Assembly: GCA_029834535.1 (NCBI GenBank) | Contig: JAQMWT010000362.1 | Coordinates: 62,001-126,000 of the forward strand | Source of the DNA: Chrysophaeum taylorii | Taxonomy: Eukaryota; Sar; Pelagophyceae; Pelagomonadales; Pelagomonadaceae | Direction: 5' to 3' | DNA length: 64,000 nt | Part shown: positions 1 through 64,000 of the stretch, piece after piece | Layout of the letters: each line of letters begins with the position of its first letter | Numbering within the stretch: position 1 is the stretch's first letter | The notes under the pieces: model-generated | Told to the model about the DNA's origin: nothing | Databases searched by the model: none | The model's input: only the letters and a program-made list of their open reading frames with translations | Made by a program: the position numbers and the translations under genes

Positions 1-476
1 ATAAATAGCCTCGAGGGGCCCGAGCTTATCCTCGAAGGTATGCCAGGTATTCAACAAACTCAGCATGCGTTCGGGGCTCTCGCGCGCCCACGATAGAACT
101 TGCAACACGTGCTCTCCCGTTACTCCTGACTCCGAGTATGCTTGCAAGGCTTCGAGCGCCTCCTTGTATCCCTCCGTCGGCATCCAAAACTCACGCACCG
201 GGCAGTGTGGGTTGCGGGCCGCAACGCGCCGGAGACCAAAGTGAACGTGCGCCGGGGCCTCGAGAGCCCATCTCGGGTCGGGAGAATTCGTCACGGCGGC
301 GATTCCCCTGCCTGCGAGCGCCAGCCGCTGCGTACACTTGTCATCGAGAAAGGCGGTCGTGTACAGCAGGACGTCACCCTCGGTGTCTTCCCATAACGAC
401 GCCAACCCCGGCATTAGAATCAAGTCACGGCCGCCGTTCACCTCGGTTGAAATTCGCAACACCAGAGGGTAAGTAA
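1..476 (-). CDS. Partial unrecognised gene, runs off left edge
   Basis: Read on the minus strand, the frame whose codons end at position 1 is open from 487 to the window edge, about 158 codons with balanced composition (for example LILMPGLASLWEDTEGD and CPVREFWMPTEGYKEAL). I do not recognise the family. The frame's upstream stop lies inside the inverted end of the adjacent transposon, so the 5' part of this exon or an upstream exon was probably displaced beyond 3979. Without the transposon this frame still meets a stop about ten codons upstream, but a possible splice acceptor (ttccatgcag, at 3988-3997 on the minus strand) lies just before that point. The plus strand has a donor-like AG/GTAAGT at 467-474, so a plus-strand exon is an alternative. 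Confidence 0.45.
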
Positions 477-493
477 GACCCGTTCTCTACCGG
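477..493 (+). repeat. Left terminal inverted repeat of Harbinger element
   Basis: gacccgttctctaccgg; its reverse complement with one mismatch is at 3960-3976. TAA lies immediately outside. Confidence 0.85.
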
Positions 494-597
494 ATTACCA
501 AAGTGAAAGTTGGCCGAATAGTAAGGGCAGCTTATTTGGCCCACTTTACGTATCGGTTCTCTCTACTCGTGATGTTTTGCGGCTTGTCTTCTTTCCT

Positions 598-618
598 AAC
601 TACTAATCGACAGATGTT

Positions 619-649
<31 letters not shown>

Positions 650-2320
650 TTGTTTGTCCCTCGATTTAGGGTAAGGATCAGGTAGGCGCGAGAGTAAGGA
701 TCAGGTAGGCGCGAGAGCCAGACAGTGATCCTCTAAGCCGTCTACGGCGACCTCGCAGACTATTTCCACGACCCGCGGCGGCTCTTTCAGCGCGCCATTC
801 TCACGCCCCGTCGAAACGATGTTGTCGATGCTGACAACGCGCGCATGACCGCGGCCTTTTTTTCCCGGAGACGAGGCGTCGGAGTTCTTTTCGGCTGACT
901 AGGCTGGGTCGGAAGACGACGCCTCGCTCTTTACAGTAGAGTTTTCAACTCCCTGACAACCAACGGCATGCTGACTTTGAGCGCGCGCTTAATGTCTTCG
1001 CAACCTCGACCAGTCGCACGGCCACTGCAACGGTACCAGATACATGATCGATCGTGTCGTTGTCACCGATGCTCCTCCAACCTGTATCCCTTAAGGCCCG
1101 CCTACGCCGAACGATCAACAAGAGCCAGGGCCAGACGCCCCGCGAGGTCGGCGTCCTCTTTCCCAAGCCCGTCTTCTGCCACGTCCAGCTCTACGTGGCT
1201 CTCTGTCGATCGGCATCCCCGACGACTCCACCCTACCCCACACGTGCTGCGCAATACCGATAAGCCCCCTCCCGGAGTCTACACGCGCACTTTAAGTGAA
1301 CTTACTGGGACCACTTTGAGATTGGGACTAGGTGAACTGAGTGACCAGGTGAAACTGGGACCAGGTGAACATACTGGGGTTTTTAGAGTAAAGGGTTTTA
1401 GAGTAAACTCAAAGGTTGGCGGCGCGTGCGGATCAAAGCAGCTTAGATTGGCGGAGGCGAGAGCGACGAGCTCAAAGGAGTTGGTGTGAGCTATGTGAAC
1501 TTACTGACCAGGTGAACTTATATGAAACTTACTGGGATTAGGTGAACTTACTGGGGTTAGAGATTGGGACTAGGCGAACTTACTGGCCTGCACTTGTTAA
1601 CTACTAATCGACAGATGTTTGTCTGTTTGTCTGTTTGTCTGTTTGTCTGTCCCTCGATTTAGGGTAAGGATCAGGTAGGCGCGAGAGTAAGGATCAGGTA
1701 GGCACGAGAGCCAGACAGTGATCCTCCAAGCCGTCTACAGCGACCTCGCAGACTATTTCCACGACCCGCGGCGGCTCTTTTAGCCAGCGCGCCATTCTCA
1801 AGAGCCAGGGCCAGACGCCCCGCGAGGTCGGCGTCCTCTTTCCCAAGCCCGTCTTCTGCCACGTCCAGCTCTACGTGGCTCTCTGTCGATCGGCATCCCC
1901 GAGGATATCCTCTTCTGAGTCGACGACTCCACCCTACCCCACACGTGCTGCGCAATGCCGATAAGCCCCCTCCCGGCGTCTACACGCGCACTGTAGGTGA
2001 ACTTGCTGGGACCAGGTGAACTTACTGGGGTTTGAGATTGGGACTAGGTGAATATAGTGACCAGGTGAACTTACTGGGACTAGGTGAACTTACTGGGGGT
2101 TTTAGAGTAAACTCAAAGGTTAGCGGCGTGTGCGGATCAAAGCAGCTTAGATTGGCGGAGGCGAGAGCGACGAGCTCGAAGGAGAGTGGGGTGAGTGGGT
2201 GTGAGCACGAGTGGGCTTACGCCGAACTTACTGGGGTTAGAGATTGGGACTAGGTGAACTTAACGGGGTGAAAATGCTGGGGTTAGAGATTGGGACTAGG
2301 TGAACTTACTGGCCTGCACT
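598..2320. repeat. Duplicated block and degenerate 15-bp tandem repeats inside the transposon
   Basis: A block starting aactactaatcgacagatg occurs at 598 and again near 1597. It contains a TGTC/TTTG tract, the doubled unit taaggatcaggtaggc, a 105-bp stretch present at 1118 and 1799, and a terminal part with gcagcttagattggcgg at 1438 and 2141. The second copy lacks about 300 bp of the first (804-1117). Both copies end in degenerate tandem repeats of a roughly 15-bp motif close to aggtgaacttactgg (1290-1600 and 1990-2320). I see no credible gene here. Subterminal repeats of this kind can serve as transposase-binding sites; that role is inferred. Confidence 0.7.
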
Positions 2321-2344
2321 TGTGTTTAATAAATGTCCGGGTGA

Positions 2345-2956
2345 CGACTTGAACGACGGCGCGCTGATACGAGCGACTCCGAATCGGACAGCGACGACGA
2401 GTATCGCACGACCGAGATCGCCGAAGCGATAAAGCGTCGTCGAATCGCAGCGATCACCGCATTTGGTGCGTTTGACCGTGAGAAGCGCCCGGGGCCCACG
2501 GGGCCCAAGCTTCGTGCGTCGCGTAAAGAGTGGCATCATCACGTGCGGACAGAGGGTCCACGAAAATTTCGACGGATGTATCGCATGGAGGTCTAGCATT
2601 TCAAAGAGTTGCTGGAGTTGGTGCGGAGGGAGATACAGACGCAAGACATCGAGAGAGCCGTGCGTTCTTCTGGGTTTGAGGTATGCGCCGAGGTCCGACT
2701 TGCGATCAGCATAAGCTACCTTGCTGGGGGGAGCTACCTCGATATCTGCTCTAACTTTGGGGTGTCTCCGGCGGAGTTTTATCGATCGATTTGGAGATGT
2801 GTTGAAGCCATCAACAACACGTTCCCTACAGACTTCCTGCTGGACGACGAGACGGAACTCGAGAAACTGGAGGCGGGCTGGGCTCGCAAGTCACGCCCCG
2901 CGGTCCTTCGAAGCGCGGTGGGTGCCATCGACGGTTGCTGCATTTGGCTGCGGTAA
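2345..2956 (+). pseudogene. Harbinger-type transposase, broken N-terminal half
   Basis: One frame is open from 2345 except for an in-frame TAG at 2594-2596, then ends at 2956. After the TAG the protein shows the PIF/Harbinger DDE pattern: LAISISYLAGGSYLDICSNF, then a YRSIWRCVEAIN helix and VGAIDG with the first catalytic Asp. Everything after that, including the second Asp and the Glu, is missing. The part before the TAG is acidic then basic (DSESDSDDE, then KRRRIAAITAF), as in algal Harbinger proteins. The in-frame stop and lost catalytic core mean no active enzyme. It converges on the minus-strand gene at 3016-3822. Confidence 0.8.
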
Positions 2957-3015
2957 AGTGTCGTCGAATCGCGGCGGAAGGTCCAGTCCCACCTCGTCAA
3001 GTCCCACCCCGCGCA

Positions 3016-3822
3016 CTATGCTTGAGGCGCTCCTCCGCGAGGAGGGGCTTCGGCGCCCTCGGCAGCGCCAAGTATAACGATAGCACTCTTCATATCGGAG
3101 GAGGCGGCCGGTGGCAGGGGCGGGCCGGCCGCCAGGGGGCGGAGGAGGTTTTTTAGGTGACGAGGCGCGGAGGTGGAGTCAAGAAGGTAAGGAGGGAGTT
3201 GTAGGTTCCTGACGAGCTCGGGAACATCAGGATCGGCGGCATACAGGATATCGTCCACTGCTGGATCGTTCGATTTGCAGACCTTGGCCAGCTCCTCCCA
3301 GTGCAAGCTGGGCTCCTCGGCGTCAAGGTTTTGCCAAGATGGCGTTATGAACCGCAAAAGGTGGGCGTCTCGCGTCTGGACGATGGACATGACCATCCGC
3401 GATCGGTAGGGATCCTTCGACCAGTGATTCTTCGACGGCGACGGCGGCGAGCGAGCTTCACAAAGCGGGTTGCGCCAGCTCGGGGACGCAGCCTCAGTCG
3501 CGGCCGCACGCGCTGCGTCGACAGATGCAGCCTCTGACTCTGCGCCCTCCGGCTCCGACTCGGCCGAGTCACTCAGTGTGAAGACCGTGGCACTCGTTTC
3601 CGCCTTCTCGAGCCAAGCCACGAGCGCGGACCAGTTCCAGGCCTTGCACCTGGGCTCCGGCACGCTTTGCTCTGCCGCCCGGCGCTTGATCTCCGCCATG
3701 AGGTGCTTGTTTTCCGGCCGCGAAACCTTCGAGGTCCAGCTCTGCATCGTCATCGCAGCCCAGCCGGGTTTGATCTTCAGCGTCGCTGCCCGCCGCTGCG
3801 CTTCCTTCGTGGTCCTCGCCAT
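3016..3822 (-). CDS. Second open frame of the Harbinger element, unrecognised protein
   Basis: An intact 268-residue frame starts at ATG 3822, 154 bp inside the right inverted repeat, and ends 60 bp from the transposase remnant on the other strand. The N-terminal third is basic and aromatic (residues 1-70, with WAAMTMQSWTSKVSRPENK and CKAWNWSALVAWLEK); an Ala/Ser/Glu-rich linker follows and then a Trp-containing acidic segment. Harbinger elements normally encode a second, Myb/SANT- or trihelix-like DNA-binding protein needed for transposition, and the position fits that. I cannot assign a Myb fold from sequence alone. A host gene trapped in the element is the alternative. Confidence 0.55.
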   Translation of the reverse strand: MARTTKEAQRRAATLKIKPGWAAMTMQSWTSKVSRPENKHLMAEIKRRAAEQSVPEPRCKAWNWSALVAWLEKAETSATVFTLSDSAESEPEGAESEAASVDAARAAATEAASPSWRNPLCEARSPPSPSKNHWSKDPYRSRMVMSIVQTRDAHLLRFITPSWQNLDAEEPSLHWEELAKVCKSNDPAVDDILYAADPDVPELVRNLQLPPYLLDSTSAPRHLKNLLRPLAAGPPLPPAASSDMKSAIVILGAAEGAEAPPRGGAPQA

Positions 3823-3959
3823 GGTCGGTATATTTGGTTAAGTTAGTTCATTTTGGCGCCTTCGAAAAACCCGACCCAGATCAGGTCGGATTATTTGAAA
3901 ATGCTCCAAAATATCCCGCCCTGATTATTCGGCCAATTTCATTATTTGGCCAACTTTAT

Positions 3960-3976
3960 CCGGTAAAGAACGGGTC
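3960..3976 (-). repeat. Right terminal inverted repeat of Harbinger element
   Basis: Read on the minus strand it is gacccgttctttaccgg, differing from the left end at one base. TAA follows at 3977-3979. Confidence 0.85.
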
Positions 3977-3979
3977 TAA

Positions 3980-6006
3980 GAATAGGACTGCATGGAACCT
4001 AGAGTTAAGGAGGCCCGGAATAGCGGTCCGTTGGAGTTTGGATGCAGTTCTGACGTGGCAGAAAAAATGGGGACGTCGTCTCTGGAGAGCTATGGGAGGG
4101 CGCGGCGGTGTTCAATTGCGGGATCAACGATGACGGCGACGGCGGCTCGTATAGTATCAACTCGGCGTTCACCATGTCGAGGAGGAGCGTGCAGGATTTG
4201 ACCGCCGTAAGTCCTCCTGGACGAAGCCACGACTCAGCCAAGTCTCAAGAGACATTCCTGGCGACACGCGCTGGAGAAGTCGAAGTCCAGCAAGAAGCCG
4301 AATACGAAGCACCGAGACTGAAGGATTGGCTGGAATGCACCTGATGCCAAGTACGAGGGTTCCCGTTAAAGCTTCAAGACCTTGAGCATCGAGTACGGTC
4401 TCGCGATCCACGTTCCCACATCGAGCAGCATGATCGCGGGGCATTCGTTCGACAATTATGGGTAGCCTTGGCATCTTGGCGCGATCGCCGATGCATCCGC
4501 ACGAGATGGCTGCTTTGGTCCCTTTGCGGTTCGAGTCGTTGGTGAAGGGAAGCGGCGCGCGCGTCAATGCCGGCCTCGAGCGTGCTGAGCGCGCCTTGGG
4601 TGCAAGTTCCTTCCTCCTTTTCTAGTGTTGTCATTCACATCGAACAGCACACTCGAGCTCCAACATCGGCACGGCCTGTCGCCCCGTTTCCTCGTCCGGC
4701 CCTCGAGAAAGAGTATACCACACGACCACCGCTTGCTCCGGCCTCGATATTGCAGGGAAGATCCAGCCGACTCGCTAGATTCGGGTAACTCGCTAGCATC
4801 GTAGCGATGAGTCGGGCGTTGAAAGGAGGGTGCTCTGTTGCGGCGCGCTGATAGGGCTCGTGCGGCGCACGTGGAGCGCTCAACGCCTACGCGTTGTGTT
4901 TCCCCCTGGCGCGCTACGCGACTAAAAACTTTCACGCGCGGAAGACTAACAAACGAACTAGCTAGAGGACAGCCCAATGCATGAAGCGTAGGCTCATCCC
5001 AGCGCCATGGCGCGCGGGAGATCAGAGTCAGTGGGCGATGAGACGGGGGGGGGGGGGGGAGCAGAAAGGGGGATTGGGTTGATTCGTTGTCGCCAGTTGC
5101 CACGGTTTTGAGCGAGGAAGTACCAGGTCGCTGTGAGAATGTTGAATTTGCGGAGTGCCTTGTTACGACCTCGGCCGTACGTGAACTGTGGGACGTTTGG
5201 AGGCGCACCAGGAGGCGAGCATCTTTCGAGGGAGGCGATGCTATGCGGGCAACGAACGTGGCCTGTCGAGCGAAGTTTTCGGCGCGAGATGTAGATGTCG
5301 ATAGTCTCCAGCCGAGGCGCAGGGGGGTTGAAGTTTTAATACGATGTTGCCAGGTCCGGCGGCGTGTCACGCGGCACATCGCGCGTACGCCATATGCGCG
5401 AAAGCATCGTAGGCGACTGTAGACAACCTCGGTTAGGTAACATGATTCCGCACCGTGAAGGAGGAAGACAGGAAAAGAACTGGTGACTTAAGGTCTTCAG
5501 ACCGTGTTTAAATGTCGACTGCTAAGAGGGGGGTGTGTGTGTTCAGACCGTCTTCCTCCTTCAGTCTCGTGTCAAAAAAACAGAAGAAACACATGACAGG
5601 AAATTTATTAATAAGAAGACCTACTACTGGTAGAGTCTTCAATTTTATTACAGTCTTTAAATGTCGACTGCTAAGAGGGGGGGGTGTGTGTGGGAGCACT
5701 TTATTACAGTCTTCCACGCGATTGAAAGTTTTCACAGATTGTTTTCCAGGTCTCGCTTTCGGATCGAGGTCCGCCGCCTAACTGCGGCCCCTTGCTCGTT
5801 GATCACCAAAATTGTGCGCCGAACCAGCGTGTGATTCTTCTTTGCTCTCCCTAAGCCGAAGACCCCCGGGCGAAGAGGAAAGAGGGAAGAGAGAGAGGGA
5901 AAGGGGAGGGAAGTGGAATTAGGAAACACCCAAAGCGGCCGAGCGAAGTAAAGCGCCGAAACAGGAGACGGTACGATGCCAAGAAGCACGAGGAACGGCA
6001 GGGAAG
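3980..6006. other. About 2 kb with no supported gene
   Basis: Several overlapping frames exist on both strands, but none shows a recognisable domain, and the longest (minus strand, about 4564-5379) is Ser/Arg-rich like a chance frame. A minus-strand stretch near 4085-4241 (AELILYEPPSPSSLIPQ) and a plus-strand stretch at 4108-4200 both look faintly protein-like and cannot both be real. A run of 17 G lies near 5044-5060. Confidence 0.4.
5505..5692 (+). repeat. Direct repeat around tttaaatgtcgactgctaag
   Basis: The sequence tttaaatgtcgactgctaag followed by a G run and GTGTGTG occurs at about 5507 and again at 5657, with ttattacagtctt-like sequence also repeated (5645 and 5702). A weaker relative, gtcgactgctcacgaggg, is at 46432. 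Probably a small dispersed repeat; no coding function is visible. Confidence 0.5.
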
Positions 6007-6960
6007 CTACGATAGTCGCGCGTCGTCACAGGGGTGGAGACCGAATTCTGGGAAAGGAGGTTCGTGTTCTGGAGCAAGGGCCAGCTGTTGATCAACCCGA
6101 AGGGTCCTATAAAGGCGGTCATTCCAGGGTTCGAAAACGGCTTGAAGGTCGTCTCTAATGGCACACGTGATGGTATACTGCTTGGTATACTCGCGTCTCT
6201 CGCGTTTCTGGGTGTTTCGCGCCGGGAGCCAGACCTTGCGTTCGAGAGGATATAGACCCAAAAATTTCGCGAGATTGGTCGCCATTTCCTCGGGCGTACT
6301 GAGCGTGTCGTAGCTCATTACGTAGAGTTGCCTTCGCGAGAAGGAGCGGCGCCAGGCGTCGAGGTGCGGCACGTAGAGTCCCTTCCAGATGCCATAGAGG
6401 AATTCTCGGAAGAGCACCCTTTGCGCGTCATCGTACTGAGCAATACTCACGTTGAGGGTTCGATACGACGCGAGCTGGCAGTTGGCGAACTGCTCGAAGG
6501 TCTCGCTCCCGCTCGCCGAACAAATGCCCGGAGCGACCCACCAATCGTACCCGTTCGCTCGCTCGTGGTTGTAGAGGCTTAGTTCTCTTGCGATGGGCTC
6601 CCTCAGTACCGCGATGAGCTTGACGGCTGGTCGCACCGTAATGGGCATGGACTGACCGAGAATGTAGGGCACCAGAGGAATCGAGAGATGATTCGGCGAC
6701 GCGTCCAAGCAATTGGGTTTGGGAAAGAACTTGAAGTAGTCGGGCAGCGAGAAGTTCCGGTGTTGCAAGGCGACCGCGTCCCAAAAATGCGTCTCTTTCG
6801 ACGTCAGAATTGGACCGCACAACTCCATCGTGTACGTCAGCATCGAAAACATCGCCGTCGAGCCACACTTTTGGCCACCCAAAAGCCAAAACCGAGGCCA
6901 ACACCCGGCCTCGGTGCACCACCCATCTGCACGGGCGACAGCAAATATAGCCACCAGCAT
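6007..6960 (-). CDS. PAPS-dependent sulfotransferase
   Basis: This 317-residue protein would transfer sulfate from PAPS to a carbohydrate or similar acceptor in the secretory pathway. The 5'-phosphosulfate loop is GGQKCGSTAM (about residues 28-37), the KETHFWD segment (55-61) fits the catalytic region of heparan-type sulfotransferases, and the 3'-phosphate site is VLREPIARELSLYNH (118-132). A short hydrophobic N-terminus ending near AVARADGWC could be a signal peptide. Start is ATG at 6960, stop TAG. Length fits a single catalytic domain without a long stem. The acceptor cannot be told; algal sulfated polysaccharide is a reasonable inference. Confidence 0.85.
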   Translation of the reverse strand: MLVAIFAVARADGWCTEAGCWPRFWLLGGQKCGSTAMFSMLTYTMELCGPILTSKETHFWDAVALQHRNFSLPDYFKFFPKPNCLDASPNHLSIPLVPYILGQSMPITVRPAVKLIAVLREPIARELSLYNHERANGYDWWVAPGICSASGSETFEQFANCQLASYRTLNVSIAQYDDAQRVLFREFLYGIWKGLYVPHLDAWRRSFSRRQLYVMSYDTLSTPEEMATNLAKFLGLYPLERKVWLPARNTQKRERREYTKQYTITCAIRDDLQAVFEPWNDRLYRTLRVDQQLALAPEHEPPFPEFGLHPCDDARLS

Positions 6961-8293
6961 GGCAAACTTGATGACGAATTTGAGTTCCCCGGGAGGCGGC
7001 TAGGTGAGCGACGGACTATAGACAACCACAAATACCAGGACACAGAAAAGGTGAGGAGCCACTGAATCTACTATTTAATTCTGCGGATCACATTGGTTTC
7101 CTCTTATGACTACTTCCTCCCTCATCATCAATACCAAAGTCACATTCCCAGAAACCTGATTCCAACCTTGAGACAAGTACTTTTTGCAAGGAAATAGTGA
7201 CCGTTTATTAACATTTTCTTTGATGTTTCCCCAAACTTGGATTTCCGACCTCTTTGGCCCAGCCATCGTGCGCACGTCTACTACATGTGTCTGGTGCCAG
7301 GGCTCTCGAAGCTTCCCAGGGTCCCTCTGAGCGTCTTTTATCGCTCGGTTGCTGTCGGATCGGACGTTGGGTCGCCATGATTGGCGAAAGAGAGCGGAAC
7401 CGTTCGGGGTGGGCTCGGTCTCCGCGCCCCGAGCGATTCATTAGAATATCTTTCGAGCAAACGCGATTAAACGAAATGTAAGGGCTTACTTAACACGTTC
7501 GTGCAGCCGACAGACATTTTCGCGCAGTTTACATCATCCCAGGTGTAGATGCGCGGCCTAGGACCCATACCGTCTGGCGGGCGACGCCGCAAAAAATTGG
7601 CGAGGCTTCGGGTCGTGCGTTCCGTGGTGTTATCGCAGTCGCCTTGCTCTGTTCCAGGCTAAGTCGAACGAAACCTTGTGCCTCCTGCTGCTGCGCGACG
7701 GGCCTCTGAAGTCAACAAACTGTCGGACCCGGAGCAAGCTGCTGGTCGTTCACCCTGCAGGCCTGTCGTCGAGCGCCTCGACGGCGCCGCGAGAGAGCAC
7801 AGTCGGCGTAAGGGAGGATGACGGTGAGCGGAATGATATCTCGGCGGCATCGCAAAGGGAGCACTATGTTGGTTCGTCCGTCCGTCGAAGAAAATTGTGT
7901 CGACCACGACTTCTTCGTGGCATCTGTGCGCGCGCTGGTCGGCGAGGACCCTGGGCGACTCGAGTGACGCCCAAGAAGAAGAAGAAGAAGAAGAAGAAGA
8001 CCATCGACGCGGGCTTGCACGACCACGCAGCGAGGAGAGTCTTTAGAGGAAGTACGTGCCTGGAGGCGTGGGCGGGGAGGTGGTGCATTAGAAATGCGCG
8101 CCTATGATATATACAAACACAAACAAACAAACAATCCACCAAAGACGAAACCAACGCCATGAAAGAAAGTGATAACAGAGGAAACTTTTTGTATGCCACA
8201 GACCTCGGGGGAAGGTGGTCATCGCACTCCGACGACGCCGGGGAGCAGGAGGCGACAGTTATTACAATGTGGGCGCCACCGACGGCGGCGGCG
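6961..8293. other. Intergenic region without supported gene
   Basis: Frames in this stretch are short and lack domains. It contains a GAA/AAG triplet run at about 7974-8000 and an acaaacaaacaaac run near 8110-8133. It must hold the promoter of the sulfotransferase at its left end and the 3' region of the SH3 gene at its right end. Confidence 0.5.
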
Positions 8294-9625
8294 TTACGAA
8301 GAGGTGGCGTGTTCTCGAGATACGACGTAGTTCGAGGGAAATTCGCCGGTCGCCTAGGGGAGGGAGGGAGGGAGAAGATGAGGACGTCTCGAGCGAGCAG
8401 CGAGAAAGGGTCCTTACGTCTGCTGAGCCGCCCGCGAGGTAGCCGATCCACCAGCCGTTGGTTTTTTTTGTGGTGACGTATATGGTGTCGCCCGGTGCCT
8501 GCAAGTCGTCGAGTCGAGTCGAGTCGAGTCGAGTCGAGTCGTCTAATGTCATCACCACAAAAAAAAACTCACAAAAGAGAGGTCTCCCGGGCGAGCGGCG
8601 TCGTATGCATGCCTGGCGACGACGACGTCGCGGGGCGGCGGGGGGGGCGGTTTTGTTGTGGGGGCCGGGGCGGATAGTGGTCGCGGGGCCTGTTGAGGCG
8701 GCTGATCCTTCGCCGGGGGTGGTCGTAGCACCGTTCGGTGGCGCGAGGGTTCGGGTCGCCGGCGCGCGGAGGAGGAGGAAGACGACGACGACTTTTTGGG
8801 CGTAATCGGTTCCGGTCGTTGTGCGGCACCCGTGGGCATGGGAAAAGCGAGGGGGGCGGGGGGCCTCCTCGCCTCGACAACCCCCTCGGGAGGCGGGGGC
8901 CGCGGGGAATCCTCGTCGTCGAGGGCGCGGGAATCGTCGGCCGCGAGCTGGGCTTCGTTCATCGAACAGAGGGCGAGGGCGGCCGCCGCAAAGGTCGCGA
9001 CGCAGGAGTCGCGCGCCACGAGACGGTCGGCGCAGGCTTCCGCGGCGCGTTCGAAGACGGCGCACTGGCACCCGAGGAGCGCACCGACGGCCTGCGCGAC
9101 GGCGGCGGTCGTTTTAGACGCAAAAGTCTCGAACTCATCCCGGCACGCGACCGTGAGGGCGTCTAACCGGCGTCGGGCCTCGTCAGCCCGTTCGTCGAGG
9201 CGCGATGCGAAGCTGTCGCAGTCGAGCCGAGCTTCGCGCCGCTTGGCGGTGAGGTCGGCGACGGCTCCCGCCCGGGCCGCGCGCGCGAGCGGAGCCTCCG
9301 CGAGTTCCCGGAGCGCGTGGATCGCCGCCGGAGCGACGACCGTCTTGAACCGCCACTCCCTCTCCGTCGCGTGGTCGACCTCGGCACGGGTCTTGTCGCT
9401 TGCGAGGGACCGGAGCGCTTTGGCCAGAGACACGCCTGCGTCGGCGAAGGCCTCGAGGGTAACGCGGTAGGCCGCCAAGGCGCGCTGCACTTCGGCGAGC
9501 CGCGCCTCGGTTTCCCCGTGCGCGCGCGCCTCCTCGACAAAGTCCGCATCCTCGCTCGAGGCGTGGACGCCCACCTTTTGGAGAAAGGCCTCCTTGTTTC
9601 GTCGCCGCGCTTCCCGAGAGAACAT
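8294..9625 (-). CDS. Coiled-coil (BAR-like) plus SH3 domain protein, three exons
   Basis: I read exons 9625-8573, 8498-8418 and 8353-8294, giving 397 residues. The first about 210 residues are a long charged helical region starting MFSREARRRNKEAFLQK, like BAR-domain membrane-bending proteins. A Pro/Ser-rich linker follows (about 230-330), then an SH3 domain: ARHAYDAARPGDLSF at the end of exon 1, APGDTIYVTTKKTNGWWIGY in exon 2 and GEFPSNYVV in exon 3. The introns (74 and 64 nt) begin GTGAGT and GTAAGG, end CAG and TAG, are both phase 0, and splicing restores the complete ALYDF...WW...PSNYV pattern. Unspliced, the SH3 is truncated. Such proteins act in endocytosis and membrane remodelling with actin partners. 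Assignment to BAR rather than generic coiled coil is inferred. Confidence 0.85.
8511..8540 (+). repeat. GAGTC pentanucleotide repeat inside intron 1
   Basis: Six copies of GAGTC fill almost half of the 74-nt first intron (8499-8572) of the SH3 gene, placed between donor and acceptor. Confidence 0.85.
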
Positions 9626-9727
9626 ATTATAAACAAGTGCAATACTTTGCTAGGACGGATTGTTTTCGAAGGGTAAGCTTTGGAGGTAGGTGCTATCCCC
9701 CCTATCAGAAATCAGAAGCCGCCATCC
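9626..9727. promoter_or_regulatory. 102-bp divergent promoter interval
   Basis: The SH3 gene starts at 9625 on the minus strand and the ketoreductase at 9728 on the plus strand, so both promoters and both 5' leaders share 102 bp. A TATA-like atattataaac lies at 9624-9634, immediately upstream of the SH3 start codon and too close to it to be an ordinary TATA box. Confidence 0.5.
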
Positions 9728-11527
9728 ATGACGACGACGACCGCCGGGGAGGAGGAGAGCAGCAGCACCTTGAACGCAAAGTGGGACGACGCGTTCTACG
9801 CCGCGCTCCAAAAGGAGGTGACGGGCGACGTGAACGTGAAGTATTGCAGCGTCGTCGAATGGGTCGAGCAGGCGTTGCCGGTGAAGGACGGGGCCATCCG
9901 CGCGGCCATCCGCGGGGGCCGGCCGTTCATCCCCGACGACGTGATCGAGGCCCTCCCATCCGAGCCCGTGCAGGAGACGGGGAAGATGAAGGTCCTCGCC
10001 TTCGCCGACGAGTCGGGTCTCGTCGACGAAGTTTTTGGTATGATGAAGGCGCGCAAGCAGTTGGGGTCGCCGACGAAGAAAGTACCGCTCTGGGGCGAGT
10101 TCGCGGACACGTACGACAAGATGCGCGAGGTGGTCGAGGGGGAGTGGGACCTCATCCTGTTCGCGGCCGTGGACATGCCCGAGTCGAACGACCCCGACGA
10201 CGTGGTCGCGTGGTCGAAGCGAATCGTCGAGACGTACCTCTTGCTGTGCCAGGTGTTGCTGCGAAACCCATCGTACGCCCCCAAGGTGTGCGTGGTGTCG
10301 GCCGACACGCACTCGAACGACCCCGAGACCCACAAGGAGGCGGGAATCGGTATATCCGCGGCGGGGCCCTTGTTCGGCATGACCAACACCGTCCGGCTCG
10401 AGGTGCAGACGACCGCGTTCCATTTCGTCGACCTAGAGTACACGGTCACCGACGACGTCATCGCGGCCCTCGCCGCGGAACTCACGCGCAAGACGGGCTT
10501 CGGCGAGGCCTCGGTGCGACTCAACTCGAAGGGACGCTTTGTCGCGCGGATGATGCCCGCCGAGCCGCGCTACGTCTCGAACGCGGTCTTCGAGACGCCC
10601 TCCTCCGGCACGATCGGCATCGGAGGCGGCAACGGTGCGCTCGGATTGGTCATGGGCAAGTACCTCCTCGAACACCTGCCCTCTGGCGCCAACGTCCACA
10701 TCAAATTCCTGTCCCGGTCGGCGAGGGTCTCGGGGGCCGGGAACGAGACCGCCTGGGACGACGTCCGGGCTCTCGCGCGCGCGAAGAACGCGACCGTCGA
10801 ACAGGCTGTCTGCGACGTCTCGTCTCGCGAGGCGATCGAAACCTTTGTCAGGGACCACAAGGACACCCTCGTCGGCTTCGTGCATTCGGCGGGCGTCCTC
10901 CGCGACGCCCTCCTTCCGAACCAGACCTCGGAAAAGTACGACGACGTCTACAAGCCAAAGGCCTGGGCGGGTTTATACCTGCATAACGCCCTCGAACAAC
11001 ACCAATGCGATATCAAGTTTTTATGGATGTTTTCCTCCGTCGCCGTCTACGGCAACCCCGGCCAGTCCAGCTACTCGGGCGCCAATAGCCTTCTCGACGT
11101 CGTCTGTCGCCACCGCAAAGCCCTAGGCAAGCCCGCGACCGCGATGCAGTGGGCCGGCTGGGGCGAAGTCGGCATGGCGGCCAACATGGACCCCATCGCT
11201 AAAAAGCGCATGGCCGACTCGCCCATCCCCTTCTTCACCAACGCCCAGGGCCTCAAGGGTATGGACCTCGGCCTCTCCACCGGCATTCCCGTCTTCTGCG
11301 TCATGCGCTATAATGCCAAAGCCTTCTTCGACAAGCTCGAGAAAACTACCCAAAAAGATAAGCAACTTCCGGTCGACCGCTACGATGCGCGCTTCTGGTC
11401 CAGGCCGATACCACCCCAGCAACTCACCGAACTCGACCTCTACGACGTCGTCTCCACTACTTTCGCCGAACCCCGGGAGCTCATCTATGACCACTTCACC
11501 GCCGGCGTCGACTACCCCGACCAATAA
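9728..11527 (+). CDS. Free-standing polyketide synthase-type ketoreductase
   Basis: The 599-residue protein is a complete two-lobe PKS ketoreductase. The N-terminal ~290 residues are the structural (pseudo-Rossmann) lobe. The C-terminal lobe has the NADPH loop IGGGNGALGLVMG (about 305-317), a PKAWAGLYLH segment holding the active-site Lys, FSSVAVYGNPGQSSYSGAN with catalytic Ser, Tyr and Asn, and the AMQWAGWGEVGMA motif. It would reduce a beta-keto group on a polyketide or fatty acyl chain using NADPH. No ketosynthase, acyl carrier or acyltransferase domain is fused, so it acts in trans or on another keto-substrate. I chose ATG 9728 over an upstream in-frame TTG. No plastid signal is obvious, so it is probably cytosolic. 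TAA stop. Confidence 0.85.
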   Translation: MTTTTAGEEESSSTLNAKWDDAFYAALQKEVTGDVNVKYCSVVEWVEQALPVKDGAIRAAIRGGRPFIPDDVIEALPSEPVQETGKMKVLAFADESGLVDEVFGMMKARKQLGSPTKKVPLWGEFADTYDKMREVVEGEWDLILFAAVDMPESNDPDDVVAWSKRIVETYLLLCQVLLRNPSYAPKVCVVSADTHSNDPETHKEAGIGISAAGPLFGMTNTVRLEVQTTAFHFVDLEYTVTDDVIAALAAELTRKTGFGEASVRLNSKGRFVARMMPAEPRYVSNAVFETPSSGTIGIGGGNGALGLVMGKYLLEHLPSGANVHIKFLSRSARVSGAGNETAWDDVRALARAKNATVEQAVCDVSSREAIETFVRDHKDTLVGFVHSAGVLRDALLPNQTSEKYDDVYKPKAWAGLYLHNALEQHQCDIKFLWMFSSVAVYGNPGQSSYSGANSLLDVVCRHRKALGKPATAMQWAGWGEVGMAANMDPIAKKRMADSPIPFFTNAQGLKGMDLGLSTGIPVFCVMRYNAKAFFDKLEKTTQKDKQLPVDRYDARFWSRPIPPQQLTELDLYDVVSTTFAEPRELIYDHFTAGVDYPDQ

Positions 11528-11980
11528 ATGTCTTTCCTCACCACCGTCATCATGATGAAAAAACGGCGCCTCGACACTACGGCTCTCTCGCCTCCTTCCT
11601 TTCTTTCGCCCTTTTATAATAGGTACCCCTTTCTCCTCTCTGGTTGTCTTTTGCTTCTTGAGCCCGGCCCTGCTGCATCACCTTCTTCTTCGAATTCTTC
11701 TTCTTCGAATTCTGTTTCGTCTTGCTTCTTAAAAAATTTTTTTGGTTGGGAGAAAGAACCACGGCACGGCGGCCGGGGTCTCAACAAGGCCCTCGACGAT
11801 CTCGTCGACGCGAAGTCCTCGTACTCCCTCGCTCGCTCGCTACAAACCGCGATGCATGACAACCGGACCGGCGGCGGACTACCGCCAACTCGTCCTCAAT
11901 ATTAATCCCTTCCCGTGTGAATGCCCCCAGTGACTGACTCTGGCGCGCCATTTGGAGGAGGAGGAGGCGGCGGCAGCGGG
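11528..11980. other. Intergenic, 3' region of ketoreductase
   Basis: Low-complexity TTCTTC/GAATTC repeats (about 11684-11712) and pyrimidine tracts; no gene with a domain. A short plus-strand peptide GLNKALDDLVD near 11777-11808 is discussed under findings. Confidence 0.4.
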
Positions 11981-12240
11981 GAGGGACCGCGGTCGTCGCG
12001 GGGGGGGGCGTCGCGCGGGGGAGGGCCGCGGTCGTCGCGGAGGGGAGGGCCGCGGTCGTCGCGCGGGGGAGGGCCGCGGTCGTCGCGCGGGGAGGGCCGC
12101 GGTCGTCGCGCGGGGGAGGGCCGCGGTCGTCGCGGGGGGGAGGGCCGCGGTCGTCGCGCGGGGGAGGGCCGCGGTCGTCGCGAGGGGGAGGGCCGCGGTC
12201 GTCGCGCGGGGGAGGGCCGCGGTCGTCGCGGGGGGGAGGG
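11981..12240 (+). repeat. GC-rich 24-bp minisatellite
   Basis: Ten copies of ccgcggtcgtcgcg, each joined by a G-rich spacer of about 10 bp, form a 260-bp array. Frames run through it on both strands (Arg/Pro or Gly/Arg repeats) because the unit is a multiple of three. The array is followed by two copies of caccgttgga[g/a]ttgacaggg (12241 and 12287). Each unit carries a CCGCGG and a strong G run. Confidence 0.8.
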
Positions 12241-13933
12241 CACCGTTGGAGTTGACAGGGATGAGGCGGTGGAGAATGGAGCGCGCACCGTTGGAATTGA
12301 CAGGGCGTGGGTTTCGAAGGAGCACGACGGAGATTTATCCGTGTGGCCGACGGTGGCCGATGGTCTAGACGTAGATAGCGGACGTCCCGTCGACGATATT
12401 AACGCGACGACGAGTCTGGGGGGTCGATAGCATGTTGTGCCGACTATATTCAATATATCGATAAAATTTTTGCTTTAAGTGACATGCATCTGTCTCAAAG
12501 CAGATACATTGGCTTTATTACATCGAGTGATAGGAAGATGGGCGCCAAAGTTCATTCTATGTACACTCCCACTCCTACCATTCGTGGGTTTGCTAGCATG
12601 ATCTTGGAGAGCACGATTTGGCGCTGGGATTAATTCGGCTATGATGCCCCATGCATTGGGCTGGCCTCTCGTTTTTGTTATCTTCAGTTACTTCGCTCGC
12701 AATTATTATTTATTATTATTGTTATTATTATTATGGTTTGCAACTCCAATGCTCAGAGACCTAGTGAGTTCGCACCCGTGGGTCGCCAACAGCTCCCAAA
12801 TAATAAAAAGGACCGACGGAGAAAGGGAGGTTTTAATGACGGCCGTGAGCATTTTGGCAGCATCCAACAGTAAATCCCAGATAGCCAGCTACTTCCGGGA
12901 CATGCCCAGCCAGTCAAAGCACTCTTCCCTAAAAGCATCCTCGACTCGGCGCGGGCAACTATTATGGCATTCCCGACTCGGCTCGGGCAAGACGGACAAA
13001 GTTGCCCCACTGCGCATAAACAGAGACTCTTCGGGAAACATATGGAGGTTGATGAGAAAAAAGAAGATGAAGATGCCGAAGTCGTTCACATCGACTAAGG
13101 CAAGAAAAACAGTAAGCCATCGGCGGCCCTTGATTCTTCTGTCGCACCAAAGCGCGAATGAACCTATGAGCACCAGACCTAGGCCGCAAAGCGGGCGGCG
13201 CTCACGAACCCGCGCAGGAATATCAAAAAAAAAAGCGTTTGCTTAACCATAGATTCACGATCGCCGCGAAGGGCGACGTGCTCACTTCAACTCACTCACT
13301 TGACTAGACTTGCGGGGTGACGTGATGCGTGTTCACAGGTTTTAGTAAATCCCAATCGCTGGCACTGATAACTACATGTGCGAAAAAAACTGAATCATTC
13401 GAGCGAAACGCTAGCTACGTAATAACTATACAAGCGGGTTTGACCCTGAACCCCGTTTTTTCCCGCAACTACAGATCGACCGCCTCACCAACGCCGCTTG
13501 ACCACTCTCGAGTACGCCTCAAGAAGCGTCGATCGGCACTTGGAGACCCAGCAAATGTCCTGGTTGGCGAGGCTTAGGCCGCGGAGACGTTTTGGGTCGC
13601 TGGAATTCGGGGGCAACTACTTCCCGGCGAGACCATTGAGTTTCGCAGGTCTTCGAGTGCCGACCATTCTGGACGCACCACATACTAAAATGGATTAAAA
13701 AGTTATAAGAAACTCGCACGCAACGGACAGATTTTATAACTAGGGCGCGTCTGATGCCTGAGGCGCCGTCCGAGCGCGTCCAGACAGTGTCGATGCATCC
13801 ACGCAGCCTGGTGGCTCTCGTCATCATGGCTGCCGTCGGAGCTGACGCGATGGAGTACACCAGAACCGTGCTCTGCCCTCCAAAGGCCCGGGAGGACTCT
13901 TTTCACCCCCTCCCGCAGGGCATGCTTCAGTAA
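12241..13933. other. Gene-poor stretch
   Basis: No frame with a recognisable domain. An ATT/TTA triplet run lies at 12700-12735. Base composition is lower in GC than the coding regions. Confidence 0.4.
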
Positions 13934-14641
13934 TCGAAGTCGCACAAGCATGCGGGGAAGTACTTCGTGTGCTTTGACTGCCACGAGCGAGGGCTGGAGC
14001 GAGGAAAGACAGAGATCGTCAAGGTGGGTGTCTACGACACTGTTGCGAAAGCCGTCCTGCACGTCAACGAGCATCGCCTCGCAGGTGAGCGCAAGGCCGA
14101 CACTGGCTGTCACAAGAAGAATGCGAAAAAAGAAGTCGATGCAGGCCCCGGCGCCGGTTCACCAGCGAAGAAGGCGCGCGCGCCCGCGGCGGTTTTTGCA
14201 CTCGGAGCTCCCTCTGTGGTTCGCCGCAGCTCTTGTAGCTCGCAGCTCGCTGGACCGCACCAGACCAAGCAGCAGCACGACGATGCCTTGGTGGCAAAGA
14301 CGTGGTACGGCATTTCCCTGGCGTGGGCCAAGGTGATCGGTCGATATGCAGGAATTGTGTCCGCGGAAAATATTAAAAAGTCGCAAAATCGCCACCCCGG
14401 ACGAAAAATACGATATCACCACCCTACTGTGTTCGCCGAGCCCCGTTCGAGTCTTCACGTACCACCCAAGACACCCCTTCCGACGATTCCGTCGGCCACA
14501 TGCCCAGGGGGGGGTGGCGTTTTGCGCAAACTGAAGTCGGATTTATTTATGCTCAAAAAATCGCTCGTAGTCAGTCACTGCGAGATAGATAGTTTGTCCG
14601 CACGAGAAAGAGGTGACTTTGCCTCCCACAGCGCCACCTGA
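13934..14641 (+). other. Open frame without ATG, unrecognised
   Basis: A frame runs from just after a TAA at 13931 to a stop at 14639-14641. Its first 60 codons look protein-like: GKYFVCFDCHERGLERGK, then VGVYDTVAKAVLHVNEHRLA, followed by a Lys/Ala-rich tail. There is no early ATG, and a splice-acceptor-like tgcttcag lies right before it, so it may be a 3' exon or a decayed fragment. I do not recognise it. Confidence 0.25.
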
Positions 14642-14918
14642 CTGGGTGGGCAGCGGCAAACAAGAGAGAGTATGCACCGGGCAGTGAACAAGATACCGCG
14701 CAGGCTTCTCGAAATCGAGACACAAAATATGAAGTGCGAAAAACGAGGTTGCAAAGTGCGGGCCTTCACGAAAAAAGGGCGACAATGTATTCGTGCCAGG
14801 GCACCATCTTCAGAATTATCGTTGCCCAAGAACAAGATCGGTGGTGCAATGAGGCCGTCGTCGAAGACGACGTAACCAGCGGTGTTTGGTGCGTCGTCGG
14901 TGCAACAGACGAGTCCAT

Positions 14919-16310
14919 CTACTTTTTTTTCTTTTCCGTGTCAGAAGCCTTGGGGTGCATCGATTCCTTCTTCTTTTCTTCCTCGAAGCCACCGACGGCC
15001 GAGTGCGTGCCTCCGCGACACATGTCTTTCGCGCTGAGCGTGTTAGAGGTGGTGACCTTGACGTCCATGAGTCGCGAGGCCTCGTTAGTAGTGCGTTCTG
15101 AAGTCTTGCTACCGAAAATGAAATCGATGAGCCTCAAGTGGAATGGGGGCTTGCCCATGTAAGAGGGCTGGTCACTTGCGTAAAACTTGATGCACTTGGT
15201 GATGACGACGATCAAGATGCAGACGTCCCAGAGCAGAAAGGTCTTGAGCCAGGAGACGTGGATGTCGCTAGAGGGCACGCCCTGCTTCCGCTGGAAGGCG
15301 ATGTGAAGATCGACGACGCCCGAGCAGAGGACCATCCCAAGGGAACAGCCGACAAGTTTGTCGACAAAAGTGATGTGCGAGAGCGGCGGGAGGCGCTGGC
15401 GGCCACAAAGCATACAGCCGAAGATCGAGAAGACGATCATGCTGAGGTGCGTGCAGTTGCTCCCGACGGTCGTCGCGTCCTTGATGCCCGTGAGCGCCGT
15501 GATAAAGTTGATGATGAGCAACGGGAGCACGATCGAGAGCAACACATAGCCAGGATCGCGATAGAGGAAGATTGTCATGATCATCGTAGGATAGTATTTG
15601 AGGTCGCCGTCCTTCTTGGTCTTCTTCACTTCGGGTTCGAAATGGACGGATGTCTTTTGGATTGCGACGAGGTACTCGGGAAGCTTGTCGGCGTCGGACT
15701 TGAGCGAGAGCAGCTGCTCGAGGGCATAGCCGGTGCGGTTGTGGAGGTCGTGTCGGACCTTGTAATGCTCGTGTTCGTCCTCAACCTGGAAACTCGTGAG
15801 TTCGAATTTGATTCGGATCGGCATCAAGTCGAAGGGAAACAACTTGAGGCAGTCGATGGCCGAGTTTGTGTAGAATGGGATAACGAAGGTCCCTCGCATC
15901 GTCAGCGCGAATGTTTGCTCGCGGTTTGGGTCGTCGGTCTTTGGTTTGACGATGTTGGGGCGAAATTCGCTGACAAAATGTTCGCGCTCGTTGATTCGGA
16001 ACTTGAGGTCCCCATTCATGATGTGCTGGTACACCAAATCCCGTCGCCGTTTGTTGTTGATGCCGTTCAGACCGACCCACAAAATGATGGTCAGGTCGCA
16101 CGTAAGGTCCATGTGCGCCAATTCGAGCTTCCGCAGCGATTTGATCAAGATCTTGACAGCACATGGTAACGTGAGTTGCTTGGGCTCGTTCTGGGCAACC
16201 AAAAATCCTTCATCCTCCTTCAAATTTTCAGGTTTAGGCATAATGCTGGCGGTCTCAGGTGGCATGACCCGCGCTTCCTCTCGTTTTCGAGTCCACTCGA
16301 CGTCGTTCAT
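14919..16310 (-). CDS. Pentameric ligand-gated ion channel subunit lacking the Cys-loop cysteines
   Basis: The 463-residue protein has the layout of the Cys-loop receptor superfamily: an extracellular beta-sandwich (about 40-225) with the loop motif KLFPFDLMPIRIKF (156-169), then four membrane helices. M1 contains LLSIVLPLLIINFITALTG, M2 HLSMIVFSIFGCMLCG, the M2-M3 loop RLPPLSHITF, M3 VGCSLGMVLCSGVV, and M4 FLLWDVCILIVVITKC. At the two positions of the canonical disulfide the residues are Ala and Ile, so the loop has no disulfide, as in prokaryotic homologues. It should form a ligand- or proton-gated channel. No signal peptide is visible; an upstream exon may be missing. Start ATG 16310 preferred over TTG 16340; TAG stop. 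The C-terminus is Lys-rich. Confidence 0.85.
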   Translation of the reverse strand: MNDVEWTRKREEARVMPPETASIMPKPENLKEDEGFLVAQNEPKQLTLPCAVKILIKSLRKLELAHMDLTCDLTIILWVGLNGINNKRRRDLVYQHIMNGDLKFRINEREHFVSEFRPNIVKPKTDDPNREQTFALTMRGTFVIPFYTNSAIDCLKLFPFDLMPIRIKFELTSFQVEDEHEHYKVRHDLHNRTGYALEQLLSLKSDADKLPEYLVAIQKTSVHFEPEVKKTKKDGDLKYYPTMIMTIFLYRDPGYVLLSIVLPLLIINFITALTGIKDATTVGSNCTHLSMIVFSIFGCMLCGRQRLPPLSHITFVDKLVGCSLGMVLCSGVVDLHIAFQRKQGVPSSDIHVSWLKTFLLWDVCILIVVITKCIKFYASDQPSYMGKPPFHLRLIDFIFGSKTSERTTNEASRLMDVKVTTSNTLSAKDMCRGGTHSAVGGFEEEKKKESMHPKASDTEKKKK

Positions 16311-17486
16311 CCGCGGACAGAGAGAGAGACGGACAACCAACTTTGTCTGATGTCGCTTGCGGCGTTCGACACAAATTCAAGCACTAGTGAGACGTGGGCG
16401 CGCGATCGGATCCGCTTTGTTGCTTACGGGAAGTACTTCTTGATGCAACCGTCCGAAACCGAAACGCCGTTGTATATAGAAAGAAACCTTTTTCCTTTTT
16501 CTTTCTTTTTTTTTTGCTCCAATGAACAAATACCCGAGGGGGTACAGTCATATCGCCCTCAAGGGCGGGGCGGGTGAAGTAGGACTCACCAGCCAATCGG
16601 CAACAACTACCGTACTCAGGTAATAAATATAATTCCAAGGACCCCGCCGCCGCCCGCCCGATCGCAGCAGCCACGGACGTCCGAAGAAGAGAGGTACGAT
16701 AAGCACGCATCTCTTTCGCGGCACGGCGCGCGTGGAAGAACAGAACTCCGGAGAGAGATGATTAAGAGAGCCGCAATAAGCCAGGCCAATCTATATTCTA
16801 TATTCCACTCTCTTCCATTCCATCCACAGAAAGAAAGGTCCCTGGTCCAAACCAAGTAGCGATGGGGGGTGGCGCACCTCTCTCGGAGCGGCAATTATGA
16901 CACGTACAGCGCACCAGTGCCGGTGGGGCGAGACCACCCAATGCGGCTTTGCTTTCGCTTTCGACTTTGCTTTCGCTTTCGCCTTCGCCGCCGAGGTGTG
17001 GTCGCAGGGAGGTACCACAGGAAGGGAGGCGCGCAGCCCTTACACGGAGTCGCAGCACCACAGAGAGGTCGGGTCAGGTCGGGTTGGGTCAGGTCAGTGG
17101 GTCACCTGGGAGGGCGCTGTGGCGTGCGCGCGCGTGTCGTCGTCGGTGGTATTGGAGGGAGCCCACTGTAGCGTCGTCATCGCCATAATAACAGGAAGAA
17201 GAGGAGGGGGAGGAGGATGGTCGCTTTGGCGTGGACGTTGTCGTCGTCGTCTTTGTCTTTGTCTCTTGATGGTCTTGCCGTGCCCCTCGATTTTTGGGTG
17301 AGCGATGGAAAGAGAGACGGGCGTCGCGTTGCAGCAATGTGATTGATTTTGTGGAAGGCGTCTCCCTTCCGGCCCAAGAACCCTTAGGAAAGAAAGAGCG
17401 AGAAAGGAAAGAAAGTCGGGAGGGAGAGGCGACTAATAAAATTCTGGTCTCCTCTTCCCAAGAAGAGAAAGACGACGAGACCGAGA
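16311..17486. other. Intergenic, 1.2 kb, no supported gene
   Basis: Contains T-rich tracts near 16490-16515, a ctttcg-type repeat at about 16948-16990 and a ggtcgggtcaggtcgggt-type repeat near 17068-17100. No conserved coding frame. Confidence 0.4.
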
Positions 17487-18449
17487 CTACTTTGGTGGTT
17501 CGTCCTTCAAGAGCACAAAGGTCTTCGCGAGGATGTCGCTGTAGACGCGGGCGTCGCCGTCGTCGTAGGAGACCTGCGAGACTTAGTTGCTTGATTGATT
17601 GATAAGAGGGAATTACGCACGTGGTGTCCGAGGTCGTCGTAGTTCGTGATGGTGCCCGAGTAGTAGGTGCCTCCAGCCCAGCGGACTTTGATACGACGTC
17701 CGACGATGGCGGCGGGGTCGTCGTCCGAATCGTAGGGGGCGAGGGCATCGTCGTCGTCGTCGTCGGGGGGGGGTCGTTTTTTGTCCGAGTCCTGGCGGCG
17801 GAGCTGGGTGGGGGAAAGCTGGAGGAGCACGCGGACGCGTCTGGCGACGTCCTCGTCGCGTCTGTCGTCGCGACGGGCGGGGTCGACGTCAGAGGTTCCG
17901 CGGCGGGCCGAGGTCCAGGATCGGACGCCCGAGGCGACGGCGCCGAGGGGAGCGCGGAGGGTGTCGAGGCTCGCGCCGACGAAGTTGAAGTTTGGCGAAT
18001 CGTGGTGGGCGTCGGGGTTGGGGACGTCCGGGGTGGCATCGAGGAGCCAGTCGCAGGCGCGCGGGTGCGCGCGGACCCAGTCTCGCGCGGCCGCGTCGCG
18101 CTTGCAGAGGCGGAGGAGTTCCTCTATCGAGGCTCGGAGTTTTCTTGGGGGTCGGCGGCGCGACGCGAGCTCGGTCGCGGCGACGGCGCGCGAGAGGCCT
18201 TTGGTGACGCGGAAGTGGCGGAGCGAGTCGTCGACGGAGAGGACGCAGGCGAGGGCGCGCCAGGCGCGGCGGAGGAAGTCTGTCGAGTACGAAAATCGCT
18301 CGCGCGAGACGACGGCGAGGCGGGCCTTGTGATGTTGATGGTCGTCGAGGAGCCGGAGGTCGTCGTCGTCGTCGTCGTCTTCGTCGTCGTCGTCGAGGAG
18401 ATCGTCCGCGCCGCCGTCGTCGTCGTCGAGCGCGTCTAGCTCGAGGATT

Positions 18450-18485
<36 letters not shown>

Positions 18486-21400
18486 TCTTCTCGGTGTTGT
18501 TGTTGTTGTTGGTCCGCGTCGACGCGGGAAGAGTCGTCGCGCTTCGCGCGTCTTCGACGGACGCGCGCGAGGCCGAGGTGGCAGCGGTCGACGAGAGCCG
18601 CCAAGACCGAGAGGGCGAGGTGCGACTTGTGGGCATCGTCTGCGACGAGGGTCTCGAGGAAGCGTCGCGCGGCGGCCGATCGGCGGCGGCCCTCGTCGGC
18701 GCCGCGCTTGGAGAAACGGCCGCGGTCGACGAGGGCCGCCGCGCCGACGACGGCCGTCACGACGGCCGCGTCGTCCGAGTCGAGGGCTGTCTTGGCCTTT
18801 TTGCGGAAGAGCTTGGCGAGGAGCTCGGCGCGCGTCGCGAAGGCCGCGAGGCGGCGGCGCGTCGTTCGCGGGGGGTCGGACGCCGCGCACGCCGCGCCGA
18901 CGAGCGAAGCCAGGGCCGTCGAGTTTTTGTCGTCGCCGGGCGCGAGGTCGGCGAGCCACGCGGCCGCCTCGGGGTCCGACGCAAAGATGGCGAGGGCGTC
19001 GCAGGCCGCGCGCGAGGGTCCGCGCTCGAAGAAGACGTCGCCGCGGTGGTCGCGGCGCGCGGGTACTTTGGCGTTGTGGCCTTGTCGCGGCGGTTGCGGC
19101 GGCGTCGGCGAAAGCGGCGGCCTGAGGAGGTCGCGGTCGTCGGTCGCCGCGACGGACACGAGGGCCCGCGCGCACTTGGCCGCCACGAGGGGTCGCTTGC
19201 GGCGCGCGGCGAAGAGGGCAGCGAGGGCGGCGGCGAAGAGCGCGCAGAGGGCCTCGCGCGCGGCCTCGTCCGGGTGCGCGGCCGCGCGGCGAAGCGCGTC
19301 GACGAGGGCCGAGGTGGTACCGCCGTCGTCGCGGCCGAGGATGAGCTGGGCGGCGGCGTCTTCGGCGTCGCCGCGCGCGAGGGCGGCCGCGACCGCGCTC
19401 GCGCACTTGGCGAGGAGGGGCGCCGCGTCGTCGTCCCTCGCGCGCGCGAGGGTTCGGACGCAGAGCGCGACACCGAGGCTCGCCGCGCGGCGCCGGAGGG
19501 CATCGTCGGCGTCGGGCGCGTGGAGACCCTTGTCGACGAGGGTCGCCGCGAAGGCGAGTCCCGCCTCGTCGAAGGTCGCGCGCGCCTTGCGGAGCGCGTC
19601 GTTCTCGAGCGAGACGAGGCGTCGAGTCGCCGCCGGCGGCTCGTCGTCGTCGTAGCCGTTGGTGATTTTTTCGGGGTTCTTCGGCGCGTGGCGGCGGCGG
19701 TGGTAGACGAGGAGGAAGGCGTTGCGCGTGCGCTCGCGGTGAAGCTGCGGCGGCGGCGCGGGCGGTTCGGGGGCCGTCGCGTATCGGAAATGGGAGGGGC
19801 GCGGTGGCGGCTCGGCGCCGCCAAAGCATTCGGCCGCGAGCTCCGCGTCGGCGTCGAAGGGCGCGACGTAGGCGTCGTTGAATTCGAACCACGCGCCGTC
19901 GGGTTCGCGGACGAACGAGTAGTAGTGGCCCGAGTGTGCCGTGCCCGCGTGGACGACGATGCCGCCGAGGTCGTAGGCGAGGCCGCCGCCGGGGTCGAGC
20001 TGTTCGACGTCCTCGGTCGCGTCGCGCGCCTTGGTCAGGAACGGGGCGAGGTCGAGGGTCTGGGGAAACTCGAAGCGCGTGTTGATCTTGCGCTGCGTGA
20101 GGGTCTCGAGGTCGAACTCGAAGCGCTTGAGGTGGACGAGGAGATGGCGCGGCGCCTTACGAATCGTGACGCCCTTGCTCGTCTTCTCGCGGCGGCCGCC
20201 GTCGCGCCACGCGTACTCGACGACCTCGGGCGCGACAAACGCCTGGAGCGCGTCCTCGAGCCGCGACCGGTCCTTGACCTGGACGCTCAGGAGGTAGAAG
20301 GGCTCGTCGCGCCGGCTCGTGTGGGTCGCCGGGTCGCTCAGCGCGCTCAACTCGTGCGCGAAGACGCCGCCGAACGCGCGCTCGAGCCGCGACGCGGCCG
20401 TCGCGCGGTGCCGGCTCCCGTCCTCGAGGAGGAGGGGCGGGTCCTCCGCTTCTCCCTGCTGGTGACCGCCGCCGCCGCCGCCGCCGCCGCCGCGGACGTT
20501 AAAAGTTTTGTCGAGGACGTCGTCGACGTCGTCGTCGTCGTCGAGCGAGCGGCGGACGGCCATGCGCTCGAGCTGCTGGAAGAGGTTGGCGATGAACTCG
20601 GAGGCGTCCTGCTGCTGGCGAACGTCGATCGGCTCGCCGTCCCAGGTCTTGAAGGAATCGCAAAAGGCGCGCGGCGAGATGCTCGCCGCGTCGCGGAGCG
20701 CGAGACGCGCGACGAGGAGTTGGAGCTCCCTCGCGAGTCTCTGGTGGGTCTCGTCCGAGTTGGCCGCCGCGTCGAGCGCGTAGACCGCGCTCCGGAAGGC
20801 GCGCGCCGACGCCAACAGCTGGAGCGTCGAGTTCAGATAGCAGGTGCAACCGAGGTTCTCGAGGCCGGCGAAGCCGTGGTGCGGCCGTCGCGCCGGGACG
20901 ATCACCGACGAAAACCGCGACAAAAAGGTCGCGCCGCCGCCCGCGATGAAGTCGGGCCGTTGCTGCTGCTGCTGCTGCTGCTGCGAGGTGGTCGCGGGCG
21001 GATTGTTGCGGTTGCGCGGAAGCGTCGCGAGCTGCGCCGCGCCGCCCGGCTGTTGGAGGTGGTGGGCCGCGCGCACGACGTCGGCCGCCTCGAGCTTGGC
21101 CGGGACCGAGTCCTCGTCCTCGTCGCCCGCGCCAGCGCCCGCGTCCTCGTGGAGCCGCGCGACGAGGTCGCAGACGTCGCCGAGCGCCGCGGGCGACGCG
21201 TCGCAGAGGGCCGCGAGCGTGTCGATCGCAACGGCCCGCGTCGCCGCCGCCGCGATGCCGTCGCCCGCCTCGAACGGCGCCTCGGCGACGTCGCCGGGCG
21301 GCGCCGCGCCCCCGAGCTCGCACCGCGCCGCGAGGTGCCTCGCGGCCGCGACGACGGCGCGCGTCGCCGGCCTCGCGCCGCACCGCACGAGGGCGCCCAG

Positions 21401-22262
21401 GAGCGCGAACCGCGCGCGCTCGAGCGTCGTCGCCGCGACGCGCGCCTCGTGCCGGAGCCGCGGCTGCGGCGCCGCCGGCGCGCGCGGGTTCTCGATCCGT
21501 CCCGCCTCCGACTCGTCCTCGCCGTCTTCGCCGTCCTCGCCGTCGGTCGCGAACGCGTCCGACGCGAAGAACGCCGCGTCCCGCGAGGACGGCGCGGAAT
21601 CCCCCCCGCCGCCGCCGCCGCCTCCGCCGCCGCCGTCGGGATGATGATGATGATGATGATGATTTTCGTCGTCGTTTTCGTCGCCATCTTCGTCGGCGTC
21701 GCACGGCTCCTCGTCCTCGCGGCGCGCGTCGTCGCGAGCGCGGCGCGAGACGAGGTCGAGCGCGAGGCGGTCGGCGACTCTCGAGAGCGTCGTCCTGTCG
21801 ACGGCATCGGCGTGCGCGCGGAGCTCGTCGAGGAGCGCGGCGACGAGCTCGCAGCAGCGCGCGTAGGCGTCGCGGTCGTAGGCGTCGGCCGCGTCGGCCG
21901 CGCCGAGGGGCTCGAGGAGTGCGCGCAGCACGAGGGCGGGGCCCCGCGCCGCGCTTTCGCGCGCGAGCCCGAACGCCTCGCCGCGGAGCCGCCGGCGGTC
22001 GCGGGCCCCCGGAGCCGCGCCGCGCGGCGGCAGGAGCGCGCGCCGCAGCGCCTTGCCAAAGGCGGGCTTGGCAAGCGCGTCGAGGACGACCGTCGTGCGG
22101 CGCTCGAGGCGCGCGAGCGAGAGCACGAGCCGCGTCGCGAGCGTCGCCGCGCGGTCACGCTGGGCGACGTCGATCACCGCGGAGACGAGGCCGCTCAGCG
22201 TGCGCTTGGCCTCGTCGGGCGCGAGCGTCGGGAATAGCGCCGCCCACAGCTCGCGCGGCTCG

Positions 22263-22329
<67 letters not shown>

Positions 22330-25300
22330 GCGACCGGGGGAGCGTCGCGTCGAGGGCCTGGAGTGCAAGATTTTCGGCGGCCTCGCCCGCTTTGAGGGTC
22401 GCGGCGAGGCGCTCGCGGAAACCCCGCGCCGCCAGGGCCGCGCGCCAGCCCTCGTCGCCCTGCGCGAGCGCGAGCGCAACGCGAAGCTTCTTCGCGCGCG
22501 CGTCGGCGGCGGCGGCGGCGAGGTCGTCGGCGAGCCACGCGAGCGCGTCGCGCAGCGCGTCGTCGGGGAGCCTCGACGAGCGGGCGGGGCCCGCCGCCCG
22601 GAAAAAGTCGCGCAGGAGCGCGGCGGCCGCGCGGTCGTGGCGCGTCGCGGCCGAAACGCAGCGGGTCGCGACGCGCGCGCGCGCAAGCGGCGACCGCGCG
22701 ACGCGGGCGAGGAGGAGCGCGGCGCGAGGGTCGAGGGGCGGCGCGCGCAGCGAGACGAGGACGAGGGCGTCGAGGAGGGCGAGGAGCCGCGCGTCGCGCT
22801 GGGATTCGCCGCCGCCGCCGCCGCCGCTGTCGTCGTCGTCGTTGAGGAGCGCCGTCTCGAAGAGGGCGACGGCCGCGCGCGGGTCGTCGGCGGAGGGCGG
22901 CGCGGCGGCGAGCTCGAGAAGCGCCTTTTCGGCGGCGCGCGGCTCGAGGGCGCGGCGCTCGGCGGCGACGGCGAAAAACGACGCGCCGGCGAAGCGCGAG
23001 ACGAGGCCCACGTCCTCCATCGAGAGGCGCGCGAAGTAGTACTTGGGCGGCTCGCCGTCGTCGTCGGCCTGCTCGGCCGCGAGCGACACGACGAGCCGGA
23101 GCGCCGCGCGCGGATCGCGGCCCTCTCGCGCGTCGCGACTCACGCGCTTGAGCGCGAGGCGCACGAGCGAGCCGCGCTTTCGCTCGAGCGCGCGCCGTCG
23201 CGCGTAGACGTGCGTTGCCGGCGCCGACTCCTCGCGCGCGACGACGAGCGCCGCGAGGAGTCGGCAGACGCGGTCGCCGCACCCGCCGTCGTCGCCCGAC
23301 GCGGGCGCGTGCGCGGGCCGCTGCTCGAGGCGCTCGACGCAGAGCTCGGCGCACTGGAGCGAGGGCCGATCGAGCGTCGACGACGCCGGCCGCCGGAGGA
23401 TCGAGGCGATCGCCTTGGCGGCGAGCCGCCGGCCCTCGAGCGCCGCGTCGTCGGCCGGCACGTCGCGGACGGCCCACCGCCAGAGCAGCTCGAGGCCGCC
23501 CTCGAGGTACTTGTTGGCGCTCGGCGACGGCCGCGGCGGCTGCTGCGGGTCGGCGCCCGCCTGCGCGGCCGCGCGGAGGAGCCGCGGGGCCGCGACGCGC
23601 GCGAAACTCGCGACGAGGTAGACGCGCGACCCGCTCGGCTCGACGTCCCGGCGGCGGTACGCGGTCGCGAGCTCGTCGCGCTGGCGAGCGACCAGCTCGA
23701 GCGGCAGCCGCGCCGCGAGCGACACCCACGCGCGCGCGCTCGCCGGCCGGCTCGCCGCCTCGTCGTCGGCGTCGTGCACGCACAGCGTCGCGAGGGCGTC
23801 CACCAGCGTCGGCGAGAACGGCCCGCACCGCGCGGCGAGCGACAGCGCCTCGAGCCCGACCTCGAGCGCCTCTCGGCGCCGCACAGCCAGAGCGATCACC
23901 GCGGCCGGCACGTCGCGCTTGGCGAGCCACGCCGCGAACCGCGCCTCGCCCATCTGCCAGTCGACCCCGGCCCCCGCCGCCGCCGCCGCCGCCGCCCCAG
24001 AGGGGGCCTCGCCGACCACCCACGGCGGCGGCCGTCGCACGGCCGCGCCCGCGGGCCGCCTGCCCGTCGCTTGCGCCTCGTCCTGCTGCGCCGCGGCGCT
24101 CCCCGCGAACGACGCCGCGACGGCGTTGATGCTCGCGACGCCCTCGAGCCGCGCCGCGTCGTCGTTCTCGTCGTCCCCCCGGAACAGCCGCGCGCTCGCG
24201 ACGTCGAGCTCGAGTCGCTCGGCCGACGCCCGCGCCGCTCGGCACGCGAGGTCCACGGGCGTCGGGCTCTGCGTCGGGCTCGACCCGCCGCCGCCGCCGC
24301 CCCAGTAGCTCCCGAGGTGCTGCTTCCACGTCGTCCGCTGCGCCGCCGTCGCCTCCCCGCGAGACCCCGGCCCGCGCGCCTGCTTGCGCGCCGGCGCCGC
24401 CTCCTGCGGCTGGGTCCCCGCCGCCGCCGTCGCCGTCGCCGGCATCCCGCTCGCCGTCGCGGTCGCGCTCGCCGTCGCGGCGCCGCCGCCGTTGTGGTTC
24501 GCGCCGTTGGCGGTGCTGGCCGCGGTGCTCATCGCGTTGAGGGAGGGGGCGCGGCACACGAGGGGGTGCCCGGAAACGACGAAGGCGTCGGGCGCGAGCT
24601 TGGCCAGCGCGCGACTCAGCGTGACGCGGGCGGCGTCGAGCTGCGCGGTCGTCGCGACGACGCGGCCCGGCGACGAGCGCGCCTGCGCGAGGTCGCGGAT
24701 CCGCGCGTTGGCGGCGCGCTGGAGGGCCCTCGCAAGATGTCGCGCCAGCGCGGGCGAGGTCGCGGGGGCGGCCCGCGCGAGCGAAGGCGCGACGGCGCCC
24801 AGCAACGCGACGAGCGCGTCGACGTCGCACTCCAGTCGCGCGGCCGGCGAGAGGCGCGCGACGAGCGCGTCCAAGCCGCCCGCGCGCGCCAAGTGGTCGA
24901 GCAACACCCCCGATCCCAACGCGTCGTCGAAAATCGGGGCCTCGTCCCCGATCTTCTCGCGCGCGCGCCGCAGCCCGAGCGCGGCGTCGCCGCAAAAAAA
25001 TGACGACGACCCCTCGGTCGCGCCCTTGGCGAACCGGAGCGCGACGCGCGCGTCGAGCGACGCGTCGCGGTGCCGCGCCTCGGGCTCGTCTCCCTCGCTC
25101 TCGCTGCAGTCGTCGAGGGGCCACACGTCCTTCGGGTCCACGCCCGCGGCGCTCTTCCGCCGCCGGCACCCCTCCCAGGCCGCCTGCGCGCCCCCGAGCA
25201 GCGGCTCGAGCGGCGCCGCCCACTCGCTCGGACTCTCGGCCGCCGCCGCAGTCGTCGGGCTGCCCGCGGAAGCCGGCGGCGGGGGGGCCGGGTGCGCCGC

Positions 25301-26299
25301 GCGCGGCGGCCGCCGCAGGGGCCGCGCCTCCAACGCGGCCGCGGGCGGCGTATGGCCCTTGGTGGCCGCGGCCGCCGGCTTGGTCCCGCCGCGGAACCCG
25401 AAGAACCGGCTCTTGTGCGCGCTCGGCGCCTCGGCCAACTCCGCCGCCTGCTGAACCGTCGCCTCCCGCGGCGTCTTGGGGTGCACCGAGCACCACGCGA
25501 CGCGCTCGGCCGCGACGGCGCCCCCCGAGACCAGCGCGATGTTCAGCACCCGGCACGTCACCGCGTCGACCTTGCAGTGCGGGCTCGCGAGCCGACGCGC
25601 GACCGCTTCGACGGCGCGACGGCACAGCCGGTGCGTCGCCGCCCCGAGCTCCCGGTCCCGGAAGTCGTCGCGCGCAGCCGCCGTCGCCCGATCCAAAAAC
25701 GGCTCCAGCTGCTTCTCCCACCACTCCTCCGCCCGAGGCGACGGCGTCGTCTGCTGCCCCAACGACGCGGTCGTCGTCGGCGGCGGCGTCTTGGGCCCGC
25801 GCCGCCGCCGCGCCGCGCCCGACAACTCACGCCGGCACAGCTCGGCCTCGATGCCCCACACATCCCCGACCGACGGGGCGTCCCCTTTCTTCTTCGGCGC
25901 CTCGACCTTGCTCGGGATCTCGGCCTCGGTCCGGCACACGACCAGCGTCGCCCGTTCGGACACAGCGATTCGGTCGCCGTCCGAGCTGCTCGCCTCCAAC
26001 TCCGCCAGCACCTCCAACACCGCCGCTCGGTCCTCCCCTCGGTGCACCACCAGCTTCACGCCGCCGTCCAAGGCGACACTCTGCTGCTGCTGCTCGACGG
26101 GCTCGTCGGCCGCAGCGACGCTCAAACCAGTTACGAACGATCCCGACTCGGCGCGCTTGCACCACAAGTACAGCCCCTCGCCACCCTCGCTCAGGTCCGC
26201 CGGACCACCGCTCAACGTCGTCACGCGCCGGTACCCCGCGGGACCCAGCACCTGGCCCCGCGTCACGGCGACGTCCACGACTCGCGAATCCATTAACAT
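17487..26299 (-). CDS. Giant ubiquitin carboxyl-terminal hydrolase (USP34/USP9X/USP24 class) with MABP-like and Tudor-like ends
   Basis: Exons 26299-17621 and 17573-17487 give about 2,921 residues. The N-terminal ~60 residues (SRVVDVAVTRGQ, ADLSEGGEGLYLWCKR) resemble an MABP beta-prism. A long helical-repeat region follows, then the USP domain at about 1800-2180: Cys box GLENLGCTCYLNS with the oxyanion Asn five before the catalytic Cys, a RHLLVHLKRFEFD strand, and His box AHSGHYYSFV. It removes ubiquitin from proteins. The C-terminus is a Tudor/agenet-like fold, RIKVRWAGGTYYSGTITNYD, completed only after removing a 47-nt phase-0 intron (GTGCGT...CAG, 17574-17620), which yields HHVSYDDGDARVYSD. 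Long Asp, Asn, His, Gly, Gln and Ala runs are encoded by triplet repeats. ATG 26299 or 26293 is chosen because the MABP-like fold starts there; in-frame ATGs exist further upstream. Confidence 0.9.
22264..22329 (+). repeat. GTT/GTC triplet run encoding poly-Asn and poly-Asp
   Basis: About ten GTT followed by about eleven GTC triplets, read on the minus strand as a run of Asp then Asn inside the ubiquitin hydrolase. Similar coding triplet runs lie at about 18360-18480 (Asp), 20953-20985 (Gln) and 21643-21662 (His). Confidence 0.85.
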
Positions 26300-27404
26300 C
26301 GCCCTCCCATCTCCTTTTTTACTCACGCTCCTACGCCTTCTTTGCGAGGGTTTCATTTTCGCCGCACGAGAACACAAGTAACGTGCCGCATTTGGGCTCA
26401 ATGTCGTCATGGGGGGGGGGAGGGGGTCGTCGGCGGCGCAGTTCTTTAGATATACCACGCTTCTTCCTAAATTGTACCGCCCGTCCGTCCGACTGTCCGC
26501 GTGTCTGCTACTGCTGATGCTGCTGCTGCTGCTGCTGCATGAGTGAAGATGCGCATGGTCGTCAACGGGCGAGGGGGACCAGCCAGCCAGCCACCAAACG
26601 CACGACGCTACAGCGACGACCGAGGTCGCAAACATATCCGCGAAACAGACCTTGGAACTTGGCAAAACGCGCCATCGAACGAACGAATTTTTTTGGCCTC
26701 GCGATGCAGCACTGTGTATACGTTATAGAAAGACTAGGCGACATCGACGTGCGACCAAACACCACCCAGCGTGCCTTGTGCGTGAAGAGAGCTGGGACTA
26801 TCGAGCGCCGAGGCCTGGACTTCTGCTCTCCTTGAATGTTGGCCGGGTTATTGTGACCAGCAAACGACGACGAATTGTGCTTTGGGCGGGTAAAAGCCGC
26901 GGAGAGCAATGAGTGCCCAACCAAGCGCCTTTTCGACCCGTGTGATTTTGGTTCGCGCCCACATCCTGGGCCTGAGCCGCAACATACCCGTCGTTGTTCT
27001 CAAGTAAAGTCCGCAAAAGTTGCGAAACCGGCGGTACAGGACCGCCACGTCAGCAGCGACAACGCCCGAAAATCACTCGATCGACGGGTTTTGGTGTCCC
27101 CCCGGGTGGCTGAGAGTGCAGTGACCTGTCGGGGACCGTGTTGCGTGGCTGAAGCGGCGCGTCGAAGTTGGTCACTCAAGTCGGCGGCTTTTGGGGATGC
27201 TCCGGTAGTAGTAGTGTCCGCTTTGTTGCGAAATACCGTAGTGGCACCAGATTCGGGTCAAACCAACAACGACCCTTGATATAGTTTGAAAATTCCGACA
27301 CGAGGATTCCATATTCGATCTCGCTTTTGCGATATGCGACGACGACAGTCGATGATGCTGTATGGCCGTCTGAAGTTGGGGGGGGGGGGTGTTGCACTAC
27401 TCAG
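26300..27404. other. Upstream region of ubiquitin hydrolase, with CTG repeat
   Basis: Holds the promoter and leader of the minus-strand hydrolase. A tgctgctgctgctgctgctgc run lies at about 26518-26538 and G runs at 26409-26418 and about 27380. Frames further right lack domains. Confidence 0.45.
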
Positions 27405-28180
27405 CTAGTTCCCGGAGTTAATGGCGCTAGAGATGTCGCCCAGGGACTGTCGGGGGATGCTGTGGGTGATTAGATTGCGGGTCCAGTCGATGCCCCCGCC
27501 AATCTTGAAGTGGGTGGTCCTTTTCTTCTTGTTGGTGGTGGTCTCGCGCGTCGCGGGAACTGCGGGATTGTAGTCGGCCCTGAGATTTTCTGGTATCCAG
27601 GCGATGGGAATCTCTCTTTGGTAAAGCTTTTCGATGGCGTGCATGAGGGCGACCTTGACGTCGTCGGCGTTACGGTAGGTGATGTTGAAGTCGCTGAAGG
27701 CTTCTTTGAGGTCTGTCGAGATGGCGTTCTCGTATCGTCGAGGCCTCGGTCTTGAACGCGAAGAACTTGAGGCCCTCCTCCGAATTCGCTGGCCCGCAAA
27801 TCTGCTGCAGGTCGGCCGAGGTTGGCCGAGCTCAGCCTCGCGCCGGTCTCGCTGGTGTCAGCCAGGGCCTCGGGCCTCGGGAGGAAAGAACATCTCGGGG
27901 CCGCGAGGCACGATCCCGTCGCCGACCTTGCCCGCCTCGAGATAGCGTCGGACAGTCCGCTCCGTGGCCGCCCCATCGTCGCCGTACAGCTTGTGGCACT
28001 CCGCCATGATCTCCTTCAGCTCCCGCGGCTTGCCCGCCCGTCATCACCTCGGTCGCTCGCGCGTCCCTACGCGCGCGGCGCGCCACCACCGGGGCACCAG
28101 TTGGTTCCGGCTCGGGCTCCGGCTCCTCCCGGGTACGGATGGCCTCGAAAAGGTCCGAGTTCTCCTTGATCCTCGCCACC
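27405..28180 (-). pseudogene. Decayed transposase-like relic
   Basis: Protein-like pieces follow one another in different minus-strand frames: an acidic linker (RTREEPEPEPEPTGAP), a helix-turn-helix-like piece KEIMAECHKLYGDDGAATER then TVRRYLEAGKVGDG, and a C-terminal piece HAIEKLYQREIPIAWIPENL ending ISSAINSGN at 27405. The frame changes between pieces, so the gene is broken or multi-exon. The middle piece resembles the DNA-binding N-terminus of algal pogo/Tigger-type transposases, but the catalytic part is not visible. The assignment is tentative. Confidence 0.35.
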
Positions 28181-28183
28181 TCC

Positions 28184-28458
28184 TCGTAGACGCGCCGAGG
28201 CGCCGCCGACCGCAGCTCATCGCGCTATTGCAAGACCGCCCTCAAAGCCGCTGCCACCGCTCCACCATGCCGCACGACCGCCGTCCCCCCTCGCTTGACG
28301 ATAGAGGCCTTCTCGCTAACTCATCGTAGACGCGCCGAGGTGCCGCCGACCCCAGCTCAGGACGCTGCTCGCAGACAGCCCTCGAAGCCGCTCCCGTCGC
28401 CTCGCGACCGCGCCGCACGACCGCCGCCGCAGCTCGCTTGACGATAGAGGCCTTCTCG
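28184..28458 (-). repeat. Tandem duplication of about 133 bp
   Basis: Copy 1 is 28184-28315 and copy 2 is 28324-28458. Both begin tcgtagacgcgccgagg and end gatagaggccttctcg. The reverse strand of both encodes ASIVKR...PRRVY, so a coding segment upstream of the relic at 27405-28180 was duplicated. Confidence 0.75.
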
Positions 28459-29124
28459 GCCCGCGTCGGTCCCTTGGGCACGGGCGCAGGCCGAACGGCG
28501 CCGCGAGGAGACCGTCGCATCGCACAAACCAACTGCCAGGGTCCGGCGAATCCTCTTTGCGGATTTGCGGACGCTAATAGCGAAGGCGGACACTACTCGA
28601 GAACAACGGGTACTCCGAATGGATTCCGCGGCCGAGCAACTGCGCAAAGACTCGTTCGCCGTCGGCGTGCTTCTGACAGTGCGCATCTCCCGGCCCTTAG
28701 CACCTCTTGGTCGTCGAGAAGGAGGTCTTTCCCCAAGTTTGGGCAGGGACACTAGCCGAGATTGAGCAATTCTGCTCATTCTCCTCGCCTCACGCATCGG
28801 GCGGGCTCGAACCCCGCGCGAATTGGTTGGCGTCGCGCGCCGTCGCCCATCACCGCCCTTGCAGCGCTCGTCGGCCGCTTTTTTCGCCTCGCAGAGGGAT
28901 CAATATTGTTGCCAAGGTCGACTTCTCTCTCTTTCGCCGACTTTTTTGGAGATGGACATCTCCTCCGCCATTCTCCAATGTCGGCGAGCGCGAGAAGAAA
29001 GACGAGTGCGCACGGCGATGTCTGCTGACATGGCGGTTTTCGTCATTCTCGCTCAGGGTGTGTCACTCGATGCGATTTAATAAAAGGTCGTCGTCTGCTT
29101 GGCGAGGGTAATAATTAATTATTA
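28459..29124. other. Intergenic, no supported gene
   Basis: No conserved frame. It contains the promoter of the amine oxidase, with an AT-rich taataattaattattaatg directly before its start. Confidence 0.4.
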
Positions 29125-30318
29125 ATGCTGAGAATGATTGTGGTGGTTGGCGGTGGTATCGCAGGGCTCGGTTGCGCCAGGAAGCTTGAAGAGTTGGGCC
29201 ATAAGGTGTTGGTCCTCGAAGCGAGCGATCGGGTCGGCGGACGCATCGTTGACGTCCGTCTGGAGCATGATCGCGGTGTCGCCGTTGTTCCCGGGGGCGC
29301 CGAGTTCCTCCACGGCATCATAGATAAGCCGTTCGAGGATGATGTTGAGGAGTTGGAGTGGCCGAACTACGTCTATTTCGGGAAGGAGTGTCGGCTGGAG
29401 CGCGACGAGGCGGCCCTCGAGGCGATCGACGAGGCGTTCCGTGGGATCAGCGGCGAGGGTACGCTACTGCAAGCGCTCGCGCGAACCGGGGTGCCGTCGC
29501 GCCTGCTCGACCTCGCCGACGCCGTCTACGGCAACGACTACGGCGGTTCGCTGTCAGATCTCGGCGCTCGGGAGGTCGTGTACGAGCAGAGCAGGTGGAG
29601 CCACGGCGAGCAGTACGCTGTCATTCGTGGTCGCACGCTGACAACTTTTTCGGAGCGCCTCGCGTCGGGTCTCGGCGACGTCAGGCTCGGACGCGCCGTG
29701 GTCGCCGTCGATCCGGGTCCCGTGGTGACGACGAGCGACGGGAACGTCTTGAGGCCGGACGCCGTCGTCTTGGCGGTGCCAGTCGGCGCGCGACTCGCGA
29801 TGCGCTTGCCCGTCCCGTCGCCCGACGTCCCGACCGTCGCGACGGCCGTAAAGGTCTTCGTCGTCCTCGAGAGACCCGTCTGGCCCCCCGACTTCTGGAA
29901 CGCGGTGTGCGCCGATTCCCTCTTTCCCGAGCTTTGGGTCTCGCCCGCGCCCAACGACTTTCCCGTCGTCGTCGGCTTCGTGACGGGCTCGAGAGCCGAC
30001 CGCCTCGCCCGACGCCACGCGCGCGCGGAGCTCGTTCGCCGCTTTCTCGAGCAGCTCGACACAATATTTTCCTCACCGTCCACCGCGCGCCCCGCGACCG
30101 ACGCCTGCCTGGGGTCCCACGTCCTCGAATGGGAAGAAGCCTACACGGCCCCGACACCAGGTGCTATCGAGCGCCAGCGCGCCTTTGCGATACCCCTCGC
30201 CGACCATAGAATATTCTTTGCCGGCGAAGCGTGCAACGACGCGCTCAATCCCTGCATTCAGGGGGCCCTCGCCTCGGGTATCAAAGCCGCGGCCACTGCC
30301 CACCAAGCACTACACTGA
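29125..30318 (+). CDS. FAD-dependent amine oxidase (polyamine/monoamine oxidase family)
   Basis: This 397-residue flavoprotein should oxidise an amine, possibly a polyamine, to an aldehyde with release of hydrogen peroxide. The dinucleotide-binding fold is [16 protein letters not shown] (about residues 6-21), the ribose-binding Glu lies in [12 protein letters not shown] (31-42), GGAEFLHG follows at about 58-65, and the C-terminal FAD contact is [20 protein letters not shown] (about 364-383). It is about 60-100 residues shorter than typical polyamine oxidases, mostly in the substrate domain. ATG 29125 and 29134 are both possible starts. No targeting signal is seen. Confidence 0.85.
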
Positions 30319-30404
30319 TGGATTGATTATAATTAACGGCTCGCGTCAGTCACACAAACAACAACATGCTTATTTTTGACCGAACCCCCTACTTACTACC
30401 CTCG

Positions 30405-30430
30405 GTTTGTTTGTTTGTTTGTTTGTTTGT
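30405..30430 (+). repeat. GTTT tetranucleotide repeat
   Basis: About six GTTT units in the leader of the small gene that follows, with a further GTGTG tail. Confidence 0.85.
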
Positions 30431-30457
30431 GTGAAGGCGGGTTGCAGCTTGCAGCAG

Positions 30458-30895
30458 ATGTTGGCGCGCGGAAGAATTGTCGGGCGCGCGCTGGTCGCCG
30501 TGCGCCGAAGCAGCAGCGACACTATCGGGTCGATCACCTACAGCGGCGGCCAGGCGACCGAAGGACAAGGCGGGTTCTACGGGAGCGGCGGTGCGCGCAA
30601 GAAGAAGGAGAGCGTCGAGTGGAACTCCAAGGCTGTCGCGCAACTCGAAGACATCAAGTCCCTGCAAGCCGTTATGGCCCAAGTCGCCGAGCTCGAGGAG
30701 GCCATCGCGCAGACGAAGGACCCGCTCGCTGAGGCGTCAATTGAGAAGAAGCAGACGATCAAACGCTTGATGACGTCTCCTCAAACTGTCGCCCTTATCG
30801 AGTCCCTCGAAATGGGCGGCCAGCCAGTCTGGGGCCTCTCCCAGTCGGAGCGCAGCCTCGTCAAGGAGGCGCGCCTCAAACTCATAAACTGCTAA
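30458..30895 (+). CDS. Small, probably mitochondrial, coiled-coil protein
   Basis: 145 residues from ATG 30458. The N-terminus MLARGRIVGRALVAVRRSSS is basic, hydroxylated and lacks acidic residues, like a mitochondrial presequence. A Gly-rich block TYSGGQATEGQGGFYGSGG (about 26-44) and a charged helical segment follow. The Gly-rich block followed by a charged helix loosely recalls mitochondrial F1-ATPase inhibitor proteins, but the inhibitory core is not clear, so I leave it unnamed. It lies 139 bp downstream of the amine oxidase on the same strand. In-frame codons upstream (VCLFVCVKAG) come from the GTTT repeat and are not taken as coding. Confidence 0.6.
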   Translation: MLARGRIVGRALVAVRRSSSDTIGSITYSGGQATEGQGGFYGSGGARKKKESVEWNSKAVAQLEDIKSLQAVMAQVAELEEAIAQTKDPLAEASIEKKQTIKRLMTSPQTVALIESLEMGGQPVWGLSQSERSLVKEARLKLINC

Positions 30896-31150
30896 GCGAG
30901 ACGAGAGCACCCTTGTCCAGACTCATCGCCGCCACTGGCCGCCACACGTCAAACTCTCCATTTCGCGTACCGACGGCGCCGCACGCGGCGTCGTCGTAAC
31001 CTCCCGAGTAGTCTGTGTAAAGCAACTCCGACCGTGATGATCCAACGCTGTCTCGTCGTTGTCAGACACGCCGCGCGTCGATGAGAGCAGCAGCAGCACA
31101 AACGCGTCGCCGCCGCCGCCGCCGCGGCGGCAGCCTGTGTAAAATCGTCG

Positions 31151-32491
31151 TTAGTAGACGTGACCGACGAGCGAGAAGCGGAGGGCAAGGGCGGCGATGC
31201 AGCAGAGGAGCTGGAAGACGACGAGGATGGTGGCGAGCGCGGGTTCGGTAAGCGGGCCGCAGATTCGAAGGGCGGCGTTGATGAGAGTGAGGTTAAAGGA
31301 GTCTCGGTGGGGGGGGACGAGGTCGGCGCGGTCGTTGACCCGCGAGGCTCGGAGTCGGCCGGTTACGGGGTCGAAGGAGGGAAGGCGATGTCGCGGGCAG
31401 GGGCGCATCCCGAAGAGCTGAGGGAAAGAGTAGAGGAAGTTGAGGAGCTGGGGGAACATCAGGAGCACGAGCATGATGGGGAAATGGGCGAGGATGGCGA
31501 CGACGGCGAGGGTCATGCCGGCGTAGTTGGTGAAGGTGTCCCCAACGAAGACGTTGGCGGGAAACCAGTTTGACCTGAGGAGCGCGAGCGTGGTCGCCGC
31601 GAAGGGGAGCATGAGGGTGACGGCGAAGAGGTGATTTTTTGTCGCGTCGTAGTTGTCCGAGTCGGCGGCGCGTCCGAGTTCGACGGCGCTCATCGCGAGA
31701 ATTGCGCACGCGATCGCGTAGGTCTGACCGCACTCGAGGCCGTTTACGCCGGCATATATGTTGATGGCGTTGGTGCAAAAGACGGCCAACAAGACCATGT
31801 AGATCTTGTAGGCGAGGCCGAGGTCGACGACGCCGGACGCGCCGTCGACGGCGCCCCCAAAGAGCGGGGCGATGACAGCGTCGAGCGCGGTTCCGAGGGG
31901 GGTTTCGAGGAGCGCGGCGCGGCAAAATTTCGGGGGAACCACTCTCGTGCCGCCGTCATAGGCTGACAGCAGCGGGAGGCTCATAATCGGCGGCAAGACG
32001 TATTTGTACTTCCACTCGAGGTCAAGGAAGTCGTCGACGAAGCCCAGGAGTACAGCAAAGACGATGCACAGCATCGCGGCCGCGTAGTCGTGCGCGAAGG
32101 CTGGGGTCTCCGTGGAGACCTGCGTCAGGACAAGCGCGCACACGAGCGCCACGCCGCTTACGATCCCTAGCGACTCGGGAACGTTTCTGTCGGCCTCGCC
32201 AATCTTCGAACGTACCGGTCGCTTCAGCAGGTCACACCCCCGCTTTGTCGCAGGAATCTTCGAGCTGATCACGGGAATCAAGCTCCGCGTCCACCAAAAC
32301 GCGAGTGCAGAGAGCACGCACGACGTGCCCACGTGGGCGCGCAACGCGACGGGCGTGCACGCGGCCACGGTCAACAATGCGACTCCCAGCGGCATCGCAC
32401 CCATCAACAACGGCACCCACGACTTCCCGTTCGCTGCGAACACCGACCGCATCGCAACGTCGCGTCCCCATTTCTCTTCCTTCCCTTCCAT
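31151..32491 (-). CDS. ALG7: UDP-GlcNAc:dolichyl-phosphate GlcNAc-1-phosphate transferase
   Basis: The 446-residue multi-pass ER membrane enzyme makes dolichyl-PP-GlcNAc, the first step of N-glycan assembly and the step blocked by tunicamycin. About ten hydrophobic helices can be seen. Family motifs are present: GFVDDFLDLEWKYKY with the Mg-binding Asp pair (about 152-166), NAINIYAGVNGLE (about 240-252), PANVFVGDTFTNYAGM (about 313-328) and the C-terminal CPRHRLPSFDPVTGRL. Start ATG 32491, stop TAA. Length matches the eukaryotic family (about 400-450). It converges on the small gene at 30458-30895, with 255 bp between stops. Confidence 0.93.
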   Translation of the reverse strand: MEGKEEKWGRDVAMRSVFAANGKSWVPLLMGAMPLGVALLTVAACTPVALRAHVGTSCVLSALAFWWTRSLIPVISSKIPATKRGCDLLKRPVRSKIGEADRNVPESLGIVSGVALVCALVLTQVSTETPAFAHDYAAAMLCIVFAVLLGFVDDFLDLEWKYKYVLPPIMSLPLLSAYDGGTRVVPPKFCRAALLETPLGTALDAVIAPLFGGAVDGASGVVDLGLAYKIYMVLLAVFCTNAINIYAGVNGLECGQTYAIACAILAMSAVELGRAADSDNYDATKNHLFAVTLMLPFAATTLALLRSNWFPANVFVGDTFTNYAGMTLAVVAILAHFPIMLVLLMFPQLLNFLYSFPQLFGMRPCPRHRLPSFDPVTGRLRASRVNDRADLVPPHRDSFNLTLINAALRICGPLTEPALATILVVFQLLCCIAALALRFSLVGHVY

Positions 32492-33418
32492 TTTCTTCTC
32501 GTGTAGAGTCCCAAAATCCTTGACCTCTTAACACTTGACTTTACGTTTTACTTTACTTCAAGTGACTTGACTCCTTCTTGACTCGATCGACAGGGCGGAG
32601 TCGGCGAAAGTCCGCCGGCGTAGTACCACCACCAACTCGGCAAGGAGGATTTGGTCGAGGAAGACGCAGAGAACCCGGCTCGGCACGTTCCCGGCCGGCC
32701 GGCCGAGAGCTTCTGCGGGCGAGTCCCCCCCACCGGCTACATCGCACTCTTCGTCTCGAGAGCGTCACTCTGCTGATGATGAGGAGCTGGACACGACCAT
32801 TGTCCTGACGATGAACCGGTTTTTCACGGAGCGAATCCGTCAGAACTACGGCCCGGCGATCTCCCTCCGAAAACCCTCAACCCGGTCGCCGAGAACTTGG
32901 CCCCGTCCCCCCGACGACTCCGGAATCCCTGCTCTCTTGAGCCTATTTTCCGTTAAGCGCCTCTTGACTTGACTTTGCCATGCTTCAGCTTGACTTTACC
33001 TCGTCACTTGACTCGACTCTACTCTGATTAAAGTCAATAATCTTGAACTGACGTAAACCCTCGAGAGTTCGTTCGTAGATCACCATCTCTTTACCCGTTG
33101 ATGACGGAATCCCGTTCGTGATGGAACCCCTTGACCATCACGCAAGACTCAGTTTGAATCAAGGGTGAGTATATGAGCCAATAGCAAGGAGGAACCCCAT
33201 AATGGACTTTTCGCCCACTGGCATGAGGCACAAGGGATATTGTGGAGTGCAGTTGGGGAAAGTGTGAAAAAAAAAATGGATGGGGGTGCACGGGGGCGCA
33301 CGGTGACCCTGCTCAAGATGGTAGGCATGGCGGGGTCGTTGCATATGGGACATCATCTAAAATCTTTTTTGTGGAATTGGATGTTTTTTGTGGAATTGGA
33401 CGTCTAGAGGAGGTTTTT
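32492..33418. other. Intergenic, no supported gene
   Basis: Repeated cttgactt-type motifs occur at about 32528-32580 and 32964-33020. Near 33365-33402 ttttttgtggaattgga occurs twice in tandem, in the 3' region of the ABC transporter. No conserved frame. Confidence 0.45.
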
Positions 33419-35134
33419 TTAGGCGGCTTCCTCGCCTTCGTCTTGGATGCGGACATCGGCACCGTGGTTCTTCTCGCTGGGGCCATTGCTGCGGCATGTC
33501 TTGATGCAGTGTTTGATCTGAACGTAGGCCATGGCGACGATAACGAAAATCAGAAGCGGGCTGATAAAGGCGAGGTGAATGCCGGTCGTCTTACAATTGC
33601 TCCCCGGGAGCGAGAGCTCGCCGTTGGCAGCCTTGACGTCGGCACACCCAAAGTGGTACATCGGACTCAGAAATGCGAGCCACCGAGCGTTCTTCAGGGC
33701 CATGTCGCGCGGAAGCAGGGTGCCGTTGGCGAAACCCCAAACCGCGACATATGGGAAGATGCTCGCCATGGTGATGAGCGGGTTGGGCCTGCATCAAAAG
33801 CATCACTACAACACTCGAATGCGTGTTTCACTTGACACTGGATTGGACTGGAGGACTGGCAGGAGGGTGTAGGCGACCTGGACCTGGAGCGCGTAGTAGA
33901 CGTCGACAAAGATGACGTTCGAGTTGATCCACCAGAACCGCGGCGCCAAAGCGATGAGGAGCCCGTTAAGCAAGAAGCCGAGCGTGACCGACTGGATGGC
34001 AGCGATGACGATGGTCTCGACGATCGCGTCTCGCTTGCGCGTGAGCAAGAGCCCAACATCCTCGAGGTGCTGGCCGCGCTTGAAGCAATAGTTGAGGATC
34101 GATCCGAAGTGGACTGCACGCGCAGAAGAACAGTCAGCACGAGGCCACGTCGCGCGACGACGCACTGTACTCGAGCATGAACACCTTCAAGAAGCTGAAG
34201 ACCGACGAAAACGGCTCAATGCCTTCGCCGCGACCTGAGGTCGAACCCTTGCGTGAAGACGCGAGAAAACCACACGCACACACGTGCATAATGGCACCAC
34301 AAAACGACAGCAAAATAGCTCCAGACTCTGGCCGCCACCCTTGTAGTTACCCGCCATGACGCCGCAGAGGATGCCAAATACGATGATCGTGAACGTCGGC
34401 AACATATGCTCGCCTTCGATGAAGTGTCGCTTGACGACATACGTATCGATCCACGACCCAGCGTCTGGTTTCTCGTTTTTGGGGAGCGTCTTGATCTGGC
34501 GCGTGATCGCACGCGACGCCGTGAACGTGTCTCCCGAGTTGCTCGACTGTCCGACTTGGAGGATACGGTTGTCGATGTTGAGGTGTGGCGTCCCGACAAA
34601 CGCGTTTTCGATGAGCCGGAAGTGGTCGTGGGTCACCAGGAACAGCTTGATTGAGCGGAACTGCTGCACCTCTTTGAGCACGGCGAGCACGGTCTCCATG
34701 CTAGCAGCGTCAATGCCAGCGAAGGGTTCATCTAGGACCATGGCTTTCGCGTTGCGGGTTATCGCGAGCTGCACGGCGAGCGCCAACAGCATCTTCTTGC
34801 GCTGACCGCCACTTAACCCGGGCACGTCGAGCATGCCCATCAGCTTGCCGCCGATTCGCTTGTTGGTCGGTACGCCCATGGCCTCGAGGTCGGCAAACAG
34901 CTGCTCCCGGGCCGGAGTGTGCAGGGGCAGCATGTTGATGAAAGTTTTGACAGGAAGCTGTGGCTTGAACATCGGATACTGAGGGATCAGCACGACGTTG
35001 CCATCTCCAAGGAGCTCGGTGAGTTTCTGGACGAACCACGTCTTGCCGCTCCCGGTAGCCCCGCGAACTATGAATGCTTGGTGCGACGCTACTACCGACT
35101 CGAGCTCCTTCTCAAAACCACTAGTCGTCGTCAT
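33419..35134 (-). CDS. ABCG-type half transporter, four exons
   Basis: I read exons 35134-34351, 34234-34166, 34113-33849 and 33788-33419, giving 495 residues. The ATPase domain has Walker A GATGSGKT (about residue 25), signature LSGGQRKK, Walker B AMVLDEPFAG and a THDHF switch His. Membrane helices follow, including TFTIIVFGILCGVMAG, IVIAAIQSVTLGFLLNGLL and a C-terminal IHLAFISPLLIFVIVAMAYV. Domain order ATPase-then-membrane is that of ABCG exporters. Introns are 116, 52 and 60 nt. The frame closes across all three, but the third donor (GTCCAA) is weak. At 495 residues it is shorter than most half transporters, and the ATPase start is short, so a 5' exon may be missing. Substrate unknown. 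Confidence 0.8.
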
Positions 35135-35659
35135 TCTCCTCCTTGATTGCTCCTCCGTTTTGGTCGTAGAATGACGTTCGTGCTCTTTGCAACGATGAAC
35201 GATTAAGTTACTGACGAGAACTCGAAAGATGGTCCCTACAAGCTCCTTCAAAGAACTTTCACAGAACTCGTGTTCTTTTGAGGATGTATGCGCAATATAC
35301 CACACCAGAGGCCCTTCCAAGAGCGTTCGCTGCTTCCGAAGATGCTTGCCGGCCTGTTCGCGAATCCGAAACTATTCGAACACACGGCTCTCGATCCAGT
35401 ATTGTCTCACTTCGGCGGACGTAGGAGGGCGTCTGAACCGCGCTTTAGACGATCTCGTGTATTTACAAGCTGCCCAAGTGCCCTCTCTGGAATGGGCGAT
35501 TAGAAGCGCCGACAAGACGATGATGATGGTGATGTCGGTCTGTCCGTCTCTTAGTCCCGAAACTACTACCTGTTGTTCTCCGGTAAGTGAAGGCTATACG
35601 TTTCTGAAGGAAAAGTTGCGACCGATACCTTCGACGGCGTGGAGTCGAAGGCAGTGCCT
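35135..35659. other. Intergenic, no supported gene
   Basis: Upstream region of the ABC transporter. A plus-strand peptide GRLNRALDDLVY near 35427-35462 is discussed under findings. Confidence 0.4.
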
Positions 35660-36696
35660 ATGGCCTGCCGCGACAAGGCCGAGCTCGTCCGCGAGGCGGC
35701 GATGCGTTTCGTGGCCATGGGGGGGCCTGTCGCGAGCGCTTCGAAGAAGGCGCAGGCCGAGACTGCGGCCTGGGCGAGCGTCAGCTACAGGGCGGTCGCA
35801 GATCGCGTTGCGACTTTAACGAAGGCCGGGCTTGCGGCGATCATCAAAGAAAACGTGCCGCCGCCGCCGCCGCCGACGACGACGGAGCTGCCACTCGAGG
35901 GGCGCCGGGGGCTCGGGATCAAAAAGGCGAGCGCGGACGGGGCGGGCGTCTTGGCTGACGGTCAGTCTCGCGGCCTCAAGAAGATCATGGACAGCTGCAG
36001 CGCGCTTTACCGCGAGGACGCGAAGTGATCGTAGAACTCGGTGAGGATCTATGCCGCGTCGCCTTGAATCGCCAAGAGACGCTCGAGTGCTTAAGCCAGG
36101 CGTGGCGGGCTGCGCTGCAGCCCGAGGTCAACCGCAAGGCCTGGTCCAAGTCCGGCCTCTCCCTCTTCAACCAGCCCCCCCAATGGATCCAGCTCTACCA
36201 GGAGCAGCAGCAGGACGCCGCCCCCGCGGCGCCGGCGGGCGAACTCTCCATGGTTCTGAACACGTGTGCGCTGACGCTGTTCCCGCCTTCTCGGAAGCGC
36301 GCCATCCCCGCCGCCAACGCCACCCCGGATGCCGACCCAGAATCCGAAGCTCCCAACGCCGGCGGCGACTCTCGCCTGACATCTGCTGACCTCCAAAGCT
36401 GTCCTGGCGCCGCCAACTCCGCGGAGAAACTCCGGCTCTCTTACCTCAAGCAAGGTGTCTCGGCCATCAAGGGCTACTCGGTAAAGGCCATCAAGGAGCA
36501 GCTTGGCAAGCACAACCTCAGAGCCTACACCACCCAGGACGCCGACAAGATCGCCCTCCTTCGACACCTCGAAGCCCAGTTTGGCATGAAAATCCTCATC
36601 TCCTGGCTCTCTGAGAGCCTTCGTGCAAAGTTTGCCCCCGGCAGCGAGTACGCGCGCGAGGCGCCGCCCAAGAAAAAAAGAAGCCCGACGACATAG
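35660..36696 (+). pseudogene. Transposase-like fragment with C-terminal SAP-like segment
   Basis: Two frames overlap by four bases at 36025-36028. The first (ATG 35660, to 36028) is Ala-rich with a proline run near its centre. The second (to 36696) starts with EDLCRVALNRQETLECLSQA then AWSKSGLSLFNQP, a pattern like the C-terminal tail of DDE transposases of the pogo/Tigger group, and ends with a SAP-like helix pair (VKAIKEQLGKHNLRAYTTQD) and a basic KKKRSP tail. The frame change suggests a broken element or sequencing error. The catalytic core is not seen. It may be the 3' relative of the relic at 27405-28180. Confidence 0.4.
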
Positions 36697-37195
36697 ACGC
36701 CTTCCAACTCAAAGCCAAGGCCGAGGAGTGCATAGCCAAGTCCAAACACGCCTCGAAAGCCTATCGGGTGCCGCTTTTCCCCATTCAAGCTTCCAACACC
36801 ACCTCAAGTGTCTGAGTCGCCCTCGTGTCTGAGTCGCCCTCGGGCTCTCATACACCCCTCTAACCTTCGCTTCTAACTTATTTGGGCGCCCAGACGGAAT
36901 ATCCGGAAGCATAGCAGAGCTCACCAGAAGTTCCGGCGACCGTGGCGACTCGTAGGAGTCCGCTCGCAACTTTCCTTCCGAAACCCGCGCAACCCGCAGA
37001 AAATCACCGTCGGAGTGATGATTTTCGTGCCCGATTACTCGGATGACCGTCTAAGCCGCTCGATCCCAGCTCCTCCGGACTTCGAAAGGGCACCATGAGT
37101 CGTTGTTTTGAGCCGTTTGCGGGTCGGGTGGTCGAGCACATCGCTCGCATTTTTTCCTTCACTCACCTGAGAATAACAGGTACTGTTCCTGACGG
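36697..37195. other. Intergenic, no supported gene
   Basis: Contains a tandem gtgtctgagtcgccctc pair near 36808-36841. Nothing coding is supported. Confidence 0.4.
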
Positions 37196-38379
37196 TTATT
37201 CACCGGGGAAGTCAAAACCCGCGCATTCATCGTCTTCGGCGGTGGCGCTGTCCCCATCGCCGGCAATGCACTTCAGGAGGAAGTCGCCGATCTCGTCCGC
37301 GCACTTGTTGACGAGGCAAGGTGAAGAGAAGCATGTGGGCCGTGTGGTTGTGAAGGCAGTGGCGGGCCATGGTGTTAAAGACTTTGTGGGCCTTGCGGGC
37401 GCTCTCGACGTCGGCGGATCGAGCAAAAGGACGACTCGCATCTTTGACATTACGAAGGCCGCTTGGATTGAACTGTGGTTTAGCGGTACCAGTGACAGCA
37501 GACGTGAGAGTAGCAAATACGTGTGCTGTATAGTCCAGCTCAGTCTCAGTGTCGTCCATCAGCTTAGAGAGAATCAAGTTTGGTTTCTGATGGGTAGACA
37601 AGCCTTCGACATGTGGAATCCAGGAGACAGGAGGCTCCAGGCGTCTCTTATTCTCGGTACTGTTAGAAACCGAGTTGTAGAGATACAGAGCAAACTCCAA
37701 AATTAAATTTGAGTTTGACGGGTGACACAGCGCACTTGAGTCAGGCTGTGCACGTATTGATAACCTGGTCTCATATAAGATACACCATTCAGCCCAGCAG
37801 CCGCGATCGTATCGGTTGTTACTCGAACTATTAGCGAGCTGCTTATGGATTTCTTCATACATTTTCCGACACAAAGTAGGTTGATCAAACTGAAGGTCTG
37901 TTTCTTCTTGGTTTGGCGGATAAGAGAGATGCCTCAACGATTGCATATATTCGATGAATACGTGCACGTGCCAGTGAGGATTGCAAGTAACGGCATTGAA
38001 TTGTTGTTTTGAATATGAGACGTCAGTGGTAGTGAAAGTCTCGTAGTAGTTAAACGCAATCAACATGATAGCATGCGTTTTTTTAGGCAGGTAGTGTTTA
38101 TTATACACAATTGTAATGGCTGGCCAAGCCGCAAGTGCCGGTTTATTTACCGATTAGTGGTTTAAAAACGTATACCAAAAAGGTAGAATTAGTGTTTTGA
38201 TACCTATGCCAGTAGGCATGAGTTAAAGCAAAGGTGGACACTGGCGCTTTAATTCTGCGGTCAAAGGCAAGTTCGCGAGGATAGGTGGCACTTAACTTGC
38301 GCACGCCTTCCTTAATGCGATCGTTTATCTCGGGGCGAACCGCACAAACTTCATTGTCGTACATGGTCAAGCGTTCCAC
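37196..38379 (-). pseudogene. AT-richer unrecognised gene, broken
   Basis: A protein-like frame starts at ATG 38379 (MERLTMYDNEVCAVRPEIND) and stops at 38143. Removing 31 nt (GTAAAT...CAG, about 38116-38146) would join it in frame to a second piece (YNKHYLPKKTHAIMLIAFNY) that runs to about 37320. A frame change there leads to a clear C-terminus, LVNKCADEIGDFLLKCIAGD, ending GFDFPGE at 37196. Composition is distinctly more AT-rich and less Ala/Arg-biased than the host genes, suggesting transfer or mobile-element origin. I do not recognise the family. A 31-nt intron would be unusually short, so indel decay is the alternative. Confidence 0.4.
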
Positions 38380-38389
38380 CCTTGACCCT

Positions 38390-40195
38390 GAACATGTTCC
38401 CCCGCCTGATGCTCAGCCAGTTCCTTTCGATATTACACCCCATCAAGATGATAACCCCGATGATGCGCTGCAGAGGGGGAATCAAAGTCAGAGGGGGCAG
38501 ACCCCCACTCCTGCTCCTTCACCGCCTTCTCAACCCGCATCCGCTCCGTCCTCGTCCTAGACAACTCCTGATACTGCACCTCCAGCTGTCGAAGACAACA
38601 CTCTCTCGCCACCACCTCTACTTCCGTCTTACAAGGACATGTTCCTCACAAGATAACCTTGAACTTGTCCCAGGTTCCCGGCGCCCCAATCAACGCAAAG
38701 CCTCATCCATGGCTTCCATAACTGCCCGGCTCCAAGCCTCTGCTGTTGGCGCCAACAAATCCGCTGGGGGCAAACTCGCTGACTTTCGATGGGATCTTCC
38801 GCATCGCATTCTCGATTTCAAATCCCCCTCCCTCTCCACCCTCAACACCTCTGCTGGTATCCACTGGGCAGCTATCAGCCCAGGGGGGGAACAGGCTTTG
38901 CTTGTACAACACCTCCTTCCGTTGCGCACTGATCTTCTGTCTCGTTACCCACTGCTTGATGGTGTGTTCTCGCAAACCAAGTGTGCAGCCAGCTTACCAG
39001 TGTCTACGTACCTCACGACAGATGACACTCCCTGTCATCCTCTTACATCGTCACATACGGGCATGTTTACTGAGCATGCTTCTGCCTTTGGTGTCTCTTC
39101 GTCGCAATATGCCTACGCCTACCTGACACCCACCAACTTCATCGATCATAACACAAACACTCCCTGGTCATCATCTGACTTTGGATCTACGTCTTCTTCC
39201 TTAACCGACCTGGAGGAATATCTCATCTTTTCCACAGAGTACATTACTCAGGTTCTCTGACCTTGGGGAATATCTCCTCTTTTCCACAGAGTACATCACT
39301 CACGTTTTGCAGGAGGAACCACTCCTCTTGATTCAACTGGAACCGGGCCCTTCTACCCCTTCCGCTCGTTTCACTCACGCTTATTCTGAAGTGCTGTACA
39401 CTGCTTCGACCGCAAAGTCGTTAAACTATGGCTTTCCAGCCACTATAGGTCCGGACGAACACAAACTCCAAGAATCCGACATTGCCATCGACCAGTACAA
39501 GCTCAAGTGCTTACTAGGGCTTGCGCCGGAAGATCGACAAGCCTATATCAAGGCGATCGCAAAAGGACTACATGACATCGTCCGCTTTGGCTGTTTCAAG
39601 CTAGCTCTACCTGATGCCTCGACTCGTCCTATCGACAGCCGACTAGTCCTCAAGATCAAGACCGACTCCTCAGGGGAGTATGTCAAGCACAAGGCTCGGT
39701 TAGTCTTGCGTGGCTTCTTAGCTACCCTCGGCGTGGATTTCTTTTCCACCTGGTCGCCTATGGCAACGATGACTGCGATGCGCGTCATCTTAGCCATAGT
39801 TGCTTACAAGAATCTTCCCGTGTACCACAGCGACGTGCCCAGCGCGTTCGTCCAGTCCGACATCGATGCGCACGTCCACTTCCAGCTCCCTGACGGTATC
39901 AAGTTGCTTGATTCGCAAGACGCTAAATATCGCGGCCGCCGTTTACCCAAGTTGCTTAAGTCCCTGTATGGACTCAGGCAAGCTCCGTCATTCTGGAACA
40001 AAGAGATCGACAAATTCTTTAGGAGTCTTGGTTACAAACGACACCATGCTGACTCTTGCCTGTATGCACGTGTCACTACTCTCGCTCGCTTTCTCATTTG
40101 CAGCTTGTCTGTGGATGACATCGTCATAGTCGCTAACGATGATGAACTTCGCACAGAACTCCAGGAAGCTCTGCGCAAACACTATTCGGTGAGAG
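38390..40195 (+). mobile_element. Ty1/copia retrotransposon fragment (linker and reverse transcriptase)
   Basis: From about 39307 one frame encodes a copia-type reverse transcriptase: DQYKLKCLLG lead-in, RLVLKIKTD, HKARLVLRGF, the first catalytic region DVPSAFVQSDIDAHVHFQLP, KLLKSLYGLRQAPSFWN and SVDDIVIVAN with the paired Asp. The upstream frame (38382-39260) is the Pro/Ser-rich linker between integrase and reverse transcriptase. Gag, protease and integrase are absent on the left, and similarity stops abruptly at about 40195, before RNase H. It is a dead fragment. Confidence 0.85.
39207..39310 (+). repeat. 52-bp tandem duplication inside copia fragment
   Basis: Units 39207-39258 and 39259-39310 share ggaatatctc[a/c]tcttttccacag and flanks. 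The duplication puts the two parts of the copia frame out of phase (stop at 39260). Confidence 0.8.
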
Positions 40196-40981
40196 CAGTT
40201 CGAACGTGTTCACACACTTGTGTGGGTGTGACGGGGCCGTTACTAACAAGGGTAAGGTAAAAGACGTAAGAGGTAGGGTGGGCTTTGTGGTTCAGGGTAA
40301 GCCCTAAGAAGCAGGAGTTCACGCCGCAGGTCTCAATCCGCAAGTAGAGGATCGGCGAGCTGCTGGTGTGGTTGTGTGGTGGGGAGAGAAGCGCTGCTCC
40401 CTGTCCAGCATCCTCGAGTAGACGAGGACAGCGGCCGTGCCAGGGTAAGCGGGAGCCCCTCTTTTCTCTCGTCCCCGCGGACTTTGCATCTCATCCCTAT
40501 GCTAGTTACCTCTGCGCCGTCCGTTGAGAATGTCATTTCTTCCTTACCCTTCTTATTGCTTCTGTCCGAGATTTCCATGTGCAAAACAGTTTTCTTTGCT
40601 CGCACCGCTCAGTCCATAGAGTAGCGCGCCCTTAGGTACATAGCCACACCTTTAACCGTAGGTTCCTTCCTCTCTTTGTGCCGTCTGTCGTATGCTGAGG
40701 CTAGGAGAGCTAGCTTGTTCCCCGAACCTACCCGCACCTTGGTGCCGGACGCACTCGGTGAGGCGGGATGGTTGTTTCGTGCCTTAACCACTGCACGTCA
40801 AGAATCCGCCGCTGGAAAAACAAAAATCTTGCCAAGCAACTGACTGCGTGCCACGCTCCCCTCTTAGCTGTCGGGCTTCAAAAATCCATCGCGGCGGCGG
40901 CGGCGGCGGCGGCGTCTAGATGATGGGTAGCTCTTTCTTTTTAGTCGACGTCCCCTTCCTCCTTCCTTCCTTTCTTTTTGA
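40196..40981. other. Non-coding stretch after copia junction
   Basis: No conserved frame. It begins TGTTCACACACTTGTGTGG at 40208, which could be an LTR start, but no matching end or second copy is seen. A GGC triplet run lies at about 40893-40914. Confidence 0.35.
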
Positions 40982-42145
40982 TCAAAGATGCCGCATGCGC
41001 AATTTTAAGGTAGGCAAGGTGCGCGTAGGGGGTGAGTCGCAGGCGTGGCGGAGGGCGGCGTTCGTGGCATGAGGGTGGGTCGTGTCGAGGGGGAAGGGAG
41101 CGAAGTCGTGGGGAGAAGTGGCGGTTGCTGGGCGGATGAAGACCACGCGGAGCGGTGGTCTCGAGGGAAGCGGTGGTACCCCGGGGCGTTGGTTGTGAGT
41201 AGTCGGGCCGCCGAGGTATTTGCGCTGGATTGTGGATCTTTGCATGATGGAAAGGTCGCACTCGAGGCGGAGCATCTCGAGGCCGGCAGCCCACGCGGCG
41301 TCGAGGAGCAAGGCGAGAGTGGCGGCGGAGACGGCAGGGTGCGTGAGCGCTTGGAGACAAAAAGGGTTGCGGCGCTGGGTGAGGAGGCGTCGCACGAGGT
41401 GGGCAGTCAGGACGCGGCAGGAGGCGAGGTGGAGGCGGCGGAGGTTAGCGCAGCGGGCGAGGGCGTCGATGGTCGGCTCGGCGACGAGAGCGCCGGCGAG
41501 CGAGAGCGAGAGGAGGTTCCGGGCAAAGGGGAGGAGGTCGGGGTGGAGCTTGGAGAAGGAGAGGTCGAGGGCAAGAATATTAGGGACGATGATACTGGCG
41601 GGATCGAGGGGCTGGCCGGCGAGGTCGAGGGCGCGGAGCGCCGGGCAGGCGTCGGAAAGATCTGGAACGAGGAGTCTCCGAGGACGGAGCCTGAGATCGG
41701 CGAGCGATGGGAAGCGACGATCGGTGCGGACTCGCGCGAGCAAGGGTCGCTCGGCGAGGTATGCGAGAAAAAGACTCGTAGCACGGTCGTTCGCGGCGAG
41801 GTCGAGCGCGACGAGGGTTTTGCGGTTGGCGGTGACGAGGGCTTGCGCGCGGGAGCCGTCGCGGAGCGCGAGGACACGGAGCCTCGTCGGAAGGAGGTCC
41901 ACCTCGCTCAGCGCGTTGTCGAGGCTCGCGTCGCCGTGGAGTCGCAGCTCTTGGAGCCGCGGGCATCGAGCGAGAAACCGCGACACTTCCTTGACCGAGG
42001 CGCGGCTCACCGACAGCCTCGCGCGCTCCATGCGCTCCAAGTGGCGCTCGCACGCTATCGCGACAACCTTCGAGCTGCCTGCCGCGCGCACGACGTCGGT
42101 TGCCGACAACATGCCCAGCACGAGGTCCGCCACGTCGGGTAGCAT
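40982..42145 (-). CDS. F-box-like leucine-rich repeat protein
   Basis: 387 residues from ATG 42145. Residues 1-40 (MLPDVADLVLGMLSATDVVR) resemble an F-box helix set that would bind Skp1. Degenerate leucine-rich repeats follow to about residue 290, with repeated LxxLxLxx units such as CPRLQELRLHG, CPALRALDLAGQPL and CANLRRLHLASCRVL. The C-terminal ~80 residues are Pro/His-rich and unstructured. Such proteins choose substrates for SCF ubiquitin ligases. The F-box is weak, so a plain LRR protein is possible. The start codon lies 20 bp from the start of the RNase P gene on the other strand. Confidence 0.7.
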   Translation of the reverse strand: MLPDVADLVLGMLSATDVVRAAGSSKVVAIACERHLERMERARLSVSRASVKEVSRFLARCPRLQELRLHGDASLDNALSEVDLLPTRLRVLALRDGSRAQALVTANRKTLVALDLAANDRATSLFLAYLAERPLLARVRTDRRFPSLADLRLRPRRLLVPDLSDACPALRALDLAGQPLDPASIIVPNILALDLSFSKLHPDLLPFARNLLSLSLAGALVAEPTIDALARCANLRRLHLASCRVLTAHLVRRLLTQRRNPFCLQALTHPAVSAATLALLLDAAWAAGLEMLRLECDLSIMQRSTIQRKYLGGPTTHNQRPGVPPLPSRPPLRVVFIRPATATSPHDFAPFPLDTTHPHATNAALRHACDSPPTRTLPTLKLRMRHL

Positions 42146-42165
42146 GTGGTAATGATTTTGGTGCT
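42146..42165. promoter_or_regulatory. 20-bp gap between head-to-head start codons
   Basis: Only 20 bp separate the ATG of the LRR gene (42145, minus) and the ATG of the RNase P gene (42166, plus). Leaders or promoters must therefore overlap the opposite gene's coding sequence, or the transcripts start very close to the ATGs. Confidence 0.7.
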
Positions 42166-43854
42166 ATGCCAATGTCCCAATTCCTGCGTTCGCTCGCGGC
42201 GGCGTGGCTGTCCTCGAGCGGGAGCGGGCTGACGTGGGTGCCGTGGCTGCGGCGGCGGCGGCTGGAGGTGGTGATGGGGGCCAAAGCCAAGCCCGCGTTG
42301 ACGGGGGCCGAGCGCGCGCGCGCCGCCGCCATCAAGGAGCTCTACGTGAGCTTCAAGGCGGGGGACATGCGGGGTGCCCTCGCGCAGTACGGGTCGATCG
42401 TGACGGCCGCGCCCTGCGCCAAGCTGCCGCTGTCGTGCTACAACGGATTGCTGATGGCGCTCGCGAGCAACGGCGAGCGCGATCGGTGCGAATCGGTGCT
42501 AGCCGACATGGAGGCCGCTGGCGTCGCGCGGAACGAGGCCTCCTACAGCGCGCTCGTGCACGCGCACGTCGCCGCGGGTGCCCTCGAGGACGCCGTGCGG
42601 GCGCTGTCGCGGCTTCGGCGCGACGTTGCCCCGCGGCTGCGAACGTACGCGCCGCTCGTCAAGGCGTTGTGCCGCGAACGACGGGTGGTCGAGGCGCGGT
42701 CTCTCTGGCGCGAGATGCGGGCCGACGCCATCGAGCCGACGGACGAGCTTTTCGTGGCGATGCTGGAGGCCCTCGCCGCCGAGTCCTGCGTCGGCGAGCT
42801 CTGCGAGCTCTTGAGCGAGATGCGCGAGGCCGTCGACTGGCTCGACGTTTGTTCGCTCGAGGCGATTCGCGCGGCCCTCGCGACCCACACCGCCGGGGGC
42901 CGGCTCCGGGCCGACTTCGTCCACCTCCGCGAGGGATCGCCCTGCCCCCTCACCAATATCCAGAGCCTCCCGGCGCCGTCCCTCGACGCGGCCGAGAGGC
43001 GACGCCTTCGCGACAGCATTTTCGGCGCGGTCGCCTCGCCGAGACAACTCGACGAACTCGTCAAGTTTGTCGCGTGGCTCGACGACCACCCGACCTTCAC
43101 GGCCGTCGTCGACGGCCCCAACGTCGCCTACTTTAACCAAAACTACGACGGCGGCGGCTTCAACGTTTCCCAGCTCGGCAGCGTCGTCTCGTCCCTCGAG
43201 CGAAACGGTCACGTCGTCCTCGTCGTCATGCCCGCGAAATACTGCGAGCGACACGTCCCCAACCACGCCAAGCAGCCTCGCACCACGCGCATGCGAGCAT
43301 CTTCTCCCCGCCAGGAGCTCTCGGACGCCGACCGCGAAATCCTCGCCTCGTGGGCCGCGGCCGGCTCCCTGTACGCCGTTCCCCGCGGCTGCCACGACGA
43401 CATGTACTGGATGGTCGCGACCGTCGCCGGCGCCGCACCCATTGCCGTCACCAACGATCGCATCAGGGACCACTGGCACAAGCTCGTCGGCGAGCGCGAA
43501 TACCGCCGCTGGCAGAGCGCCAAGGTCGCGAACTTTGGCATCGAGATAATGAACAACGACACGCGCGACGTCGCCGTCCACCTCCGCTTTCCCCCGACCC
43601 TCGCTCGCCAGATTCACGCCACCCTCCTCCCCGACCCACCCGCGACCGCCTGGCACATCCCCGACGCCGCCGGCTCGGACAGATGGCTCTGCGTCCGCGT
43701 CGCCGCCCGAGGATCTTCCCTCGACGACGACGCGCGAGCTGTTGATCATCATCAACATCATCATCATCATCCGAGACACCACCTCCTGTTTAACCGCCAC
43801 CGCGACGACGACGACGACGACGGCCGAGCTCTCAAGTCCCAGGGCTACGCTTGA
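42166..43854 (+). CDS. PRORP: Protein-only RNase P (PRORP)
   Basis: The 562-residue enzyme would cut the 5' leader from precursor tRNAs without an RNA subunit. PPR helices occupy about 60-235 (SCYNGLLMALASNGERDRCE, ASYSALVHAHVAAGALEDAV and others). The metallonuclease (NYN) domain has VVDGPNVAYFNQN (about 314-326), GCHDDMYWMVATV (about 408-420) and VTNDRIRDHWHKL (about 429-441), supplying the four metal-binding Asp expected. WLC near the C-terminus (about residue 507) fits the zinc-binding fold, but the usual CxxC before the NYN domain is not obvious. The N-terminus (MPMSQFLRSLAAAWLSSS, then RRRR) looks like an organelle presequence. ATG 42166 preferred over TTG 42100. The tail has His and Asp runs. 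Confidence 0.9.
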   Translation: MPMSQFLRSLAAAWLSSSGSGLTWVPWLRRRRLEVVMGAKAKPALTGAERARAAAIKELYVSFKAGDMRGALAQYGSIVTAAPCAKLPLSCYNGLLMALASNGERDRCESVLADMEAAGVARNEASYSALVHAHVAAGALEDAVRALSRLRRDVAPRLRTYAPLVKALCRERRVVEARSLWREMRADAIEPTDELFVAMLEALAAESCVGELCELLSEMREAVDWLDVCSLEAIRAALATHTAGGRLRADFVHLREGSPCPLTNIQSLPAPSLDAAERRRLRDSIFGAVASPRQLDELVKFVAWLDDHPTFTAVVDGPNVAYFNQNYDGGGFNVSQLGSVVSSLERNGHVVLVVMPAKYCERHVPNHAKQPRTTRMRASSPRQELSDADREILASWAAAGSLYAVPRGCHDDMYWMVATVAGAAPIAVTNDRIRDHWHKLVGEREYRRWQSAKVANFGIEIMNNDTRDVAVHLRFPPTLARQIHATLLPDPPATAWHIPDAAGSDRWLCVRVAARGSSLDDDARAVDHHQHHHHHPRHHLLFNRHRDDDDDDGRALKSQGYA

Positions 43855-44152
43855 CGCGTCTCATCATCATCATCATCATGTTGGTGTCTTCCTTCCTTAA
43901 GCAGTGGGCCGAGAGAACCTTCGCCCCTCCATCATCGTCGGACCCGTGCGTGTGCGTCCATTCCCATTCTCGCCGATTGTGATCGGGAAAAAGTACTTTT
44001 TTTGAGATTATTGCGCGGCCCGGGGGGTGGGTCAACTCTTCTCTTACGAAACTCTGGACGGCACCGACAAATTTTGAGACCTAGACCCCGCCACGGGGTA
44101 GGAAGGAGGAGGTCAAGCCAAAAATGTGCAGGAAAAGGATCGGATAGTGTCG
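43855..44152. other. Intergenic with CAT triplet run
   Basis: A CATCAT run lies at about 43862-43880. The interval must hold the hydrolase promoter; no gene. Confidence 0.5.
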
Positions 44153-45079
44153 ATGTTGATCCGAAGCACGCGCGTGTTGAGGTTGGTGAGTTGTGCGTAC
44201 GCGTTGCAGGCCATCACGCAACGCAGCTACTCGTACGACGGATGGAAGTGCAGCTACCGATATTTGGATGGCGCGAAGGATCGCAAGCCCCTGCTGTTGA
44301 TCCATCCTGTGGGCATTGGCTTGAGCTCGTGGTTCTACGAGCCGCTGATGGAGGCGCTCCACGAGGAGTACGGCGGTGAGGTGTTCGCACCCGATCTCAT
44401 CGGATGCGGCGCGTCGGAGGCGTGGGATCCGGGAAAGCGCGGACTTTTCATTCCGTTGGACTACGCGAGGCAATGCGAAGAGCTCTGGCGGCTCGAAATC
44501 GGGCGACCGTGCGTCGTGGTTGTCCAGGGCGGTCTCGCGCCCGTCGGCGTCTCGCTCGCGGCGCGGCGCAACGACTTGTGGGACGGCCCGAGAGCCGTCG
44601 AGAATCTCGTCCTCGCGTCGCCGCCGAGTTGGGACGTCCTCGCGGGCGGCTCTTCGAAGGACGCCGTCGCGCGGAACTACGATTTATGGTCGGGACCCCT
44701 CGGCAAGGCCGGCTACAAAATCCTCCGCCGGAGATCTTTCGTGCGGTTCTTCTCGAACCTCTTTCTCTTTGCAAACAAAGCCGACGAGAGATGGATCGAG
44801 TCCTGCTGCGACGAGGCCAAACAAATCGAGAAACAGTGGCCCGTCTTTGCCTTCAACGCAGGCATCGTCAACGCCCGCGGCCTCTACGACGACCTCGTCG
44901 AATTGAAGCAAAGGACGCTTATCTTGGAGGGAATTCGGGATTCCCGCAAGTCCTCGCGCGACGCCTACCTCGACTTCCTCCAAAAGTGCAAGCGCCACGT
45001 CGTCGACGACGCGCTCAACGTCCTGCCTTGGGAGGCCCCGAACGAGACCGCGCGACTCCTCGCAGCTTTGTGCACATAG
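44153..45079 (+). CDS. Alpha/beta-hydrolase fold protein without the usual nucleophile Ser
   Basis: 308 residues from ATG 44153 (a GTG lies upstream). The fold is recognised by LLLIHPVGIGLSSWF with the oxyanion HPVG (about 46-60), the APDLIGCGAS strand-turn (about 80-89), and a C-terminal strand QRTLILEGIRDSRKSSRD where the acid would sit. At the nucleophile elbow the sequence is VVVVQGGLAPVGV, Gly in place of the GxSxG Ser, so classical hydrolysis is unlikely; a binding or non-hydrolytic role is inferred. The N-terminus (MLIRSTRVLRLVSCAYALQA) may target an organelle. Stop is 56 bp from the convergent IQ-motif gene. Confidence 0.75.
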   Translation: MLIRSTRVLRLVSCAYALQAITQRSYSYDGWKCSYRYLDGAKDRKPLLLIHPVGIGLSSWFYEPLMEALHEEYGGEVFAPDLIGCGASEAWDPGKRGLFIPLDYARQCEELWRLEIGRPCVVVVQGGLAPVGVSLAARRNDLWDGPRAVENLVLASPPSWDVLAGGSSKDAVARNYDLWSGPLGKAGYKILRRRSFVRFFSNLFLFANKADERWIESCCDEAKQIEKQWPVFAFNAGIVNARGLYDDLVELKQRTLILEGIRDSRKSSRDAYLDFLQKCKRHVVDDALNVLPWEAPNETARLLAALCT

Positions 45080-45135
45080 TATTTCACACAACTTTGTTTG
45101 TTGTTTTTATACGGGTAAATATGTGAAATCACTCA

Positions 45136-46253
45136 CTACTTGTCCCCCTGCCACATGAGGCGCATCGGCTCGTCGGTGATGTCCGACACGTCGCCCGGAC
45201 GTCGGCGCCGTTTCTTCTTGCCCAAGCCCGGGTTGAGTTCCTCGAGAACCTCGAGAAAGCTGGCTCGCGCACTTCGCGCCCTCGTCGTCGCCTGGATGCG
45301 CATCGCAGCGTGCTGCTCGCGCGCCATGCGTTCGAAGAGATGTTTGCGGTAGCTATGCTGCTTGGAGGCTATCCTGTATCGATATCGAGTTTGGATAGTC
45401 GACGCAGCTCGATTTGACCGTCTCTTGAGGACCTCGAGCCGGGCGAGGTGCCCGCGATAGTACCGCTGGATCTTGGAGACGGACTGCTTGCGCTTTTCTT
45501 CCTTCTTGGCGCTGCGGAGGCGCTTGGTTTTTTTGGTCTGCGTGAGAGGTTTGTCATTTGTCAAAAACGTACCGTCGAACAACAGCAACAACAACAACAA
45601 CATACCGCGATGCGACGCCTGCTGACGGCCTGCAGGATCCTGGCAGCGCCGGCTTCCTCGCGCTGCCGGTGGCGTTCGGCCTGGCGCTGCTTCTTGGATT
45701 TCCTAGGTTTTGGAGCGAGTGTGACGCCGCGCATAGGTACGAGGCCGGCGCGCCGCGCGAGAGCGAGGAGCTCGGCGGCAATGCTGCCGTCGGCGTCGTC
45801 GTCCAGGATGGAATTGGGACGCGCGTCCGGAGCACTCGCCCGTCGCCTTACGCGGCCGCCGCGGCAGTGCGATTGAATCACCACCGCGGCACACGACTCG
45901 GCGGCCACGCGATTTTTTCGGTCTCGGTCGAGCTCTTCCATGAATCGCCTCCGCTCCTCGTGCATCGCTGCGTTGAGCCGGCGCCGCGAGATGTTGTCCA
46001 CGAGCGTTTGCGTCAGCGTGACCGCCACGGGGTCCCCAACTTGAAGGCTCTGCGGGACGGTCGCGTCTGGGAGCTTGCACCGAAATCGCTTCGAGACGCT
46101 CGCGGGTGCCGACCGTACGCCGACGGCATACCGCACCGGCGTGTTGGTGGTGCATATTATGTCCATGTGCGTCGTGCGCGAGCTCGAGCAGAACAACGCC
46201 GGGGCGTGGCTGGCTGCCGCACGCATGTGCTGGGTCTCCTCTTCGTTTTCCAT
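45136..46253 (-). CDS. IQ-motif protein, two exons
   Basis: Exons 46253-45606 and 45537-45136 encode 349 residues. At least five IQ-like segments can be seen: AAVVIQSHCRGGRVRRRA, AARILQAVSRRRIA at the end of exon 1, and SKIQRYYRGHLARLE, ASTIQTRYRYRIASK and AMRIQATTRARSARASF in exon 2. IQ motifs bind calmodulin or related EF-hand light chains. No motor or kinase domain is attached. The 68-nt intron begins GTATGT, ends CAG, is phase 0 and is full of GTT/CAA repeats. Left unspliced, exon 1 would read into a Cys run and stop. The C-terminus is basic (KKKRRRRPG) then acidic. Confidence 0.75.
45574..45603 (+). repeat. CAA triplet run inside the IQ gene intron
   Basis: caacagcaacaacaacaacaac within the 68-nt intron, next to its donor. 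Confidence 0.85.
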
Positions 46254-47822
46254 CACCTGGCGTCGTCGTCGCCGTTGTCGTTAGAGGGGAGCATGACCGA
46301 ATCCTTCGTAACCCGTGTTTCACCGCCACGTCAGACGGCATATCTTGTGTCCGCCGGGGTCTGCGTCGTCTCGATAACTTTTTGGGAGCGGGAGTGTTCG
46401 CAAGGGAGGTTTAAGAGAATGTTTTTTTAGGTCGACTGCTCACGAGGGTGGGGGGTGCGCGAGCTGGGGCTTGCGGGATTTTTGGCGGGCCGTGTGGAGA
46501 CGTGTGGGATGTGCCTGGAAGGCGGGGGTGGGTATCCCGTTGAGAGAATGGGTTTTTGCTCCCCCAAGCGCCGCTCGTACGCGCCCAGCTAACTCGCCCT
46601 TCATGACTGGCGCCTTAGCTCAAAACTTCAAATGCCCAAAAAACCCGGCTTTCTACCTCTCTCAGCCACGAATACAGGAGGCTCCAAAGTATAAATTACG
46701 GGCAGCCGCCCAACATCCGACTCCGAGATATCCCTCACTTCGCCACACAACCCCCCAACCCTGAGTACACGGAGGCGAGAAATAGGGCGCAATCATCGCC
46801 ATGGCGTGCAGACCTACTATGCAGGCATGGTCTCGACACATTGAACCCTAGCAAAGCTTAAAGCAACCACAGGCCGCGTTGCTGCCAATAACAGCCACGA
46901 GGAACGGGCAAAAGCACCACAGGGCAAAAACTAGAACGGGCAAAAGCACTCCAGGGCAAACAAACAAACAAAAGCTTCTATTGAAGGCGGACACGAAGTC
47001 CATCGAGGAGCCCACTTCGAGGGCGGGGGAGACTACCAGACACTGCCAAGTTTCTCGCGACTCGCGGGGTTTAGCACGACGAAGCAGCTCGAGAGTTGAG
47101 TTTCGGGCCAGCGCATTGCGACGTTGCTTTTCGAATCGTGCTGACACATTAGTGTCAGTATCGCCAAGATTGTCTTCCTGTTGCGGTGGCACGCCATCTC
47201 TTATTTTTACAACTACCTCGTGCTCCGGGGGCTCGCTCAATCCTCTAGTTAACTCTAATAACTCGTCCAAGTAGGCAGCAAAAAGATTGTTTGTTAGCTA
47301 GACGTGCTATACAACGCAGAAAGCATGTTGTGGGAAAAGGGAGGGGGGTGAGGGAAAACTTCCCACGACGTATTTTCCGCCTACATCATTAAGCACCCCT
47401 ACCTCGACGCGCCGGCACTCGACCGCGTTGAAAAAACGCCCTTGGGAGCAAAGTCAAGTTCATCGATCTGAGAGCTCGGCGCATCGAAGCATCATCTTTT
47501 GGCGATCTGTGACTTGAAGTAGGAGAGGGCCACCTAGCCGGCCAATCAGGGAGCTTCCGAAGATGCCAGGTCAGAAAAACGTCATTATGAGTCATTTAGT
47601 TTTCTTTGACGGAGACAAGACTTACCCTCATCAATTTGCACGTGTCGTGACGAGACATACATTACGGGGTGTAAGAGGTTCAATACGATCGCCGAGAGTG
47701 TGACGTACACCCCGACGTGGCATTTCACATTGCGGTTGTTACGCACGAGCCTCGCTACGACGGATTTGGGACCGTCTCGTAGGTTGGGTTGAACATCGCG
47801 CCGCAGCTGCCATTGGTCGCCA
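46254..47822. other. Intergenic with one doubtful frame
   Basis: A minus-strand stretch around 47290-47030 reads YLDELLELTRGLSEPPEHEV and VKIRDGVPPQQEDNLGD, which looks protein-like but has no ATG, an upstream stop and no known domain; it may be a retroelement remnant. The rest shows nothing. Two agaacgggcaaaagcac-like repeats (ggaacgggcaaaagcac at 46901, agaacgggcaaaagcac at 46932) lie nearby. Confidence 0.35.
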
Positions 47823-48935
47823 ATGATGCTCTTGTTGTTGGTTGCGACGGTCTCCGGATGGATCAACAGCAATAGTGCGCGGCCGGCGGCGGCGACGGTG
47901 TTCAGGAATAACAAGATTATGGAGCGCGAGCCCGAGGTGGTGTCGACGAGCAGCAGCAAGAAGCAGAAGCGGCGACTTTTGAGCCAGCGGGAAGAGGCCG
48001 CGTTGTCGCACCGCGTCCAGAGGCTGCTGCGGCTCGAGACGGTCAGGAAGGAGCTGAACTCAACTCTGGCGAGGGCACCGTCGGACGCGGAATGGTGCGA
48101 GGCGGCGAGCATGGAGTGGACCGCGTTTGAGTGCGCCATCCGCGAAGGTACGCGCGCGAAATCTATTTTTGTCTCGGCGAACCTTCCGCTGGTGACGACC
48201 GTGGCCAAGAGATACCGGTATACGTCGAGTCTCGACTACAACGATCTGTTGCAAGAAGGGACGTTCGGTCTCACCCGGGCCGTCGAACGTTTCAATCCGA
48301 GCCTCGGGTACCGGTTTTCGACTTATGCCGTGTGGTGGATCCGCCAGGCGATTTCGGCGGCCGTCCTGGACCAGTCGCGGGTCATTCGGTTACCGCCGAA
48401 GCTTCATCGCGACCTGCTGAATCTCGAGAGAGTCAAGCGGGAGTTCGAGGAAGCGGTTGGCCGCGAACCGACCGACTCCGAGCTGGCCGAGGCCTTGGAC
48501 TTGTGCGCGTCCAAGGTCGGCTTTCTGAAGGACTGCACGCGCACCTCGGCTTCGCCCGTCGTTTCGTTCGAGTGCCCGAGGAGAGGCCAGCGTCGGGTTG
48601 GCTCGGACGCTGGGAGTCCGACGCACAACAAGCTTTCCTTGACGGACTTGTTAGCCGACGAGAGCACCAACCCGTTTGAATTCGCGCAGAGCCGCGAAGT
48701 GAAGGCACACATCGCCGAGCTCTTTCGGGCCGCGTTGAATCTTAAGGAATGCATGGTCTTGAAGCTCAGCTTCGGCTTGGACGATGGGAGACCGCACAGC
48801 CTCGACCAAATCGCCAAAATCATGAGCATGTCGGCCTCCAACGTCCGAGCCATTAAGGCCAAGGCCCTCCATAAGCTGCGACAGCCGCATTCGGGCAACC
48901 ACATCCTCAAGGCTCACTACCAACACTCGTTGTGA
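47823..48935 (+). CDS. Nuclear-encoded plastid sigma-70 factor
   Basis: The 370-residue protein is a sigma-70 family initiation factor that would direct the bacterial-type plastid RNA polymerase to promoters. Region 2 is clear: ANLPLVTTVAKRYRY, then LDYNDLLQEGTFGLTRAVER and FSTYAVWWIRQAI (about 120-180). Region 3 follows (PPKLHRDLLNLERV, then EEAVGREPTDSELAEAL), and region 4 ends with a helix-turn-helix, SLDQIAKIMSMSASNVRAIK (about 325-344). The hydrophobic N-terminus MMLLLLVATVSGWIN and following Ser/Ala/Arg region fit signal-plus-transit targeting of a secondary plastid. Region 1.1 is absent, as in plant sigma factors. Start ATG 47823 or 47826. Confidence 0.9.
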   Translation: MMLLLLVATVSGWINSNSARPAAATVFRNNKIMEREPEVVSTSSSKKQKRRLLSQREEAALSHRVQRLLRLETVRKELNSTLARAPSDAEWCEAASMEWTAFECAIREGTRAKSIFVSANLPLVTTVAKRYRYTSSLDYNDLLQEGTFGLTRAVERFNPSLGYRFSTYAVWWIRQAISAAVLDQSRVIRLPPKLHRDLLNLERVKREFEEAVGREPTDSELAEALDLCASKVGFLKDCTRTSASPVVSFECPRRGQRRVGSDAGSPTHNKLSLTDLLADESTNPFEFAQSREVKAHIAELFRAALNLKECMVLKLSFGLDDGRPHSLDQIAKIMSMSASNVRAIKAKALHKLRQPHSGNHILKAHYQHSL

Positions 48936-49732
48936 CCGTCATTCCTTCTCGAAGAAGAAGAAGAAGAAGAAGAAGAGGACAGAGTGCATAAATGAACCAG
49001 CCTCTACGTCATTCCGGTGCTGCTCTGCTCTCCTCATTCTTTGCGTGATCAATCAGCTCGCAGTTGTTGTCTTCGACCACATCTTATCTCCCCTTTGGCG
49101 CTCCGTGCGTAATATATATATGCCCCTCATATATATTTATCGCCGCGATTTTCGCGAGGCACTACGACTAAAGTTATGAAGTTTATCTGTAAGAACTCGG
49201 GGGCTATCAATTGTCGCGGGTCTTTTACACCTTTCTTCGCGGAGTCGCGTGTTCGTTAGACGGCAGTTTCGCGTTTCTCGCCGACTCAACTCTCGTTGGG
49301 GCGAGTCTCTCGAGACCCCCGCAATTACAACGCGAACCAAAGATCAAGATGTTGACGGCCCACTTATTTGCTTAGATGTAATTCGCGGCGCGGTGAGCGT
49401 GTTTGTTCTGGGAAGGGGGAAGGGAGATTGAGGAGAGAAAGTAAACAAGAAAAGAAAAAAAAGGTCACGCCGGAAAACAGCGAGCAGGACAACAGCGCGC
49501 GGCAACACCCCACCCAGGTACGCCTGGCGGCGAGCTGCGCCCGCGCCGACAGATATTGCTCGTCGGACCTCAAACGCACGTCGTCGGACTACAAACGACG
49601 AATTCTTCGTTGTCGTGCAACGGGCCCCGGTCTGAATGCTGATGCTGTTTCACCCCGGTTATGCAACGGTTATGAAAGACGCTTACCCCCGAAGACAAAC
49701 TACAAGAAGGACAAGGAGTCAACAAGAACAAG
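48936..49732. other. Intergenic, 0.8 kb
   Basis: A GAA triplet run lies at 48951-48977 just after the sigma factor stop, and TATA-rich DNA (atatatatatgcccctcatatatat) near 49112-49136. No gene is supported. Confidence 0.5.
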
Positions 49733-50023
49733 ATGACCCCTGCTGTACCCGTTACCGTCGTGGTACTAGGCTGTGTGTTGCTCGGCGTGATGTACGCCTT
49801 CAAAGACAAGATCCCGCTTTGCAAGTACTTGCCCGACATCACCTTCGGCTATTGCTGCGGGTTTGGCTTAGTGTGGGAAAGGCCGCGAAAGCCGGCGCAC
49901 GACCCCGAAGCAGCGACCGCGACGATGATCGTCGAATCTGCGCCGGCACGGCCCGCCAATACCACGGCCGTCGTGTCGAAAGCAGACGAGCCAGCCCCAC
50001 CTGTCGCTGCGTCAGTTCCATAG
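49733..50023 (+). CDS. Small single-span membrane protein, unrecognised
   Basis: 96 residues from ATG 49733. Residues 4-21 (AVPVTVVVLGCVLLGVMY) form one hydrophobic segment, followed by KDKIPLCKYLPDITFGYCCG with four cysteines in total, then a disordered Ala/Pro/Thr tail. It could be a signal-anchored or tail-out membrane protein. It ends 94 bp before the convergent GOLD gene. No family is recognised; the reading rests on the clean ATG, hydrophobic core and position. Confidence 0.5.
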   Translation: MTPAVPVTVVVLGCVLLGVMYAFKDKIPLCKYLPDITFGYCCGFGLVWERPRKPAHDPEAATATMIVESAPARPANTTAVVSKADEPAPPVAASVP

Positions 50024-50117
50024 CCCTTTGTTACCCATTGTGTTACCATTGTGTTACCATGACAACCCACACCCCTGTTACCTTTGTCCACTAAAAAGAG
50101 CTATGGGGGGTCATAAA

Positions 50118-51866
50118 CTAGCGAAGCGTCGATTGAGGTTGTCTTCTTCGGATCGTGTGGTGGGGTAGGGCGTTGTGGAGTTCCTGCCACTCGCGCTTGT
50201 ACCGCGACTGCCAAGTCTCTTCTTCGCCGTCTCCGTCACTCGGATCGAGCTGTGGACGTTCGGCGTCAGCGTTGGTGGTATCGACTTGGACGGAGCAAAC
50301 GACCTCTTTTGCGCGGAAGATAGAGGACGAGTTGTCAAACACCAAAACCACGGTCGCAGCTTGGACCGCTGTCCACTCCCCTCCGTAGAAGTGAGCCGCA
50401 TCATATTGTGACAAGGGCACGACAGGAATCTCCACCGCCCCGCCGGCGGACATCGTGCGCTTACACACGCTGAAACCGATGTTGTGTCTGCGAACGCGGA
50501 ACTGCCAACGCAGGGTGTCACCGCCGTGCAAAACAAACGGAAGCTTGCGAGATCCGCGTCGCTCGATGCGCAGGCGATCGCCCGTGATCTCCTCCCAGGA
50601 CGGCTCGTTGCAAACAAGATTCACGTTGACCGTGGCTCGCAAAGGGGCGCGTGCTCGCATCGAGCCCAGATGTGTTGCCTTCTCTGGCTCGTTTGATTTT
50701 AGCTCGAGCTCAGCATTTCCCACGTTCTCCCTGTTCTCGCCCGTGATGATGTGCCAGTTCCTTATTTTGCCTTTCTGACCGTCGGACGACGCTTGACTCT
50801 CGTCGATCTGATCGCGCACCGTCGGACGATTGCGCTCCGTGGTCGATCCTAATGACTGGTACATTCTCGTCGAATCGTCGTGGCGATCATTCTTCGTGCC
50901 GGGGAAAATATAATTTTGATAGCTAATACGCATGTCGGAGGAGCTTTGCGGAGAATGTAGTCCATCGATGGACAATACTGGAGTATTGCAGGCTGCGCTG
51001 AATCCGTCCGGTTGCGTCTCACATGCAACGCTGCGCATCGTGGCGACGATCGAGGAATCTAGGCTCGAATGTTTTTCACCTATCGTGGGGGCTATCCCCG
51101 TACTGCTCGAGACGGCAATGCCACAATTTTGCGAAGGGGGATCTGTCTCTACGGAATCATCGGTTGTTCCAAGAAGTTCGCCAGAATCACAAGCAGCTGG
51201 TCCTCGTCGCGCGACGTCGCATTCCACGTCGGTTGTGTCGATCGTGGATAGCATCGTCGCGGTCGCTGGTGCACGTAGCTGTAAGAGATGGTCATCGTTG
51301 CTGCCACGCGTCTCCGTGAATCCGTTCGATTGGTCATCCTGAAGCGTAGGAGACATGGCAGAAGTCTCGCAAGAAGGGTGATTCGCGCGTGGTTTGGCGG
51401 CGACGCTTTGTTGAATCTCCTCCTGCTGATGCGAGTTGGCAACGCGCGAGATTTTCTCGCACTTGAACGCGAGAAGACGCTGCATCGCTGCTTCGCGTCG
51501 AGCGGCCGCGGCCTGGTGTTGCTGGGCGACCTCGTTCAAGATTTCTTCATTGGGAGCGCATAAGTACGGGCGTGTACTGTGTCGTGGCGACAACTCTTCG
51601 TCCGAGGCCAGCGATGGATGCTGTTGCGGCGACAACTCCTCGTCCTGCTTTCGAAGATCGCGCGAACGCTTGAGCGACAAGACCCTGTCGAGCGCGGCCC
51701 TCCGGCGGGCAGCGGCGGCCATGTGATTTGCGACGACCTCGGCGAGGATCCTGGTGTTTGTGCGGCGCAGTTCGTCTCGCATGAGGGACATCGACTTTGG
51801 CGAGGCGATCTCGGGATCTTCGCAGTCGCTGTCCTCCGCGGACGGCTCGCAGTGGAAATCATCCAT
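50118..51866 (-). CDS. GOLD-domain protein with N-terminal coiled-coil repeats
   Basis: 582 residues from ATG 51866. The N-terminus has two related helical repeats, ILAEVVANHMAAAARRRAAL (about 40-59) and ILNEVAQQHQAAAARREAAM (about 108-127), separated by a Ser/Glu/Pro linker. The middle third is low-complexity and Ser/Asp-rich. The C-terminal ~110 residues are a GOLD beta-sandwich: FVLHGGDTLRWQFRVRRHNI, then GFSVCKRTMSAG and VLVFDNSSSIFRAKEVVCSV, the pattern seen in SEC14-GOLD and p24 proteins. No CRAL-TRIO domain or membrane helix is present, so it is probably a cytosolic Golgi or membrane adaptor. TAG stop. Confidence 0.75.
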   Translation of the reverse strand: MDDFHCEPSAEDSDCEDPEIASPKSMSLMRDELRRTNTRILAEVVANHMAAAARRRAALDRVLSLKRSRDLRKQDEELSPQQHPSLASDEELSPRHSTRPYLCAPNEEILNEVAQQHQAAAARREAAMQRLLAFKCEKISRVANSHQQEEIQQSVAAKPRANHPSCETSAMSPTLQDDQSNGFTETRGSNDDHLLQLRAPATATMLSTIDTTDVECDVARRGPAACDSGELLGTTDDSVETDPPSQNCGIAVSSSTGIAPTIGEKHSSLDSSIVATMRSVACETQPDGFSAACNTPVLSIDGLHSPQSSSDMRISYQNYIFPGTKNDRHDDSTRMYQSLGSTTERNRPTVRDQIDESQASSDGQKGKIRNWHIITGENRENVGNAELELKSNEPEKATHLGSMRARAPLRATVNVNLVCNEPSWEEITGDRLRIERRGSRKLPFVLHGGDTLRWQFRVRRHNIGFSVCKRTMSAGGAVEIPVVPLSQYDAAHFYGGEWTAVQAATVVLVFDNSSSIFRAKEVVCSVQVDTTNADAERPQLDPSDGDGEEETWQSRYKREWQELHNALPHHTIRRRQPQSTLR

Positions 51867-52386
51867 TGTTTCGACTGTCGATCGTTACTTTTTGATCGGC
51901 GTGACGTCATTGTTTTCGAAGGTGCGATGACGATATATACATATATCGATAATGGTGGGGGATAGAAAATTGTGGTCGGTCGGGGGGAGTCGGCGTGACC
52001 GGAATGAATGAAACCTGGTGCCCCCCCCCCCCTACACGTGAGTGAGATGAGATGAGATGAGACGTGACGAGACTCGCCGCGCGGGAGAAGAGAGCACTCG
52101 GAGAGAAAGATGCAGCAGCAAGCTACCTAAGCCCAACGCGCATCGCACGATAGCCCCGTTTCACATTCACGCCGCTTGAAGTCGCTTGAGGCGTCGTTCA
52201 GCACGCCGTCGCAACAAACCCATCACGGACTACACCACCGTCTGAGCACCAAAGAAGCATCCGACCATGTACTAAACTCGACGCCTGCTGCCCTAATTCT
52301 CATAATAAATGCAGCCTTTCGAGGCGGCGGCGGCGGCGGGTGGGTTTGAAGATGCGGATTTCGGGGTTGATAGAGAGGAAGAGTGA
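51867..52386. other. Intergenic, shared promoter and 3' region
   Basis: Holds the GOLD gene promoter (atatatacatatatcg near 51931) and the aldolase 3' region. A run of about 12 C lies at 52021-52032 and an ATGAG repeat at 52045-52061. Confidence 0.5.
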
Positions 52387-53580
52387 TCAGGCGGCTGCGC
52401 TGGTCCATCCTCGGAGTCCGACGGTGTCATCGAGAGTGGGTTGGCTGCCGGGCGCGTACTGTCCGAGGTTAGCCGCTGCGTTGGCCTTGGCTCTCGCGAC
52501 GAGGTAGGCCTGCGCCGCCTGCGTGTTGTCGGGGTTTCCGGCCCAGGCGTTGAGGCAAGAGGACTGAAGGGAGCGCGCGAAACCAAAGGTGACCGACCAG
52601 GGTCCCTTGCGCTCGATGCGATTCATCGCGTCCAGGCAGAGGGAGGCCTCTTCCTCGGAGAGGCCCCCAGAGTTGAAAGTAATCCCCGGGACCGCCGAGG
52701 GGACAGTGCGCTCGAGGGTTCTGACGCTGTAGGCGGCGACCAACTCGGGCGTGACGCGCTCGTCCGAGGCGAGGCCCGGCGTCGTCATGGAGGGTTTGAG
52801 GATGAGTCCTTCCAAAAAGACGCCGTTTTCGCTAAGGGCGCGAAAGACCTCGACATAAATCCTCTCCTGGATTTCTGCGGCGCGCTCGACGGCGTGGTCG
52901 CCCTCGAGCAGGACGGCCGGCTCGAGCAGCGGAACGAGGCCCAGCTCCTGCAAGGTCCGCGCGGACCGCGCCATCGTCCAGCAGTTTTCCTTGATGGCGA
53001 GCGCGCTGGGGGCGCCGTCGCGGTCGGATATGCGGAAGCGCGCGCGCCACTTGGCGAACCGCGCGCCGCAGTCGCGGAACCTCGAAGCGCGCTCGTTAAG
53101 GCCGTCGAGACCCCGGCTAAAAGTTTCGCCCTCGCGAGCCCCGGGGAGCACCGCGCTTCCGGTGTCGATCCGCACGCCCGGCACGGCGCCGTTCCCGGAG
53201 AGCACGTCCGCGAACGCTACGCCCTCGTCCGTTTCCTCGAGAAAAGCTTCGGCCGCGAGGACTACACCGGTTATGAACTTGCTCAACTCGGGGGTCGTGT
53301 ACAGCAGCGTGCGGTACGCGCGCACCGTCGCCTGGGTGCATTCCACGCCGCTCGCACCAAATCGGGCGAACAGCGTCTCCTCGGATTCGTCGCTCGCGAG
53401 GAGACCCTTCCCGGGGGCAACTAACGCGGCGGCCGTCGTCGCGAGCTCGGCGGCGTACGTCAACGGTACCACAAACAACAATTCCTTCTTCCTTCGTCTC
53501 GCCGACCAAGGTACGCTTTGAAACGCCAGCCCTAGCGACACGACGCACGCGACGACGAGGACCAATGAAGGTCGTCGCAT
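52387..53580 (-). CDS. Class I fructose-bisphosphate aldolase, plastid-targeted
   Basis: The enzyme cleaves or forms fructose-1,6-bisphosphate in the Calvin cycle or plastid glycolysis. From ATG 53580 it has 397 residues. Class I landmarks are LLASDES (60-66), KWRARF with the active-site Lys (177-182), LEPAVLLEGDH (219-229), the Schiff-base Lys 262 in LILKPSMTTPG, and ITFNSGGLSEEEA (300-312). The N-terminus is a signal peptide, LVLVVACVVSLGLAF, with Phe 20 after Ala at the likely cleavage site and a basic Ser-containing stretch after it, the ASAFAP-type plastid signal of algae with red secondary plastids. The usual IKVDKG loop reads VRIDTG (136-141), and the C-terminal Tyr is absent. Confidence 0.9.
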   Translation of the reverse strand: MRRPSLVLVVACVVSLGLAFQSVPWSARRRKKELLFVVPLTYAAELATTAAALVAPGKGLLASDESEETLFARFGASGVECTQATVRAYRTLLYTTPELSKFITGVVLAAEAFLEETDEGVAFADVLSGNGAVPGVRIDTGSAVLPGAREGETFSRGLDGLNERASRFRDCGARFAKWRARFRISDRDGAPSALAIKENCWTMARSARTLQELGLVPLLEPAVLLEGDHAVERAAEIQERIYVEVFRALSENGVFLEGLILKPSMTTPGLASDERVTPELVAAYSVRTLERTVPSAVPGITFNSGGLSEEEASLCLDAMNRIERKGPWSVTFGFARSLQSSCLNAWAGNPDNTQAAQAYLVARAKANAAANLGQYAPGSQPTLDDTVGLRGWTSAAA

Positions 53581-53827
53581 TATCCGACGGATACGCGATT
53601 CAACGTGCGAAACCCTCATCACCTGCTAGGGGGGGGTGCGAATGGGAGCGCGCAGGGCCCGCCATGTTCCTGTACTACTCGGTCGCCATCGCGGCGACTC
53701 TCGCCGTGGGAGTTAAGGGCGGGCGGCACCTCGCGCCTCTTCTTTAGCGTCCCTGCGCATGTAGAGCAGTATCCTGACCATGTCGTGTTTGACAAACGCC
53801 GTGTCTTCAACGAGCTCGAGCGGCGGA
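53581..53827. other. Aldolase upstream region and left flank of gypsy element
   Basis: A short minus-strand stretch just outside the LTR (LELVEDTAFVKHDMVRILLY) looks protein-like and may be an exon cut by the insertion. Nothing else is supported. Confidence 0.3.
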
Positions 53828-54157
53828 TGTAGTGGTTTTCTCAGATACCCGCCCCTCCTGGCCGGACCAGGGGCCTCAACAACCCTTTCTCCCAACCCGA
53901 ACCGCGGGTGAAACCACCACACGCCCGATCTCAGCGTAATACCTCACGCCATCACGAAATCGGACAATCAAATGAGGGTAATATCAAGAAGACAGCAAGA
54001 AAGCAATACAAATGCCTGGTACATTGGGTTCAGTGGAAGCGCAGGTGAGGGTGTCAAGATGACACCCCCCCATCAGTGCAAGGTCAATACCAGGGCAACA
54101 ATCAGGGTAAGTCAGGTGGCAGGCAGGCAAGTGGGGGAAATGGGCGTTACTGCCACA
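53828..54157 (-). repeat. 3' LTR of gypsy element
   Basis: 330 bp, TGTAGTGG... to ...CTGCCACA on the plus strand. A purine-rich tract (aagtagggggctcc on the minus strand, 54158-54171) abuts its inner edge as a polypurine tract. Confidence 0.93.
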
Positions 54158-54192
54158 GGAGCCCCCTACTTGAGATGAAGTCGTCCTCGACT

Positions 54193-54920
54193 TCAAGGGT
54201 GACGAAGGTCACGCTCACGAATGGTACGATAAGCTCGTTCAGCTACATCAGCAGGAACTTTGTTGCTGTGGAGACCGAAGTTAGTGACGAGGACATCGAT
54301 TTCATCCGGGCGAAAATCAGTCACACAGGGTTCACAGCCCTCCATGTTTGGTCGTAAACGTGTGAAGCTACCTCCGTCCGCATCTTTGTATTCTGGTCTT
54401 AAGCGTCGCTCAGCCAGAGGCTTAGTAGGATCAAAGACGCGAGGATCATCGCGCGGTCCCAAATCGGTATAGTAGTGAAGCGCAACTGTATCATTGTCGT
54501 GGTCATATTCTTCGTAGACTTCGGCAACATAGAGACGCTTCTTCCACGCGTTGGATCGTCCTTTCACCCTGAAAATCACGAACTTACCATGTTTGAACCG
54601 GTCGCGGTCCGAAGGTAAATGCAGAGGGGCGGAAGAAGTGTCGATGGGTGGCACTTTCAAAAGCACAATCTGTTGTACAGATACTACAACCGATTCAGCA
54701 TCATCGTCGTTGACGTCTTGAATTTCGTAAACGACGGGAGAGATCTTTCGAGTAACCATGTAAGGTCCGCGCCAAATGGGCCGTAGCTTGTGGCGCGTCT
54801 TAGGCACGAAACGCAGAACATAATCACTTGGGGAAAACTGGATGTCAATTTGGTGGGCATCATAGTTGAGTTTTTGACTCTCCTGTGCTTTTTCTGGTGA
54901 GCTCGTGTAACGAGTCGACT
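54193..54920 (-). CDS. Gypsy integrase C-terminal region, shifted frame
   Basis: Directly after the integrase stop another frame continues the expected sequence (SPEKAQESQKLNYDAHQIDI, then FVPKTRHKLRPIWRGPYMVT, VVYEIQDVNDDD), the SH3-like tail of gypsy integrases, and then about 150 further residues with acidic and Arg-rich parts ending RDLRHP. No chromodomain is evident. The shift at about 54915-54925 is probably an indel. Confidence 0.65.
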
Positions 54921-56099
54921 TTAAAATTCAAACTTGTTCTTAAAGTCCACCAAAATCTGATGACGTGATTGCGGTAGATCACGCTGTTCACTCAAAAGAT
55001 TGTAATCGGGTGGTAACAGGGGTTGCTTGCCAGTACGCATCATGAAAGGTAAAATCTTCGTTCCCGGAATGTACTTCCTATTGTACATGAATGACACATA
55101 TGGGAGGAAAATCGACCAATCTGGCTGACGCTGTTCATCGATCGCAGCTCGCAAGAAGGCTTTGATGAATCGATTGACACGCTCAGTATGATTACTCTGA
55201 TGGTGATACGGAAGGGTAGTACGATAACGTACGTTGAATTGACGAACAAACGTGCGAAATAACCTGTTCGCGAACTCATTTCCATTATCCGTGACTATGC
55301 ACCGTGGAAGACATCCCTCAAGTAAAATCTTGTCCACAAACGCGTTCAAAATCGAATAGTCATGTTTTGTGTTGATCAGAGCTAATTTCAAGAAATGCGA
55401 TGCTGCATCGTACATTGCGAGTATGTACGTGTACAGGTCAGCGCCTCGCAGAGGTCCAATCAAATCCATACCTAGGACATGGCAATCTCCGACGCGATTC
55501 GGTTGACAGAGCAAGCCATGACGTCTAGGCATGGTGGATCGAATCTTCTGGCAAATAATGCAAGCATTGACGAACTCATTAACTGATGATGAGACGTTTG
55601 GACACCAACACCGTTCTAAAATTTGAGTCGCTGTGGAGTCTCGTCCTACATGGCCTCCGAACAATCCTCGGTGATTCATGGCGATCACACGCTTTCGCAT
55701 AGACTGAGGGACCACAATAAGACGTTGAGAATCTGAATCATCGACCTTATACAACACGTTGTCATCAACCTCATGTGGTACGGATGACTGCTCGTCTTGA
55801 TCTTTCTGTTCAGGGTCGAGCTTTCGTCTGATGCGCTTGCATGTTTCATCCTCAGCTTGTTCTTTCGCTATCTCATCGAGAGTAATCTCATCCCCTGCTT
55901 GATCCGCAAAAGGGAGACGTTCGACGGAGTCAACTGGCTCAGACTCGTACGAGAATTGAGGCGGTTGTACGTTCTGTCGCGTACTAACTGCTACCATAGC
56001 GGCGGTGGGTCCGCTGTCCGTCAGCATAGGCATCGTCACCGAAGAGAAGGTGAAGCAAGCTGTGCCAGGGACATCGGTGGGGATTTCTTGGAAAATCAA
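54921..56099 (-). CDS. Gypsy integrase
   Basis: This frame lies at -1 to RNase H, joined at a T-rich gcttttTga site near 56093-56103. It has the HHCC zinc domain (MNHRGLFGGHVGRDST, then CIICQKIRSTMPRR), the core with Asp in LGMDLIGPL, Asp in CIVTDNGNEF and Glu in SNHTERVNRF, and a FLPYVSFMYNRK strand. It would insert the cDNA. The frame ends at 54921 just before the C-terminal region, which is displaced again. Confidence 0.88.
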   Translation of the reverse strand: MIFQEIPTDVPGTACFTFSSVTMPMLTDSGPTAAMVAVSTRQNVQPPQFSYESEPVDSVERLPFADQAGDEITLDEIAKEQAEDETCKRIRRKLDPEQKDQDEQSSVPHEVDDNVLYKVDDSDSQRLIVVPQSMRKRVIAMNHRGLFGGHVGRDSTATQILERCWCPNVSSSVNEFVNACIICQKIRSTMPRRHGLLCQPNRVGDCHVLGMDLIGPLRGADLYTYILAMYDAASHFLKLALINTKHDYSILNAFVDKILLEGCLPRCIVTDNGNEFANRLFRTFVRQFNVRYRTTLPYHHQSNHTERVNRFIKAFLRAAIDEQRQPDWSIFLPYVSFMYNRKYIPGTKILPFMMRTGKQPLLPPDYNLLSEQRDLPQSRHQILVDFKNKFEF

Positions 56100-57982
56100 A
56101 AAGCTTCATTGGTCGGCTCCCCGTCTTCATCTTTCTCGATCAATTTGTCGATAGGGTTGCGCGACAGACAATCCGGAATACGCATGCCAGGGGAGCTCCC
56201 AGGCTTGTATCCGAGCTCCCGGTCGAACGCAGCAAGCCGCATAGCCCATCGTGCTAACTGTCCAGACGTATGATTCGAATCCCGCAGAAACGTTAAATTA
56301 CGATGATCCGTCTCTAACTTCGTCTGATGACCTTCGATATAAAATCGGAAATTTTCGAGAGCAGAGAGTACTGCGAGGAGTTCCAAGCGCCGAGGATCGC
56401 ACTTCCTCATCGACTTAGGCACGGTTCGACTCCAGTACTCGATAACTCTCTCTTCGATTCTTTCTCTTCCATCGTCGTCAACGACTGGTACTTTTTGAAA
56501 TAGGTAAGCACCCAACCCATGCGCGGAAGCATCAGTTCGAATGTAAAAAGGTAACTAGTAATCAGGATGATAGACGCCCTTCGAAGTGACAATAGCCTCG
56601 ATGATGGCATCCCAAGCTTCCTGACACTCCTTTGTCCACTTGAATTTCACGTCCGGCAACGTCAGCTGTCTTAATGGCTCTGCAACTTTCGTAAAATTCC
56701 TTACATAACGCCGGTAAAAACTCCCCATTCCAAGGAAAGATCGCACTTGCTTCTTAGGGTCAGCATCCGACAAAGTGCGAGGAATTGGTATGTGTCTGAT
56801 GGCTTCTAAAGACACTGGTGATGGAAGAAGTCCGTTCAGTGTAGATAAATGACCCAAAAACTCAATGACTTCTTGCATAAAATGAATCTTCTTGATCTTG
56901 GCGCTGTACCCCTTCAAGGCGAGATGGGGAATAACTTGCACAAGGCACTGCAAGTGATTCTTTGTATCTGCGTGACCGGCGAGAATATCGTCGATATATG
57001 CCACGAGATCACGATATAGCCATTTCGACAAGTCAGTGTTCAACTGCTTGCAAAACAAACTTCCGGCTGGTTTGACTCCCAAAGGTAGACGCATGTAGCT
57101 GTACGCTCCCAGAGGACTAGTGAAGGTGACCACATCTTGTGCATCTAGCGACAATTGTAAATTGTGATAGCCCAAACGAATATCCAAACTGGAGCGACAA
57201 AACTTGTCGATGAGAAACATCAACGCGTCAGCCATGCTCACACTCGGCCAGCTATCATCCTTGAGCAATGCATTGAGGCGCCGTAGGTCGACAGCTGCTC
57301 TGTAAGCATTTGAAGTGCCAGGCTCAGCACCTTTCTTAGGCAACATCAAAATAGGGAACCCCCATGGAGAATTCGCGGGACGAATAACTTCGTTTTGGGT
57401 CCACGCTTCAATCTGCATCCGCAAACATTCAATCTTTTCTTTCGACAGCCGATATGGCGAGAGTTTGACGGGAGTCGGGTTCTCTTCTTTGAACCGGAGC
57501 GTCACTTCAGGTGAATCAACAGGTCTCATCACATCATCGAAAAATGCCCACGAATACGAGATTAAATGCTTCATCATCAGCTTCTCGTCATCATCTAAAG
57601 CAGGATGCTCTGTAATGCCCAATTCAGTCATCACCTCTTCGACTTGCGCGACGGTCGGAGGGATGACCTGCATGCTCTCCTGACCCGCTAAATGAGGAGG
57701 CATCACCGGTACAGGTTGGCCATGTTCGTCGTGAGGCGCGTCCGCCCACGGAACGTCATACGTATTGAAATACGCTGGTCGCTCTTTCGCGGTGCCTTCT
57801 TCTTCAGCAGTTGCATAGGGCTGGTTGTCGACTTGTTGCCTGCATAACAGCAGTGGCGACGGTGCCCCCTGCAAAAGATGAAGGCGATGTAACGGAAGGT
57901 GGAGGCGGGGTGGTGGGGGCAGCAGCTGATGGTGCAGGACTCGCAGGAGAATAGAGTTCATCGGGGGCAATCCATGACACAC
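56096..57982 (-). CDS. Gypsy reverse transcriptase and RNase H, with in-frame TAG
   Basis: One frame encodes reverse transcriptase (KLSPYRLSKEKIECLR, NSPWGFPILMLPKKG, RAAVDLRRLNALLK, SPLGAYSYMRLPLGVKPAG, VAYIDDILAG with the catalytic Asp pair near 56990, and FLGMGSFYRRYVRNF). A TAG at 56555-56557 interrupts it, and the same frame then gives RNase H (PFYIRTDASAHGLGAYLFQ, RRLELLAVLSALENFRFYIE, LETDHRNLTFL). The TAG falls between HPDY and LPFYIRTDAS, inside what is normally continuous. True coding probably starts near 57850, where the preceding frame ends. Confidence 0.88.
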
Positions 57983-59638
57983 TTCGAGTGGCAGGGTCGG
58001 GCGTTGGAATGCGCGACCCTACAGCAAATGGTGAAAACCGTAGAATATGGTGATCAGGTTGGGCTAGCGTAGTCGTCGCAATATTCCGCAACTTACCCAA
58101 ATTTCGAAGTGAAGGGTCAAACGAATCGTGCACTGCTAGCGCAATCCGCGTCATAGTCGCGGGTGGCTCCATACTGCCAAGCATCTTCATAGCTGCTGTC
58201 TCTGAAACTGTCGCACCCCATTGCCACGTAGCAGGAACGGTCATAATTTCCTGGTGCATCTGCAACGTGAGTGGACGGGTGTTCGAGAAATGAGGTCCTA
58301 GGTGGAGCTTATTGCGCGTCACCGTGAAGGCAGGGCCGATAGCCGGGCGCGTAGATGAGAAACTGTTCACTATAATGAGCGGGTGACCACCTGTAAATCC
58401 GAACGCTGGCCCAAAACGGTCCCTTAAATTCGGTTGTACACGCGATAATAAAGGCAGGTTCAAGCGAACATTGCACGCAAGTAGGCGTGTGCGCGAGCAC
58501 AGCAACTCTGGTGTGATACTATAGAAATCGACAATACGCGGCACATAAAATTGGTGATGCACAAAAGGGATCACTGATGTTCCTGCTCGAGCGTCCATCG
58601 TCCAATCAAATAAGGTGTGTTGCGGAAATGACGCAGGGCCCAAGAAGTAATAGTAGCGCCCCTGCGTGCGTCCCTGTAGTGCAAATTGGCAGTCGACCCA
58701 TAGATACACGGCGGACTGGCATGAAAATAAGAGTGCTTCCAAAAATCTGAATGTAAATACGACAACACGAAGTCGTATGTACGACGATGAGATTTCCCTA
58801 ACTCATGCAAAACATAGGGAATCTTCGGAAAATTGAGCTCAAAGGGGGCTTGAGGACAAGCATCCAAAGCCAGGACAATGCGAAATGAACTGCCATATAG
58901 CTCATTGCATCGCCGGATACCCAACGTTGATCCTCCAGCGCCAGCGCAGTAGACGACGACAAAGGTGTAGGTGATAGGTATCCAAACCAAGGAGGCGTGC
59001 TTAGATAGCAGCTCCTTAGCGGTCGCCTCCATCTGCATTTCTGGTGTTTTTTTCACTTTTTCATCTGGAGGTGGCTGAGGAGGAGGTCTGTCACTCAAGA
59101 CATCCTCCTCGACTTCATCGTCGTCAACAGCAGCCGTAAGAGTTGCATGACACACGTCATCAGTGGCTTCTAGCTGCATGTTGACACATCCTTCATGCGA
59201 CATGATCTCGCCTTGGACCACCGGGACTTCGGGGTCGATACCAATGGGTTCGTCACCAATGTGCTGCACAGCCACATGAACTTCGTTGGGCTCGTCAGCG
59301 CAATACGATGAATAGGAACCAGGTACAAGGCGGAGATCTTGGGGGAGTGACCGACGAGGTCGGAATACGTGACCCTTTTCCAGCGGCACATCGCACTCCA
59401 TCTCCAAGAAGTACGGTTGGCTTGGAAGAAGAAATCGAGTACTCGTCACGTACGCGAAATGAGGTATGATATCTTCCTCGTCTGCAGGGCATTCAAGTTG
59501 GTCTTCCGCTTTTTCAGCAGTCTGATCACCGGGAGGAACGTGATGGTGACTCGCTCTGATACGAATAGAGCGCAGTAGATTGTCATAACTCCACGGTTTA
59601 CCAACTGGCGTCCAAGTTTGGATATTTCCGTATTGCAC
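57804..59638 (-). CDS. C5 DNA-methyltransferase-like domain in gypsy pol (two frames)
   Basis: Two overlapping frames (59638-58571 and about 58742-57804) read as one C5-methyltransferase-like domain. Frame one has a motif I-like FVVVYCAGAGGSTLGIRR (near 58965-58912), an Asp-containing ALDACPQAPFELNFP, a motif IV-like HASPPC with the Cys (58706-58723) and LIGRWTLEQ, where Glu would match the ENV motif. Frame two continues with CSRTRLLACN (motif VIII-like), RPAIGPAFTVT (motif IX-like) and MKMLGSMEPPATM (motif X-like, 58164-58202), order and spacing as in the family. If active it would methylate cytosine in DNA. The frame change near 58570-58740 is either a lesion or a programmed shift. It sits between protease and reverse transcriptase. 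Confidence 0.6.
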
Positions 59639-61047
59639 AGCAACTTAGCTGTCGGGAACATCTGCACTACCTGCGGAGTCGCATCGAATGCATCATTGTA
59701 AAGGACAATTCCATGCTGGTCTTGTGGCGAGGCGGAAGTCCGATTCTTGAGAACTCCAATGGCCACTTCAGAACGCCGAAAAATAGCACTCTCTGTCGCA
59801 TAATCCAAAATCGTACCCAAGAGACGTAATTCTCGTGCTCCTAATAGTAACTGCCCATTCGTTTGACCAACGAAGAACATGAGCAGCATGGATGTCGTCG
59901 GCACCAAGGAGATCCGGAGAATGACCCATTCTCGAATAGCAGCTCCCGAACCTCCTGACCCATTTAGAGTACGAATCGTAGGGAGTGGCTTACGATAGAT
60001 GATTTTGCCGTCACGATCAAGTTTGCGATACAAGCGGTGATCGATGTAGGGGGAATCAGCCATGCCATCCAAACCGGCAGCGATGATGGAATATTTCGAA
60101 CCATCTAGCGAAGAGACAGCCACAGGCACATAGGCGGATCTCGTGCCATCGTACCTTACGGCTTTATTTTCACGATGGTCGGGATCCTGAGTGGTATTCA
60201 ACGCAGTCTGAGGGCAGAAACTCTCGAAATCCGAAGAGATGGAAGGGTGAGCGGCATAACGCTCGGCGCAGTCGTCCCTCGGTGGCACTATATCCATAGC
60301 GACCAAGGCATCTTGTCCCACACGAACAATCGTACACCCCAATTCGTCACGATTATCTTCGTCTTCCGAGGGAACTCTAGATGCAACTCCAGTCACTTCG
60401 GTACTTTGCTCCTGCTCCTCCACCCGTGCGTCTTCATTGATGACCAAAAAGGAAGGAGGTTCCATGAGGTCACCAGGGGAATAGCCTTCTGCAGAGAAGC
60501 TATCATCATCGCCCCCAGCATCGTCATCGTCATACACGCTGCCCTCCATGAGCTCAGAATACTGCACAGTGCAGTAGTCCGCTCGCTTAGTGTCATCCTG
60601 ATCTTCGCCAAGCACTTCAGGCCACTGAGCCGCGACACCATCATTGCGCTGGCTAGGGTTCGCTCTCTGAGACTGTTGCCCTCTAACCGGTGGGGCCGTC
60701 TGCTGTGCCTGACGAATCAAGTTCATCGTGCTGAGAGCCGTTGTCAGATCCTCCAGGCGCACCGAGGTCTGAGCGGTCCACTGCACTGCGGGCTGCCTTC
60801 GGACCACCTGCTGTTGAGTGCCTGCAACCAAACGCTGTTGAGTATCTGCAACCAGCTGCTGTTGACCTGCACCTGGCACCTGTGCTGCTGTGTAGACCAC
60901 CTGCGGCTGTTGCACAACGCGCGGCGCTAGCTGAGTCACTGAAGCCTGCCCTGCTGCAGCTAAAAGCGTCCGTCGGTATTGCTCCTGTCCATCTGGCGTT
61001 GCTGGAAAACCCGCATTCGTCAACGTCTGAGCAGCACGCCTCTTCCT
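59446..61047 (-). CDS. Gypsy pro region, in frame after gag TAG
   Basis: The frame runs 533 codons after the gag TAG with no stop. A Gln-rich, disordered first part is followed by an acidic stretch and then a retropepsin-like segment at about 60080-59800, AAGLDGMADSPYIDHRLYRK with later LLLGARELRLLGTILDY. The active-site triplet is ADS where Asp-Thr/Ser-Gly is usual, so activity is uncertain. It has no ATG of its own near the start, which fits expression by readthrough of the TAG. Confidence 0.65.
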   Translation of the reverse strand, partial: RKRRAAQTLTNAGFPATPDGQEQYRRTLLAAAGQASVTQLAPRVVQQPQVVYTAAQVPGAGQQQLVADTQQRLVAGTQQQVVRRQPAVQWTAQTSVRLEDLTTALSTMNLIRQAQQTAPPVRGQQSQRANPSQRNDGVAAQWPEVLGEDQDDTKRADYCTVQYSELMEGSVYDDDDAGGDDDSFSAEGYSPGDLMEPPSFLVINEDARVEEQEQSTEVTGVASRVPSEDEDNRDELGCTIVRVGQDALVAMDIVPPRDDCAERYAAHPSISSDFESFCPQTALNTTQDPDHRENKAVRYDGTRSAYVPVAVSSLDGSKYSIIAAGLDGMADSPYIDHRLYRKLDRDGKIIYRKPLPTIRTLNGSGGSGAAIREWVILRISLVPTTSMLLMFFVGQTNGQLLLGARELRLLGTILDYATESAIFRRSEVAIGVLKNRTSASPQDQHGIVLYNDAFDATPQVVQMFPTAKLLCNTEISKLGRQLVNRGVMTIYCALFVSERVTITFLPVIRLLKKRKTNLNALQTRKISYLISRT

Positions 61048-61914
61048 CTAGGGATTGTCCGGCACAGGACACACACCGTTGTCGTGGTTAAAACTACTAT
61101 GCCGGCCGCAACTGAGGCACGTCGTAATTGCTCGACGCGCATGGTTATCTATCCCCTGTGGTAGCCAGGTTCCAACTCCCGAGTCAGTAACATAACCAAC
61201 CCGTTGGACTGGCTGCAACTGCTGCCTCTGCTGCTGCTGCTCTCTCCTCATCCGTGGTGCGCGCCCCTTTCCCTTCTCCTTCTTGATCGCCTCTTCGATG
61301 TTGGCAGTAGGGTTGGCTTCCAGAATCTTGGAAATCTGGATGGTCAATTGAATGACATCGTTGAGGGTGAGAGTAGATGCTTTCATATGCGGTGAGGCCT
61401 GAGCAAGTTCGACGCTCGTCCGCAAGCGCTCAGAATTGAGACCAGCAATGAAGTGCGAACGGAACGCAGCCGGATCAGTATCGCGACCTGACATTGCTCT
61501 CCACTGGCCGAATTTCTGCACCCATCGCGCGATATACTTATTCAATGACAAATTCCCTTGCCGTAAATTGAACCATTCACGTTCAAGCTCCTCAACCGTT
61601 GCCCGAGGTGGACAAGGAAGCTTCGTCGCCTCTTGCATAGCATCATCCAGACAGTCCTCATCATGCTGGCGCAACTCTCTCAGTGTGATGGTCCCATCCT
61701 TGTATTTTTTCCACATCTGCGGCCTTTCAGCTTCCCATTTGCGATAAGCTTCCATAGGGGCGAGTTGATACTCGCCTCCAATCACGTTCGTCGCTATTGA
61801 GGGTTTATCAATCTTGCCTTCCATCATACGCCGCAACTGCATCCACCACGCGTCCACCTCATCACGGTCCTTAGTAATTTGCCCAGTGAGATTCGAAAAC
61901 GTGATACGTGTCAT
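61048..61914 (-). CDS. Gypsy gag, capsid and zinc knuckle frame
   Basis: 288 residues from ATG 61914. The gag core (DEVDAWWMQLRRMMEG, then EREWFNLRQGNLSLNKYIAR and FRSHFIAGLNSERLR) matches the retrotransposon gag capsid pattern. A basic Gln-rich stretch and one zinc knuckle follow, CLSCGRHSSFNHDNGVC, near the end. It assembles the particle and binds RNA. Its TAG stop comes six codons after the knuckle, and the same frame continues directly into the protease region. Confidence 0.8.
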   Translation of the reverse strand: MTRITFSNLTGQITKDRDEVDAWWMQLRRMMEGKIDKPSIATNVIGGEYQLAPMEAYRKWEAERPQMWKKYKDGTITLRELRQHDEDCLDDAMQEATKLPCPPRATVEELEREWFNLRQGNLSLNKYIARWVQKFGQWRAMSGRDTDPAAFRSHFIAGLNSERLRTSVELAQASPHMKASTLTLNDVIQLTIQISKILEANPTANIEEAIKKEKGKGRAPRMRREQQQQRQQLQPVQRVGYVTDSGVGTWLPQGIDNHARRAITTCLSCGRHSSFNHDNGVCPVPDNP

Positions 61915-62723
61915 ACCAGCAGCTCCCTTCTTGACATGAGGTATCTCTTCTTCGTCACGACGATGCGCCGAACCGGGATCAGTATGATGGTGCGGGGTAG
62001 GCTCCGGTCGACTTCGCGGTGGCTGATCAGTACCGATACAGCGTCATCATCGTCGGGCGTAACACGAGTAGCATCCGGAGAGGTTGGCCGTGCCTCTCGA
62101 GCATGCGCCCGCATGGATTCCTCCACCATTCGTCGAAGTCGATCGTCGTCGATCCGCTGCCGCTCCACTTCTGAGCGTTGTTGTTGAGCGTCGCGGCGGG
62201 TGCTCTCAAGTTCACGTATGACTTGCTCGATCTGCGACTGGTACATCTCGAATCGTTCGACGATGGTCTGCAGAACCTCGGGGTCGACATCCACGCGAAA
62301 ATCTGTCGCTCTCGTATTCGCAGATGGTGGCCTAGGAGGTGCACTCTCCTCTGGTCCACGCATCGCCGCAAACGGTCCGGGTTCCGCTCGAGATGACTCC
62401 GTAGCATTCATCGCACGTTCGTGGGGTCGTGCGTACGGGAACGTCGGCTCACCCGGTCTTGAAGTTGCGTCTGGCGCAACCGTAGCTCCCCCTTCGCCGG
62501 CGCGTGGATCCGGAAGGATGACCACGCTTGGGGGGCTGTCGAGGCTATCAGAGGATCTTGCCTCTCTTCCGATGCCACTTTCCTCGGCTTCCGGCCGTTG
62601 AAAGGGCGTACTGAATGGTGTTCTCCCAATAGACGCAAATGGAGTCCCTGCACTGAATCGTTGCAGACGCTCCTGTGCGCCCCGAAACCACTGCGGTCGT
62701 TCTGTCATTGGCCTCTCTGCCAT
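61911..62723 (-). CDS. Gypsy gag, N-terminal frame
   Basis: 270 residues from ATG 62723. The first half is Pro/Ser-rich and disordered. Residues about 150-215 form a coiled coil (VLQTIVERFEMYQSQIEQVI, then QQQRSEVERQRIDDDRLRRM). It ends in TGA that overlaps the next ATG as ATGA. It probably makes the structural or RNA-binding leader part of the particle protein. Whether it is a separate protein or fused to the next by frameshift cannot be told. Confidence 0.6.
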   Translation of the reverse strand: MAERPMTERPQWFRGAQERLQRFSAGTPFASIGRTPFSTPFQRPEAEESGIGREARSSDSLDSPPSVVILPDPRAGEGGATVAPDATSRPGEPTFPYARPHERAMNATESSRAEPGPFAAMRGPEESAPPRPPSANTRATDFRVDVDPEVLQTIVERFEMYQSQIEQVIRELESTRRDAQQQRSEVERQRIDDDRLRRMVEESMRAHAREARPTSPDATRVTPDDDDAVSVLISHREVDRSLPRTIILIPVRRIVVTKKRYLMSRRELLV

Positions 62724-63133
62724 GACCGCGCTTTGCCCGGATAATAGGCTTAATCCGGACGCTCACAACTCACTTGTTTTATTCTTTTCGTCAGACGACA
62801 ATTGCCGGCAGCCGTCTGACTGCGCGCTGTACCGGTGCGCTGGACTTACGGAAGTATTTGCCTTGCGCGTGAAGACTATGGACGGCCTTCCCGGTGCTGT
62901 CGCTCGCCGTCAGGGAGGTGGTCTGCCTCGCGCGAGCTAAGTTAGGTCTTACTCTGTCTTTGCCTCGTAGGTTTTTCGATGTTTGCCTCAATGAGTCGTA
63001 GTGACTCCGCTCCCCGTACGATCCGAATCACGTAAAATGAACCCCGCGGCAGTACCCGTGATCCTCTGGATCTTCACCCACAAATGCGTCGGCTTCGCAC
63101 TCACTCGACCGTTACGAACCGACTCGCCGCCGA

Positions 63134-63182
63134 GAAACAGGAGATCGATAGTCCGGGAGTTGGACTATCGATTTCCCGTTTC
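63134..63182 (-). other. 21-bp hairpin in retrotransposon leader
   Basis: gaaacaggagatcgatagtcc at 63134-63154 is matched at 19 of 21 positions by the reverse complement of 63162-63182, with a 7-nt loop; the inner 11 bp are perfect. It overlaps the edge of the primer-binding site. Confidence 0.8.
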
Positions 63183-63191
63183 TGAGACCAC
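63178..63191 (-). promoter_or_regulatory. Putative tRNA primer-binding site
   Basis: Directly inside the 5' LTR the minus strand reads gTGGTCTCAGAAAC, beginning TGG after a one-base spacer, as expected for pairing with a tRNA CCA end. It is similar to, not identical with, the initiator-Met type TGGTATCAGAGC. The tRNA is not identified. Confidence 0.6.
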
Positions 63192-63521
63192 TGTAGTGGT
63201 TTTCTCAGATACCCGCCCCTCCTGGCCGGACCAGGGGCCTCAACAACCCTTTCTCCCAACCCGAACCGCGGGTGAAACCACCACACGCCCGATCTCAGCG
63301 TAATACCTCACGCCATCACGAAATCGGACAATCAAATGAGGGTAATATCAAGAAGACACCAAGAAAGCAATACAAATGCCTGGTACATTGGGTTCAGTGG
63401 GAGCGTAGGTGAGGGTGTCAAGATGACACCCCCCCATAAGTGCAAGGTCAATACCAGGGCAACAATCAGGGTAAGTCAGGTGGCATGCAGGCAAGTGGGG
63501 GAAATGGGCGCTACTGCCACA
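63192..63521 (-). repeat. 5' LTR of gypsy element
   Basis: 330 bp, same ends as the other LTR with six differences. On the minus strand this copy carries the promoter and transcript start of the element. Confidence 0.93.
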
Positions 63522-63802
63522 AAGACGGTCGTGGACAAGCTCGCCCACCACGCCAATACCAAGTTGCGTGCCTTGGTCATTTCATGTTCAATAGCAACTT
63601 CGGTCAACGCCCTGGGTGTTGGTCTTAGGCCCGACGGGCCTCGCTCGCGCTCAGGAAGGTGGCGAAGAGAGTGGTCCCGCCTATCCTAGTGCTATCTAGT
63701 GCTTTGCTATCGACCCATGACGCCTACCAGGCCCGCCCGCTTGCGCGCGTGTTGCGGCTACTCGCGTCTTGGCAACGACGACGGCGTCGTCACCGGTTCC
63801 CC
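63522..63802. other. Right flank of gypsy element
   Basis: No supported gene. A plus-strand stretch VVDKLAHHANTKLRALVISC near 63528-63587 is protein-like but short. Confidence 0.3.
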
Positions 63803-64000
63803 CTATGTGGCTGTCGAGGCTGCGCGGCGTTCTGTCCGGAGCTTAGCGCTGGTCTCCTTGACCATCCCGATGTCCACCACCTCATCCAAGTCGGACAGCA
63901 TCAGCACTTTTCCGGCATTCCCGTTTTTAACGGCGTGCCTATCGGGTCGTCCGGACTCCCATAAGCTCCTCCACTGTGCATCGCGAGGTTGAAGGTGGAG
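63803..64000 (-). CDS. Possible partial gene, runs off right edge
   Basis: A minus-strand frame is open from the window edge to a TAG at 63803, 65 codons. It includes KVLMLSDLDEVVDIGMVKET and then a basic tail. It would be the 3' end of a gene beginning outside the window. Not recognised; short enough to be chance. Confidence 0.3.
   Translation of the reverse strand, partial: LHLQPRDAQWRSLWESGRPDRHAVKNGNAGKVLMLSDLDEVVDIGMVKETSAKLRTERRAASTAT

Follow-up and report, generated by a model that had tools for sequence, protein, structure and literature searches.

The window, meaning the whole 64-kb stretch of DNA analysed here, belongs to a contig (G000:C362) of a 70.8 Mb assembly comprising 697 contigs. 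It contains a Ty3/gypsy LTR element of 9.7 kb on the minus strand (63521-53828), which is decayed and whose reading is split over several frames. Its parts are as follows.

63192..63521, minus strand: 5' LTR of 330 bp, TG...CA, identical to the 3' LTR at 324 of 330 bases (300-nt repeat at 98%)
63174..63190, minus strand: primer-binding-site-like stretch starting with TGG directly after the 5' LTR, read from the sequence
61048..62043, minus strand: gag-like frame, Pfam Retrotrans_gag 18.1 bits, below the cut-off of 24.1
59800..60100, minus strand: protease-like region, LDGMADSPYI ... LLLGARELRLLG, a motif reading without a Pfam match
~58090..58987, minus strand: C5-cytosine methyltransferase (MTase) domain with a frameshift near 58585, placed by its motifs, by an open homologous copy that passes PF00145, and by clades and residues
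56849..57340, minus strand: reverse transcriptase (RVT_1), Pfam 52.1 bits, cut-off 29.6
56225..56551, minus strand: RNase H (RT_RNaseH), Pfam 87.6 bits, cut-off 24.8
55203..55712, minus strand: integrase zinc-binding H2C2 (55.1 bits, cut-off 25.5) and core (rve, 30.4 bits, slightly below the cut-off of 32.6)
54685..54768, minus strand: integrase C-terminal piece (Integrase_p58_C), Pfam 29.3 bits, cut-off 27
54158..54171, minus strand: polypurine-tract-like stretch directly before the 3' LTR, a sequence reading
53828..54157, minus strand: 3' LTR of 330 bp, identical to the 5' LTR at 324 of 330 bases

Two plain direct LTRs flank the coding part, and the Pfam matches follow the gypsy order, with reverse transcriptase (RT) first, then RNase H, then integrase. 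No target-site duplication is visible in the flanks of the window copy, the copy whose ends were inspected. Such duplications are frequently absent from decayed or recombined copies, and the filing under Ty3/gypsy thus rests on the LTRs and the order of the Pol domains. The protease-like region reads D-G-[MG]-A here and at residue 80 of the copia element described below, the usual motif being D-[ST]-G-A. A frame for a class I fructose-bisphosphate aldolase with the same orientation (52390-53625, minus strand; Pfam 388 bits) begins some 200 bp beyond the 3' LTR in the downstream direction, which places the gypsy element in the aldolase upstream region. The aldolase carries a leader.

The sequence-only reading had proposed a C5-MTase domain at 58100..58970, between the protease-like region and the RT of a gypsy element. 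Domain type, carrier and site all hold, and the coordinates were nearly right, the domain now being placed at about 58987-58090. The peptides on which the proposal was built are all found on the minus strand in two frames: AGAGGSTLGIRR, ALDACPQ (with the Asp), HASPPC and RWTLEQ lie in the frame 59032-58572, whilst CSRTRLLACN, PAFTVTRNK and MKMLGSMEPP lie in the frame from 58586 down. A single frameshift near 58585 divides the domain in this copy. The profile search of both frames that had been put forward as a check gave a weak result for the window copy itself, the first piece having no methylase match and the second reaching 12.2 bits (E 0.12), both short of the Pfam cut-off. It is these non-significant scores which speak for a chance resemblance, or for an artefact of reading a decayed element, an explanation which the other copies refute and which retains practically no probability. 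L002, a copy that is 95% identical to the window copy over the first half of the domain, is open through the domain and matches Pfam DNA_methylase (PF00145) at 33.7 bits (E 3.4e-8, cut-off 22), placing its C5-MTase identity beyond chance. The same family is matched above cut-off in two further clades, B (L076, 38.1 bits) and C (L066, 26.6 bits), PHROG DNA methyltransferase models match the gypsy MTase at 5.2e-10 (on L002) and 3.6e-12, and dN/dS is far below 1. Clade D (L064) and the outside protein P0003 give no PF00145 match at E<=0.1, and the NCBIfam dcm model scores L002 at 18.2 bits, far below its cut-off of 100.65. Judged from its sequence, the C5-MTase domain of the gypsy lineage is genuine. 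The motifs are in order, with the catalytic Cys, Glu and Arg. Stand-alone DNMT2, DNMT3, DNMT5, M.HhaI and M.HaeIII share this motif order and, going by a low-confidence model, may share the predicted fold, but differ in having the usual C5-MTase forms, ENV in motif VI and PPCQ or PPCN in motif IV, where the gypsy MTase has EQE and PPC[IV]. Structural alignments with stand-alone C5-MTases reach 7-15% identity. A PDB sequence search gave nothing at E<=0.001, its weak matches being mostly C5-MTases.

The domain is widespread in the assembly. A query of the window type returned at least 151 matches and a clade C query at least 132, fragments included (150 of 679 and 132 of 1010 candidates scored, respectively), although these counts may be inflated, since matches at near-equal positions on C10/C297, C25/C521 and C6/C268 suggest duplicate haplotype contigs. 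The clade C matches listed are at least 79% identical to their query, and nine matches to the window-type query, at 42-43% identity, belong certainly or probably to clades C and D. Beyond clade A, the window type, three further clades were distinguished, B, C and D, which are 38-83% identical to it: 83% for B (L076), 41% for C (L066), 42% for C2 (L105, grouped with clade C) and 38% for D (L064). P0003, in which the domain is joined with RT and RNase H, is 36% identical to the clade A MTase. The contig of the window carries one more MTase copy some 11 kb past the window's end, with 80% identity to clade C (G000:C362:136723-137613, plus strand).

In other copies of the element the domain is full-length and free of stops at 23 of 50 loci. 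Eleven residues are invariant in eight aligned MTases (F14, G16, G19, D42, P94, C96, E136, R168, R170, P277 and P278). A residue census, in which 64 of 68 loci matched and ratios count covered copies, addressed the suggestion that copies lacking the Cys of the SPPC motif and the Glu motif would refute the methyltransferase reading. Cys96 is kept in 60/60 copies and Glu136 in 53/59 (the remainder being four D, one Q and one S), as are Arg168 in 58/59 and Arg170 in 59/59. Among 310 columns, with a median top-residue share of 0.78, the Cys column ranks 15th for conservation and the Glu column 94th. Neither this census nor the Foldseek matches of the low-confidence predicted structure, given below, refute the methyltransferase reading. 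The domain might have lost catalysis and now play a structural role in Pol or bind nucleic acid there; the low family scores, the EQE of motif VI and the replacement of Glu in six of the 59 covered copies are all in keeping with this. Set against the unbroken retention of Cys, and the invariance of motif residues across lineages only 36-41% identical, such a loss is improbable.

Purifying selection on the gypsy MTase, which the sequence-only reading had put forward as a further check, is evident between clades. For the MTase, dN/dS is 0.063-0.083 between clades A and B and 0.034-0.043 between C and C2, with RT values of 0.064 (the sole computable A–B pair, the other being saturated) and 0.021-0.022, all between-clade figures being rough because dS is 1.3 to 2.9. 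The average over eighteen clade A copies is 0.218, and close pairs can exceed it (0.863 for L075/L076, 0.325 for L088/L064). Across A, B, C, C2, D and P0003 the identities of RT and MTase correlate (r 0.81), and the true order alone, one of 720 permutations, reaches this value. With selection purifying and the two domains diverging together, the capture is probably old. The MTase is much further diverged than the RT between C and D (48% identical versus 80%). At 17 hand-picked RT places without an MTase listed nearby, the MTase or a remnant of it, in some cases very short, was found at 13. A sister lineage free of MTase was considered and rejected: four of the 17 places have no MTase in the stretch read, and none is a sister lineage. 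At C335 the linker is by eye of A/B type with the MTase domain missing, the RT at C35 is 96% identical to clade C, and the site is occupied by a different copia element at both C6 and C268. These four places look like later losses or interruptions. Taken with the correlation, the 13 places indicate that the ancestor which the sampled clades share probably already had the MTase.

Two host-like genes are among the at least 57 matches of a six-frame PF00145 scan of the genome (123 of 474 candidates scored): a DNMT5-like protein with PF00145 and SNF2 (L083, on C621), and L031 (on C634), which we take to be DNMT2-like by its PPCQP-type motif IV. No further host-like gene is among the matches listed, a scan of this kind being one that intron-split genes may escape. 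A light-harvesting-like protein with a leader adjoins L031, and the look of this leader and of that on the aldolase suggests that the host is a red-plastid alga. The suggestion that the gypsy domain represents a distinct captured lineage stands as far as these host enzymes and the copia MTase described below are concerned, the sequences to which the comparison extends, none of which is a close relative. In the search for a donor or relative, none of 38 pattern matches in viral contigs and none of 76 in prokaryote genome contigs was confirmed, and in a set of 5.8 billion proteins the gypsy MTase retrieved P0003 only and the copia MTase nothing; as these searches depend on shared words or patterns, they do not show a donor to be absent.

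The other 55 matches of the scan led to a second element type. All 28 of the non-host matches retrieved (L033-L060) share one MTase type, and its carrier is represented by L061:3097-8499 (G000:C96:60000-68500), which reads in a single frame.

Residue 80: protease-like motif LIDGGA
Residues 349-475: PF00145, 32.2 bits
Residues 1016-1110: rve, 17.4 bits, below the cut-off of 32.6
Residues 1686-1794, downstream of rve: RVT_2, 64.7 bits

This order, with RVT_2 after the integrase, is that of a Ty1/copia element, and the MTase of L061 sits after the protease-like motif and before the integrase. By motif reading it has PCQ and ENVPP, with IX/X-like RYATLNE and ANAVP far downstream; its predicted structure (pLDDT 27.4) was set aside. 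At least 152 matches were found with this MTase as query (150 of 469 candidates scored), and dN/dS lies at 0.115-0.202 for six pairs, with L061/L062 higher at 0.425. Both MTases fall in PF00145, beyond which no relation between them is apparent at the sequence level; a shared origin was without support (hhalign probability 0.1%, best BLASTP E 4.3).

The sequence-only reading was not aware of this arrangement inside gypsy Pol in such an alga, which calls for a correction. C5-MTases in gypsy Pol have been published (de Mendoza et al. 2018, PMC5890265; PMC6338049), and the first of these papers describes captured DNMTs in DIRS, LINE and one gypsy lineage, de novo CG methylation by a retrotransposon DNMT in yeast, and, for Klebsormidium nitens, the element KnitGypsy-Dnmt3. 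The latter resembles the present case in carrying a C5-MTase in gypsy-type Pol, with key residues kept and purifying selection (Ka/Ks < 0.2). By description, its MTase is Dnmt3-related whilst that of the alga matches several families, and its repeats are arranged as in DIRS (PMC5890265 Fig. 4) where the window element has plain direct LTRs. SymbioDIRS-Dnmt3 and SymbioLINE-Dnmt of Symbiodinium (PMC5890265) are likewise retrotransposon-borne C5-MTases in hundreds of copies, but their carriers are DIRS and LINE rather than gypsy and copia. Two things seem to be new: a divergent, multi-clade MTase lineage in gypsy elements whose LTRs are plain, and the presence of a different C5-MTase in a Ty1/copia family, likewise following the protease-like region. 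No Ty1/copia element with a C5-MTase was found in the part of the literature covered, save for one ambiguous passage: PMC12344493 places some DNMT3 members in LTR Copia and DIRS elements and cites the 2018 paper, whose own text says Gypsy and gives Symbiodinium Copia without DNMT (PMC5890265). The Copia statement may be a slip, or copia-borne C5-MTases may have been known earlier.

We infer, with a probability of about 0.6, that a Ty3/gypsy lineage captured a C5-MTase long ago and has kept it in Pol, between protease and RT, as a working part that methylates new cDNA. The domain would be made together with Pol, ride in the virus-like particle and methylate cytosines in the cDNA as it is produced, a function that is our first choice. 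Such methylation could keep the cDNA from being recognised or damaged by the host, or determine the chromatin state in which a new insertion starts out, roles discussed for other DNMT-bearing elements by de Mendoza et al. 2018 (PMC5890265).

The enzyme might instead act in the manner of DNMT2 on RNA, either that of the element or a tRNA primer. All ten Foldseek matches at E<=0.001 for a low-confidence predicted model are Dnmt2 or DNMT3 entries, with Dnmt2 heading the list; among the host enzymes L031 comes closest to gypsy clade C (five-sequence database, E 7e-4); and the domain is small. RNA methylation has also been raised for SymbioLINE-Dnmt (PMC5890265). DNMT3, DNMT5 and M.HhaI, however, match the gypsy MTase model about equally well. 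Furthermore, the PPCQP-type motif IV of DNMT2 is not kept in the gypsy MTase, which has PPC[IV], and an RNA target is accordingly unlikely, though less so than a loss of catalysis.

The gypsy case gains interest from the separate copia one, where the presence of another kind of MTase at the matching site in Pol suggests the same need met twice. It is conceivable, albeit doubtful, that two LTR superfamilies independently captured unrelated C5-MTases and keep them at matching sites in Pol, after the protease-like region, under purifying selection. Given that the copies show no CpG scar, these enzymes may then act on a transient substrate, cDNA in the particle, which would thereby pass a check by which the host detects foreign DNA that lacks methylation. 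Were this so, it would amount to a restriction-modification-like contest in a eukaryote. An old, many-copy gypsy lineage and a separate copia family with different C5-MTases occur together in one compact 70.8 Mb genome, and this recurrence makes it testable whether DNA methylation aids the retrotransposon life cycle, beyond host silencing alone.

A methylation scar in the copies was considered and rejected. C/T differences at CpG do not stand out above those at CpT in gypsy copies (CpG 0.0537, CpT 0.0525, CpC 0.0420, CpA 0.0370; 435 pairs) or copia copies (0.140, 0.173, 0.122 and 0.074; 293 pairs), figures which are descriptive as the pairs share history. The lack of a CpG-mutation excess argues against lasting CpG methylation. 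The observed/expected ratio of CpG is 1.04 in the window element versus 1.31 in window positions 1-52000. Elsewhere in the window, a very GC-rich stretch (17507-26665, minus strand) holds an open frame of 3052 aa, with long frames overlapping on both strands.
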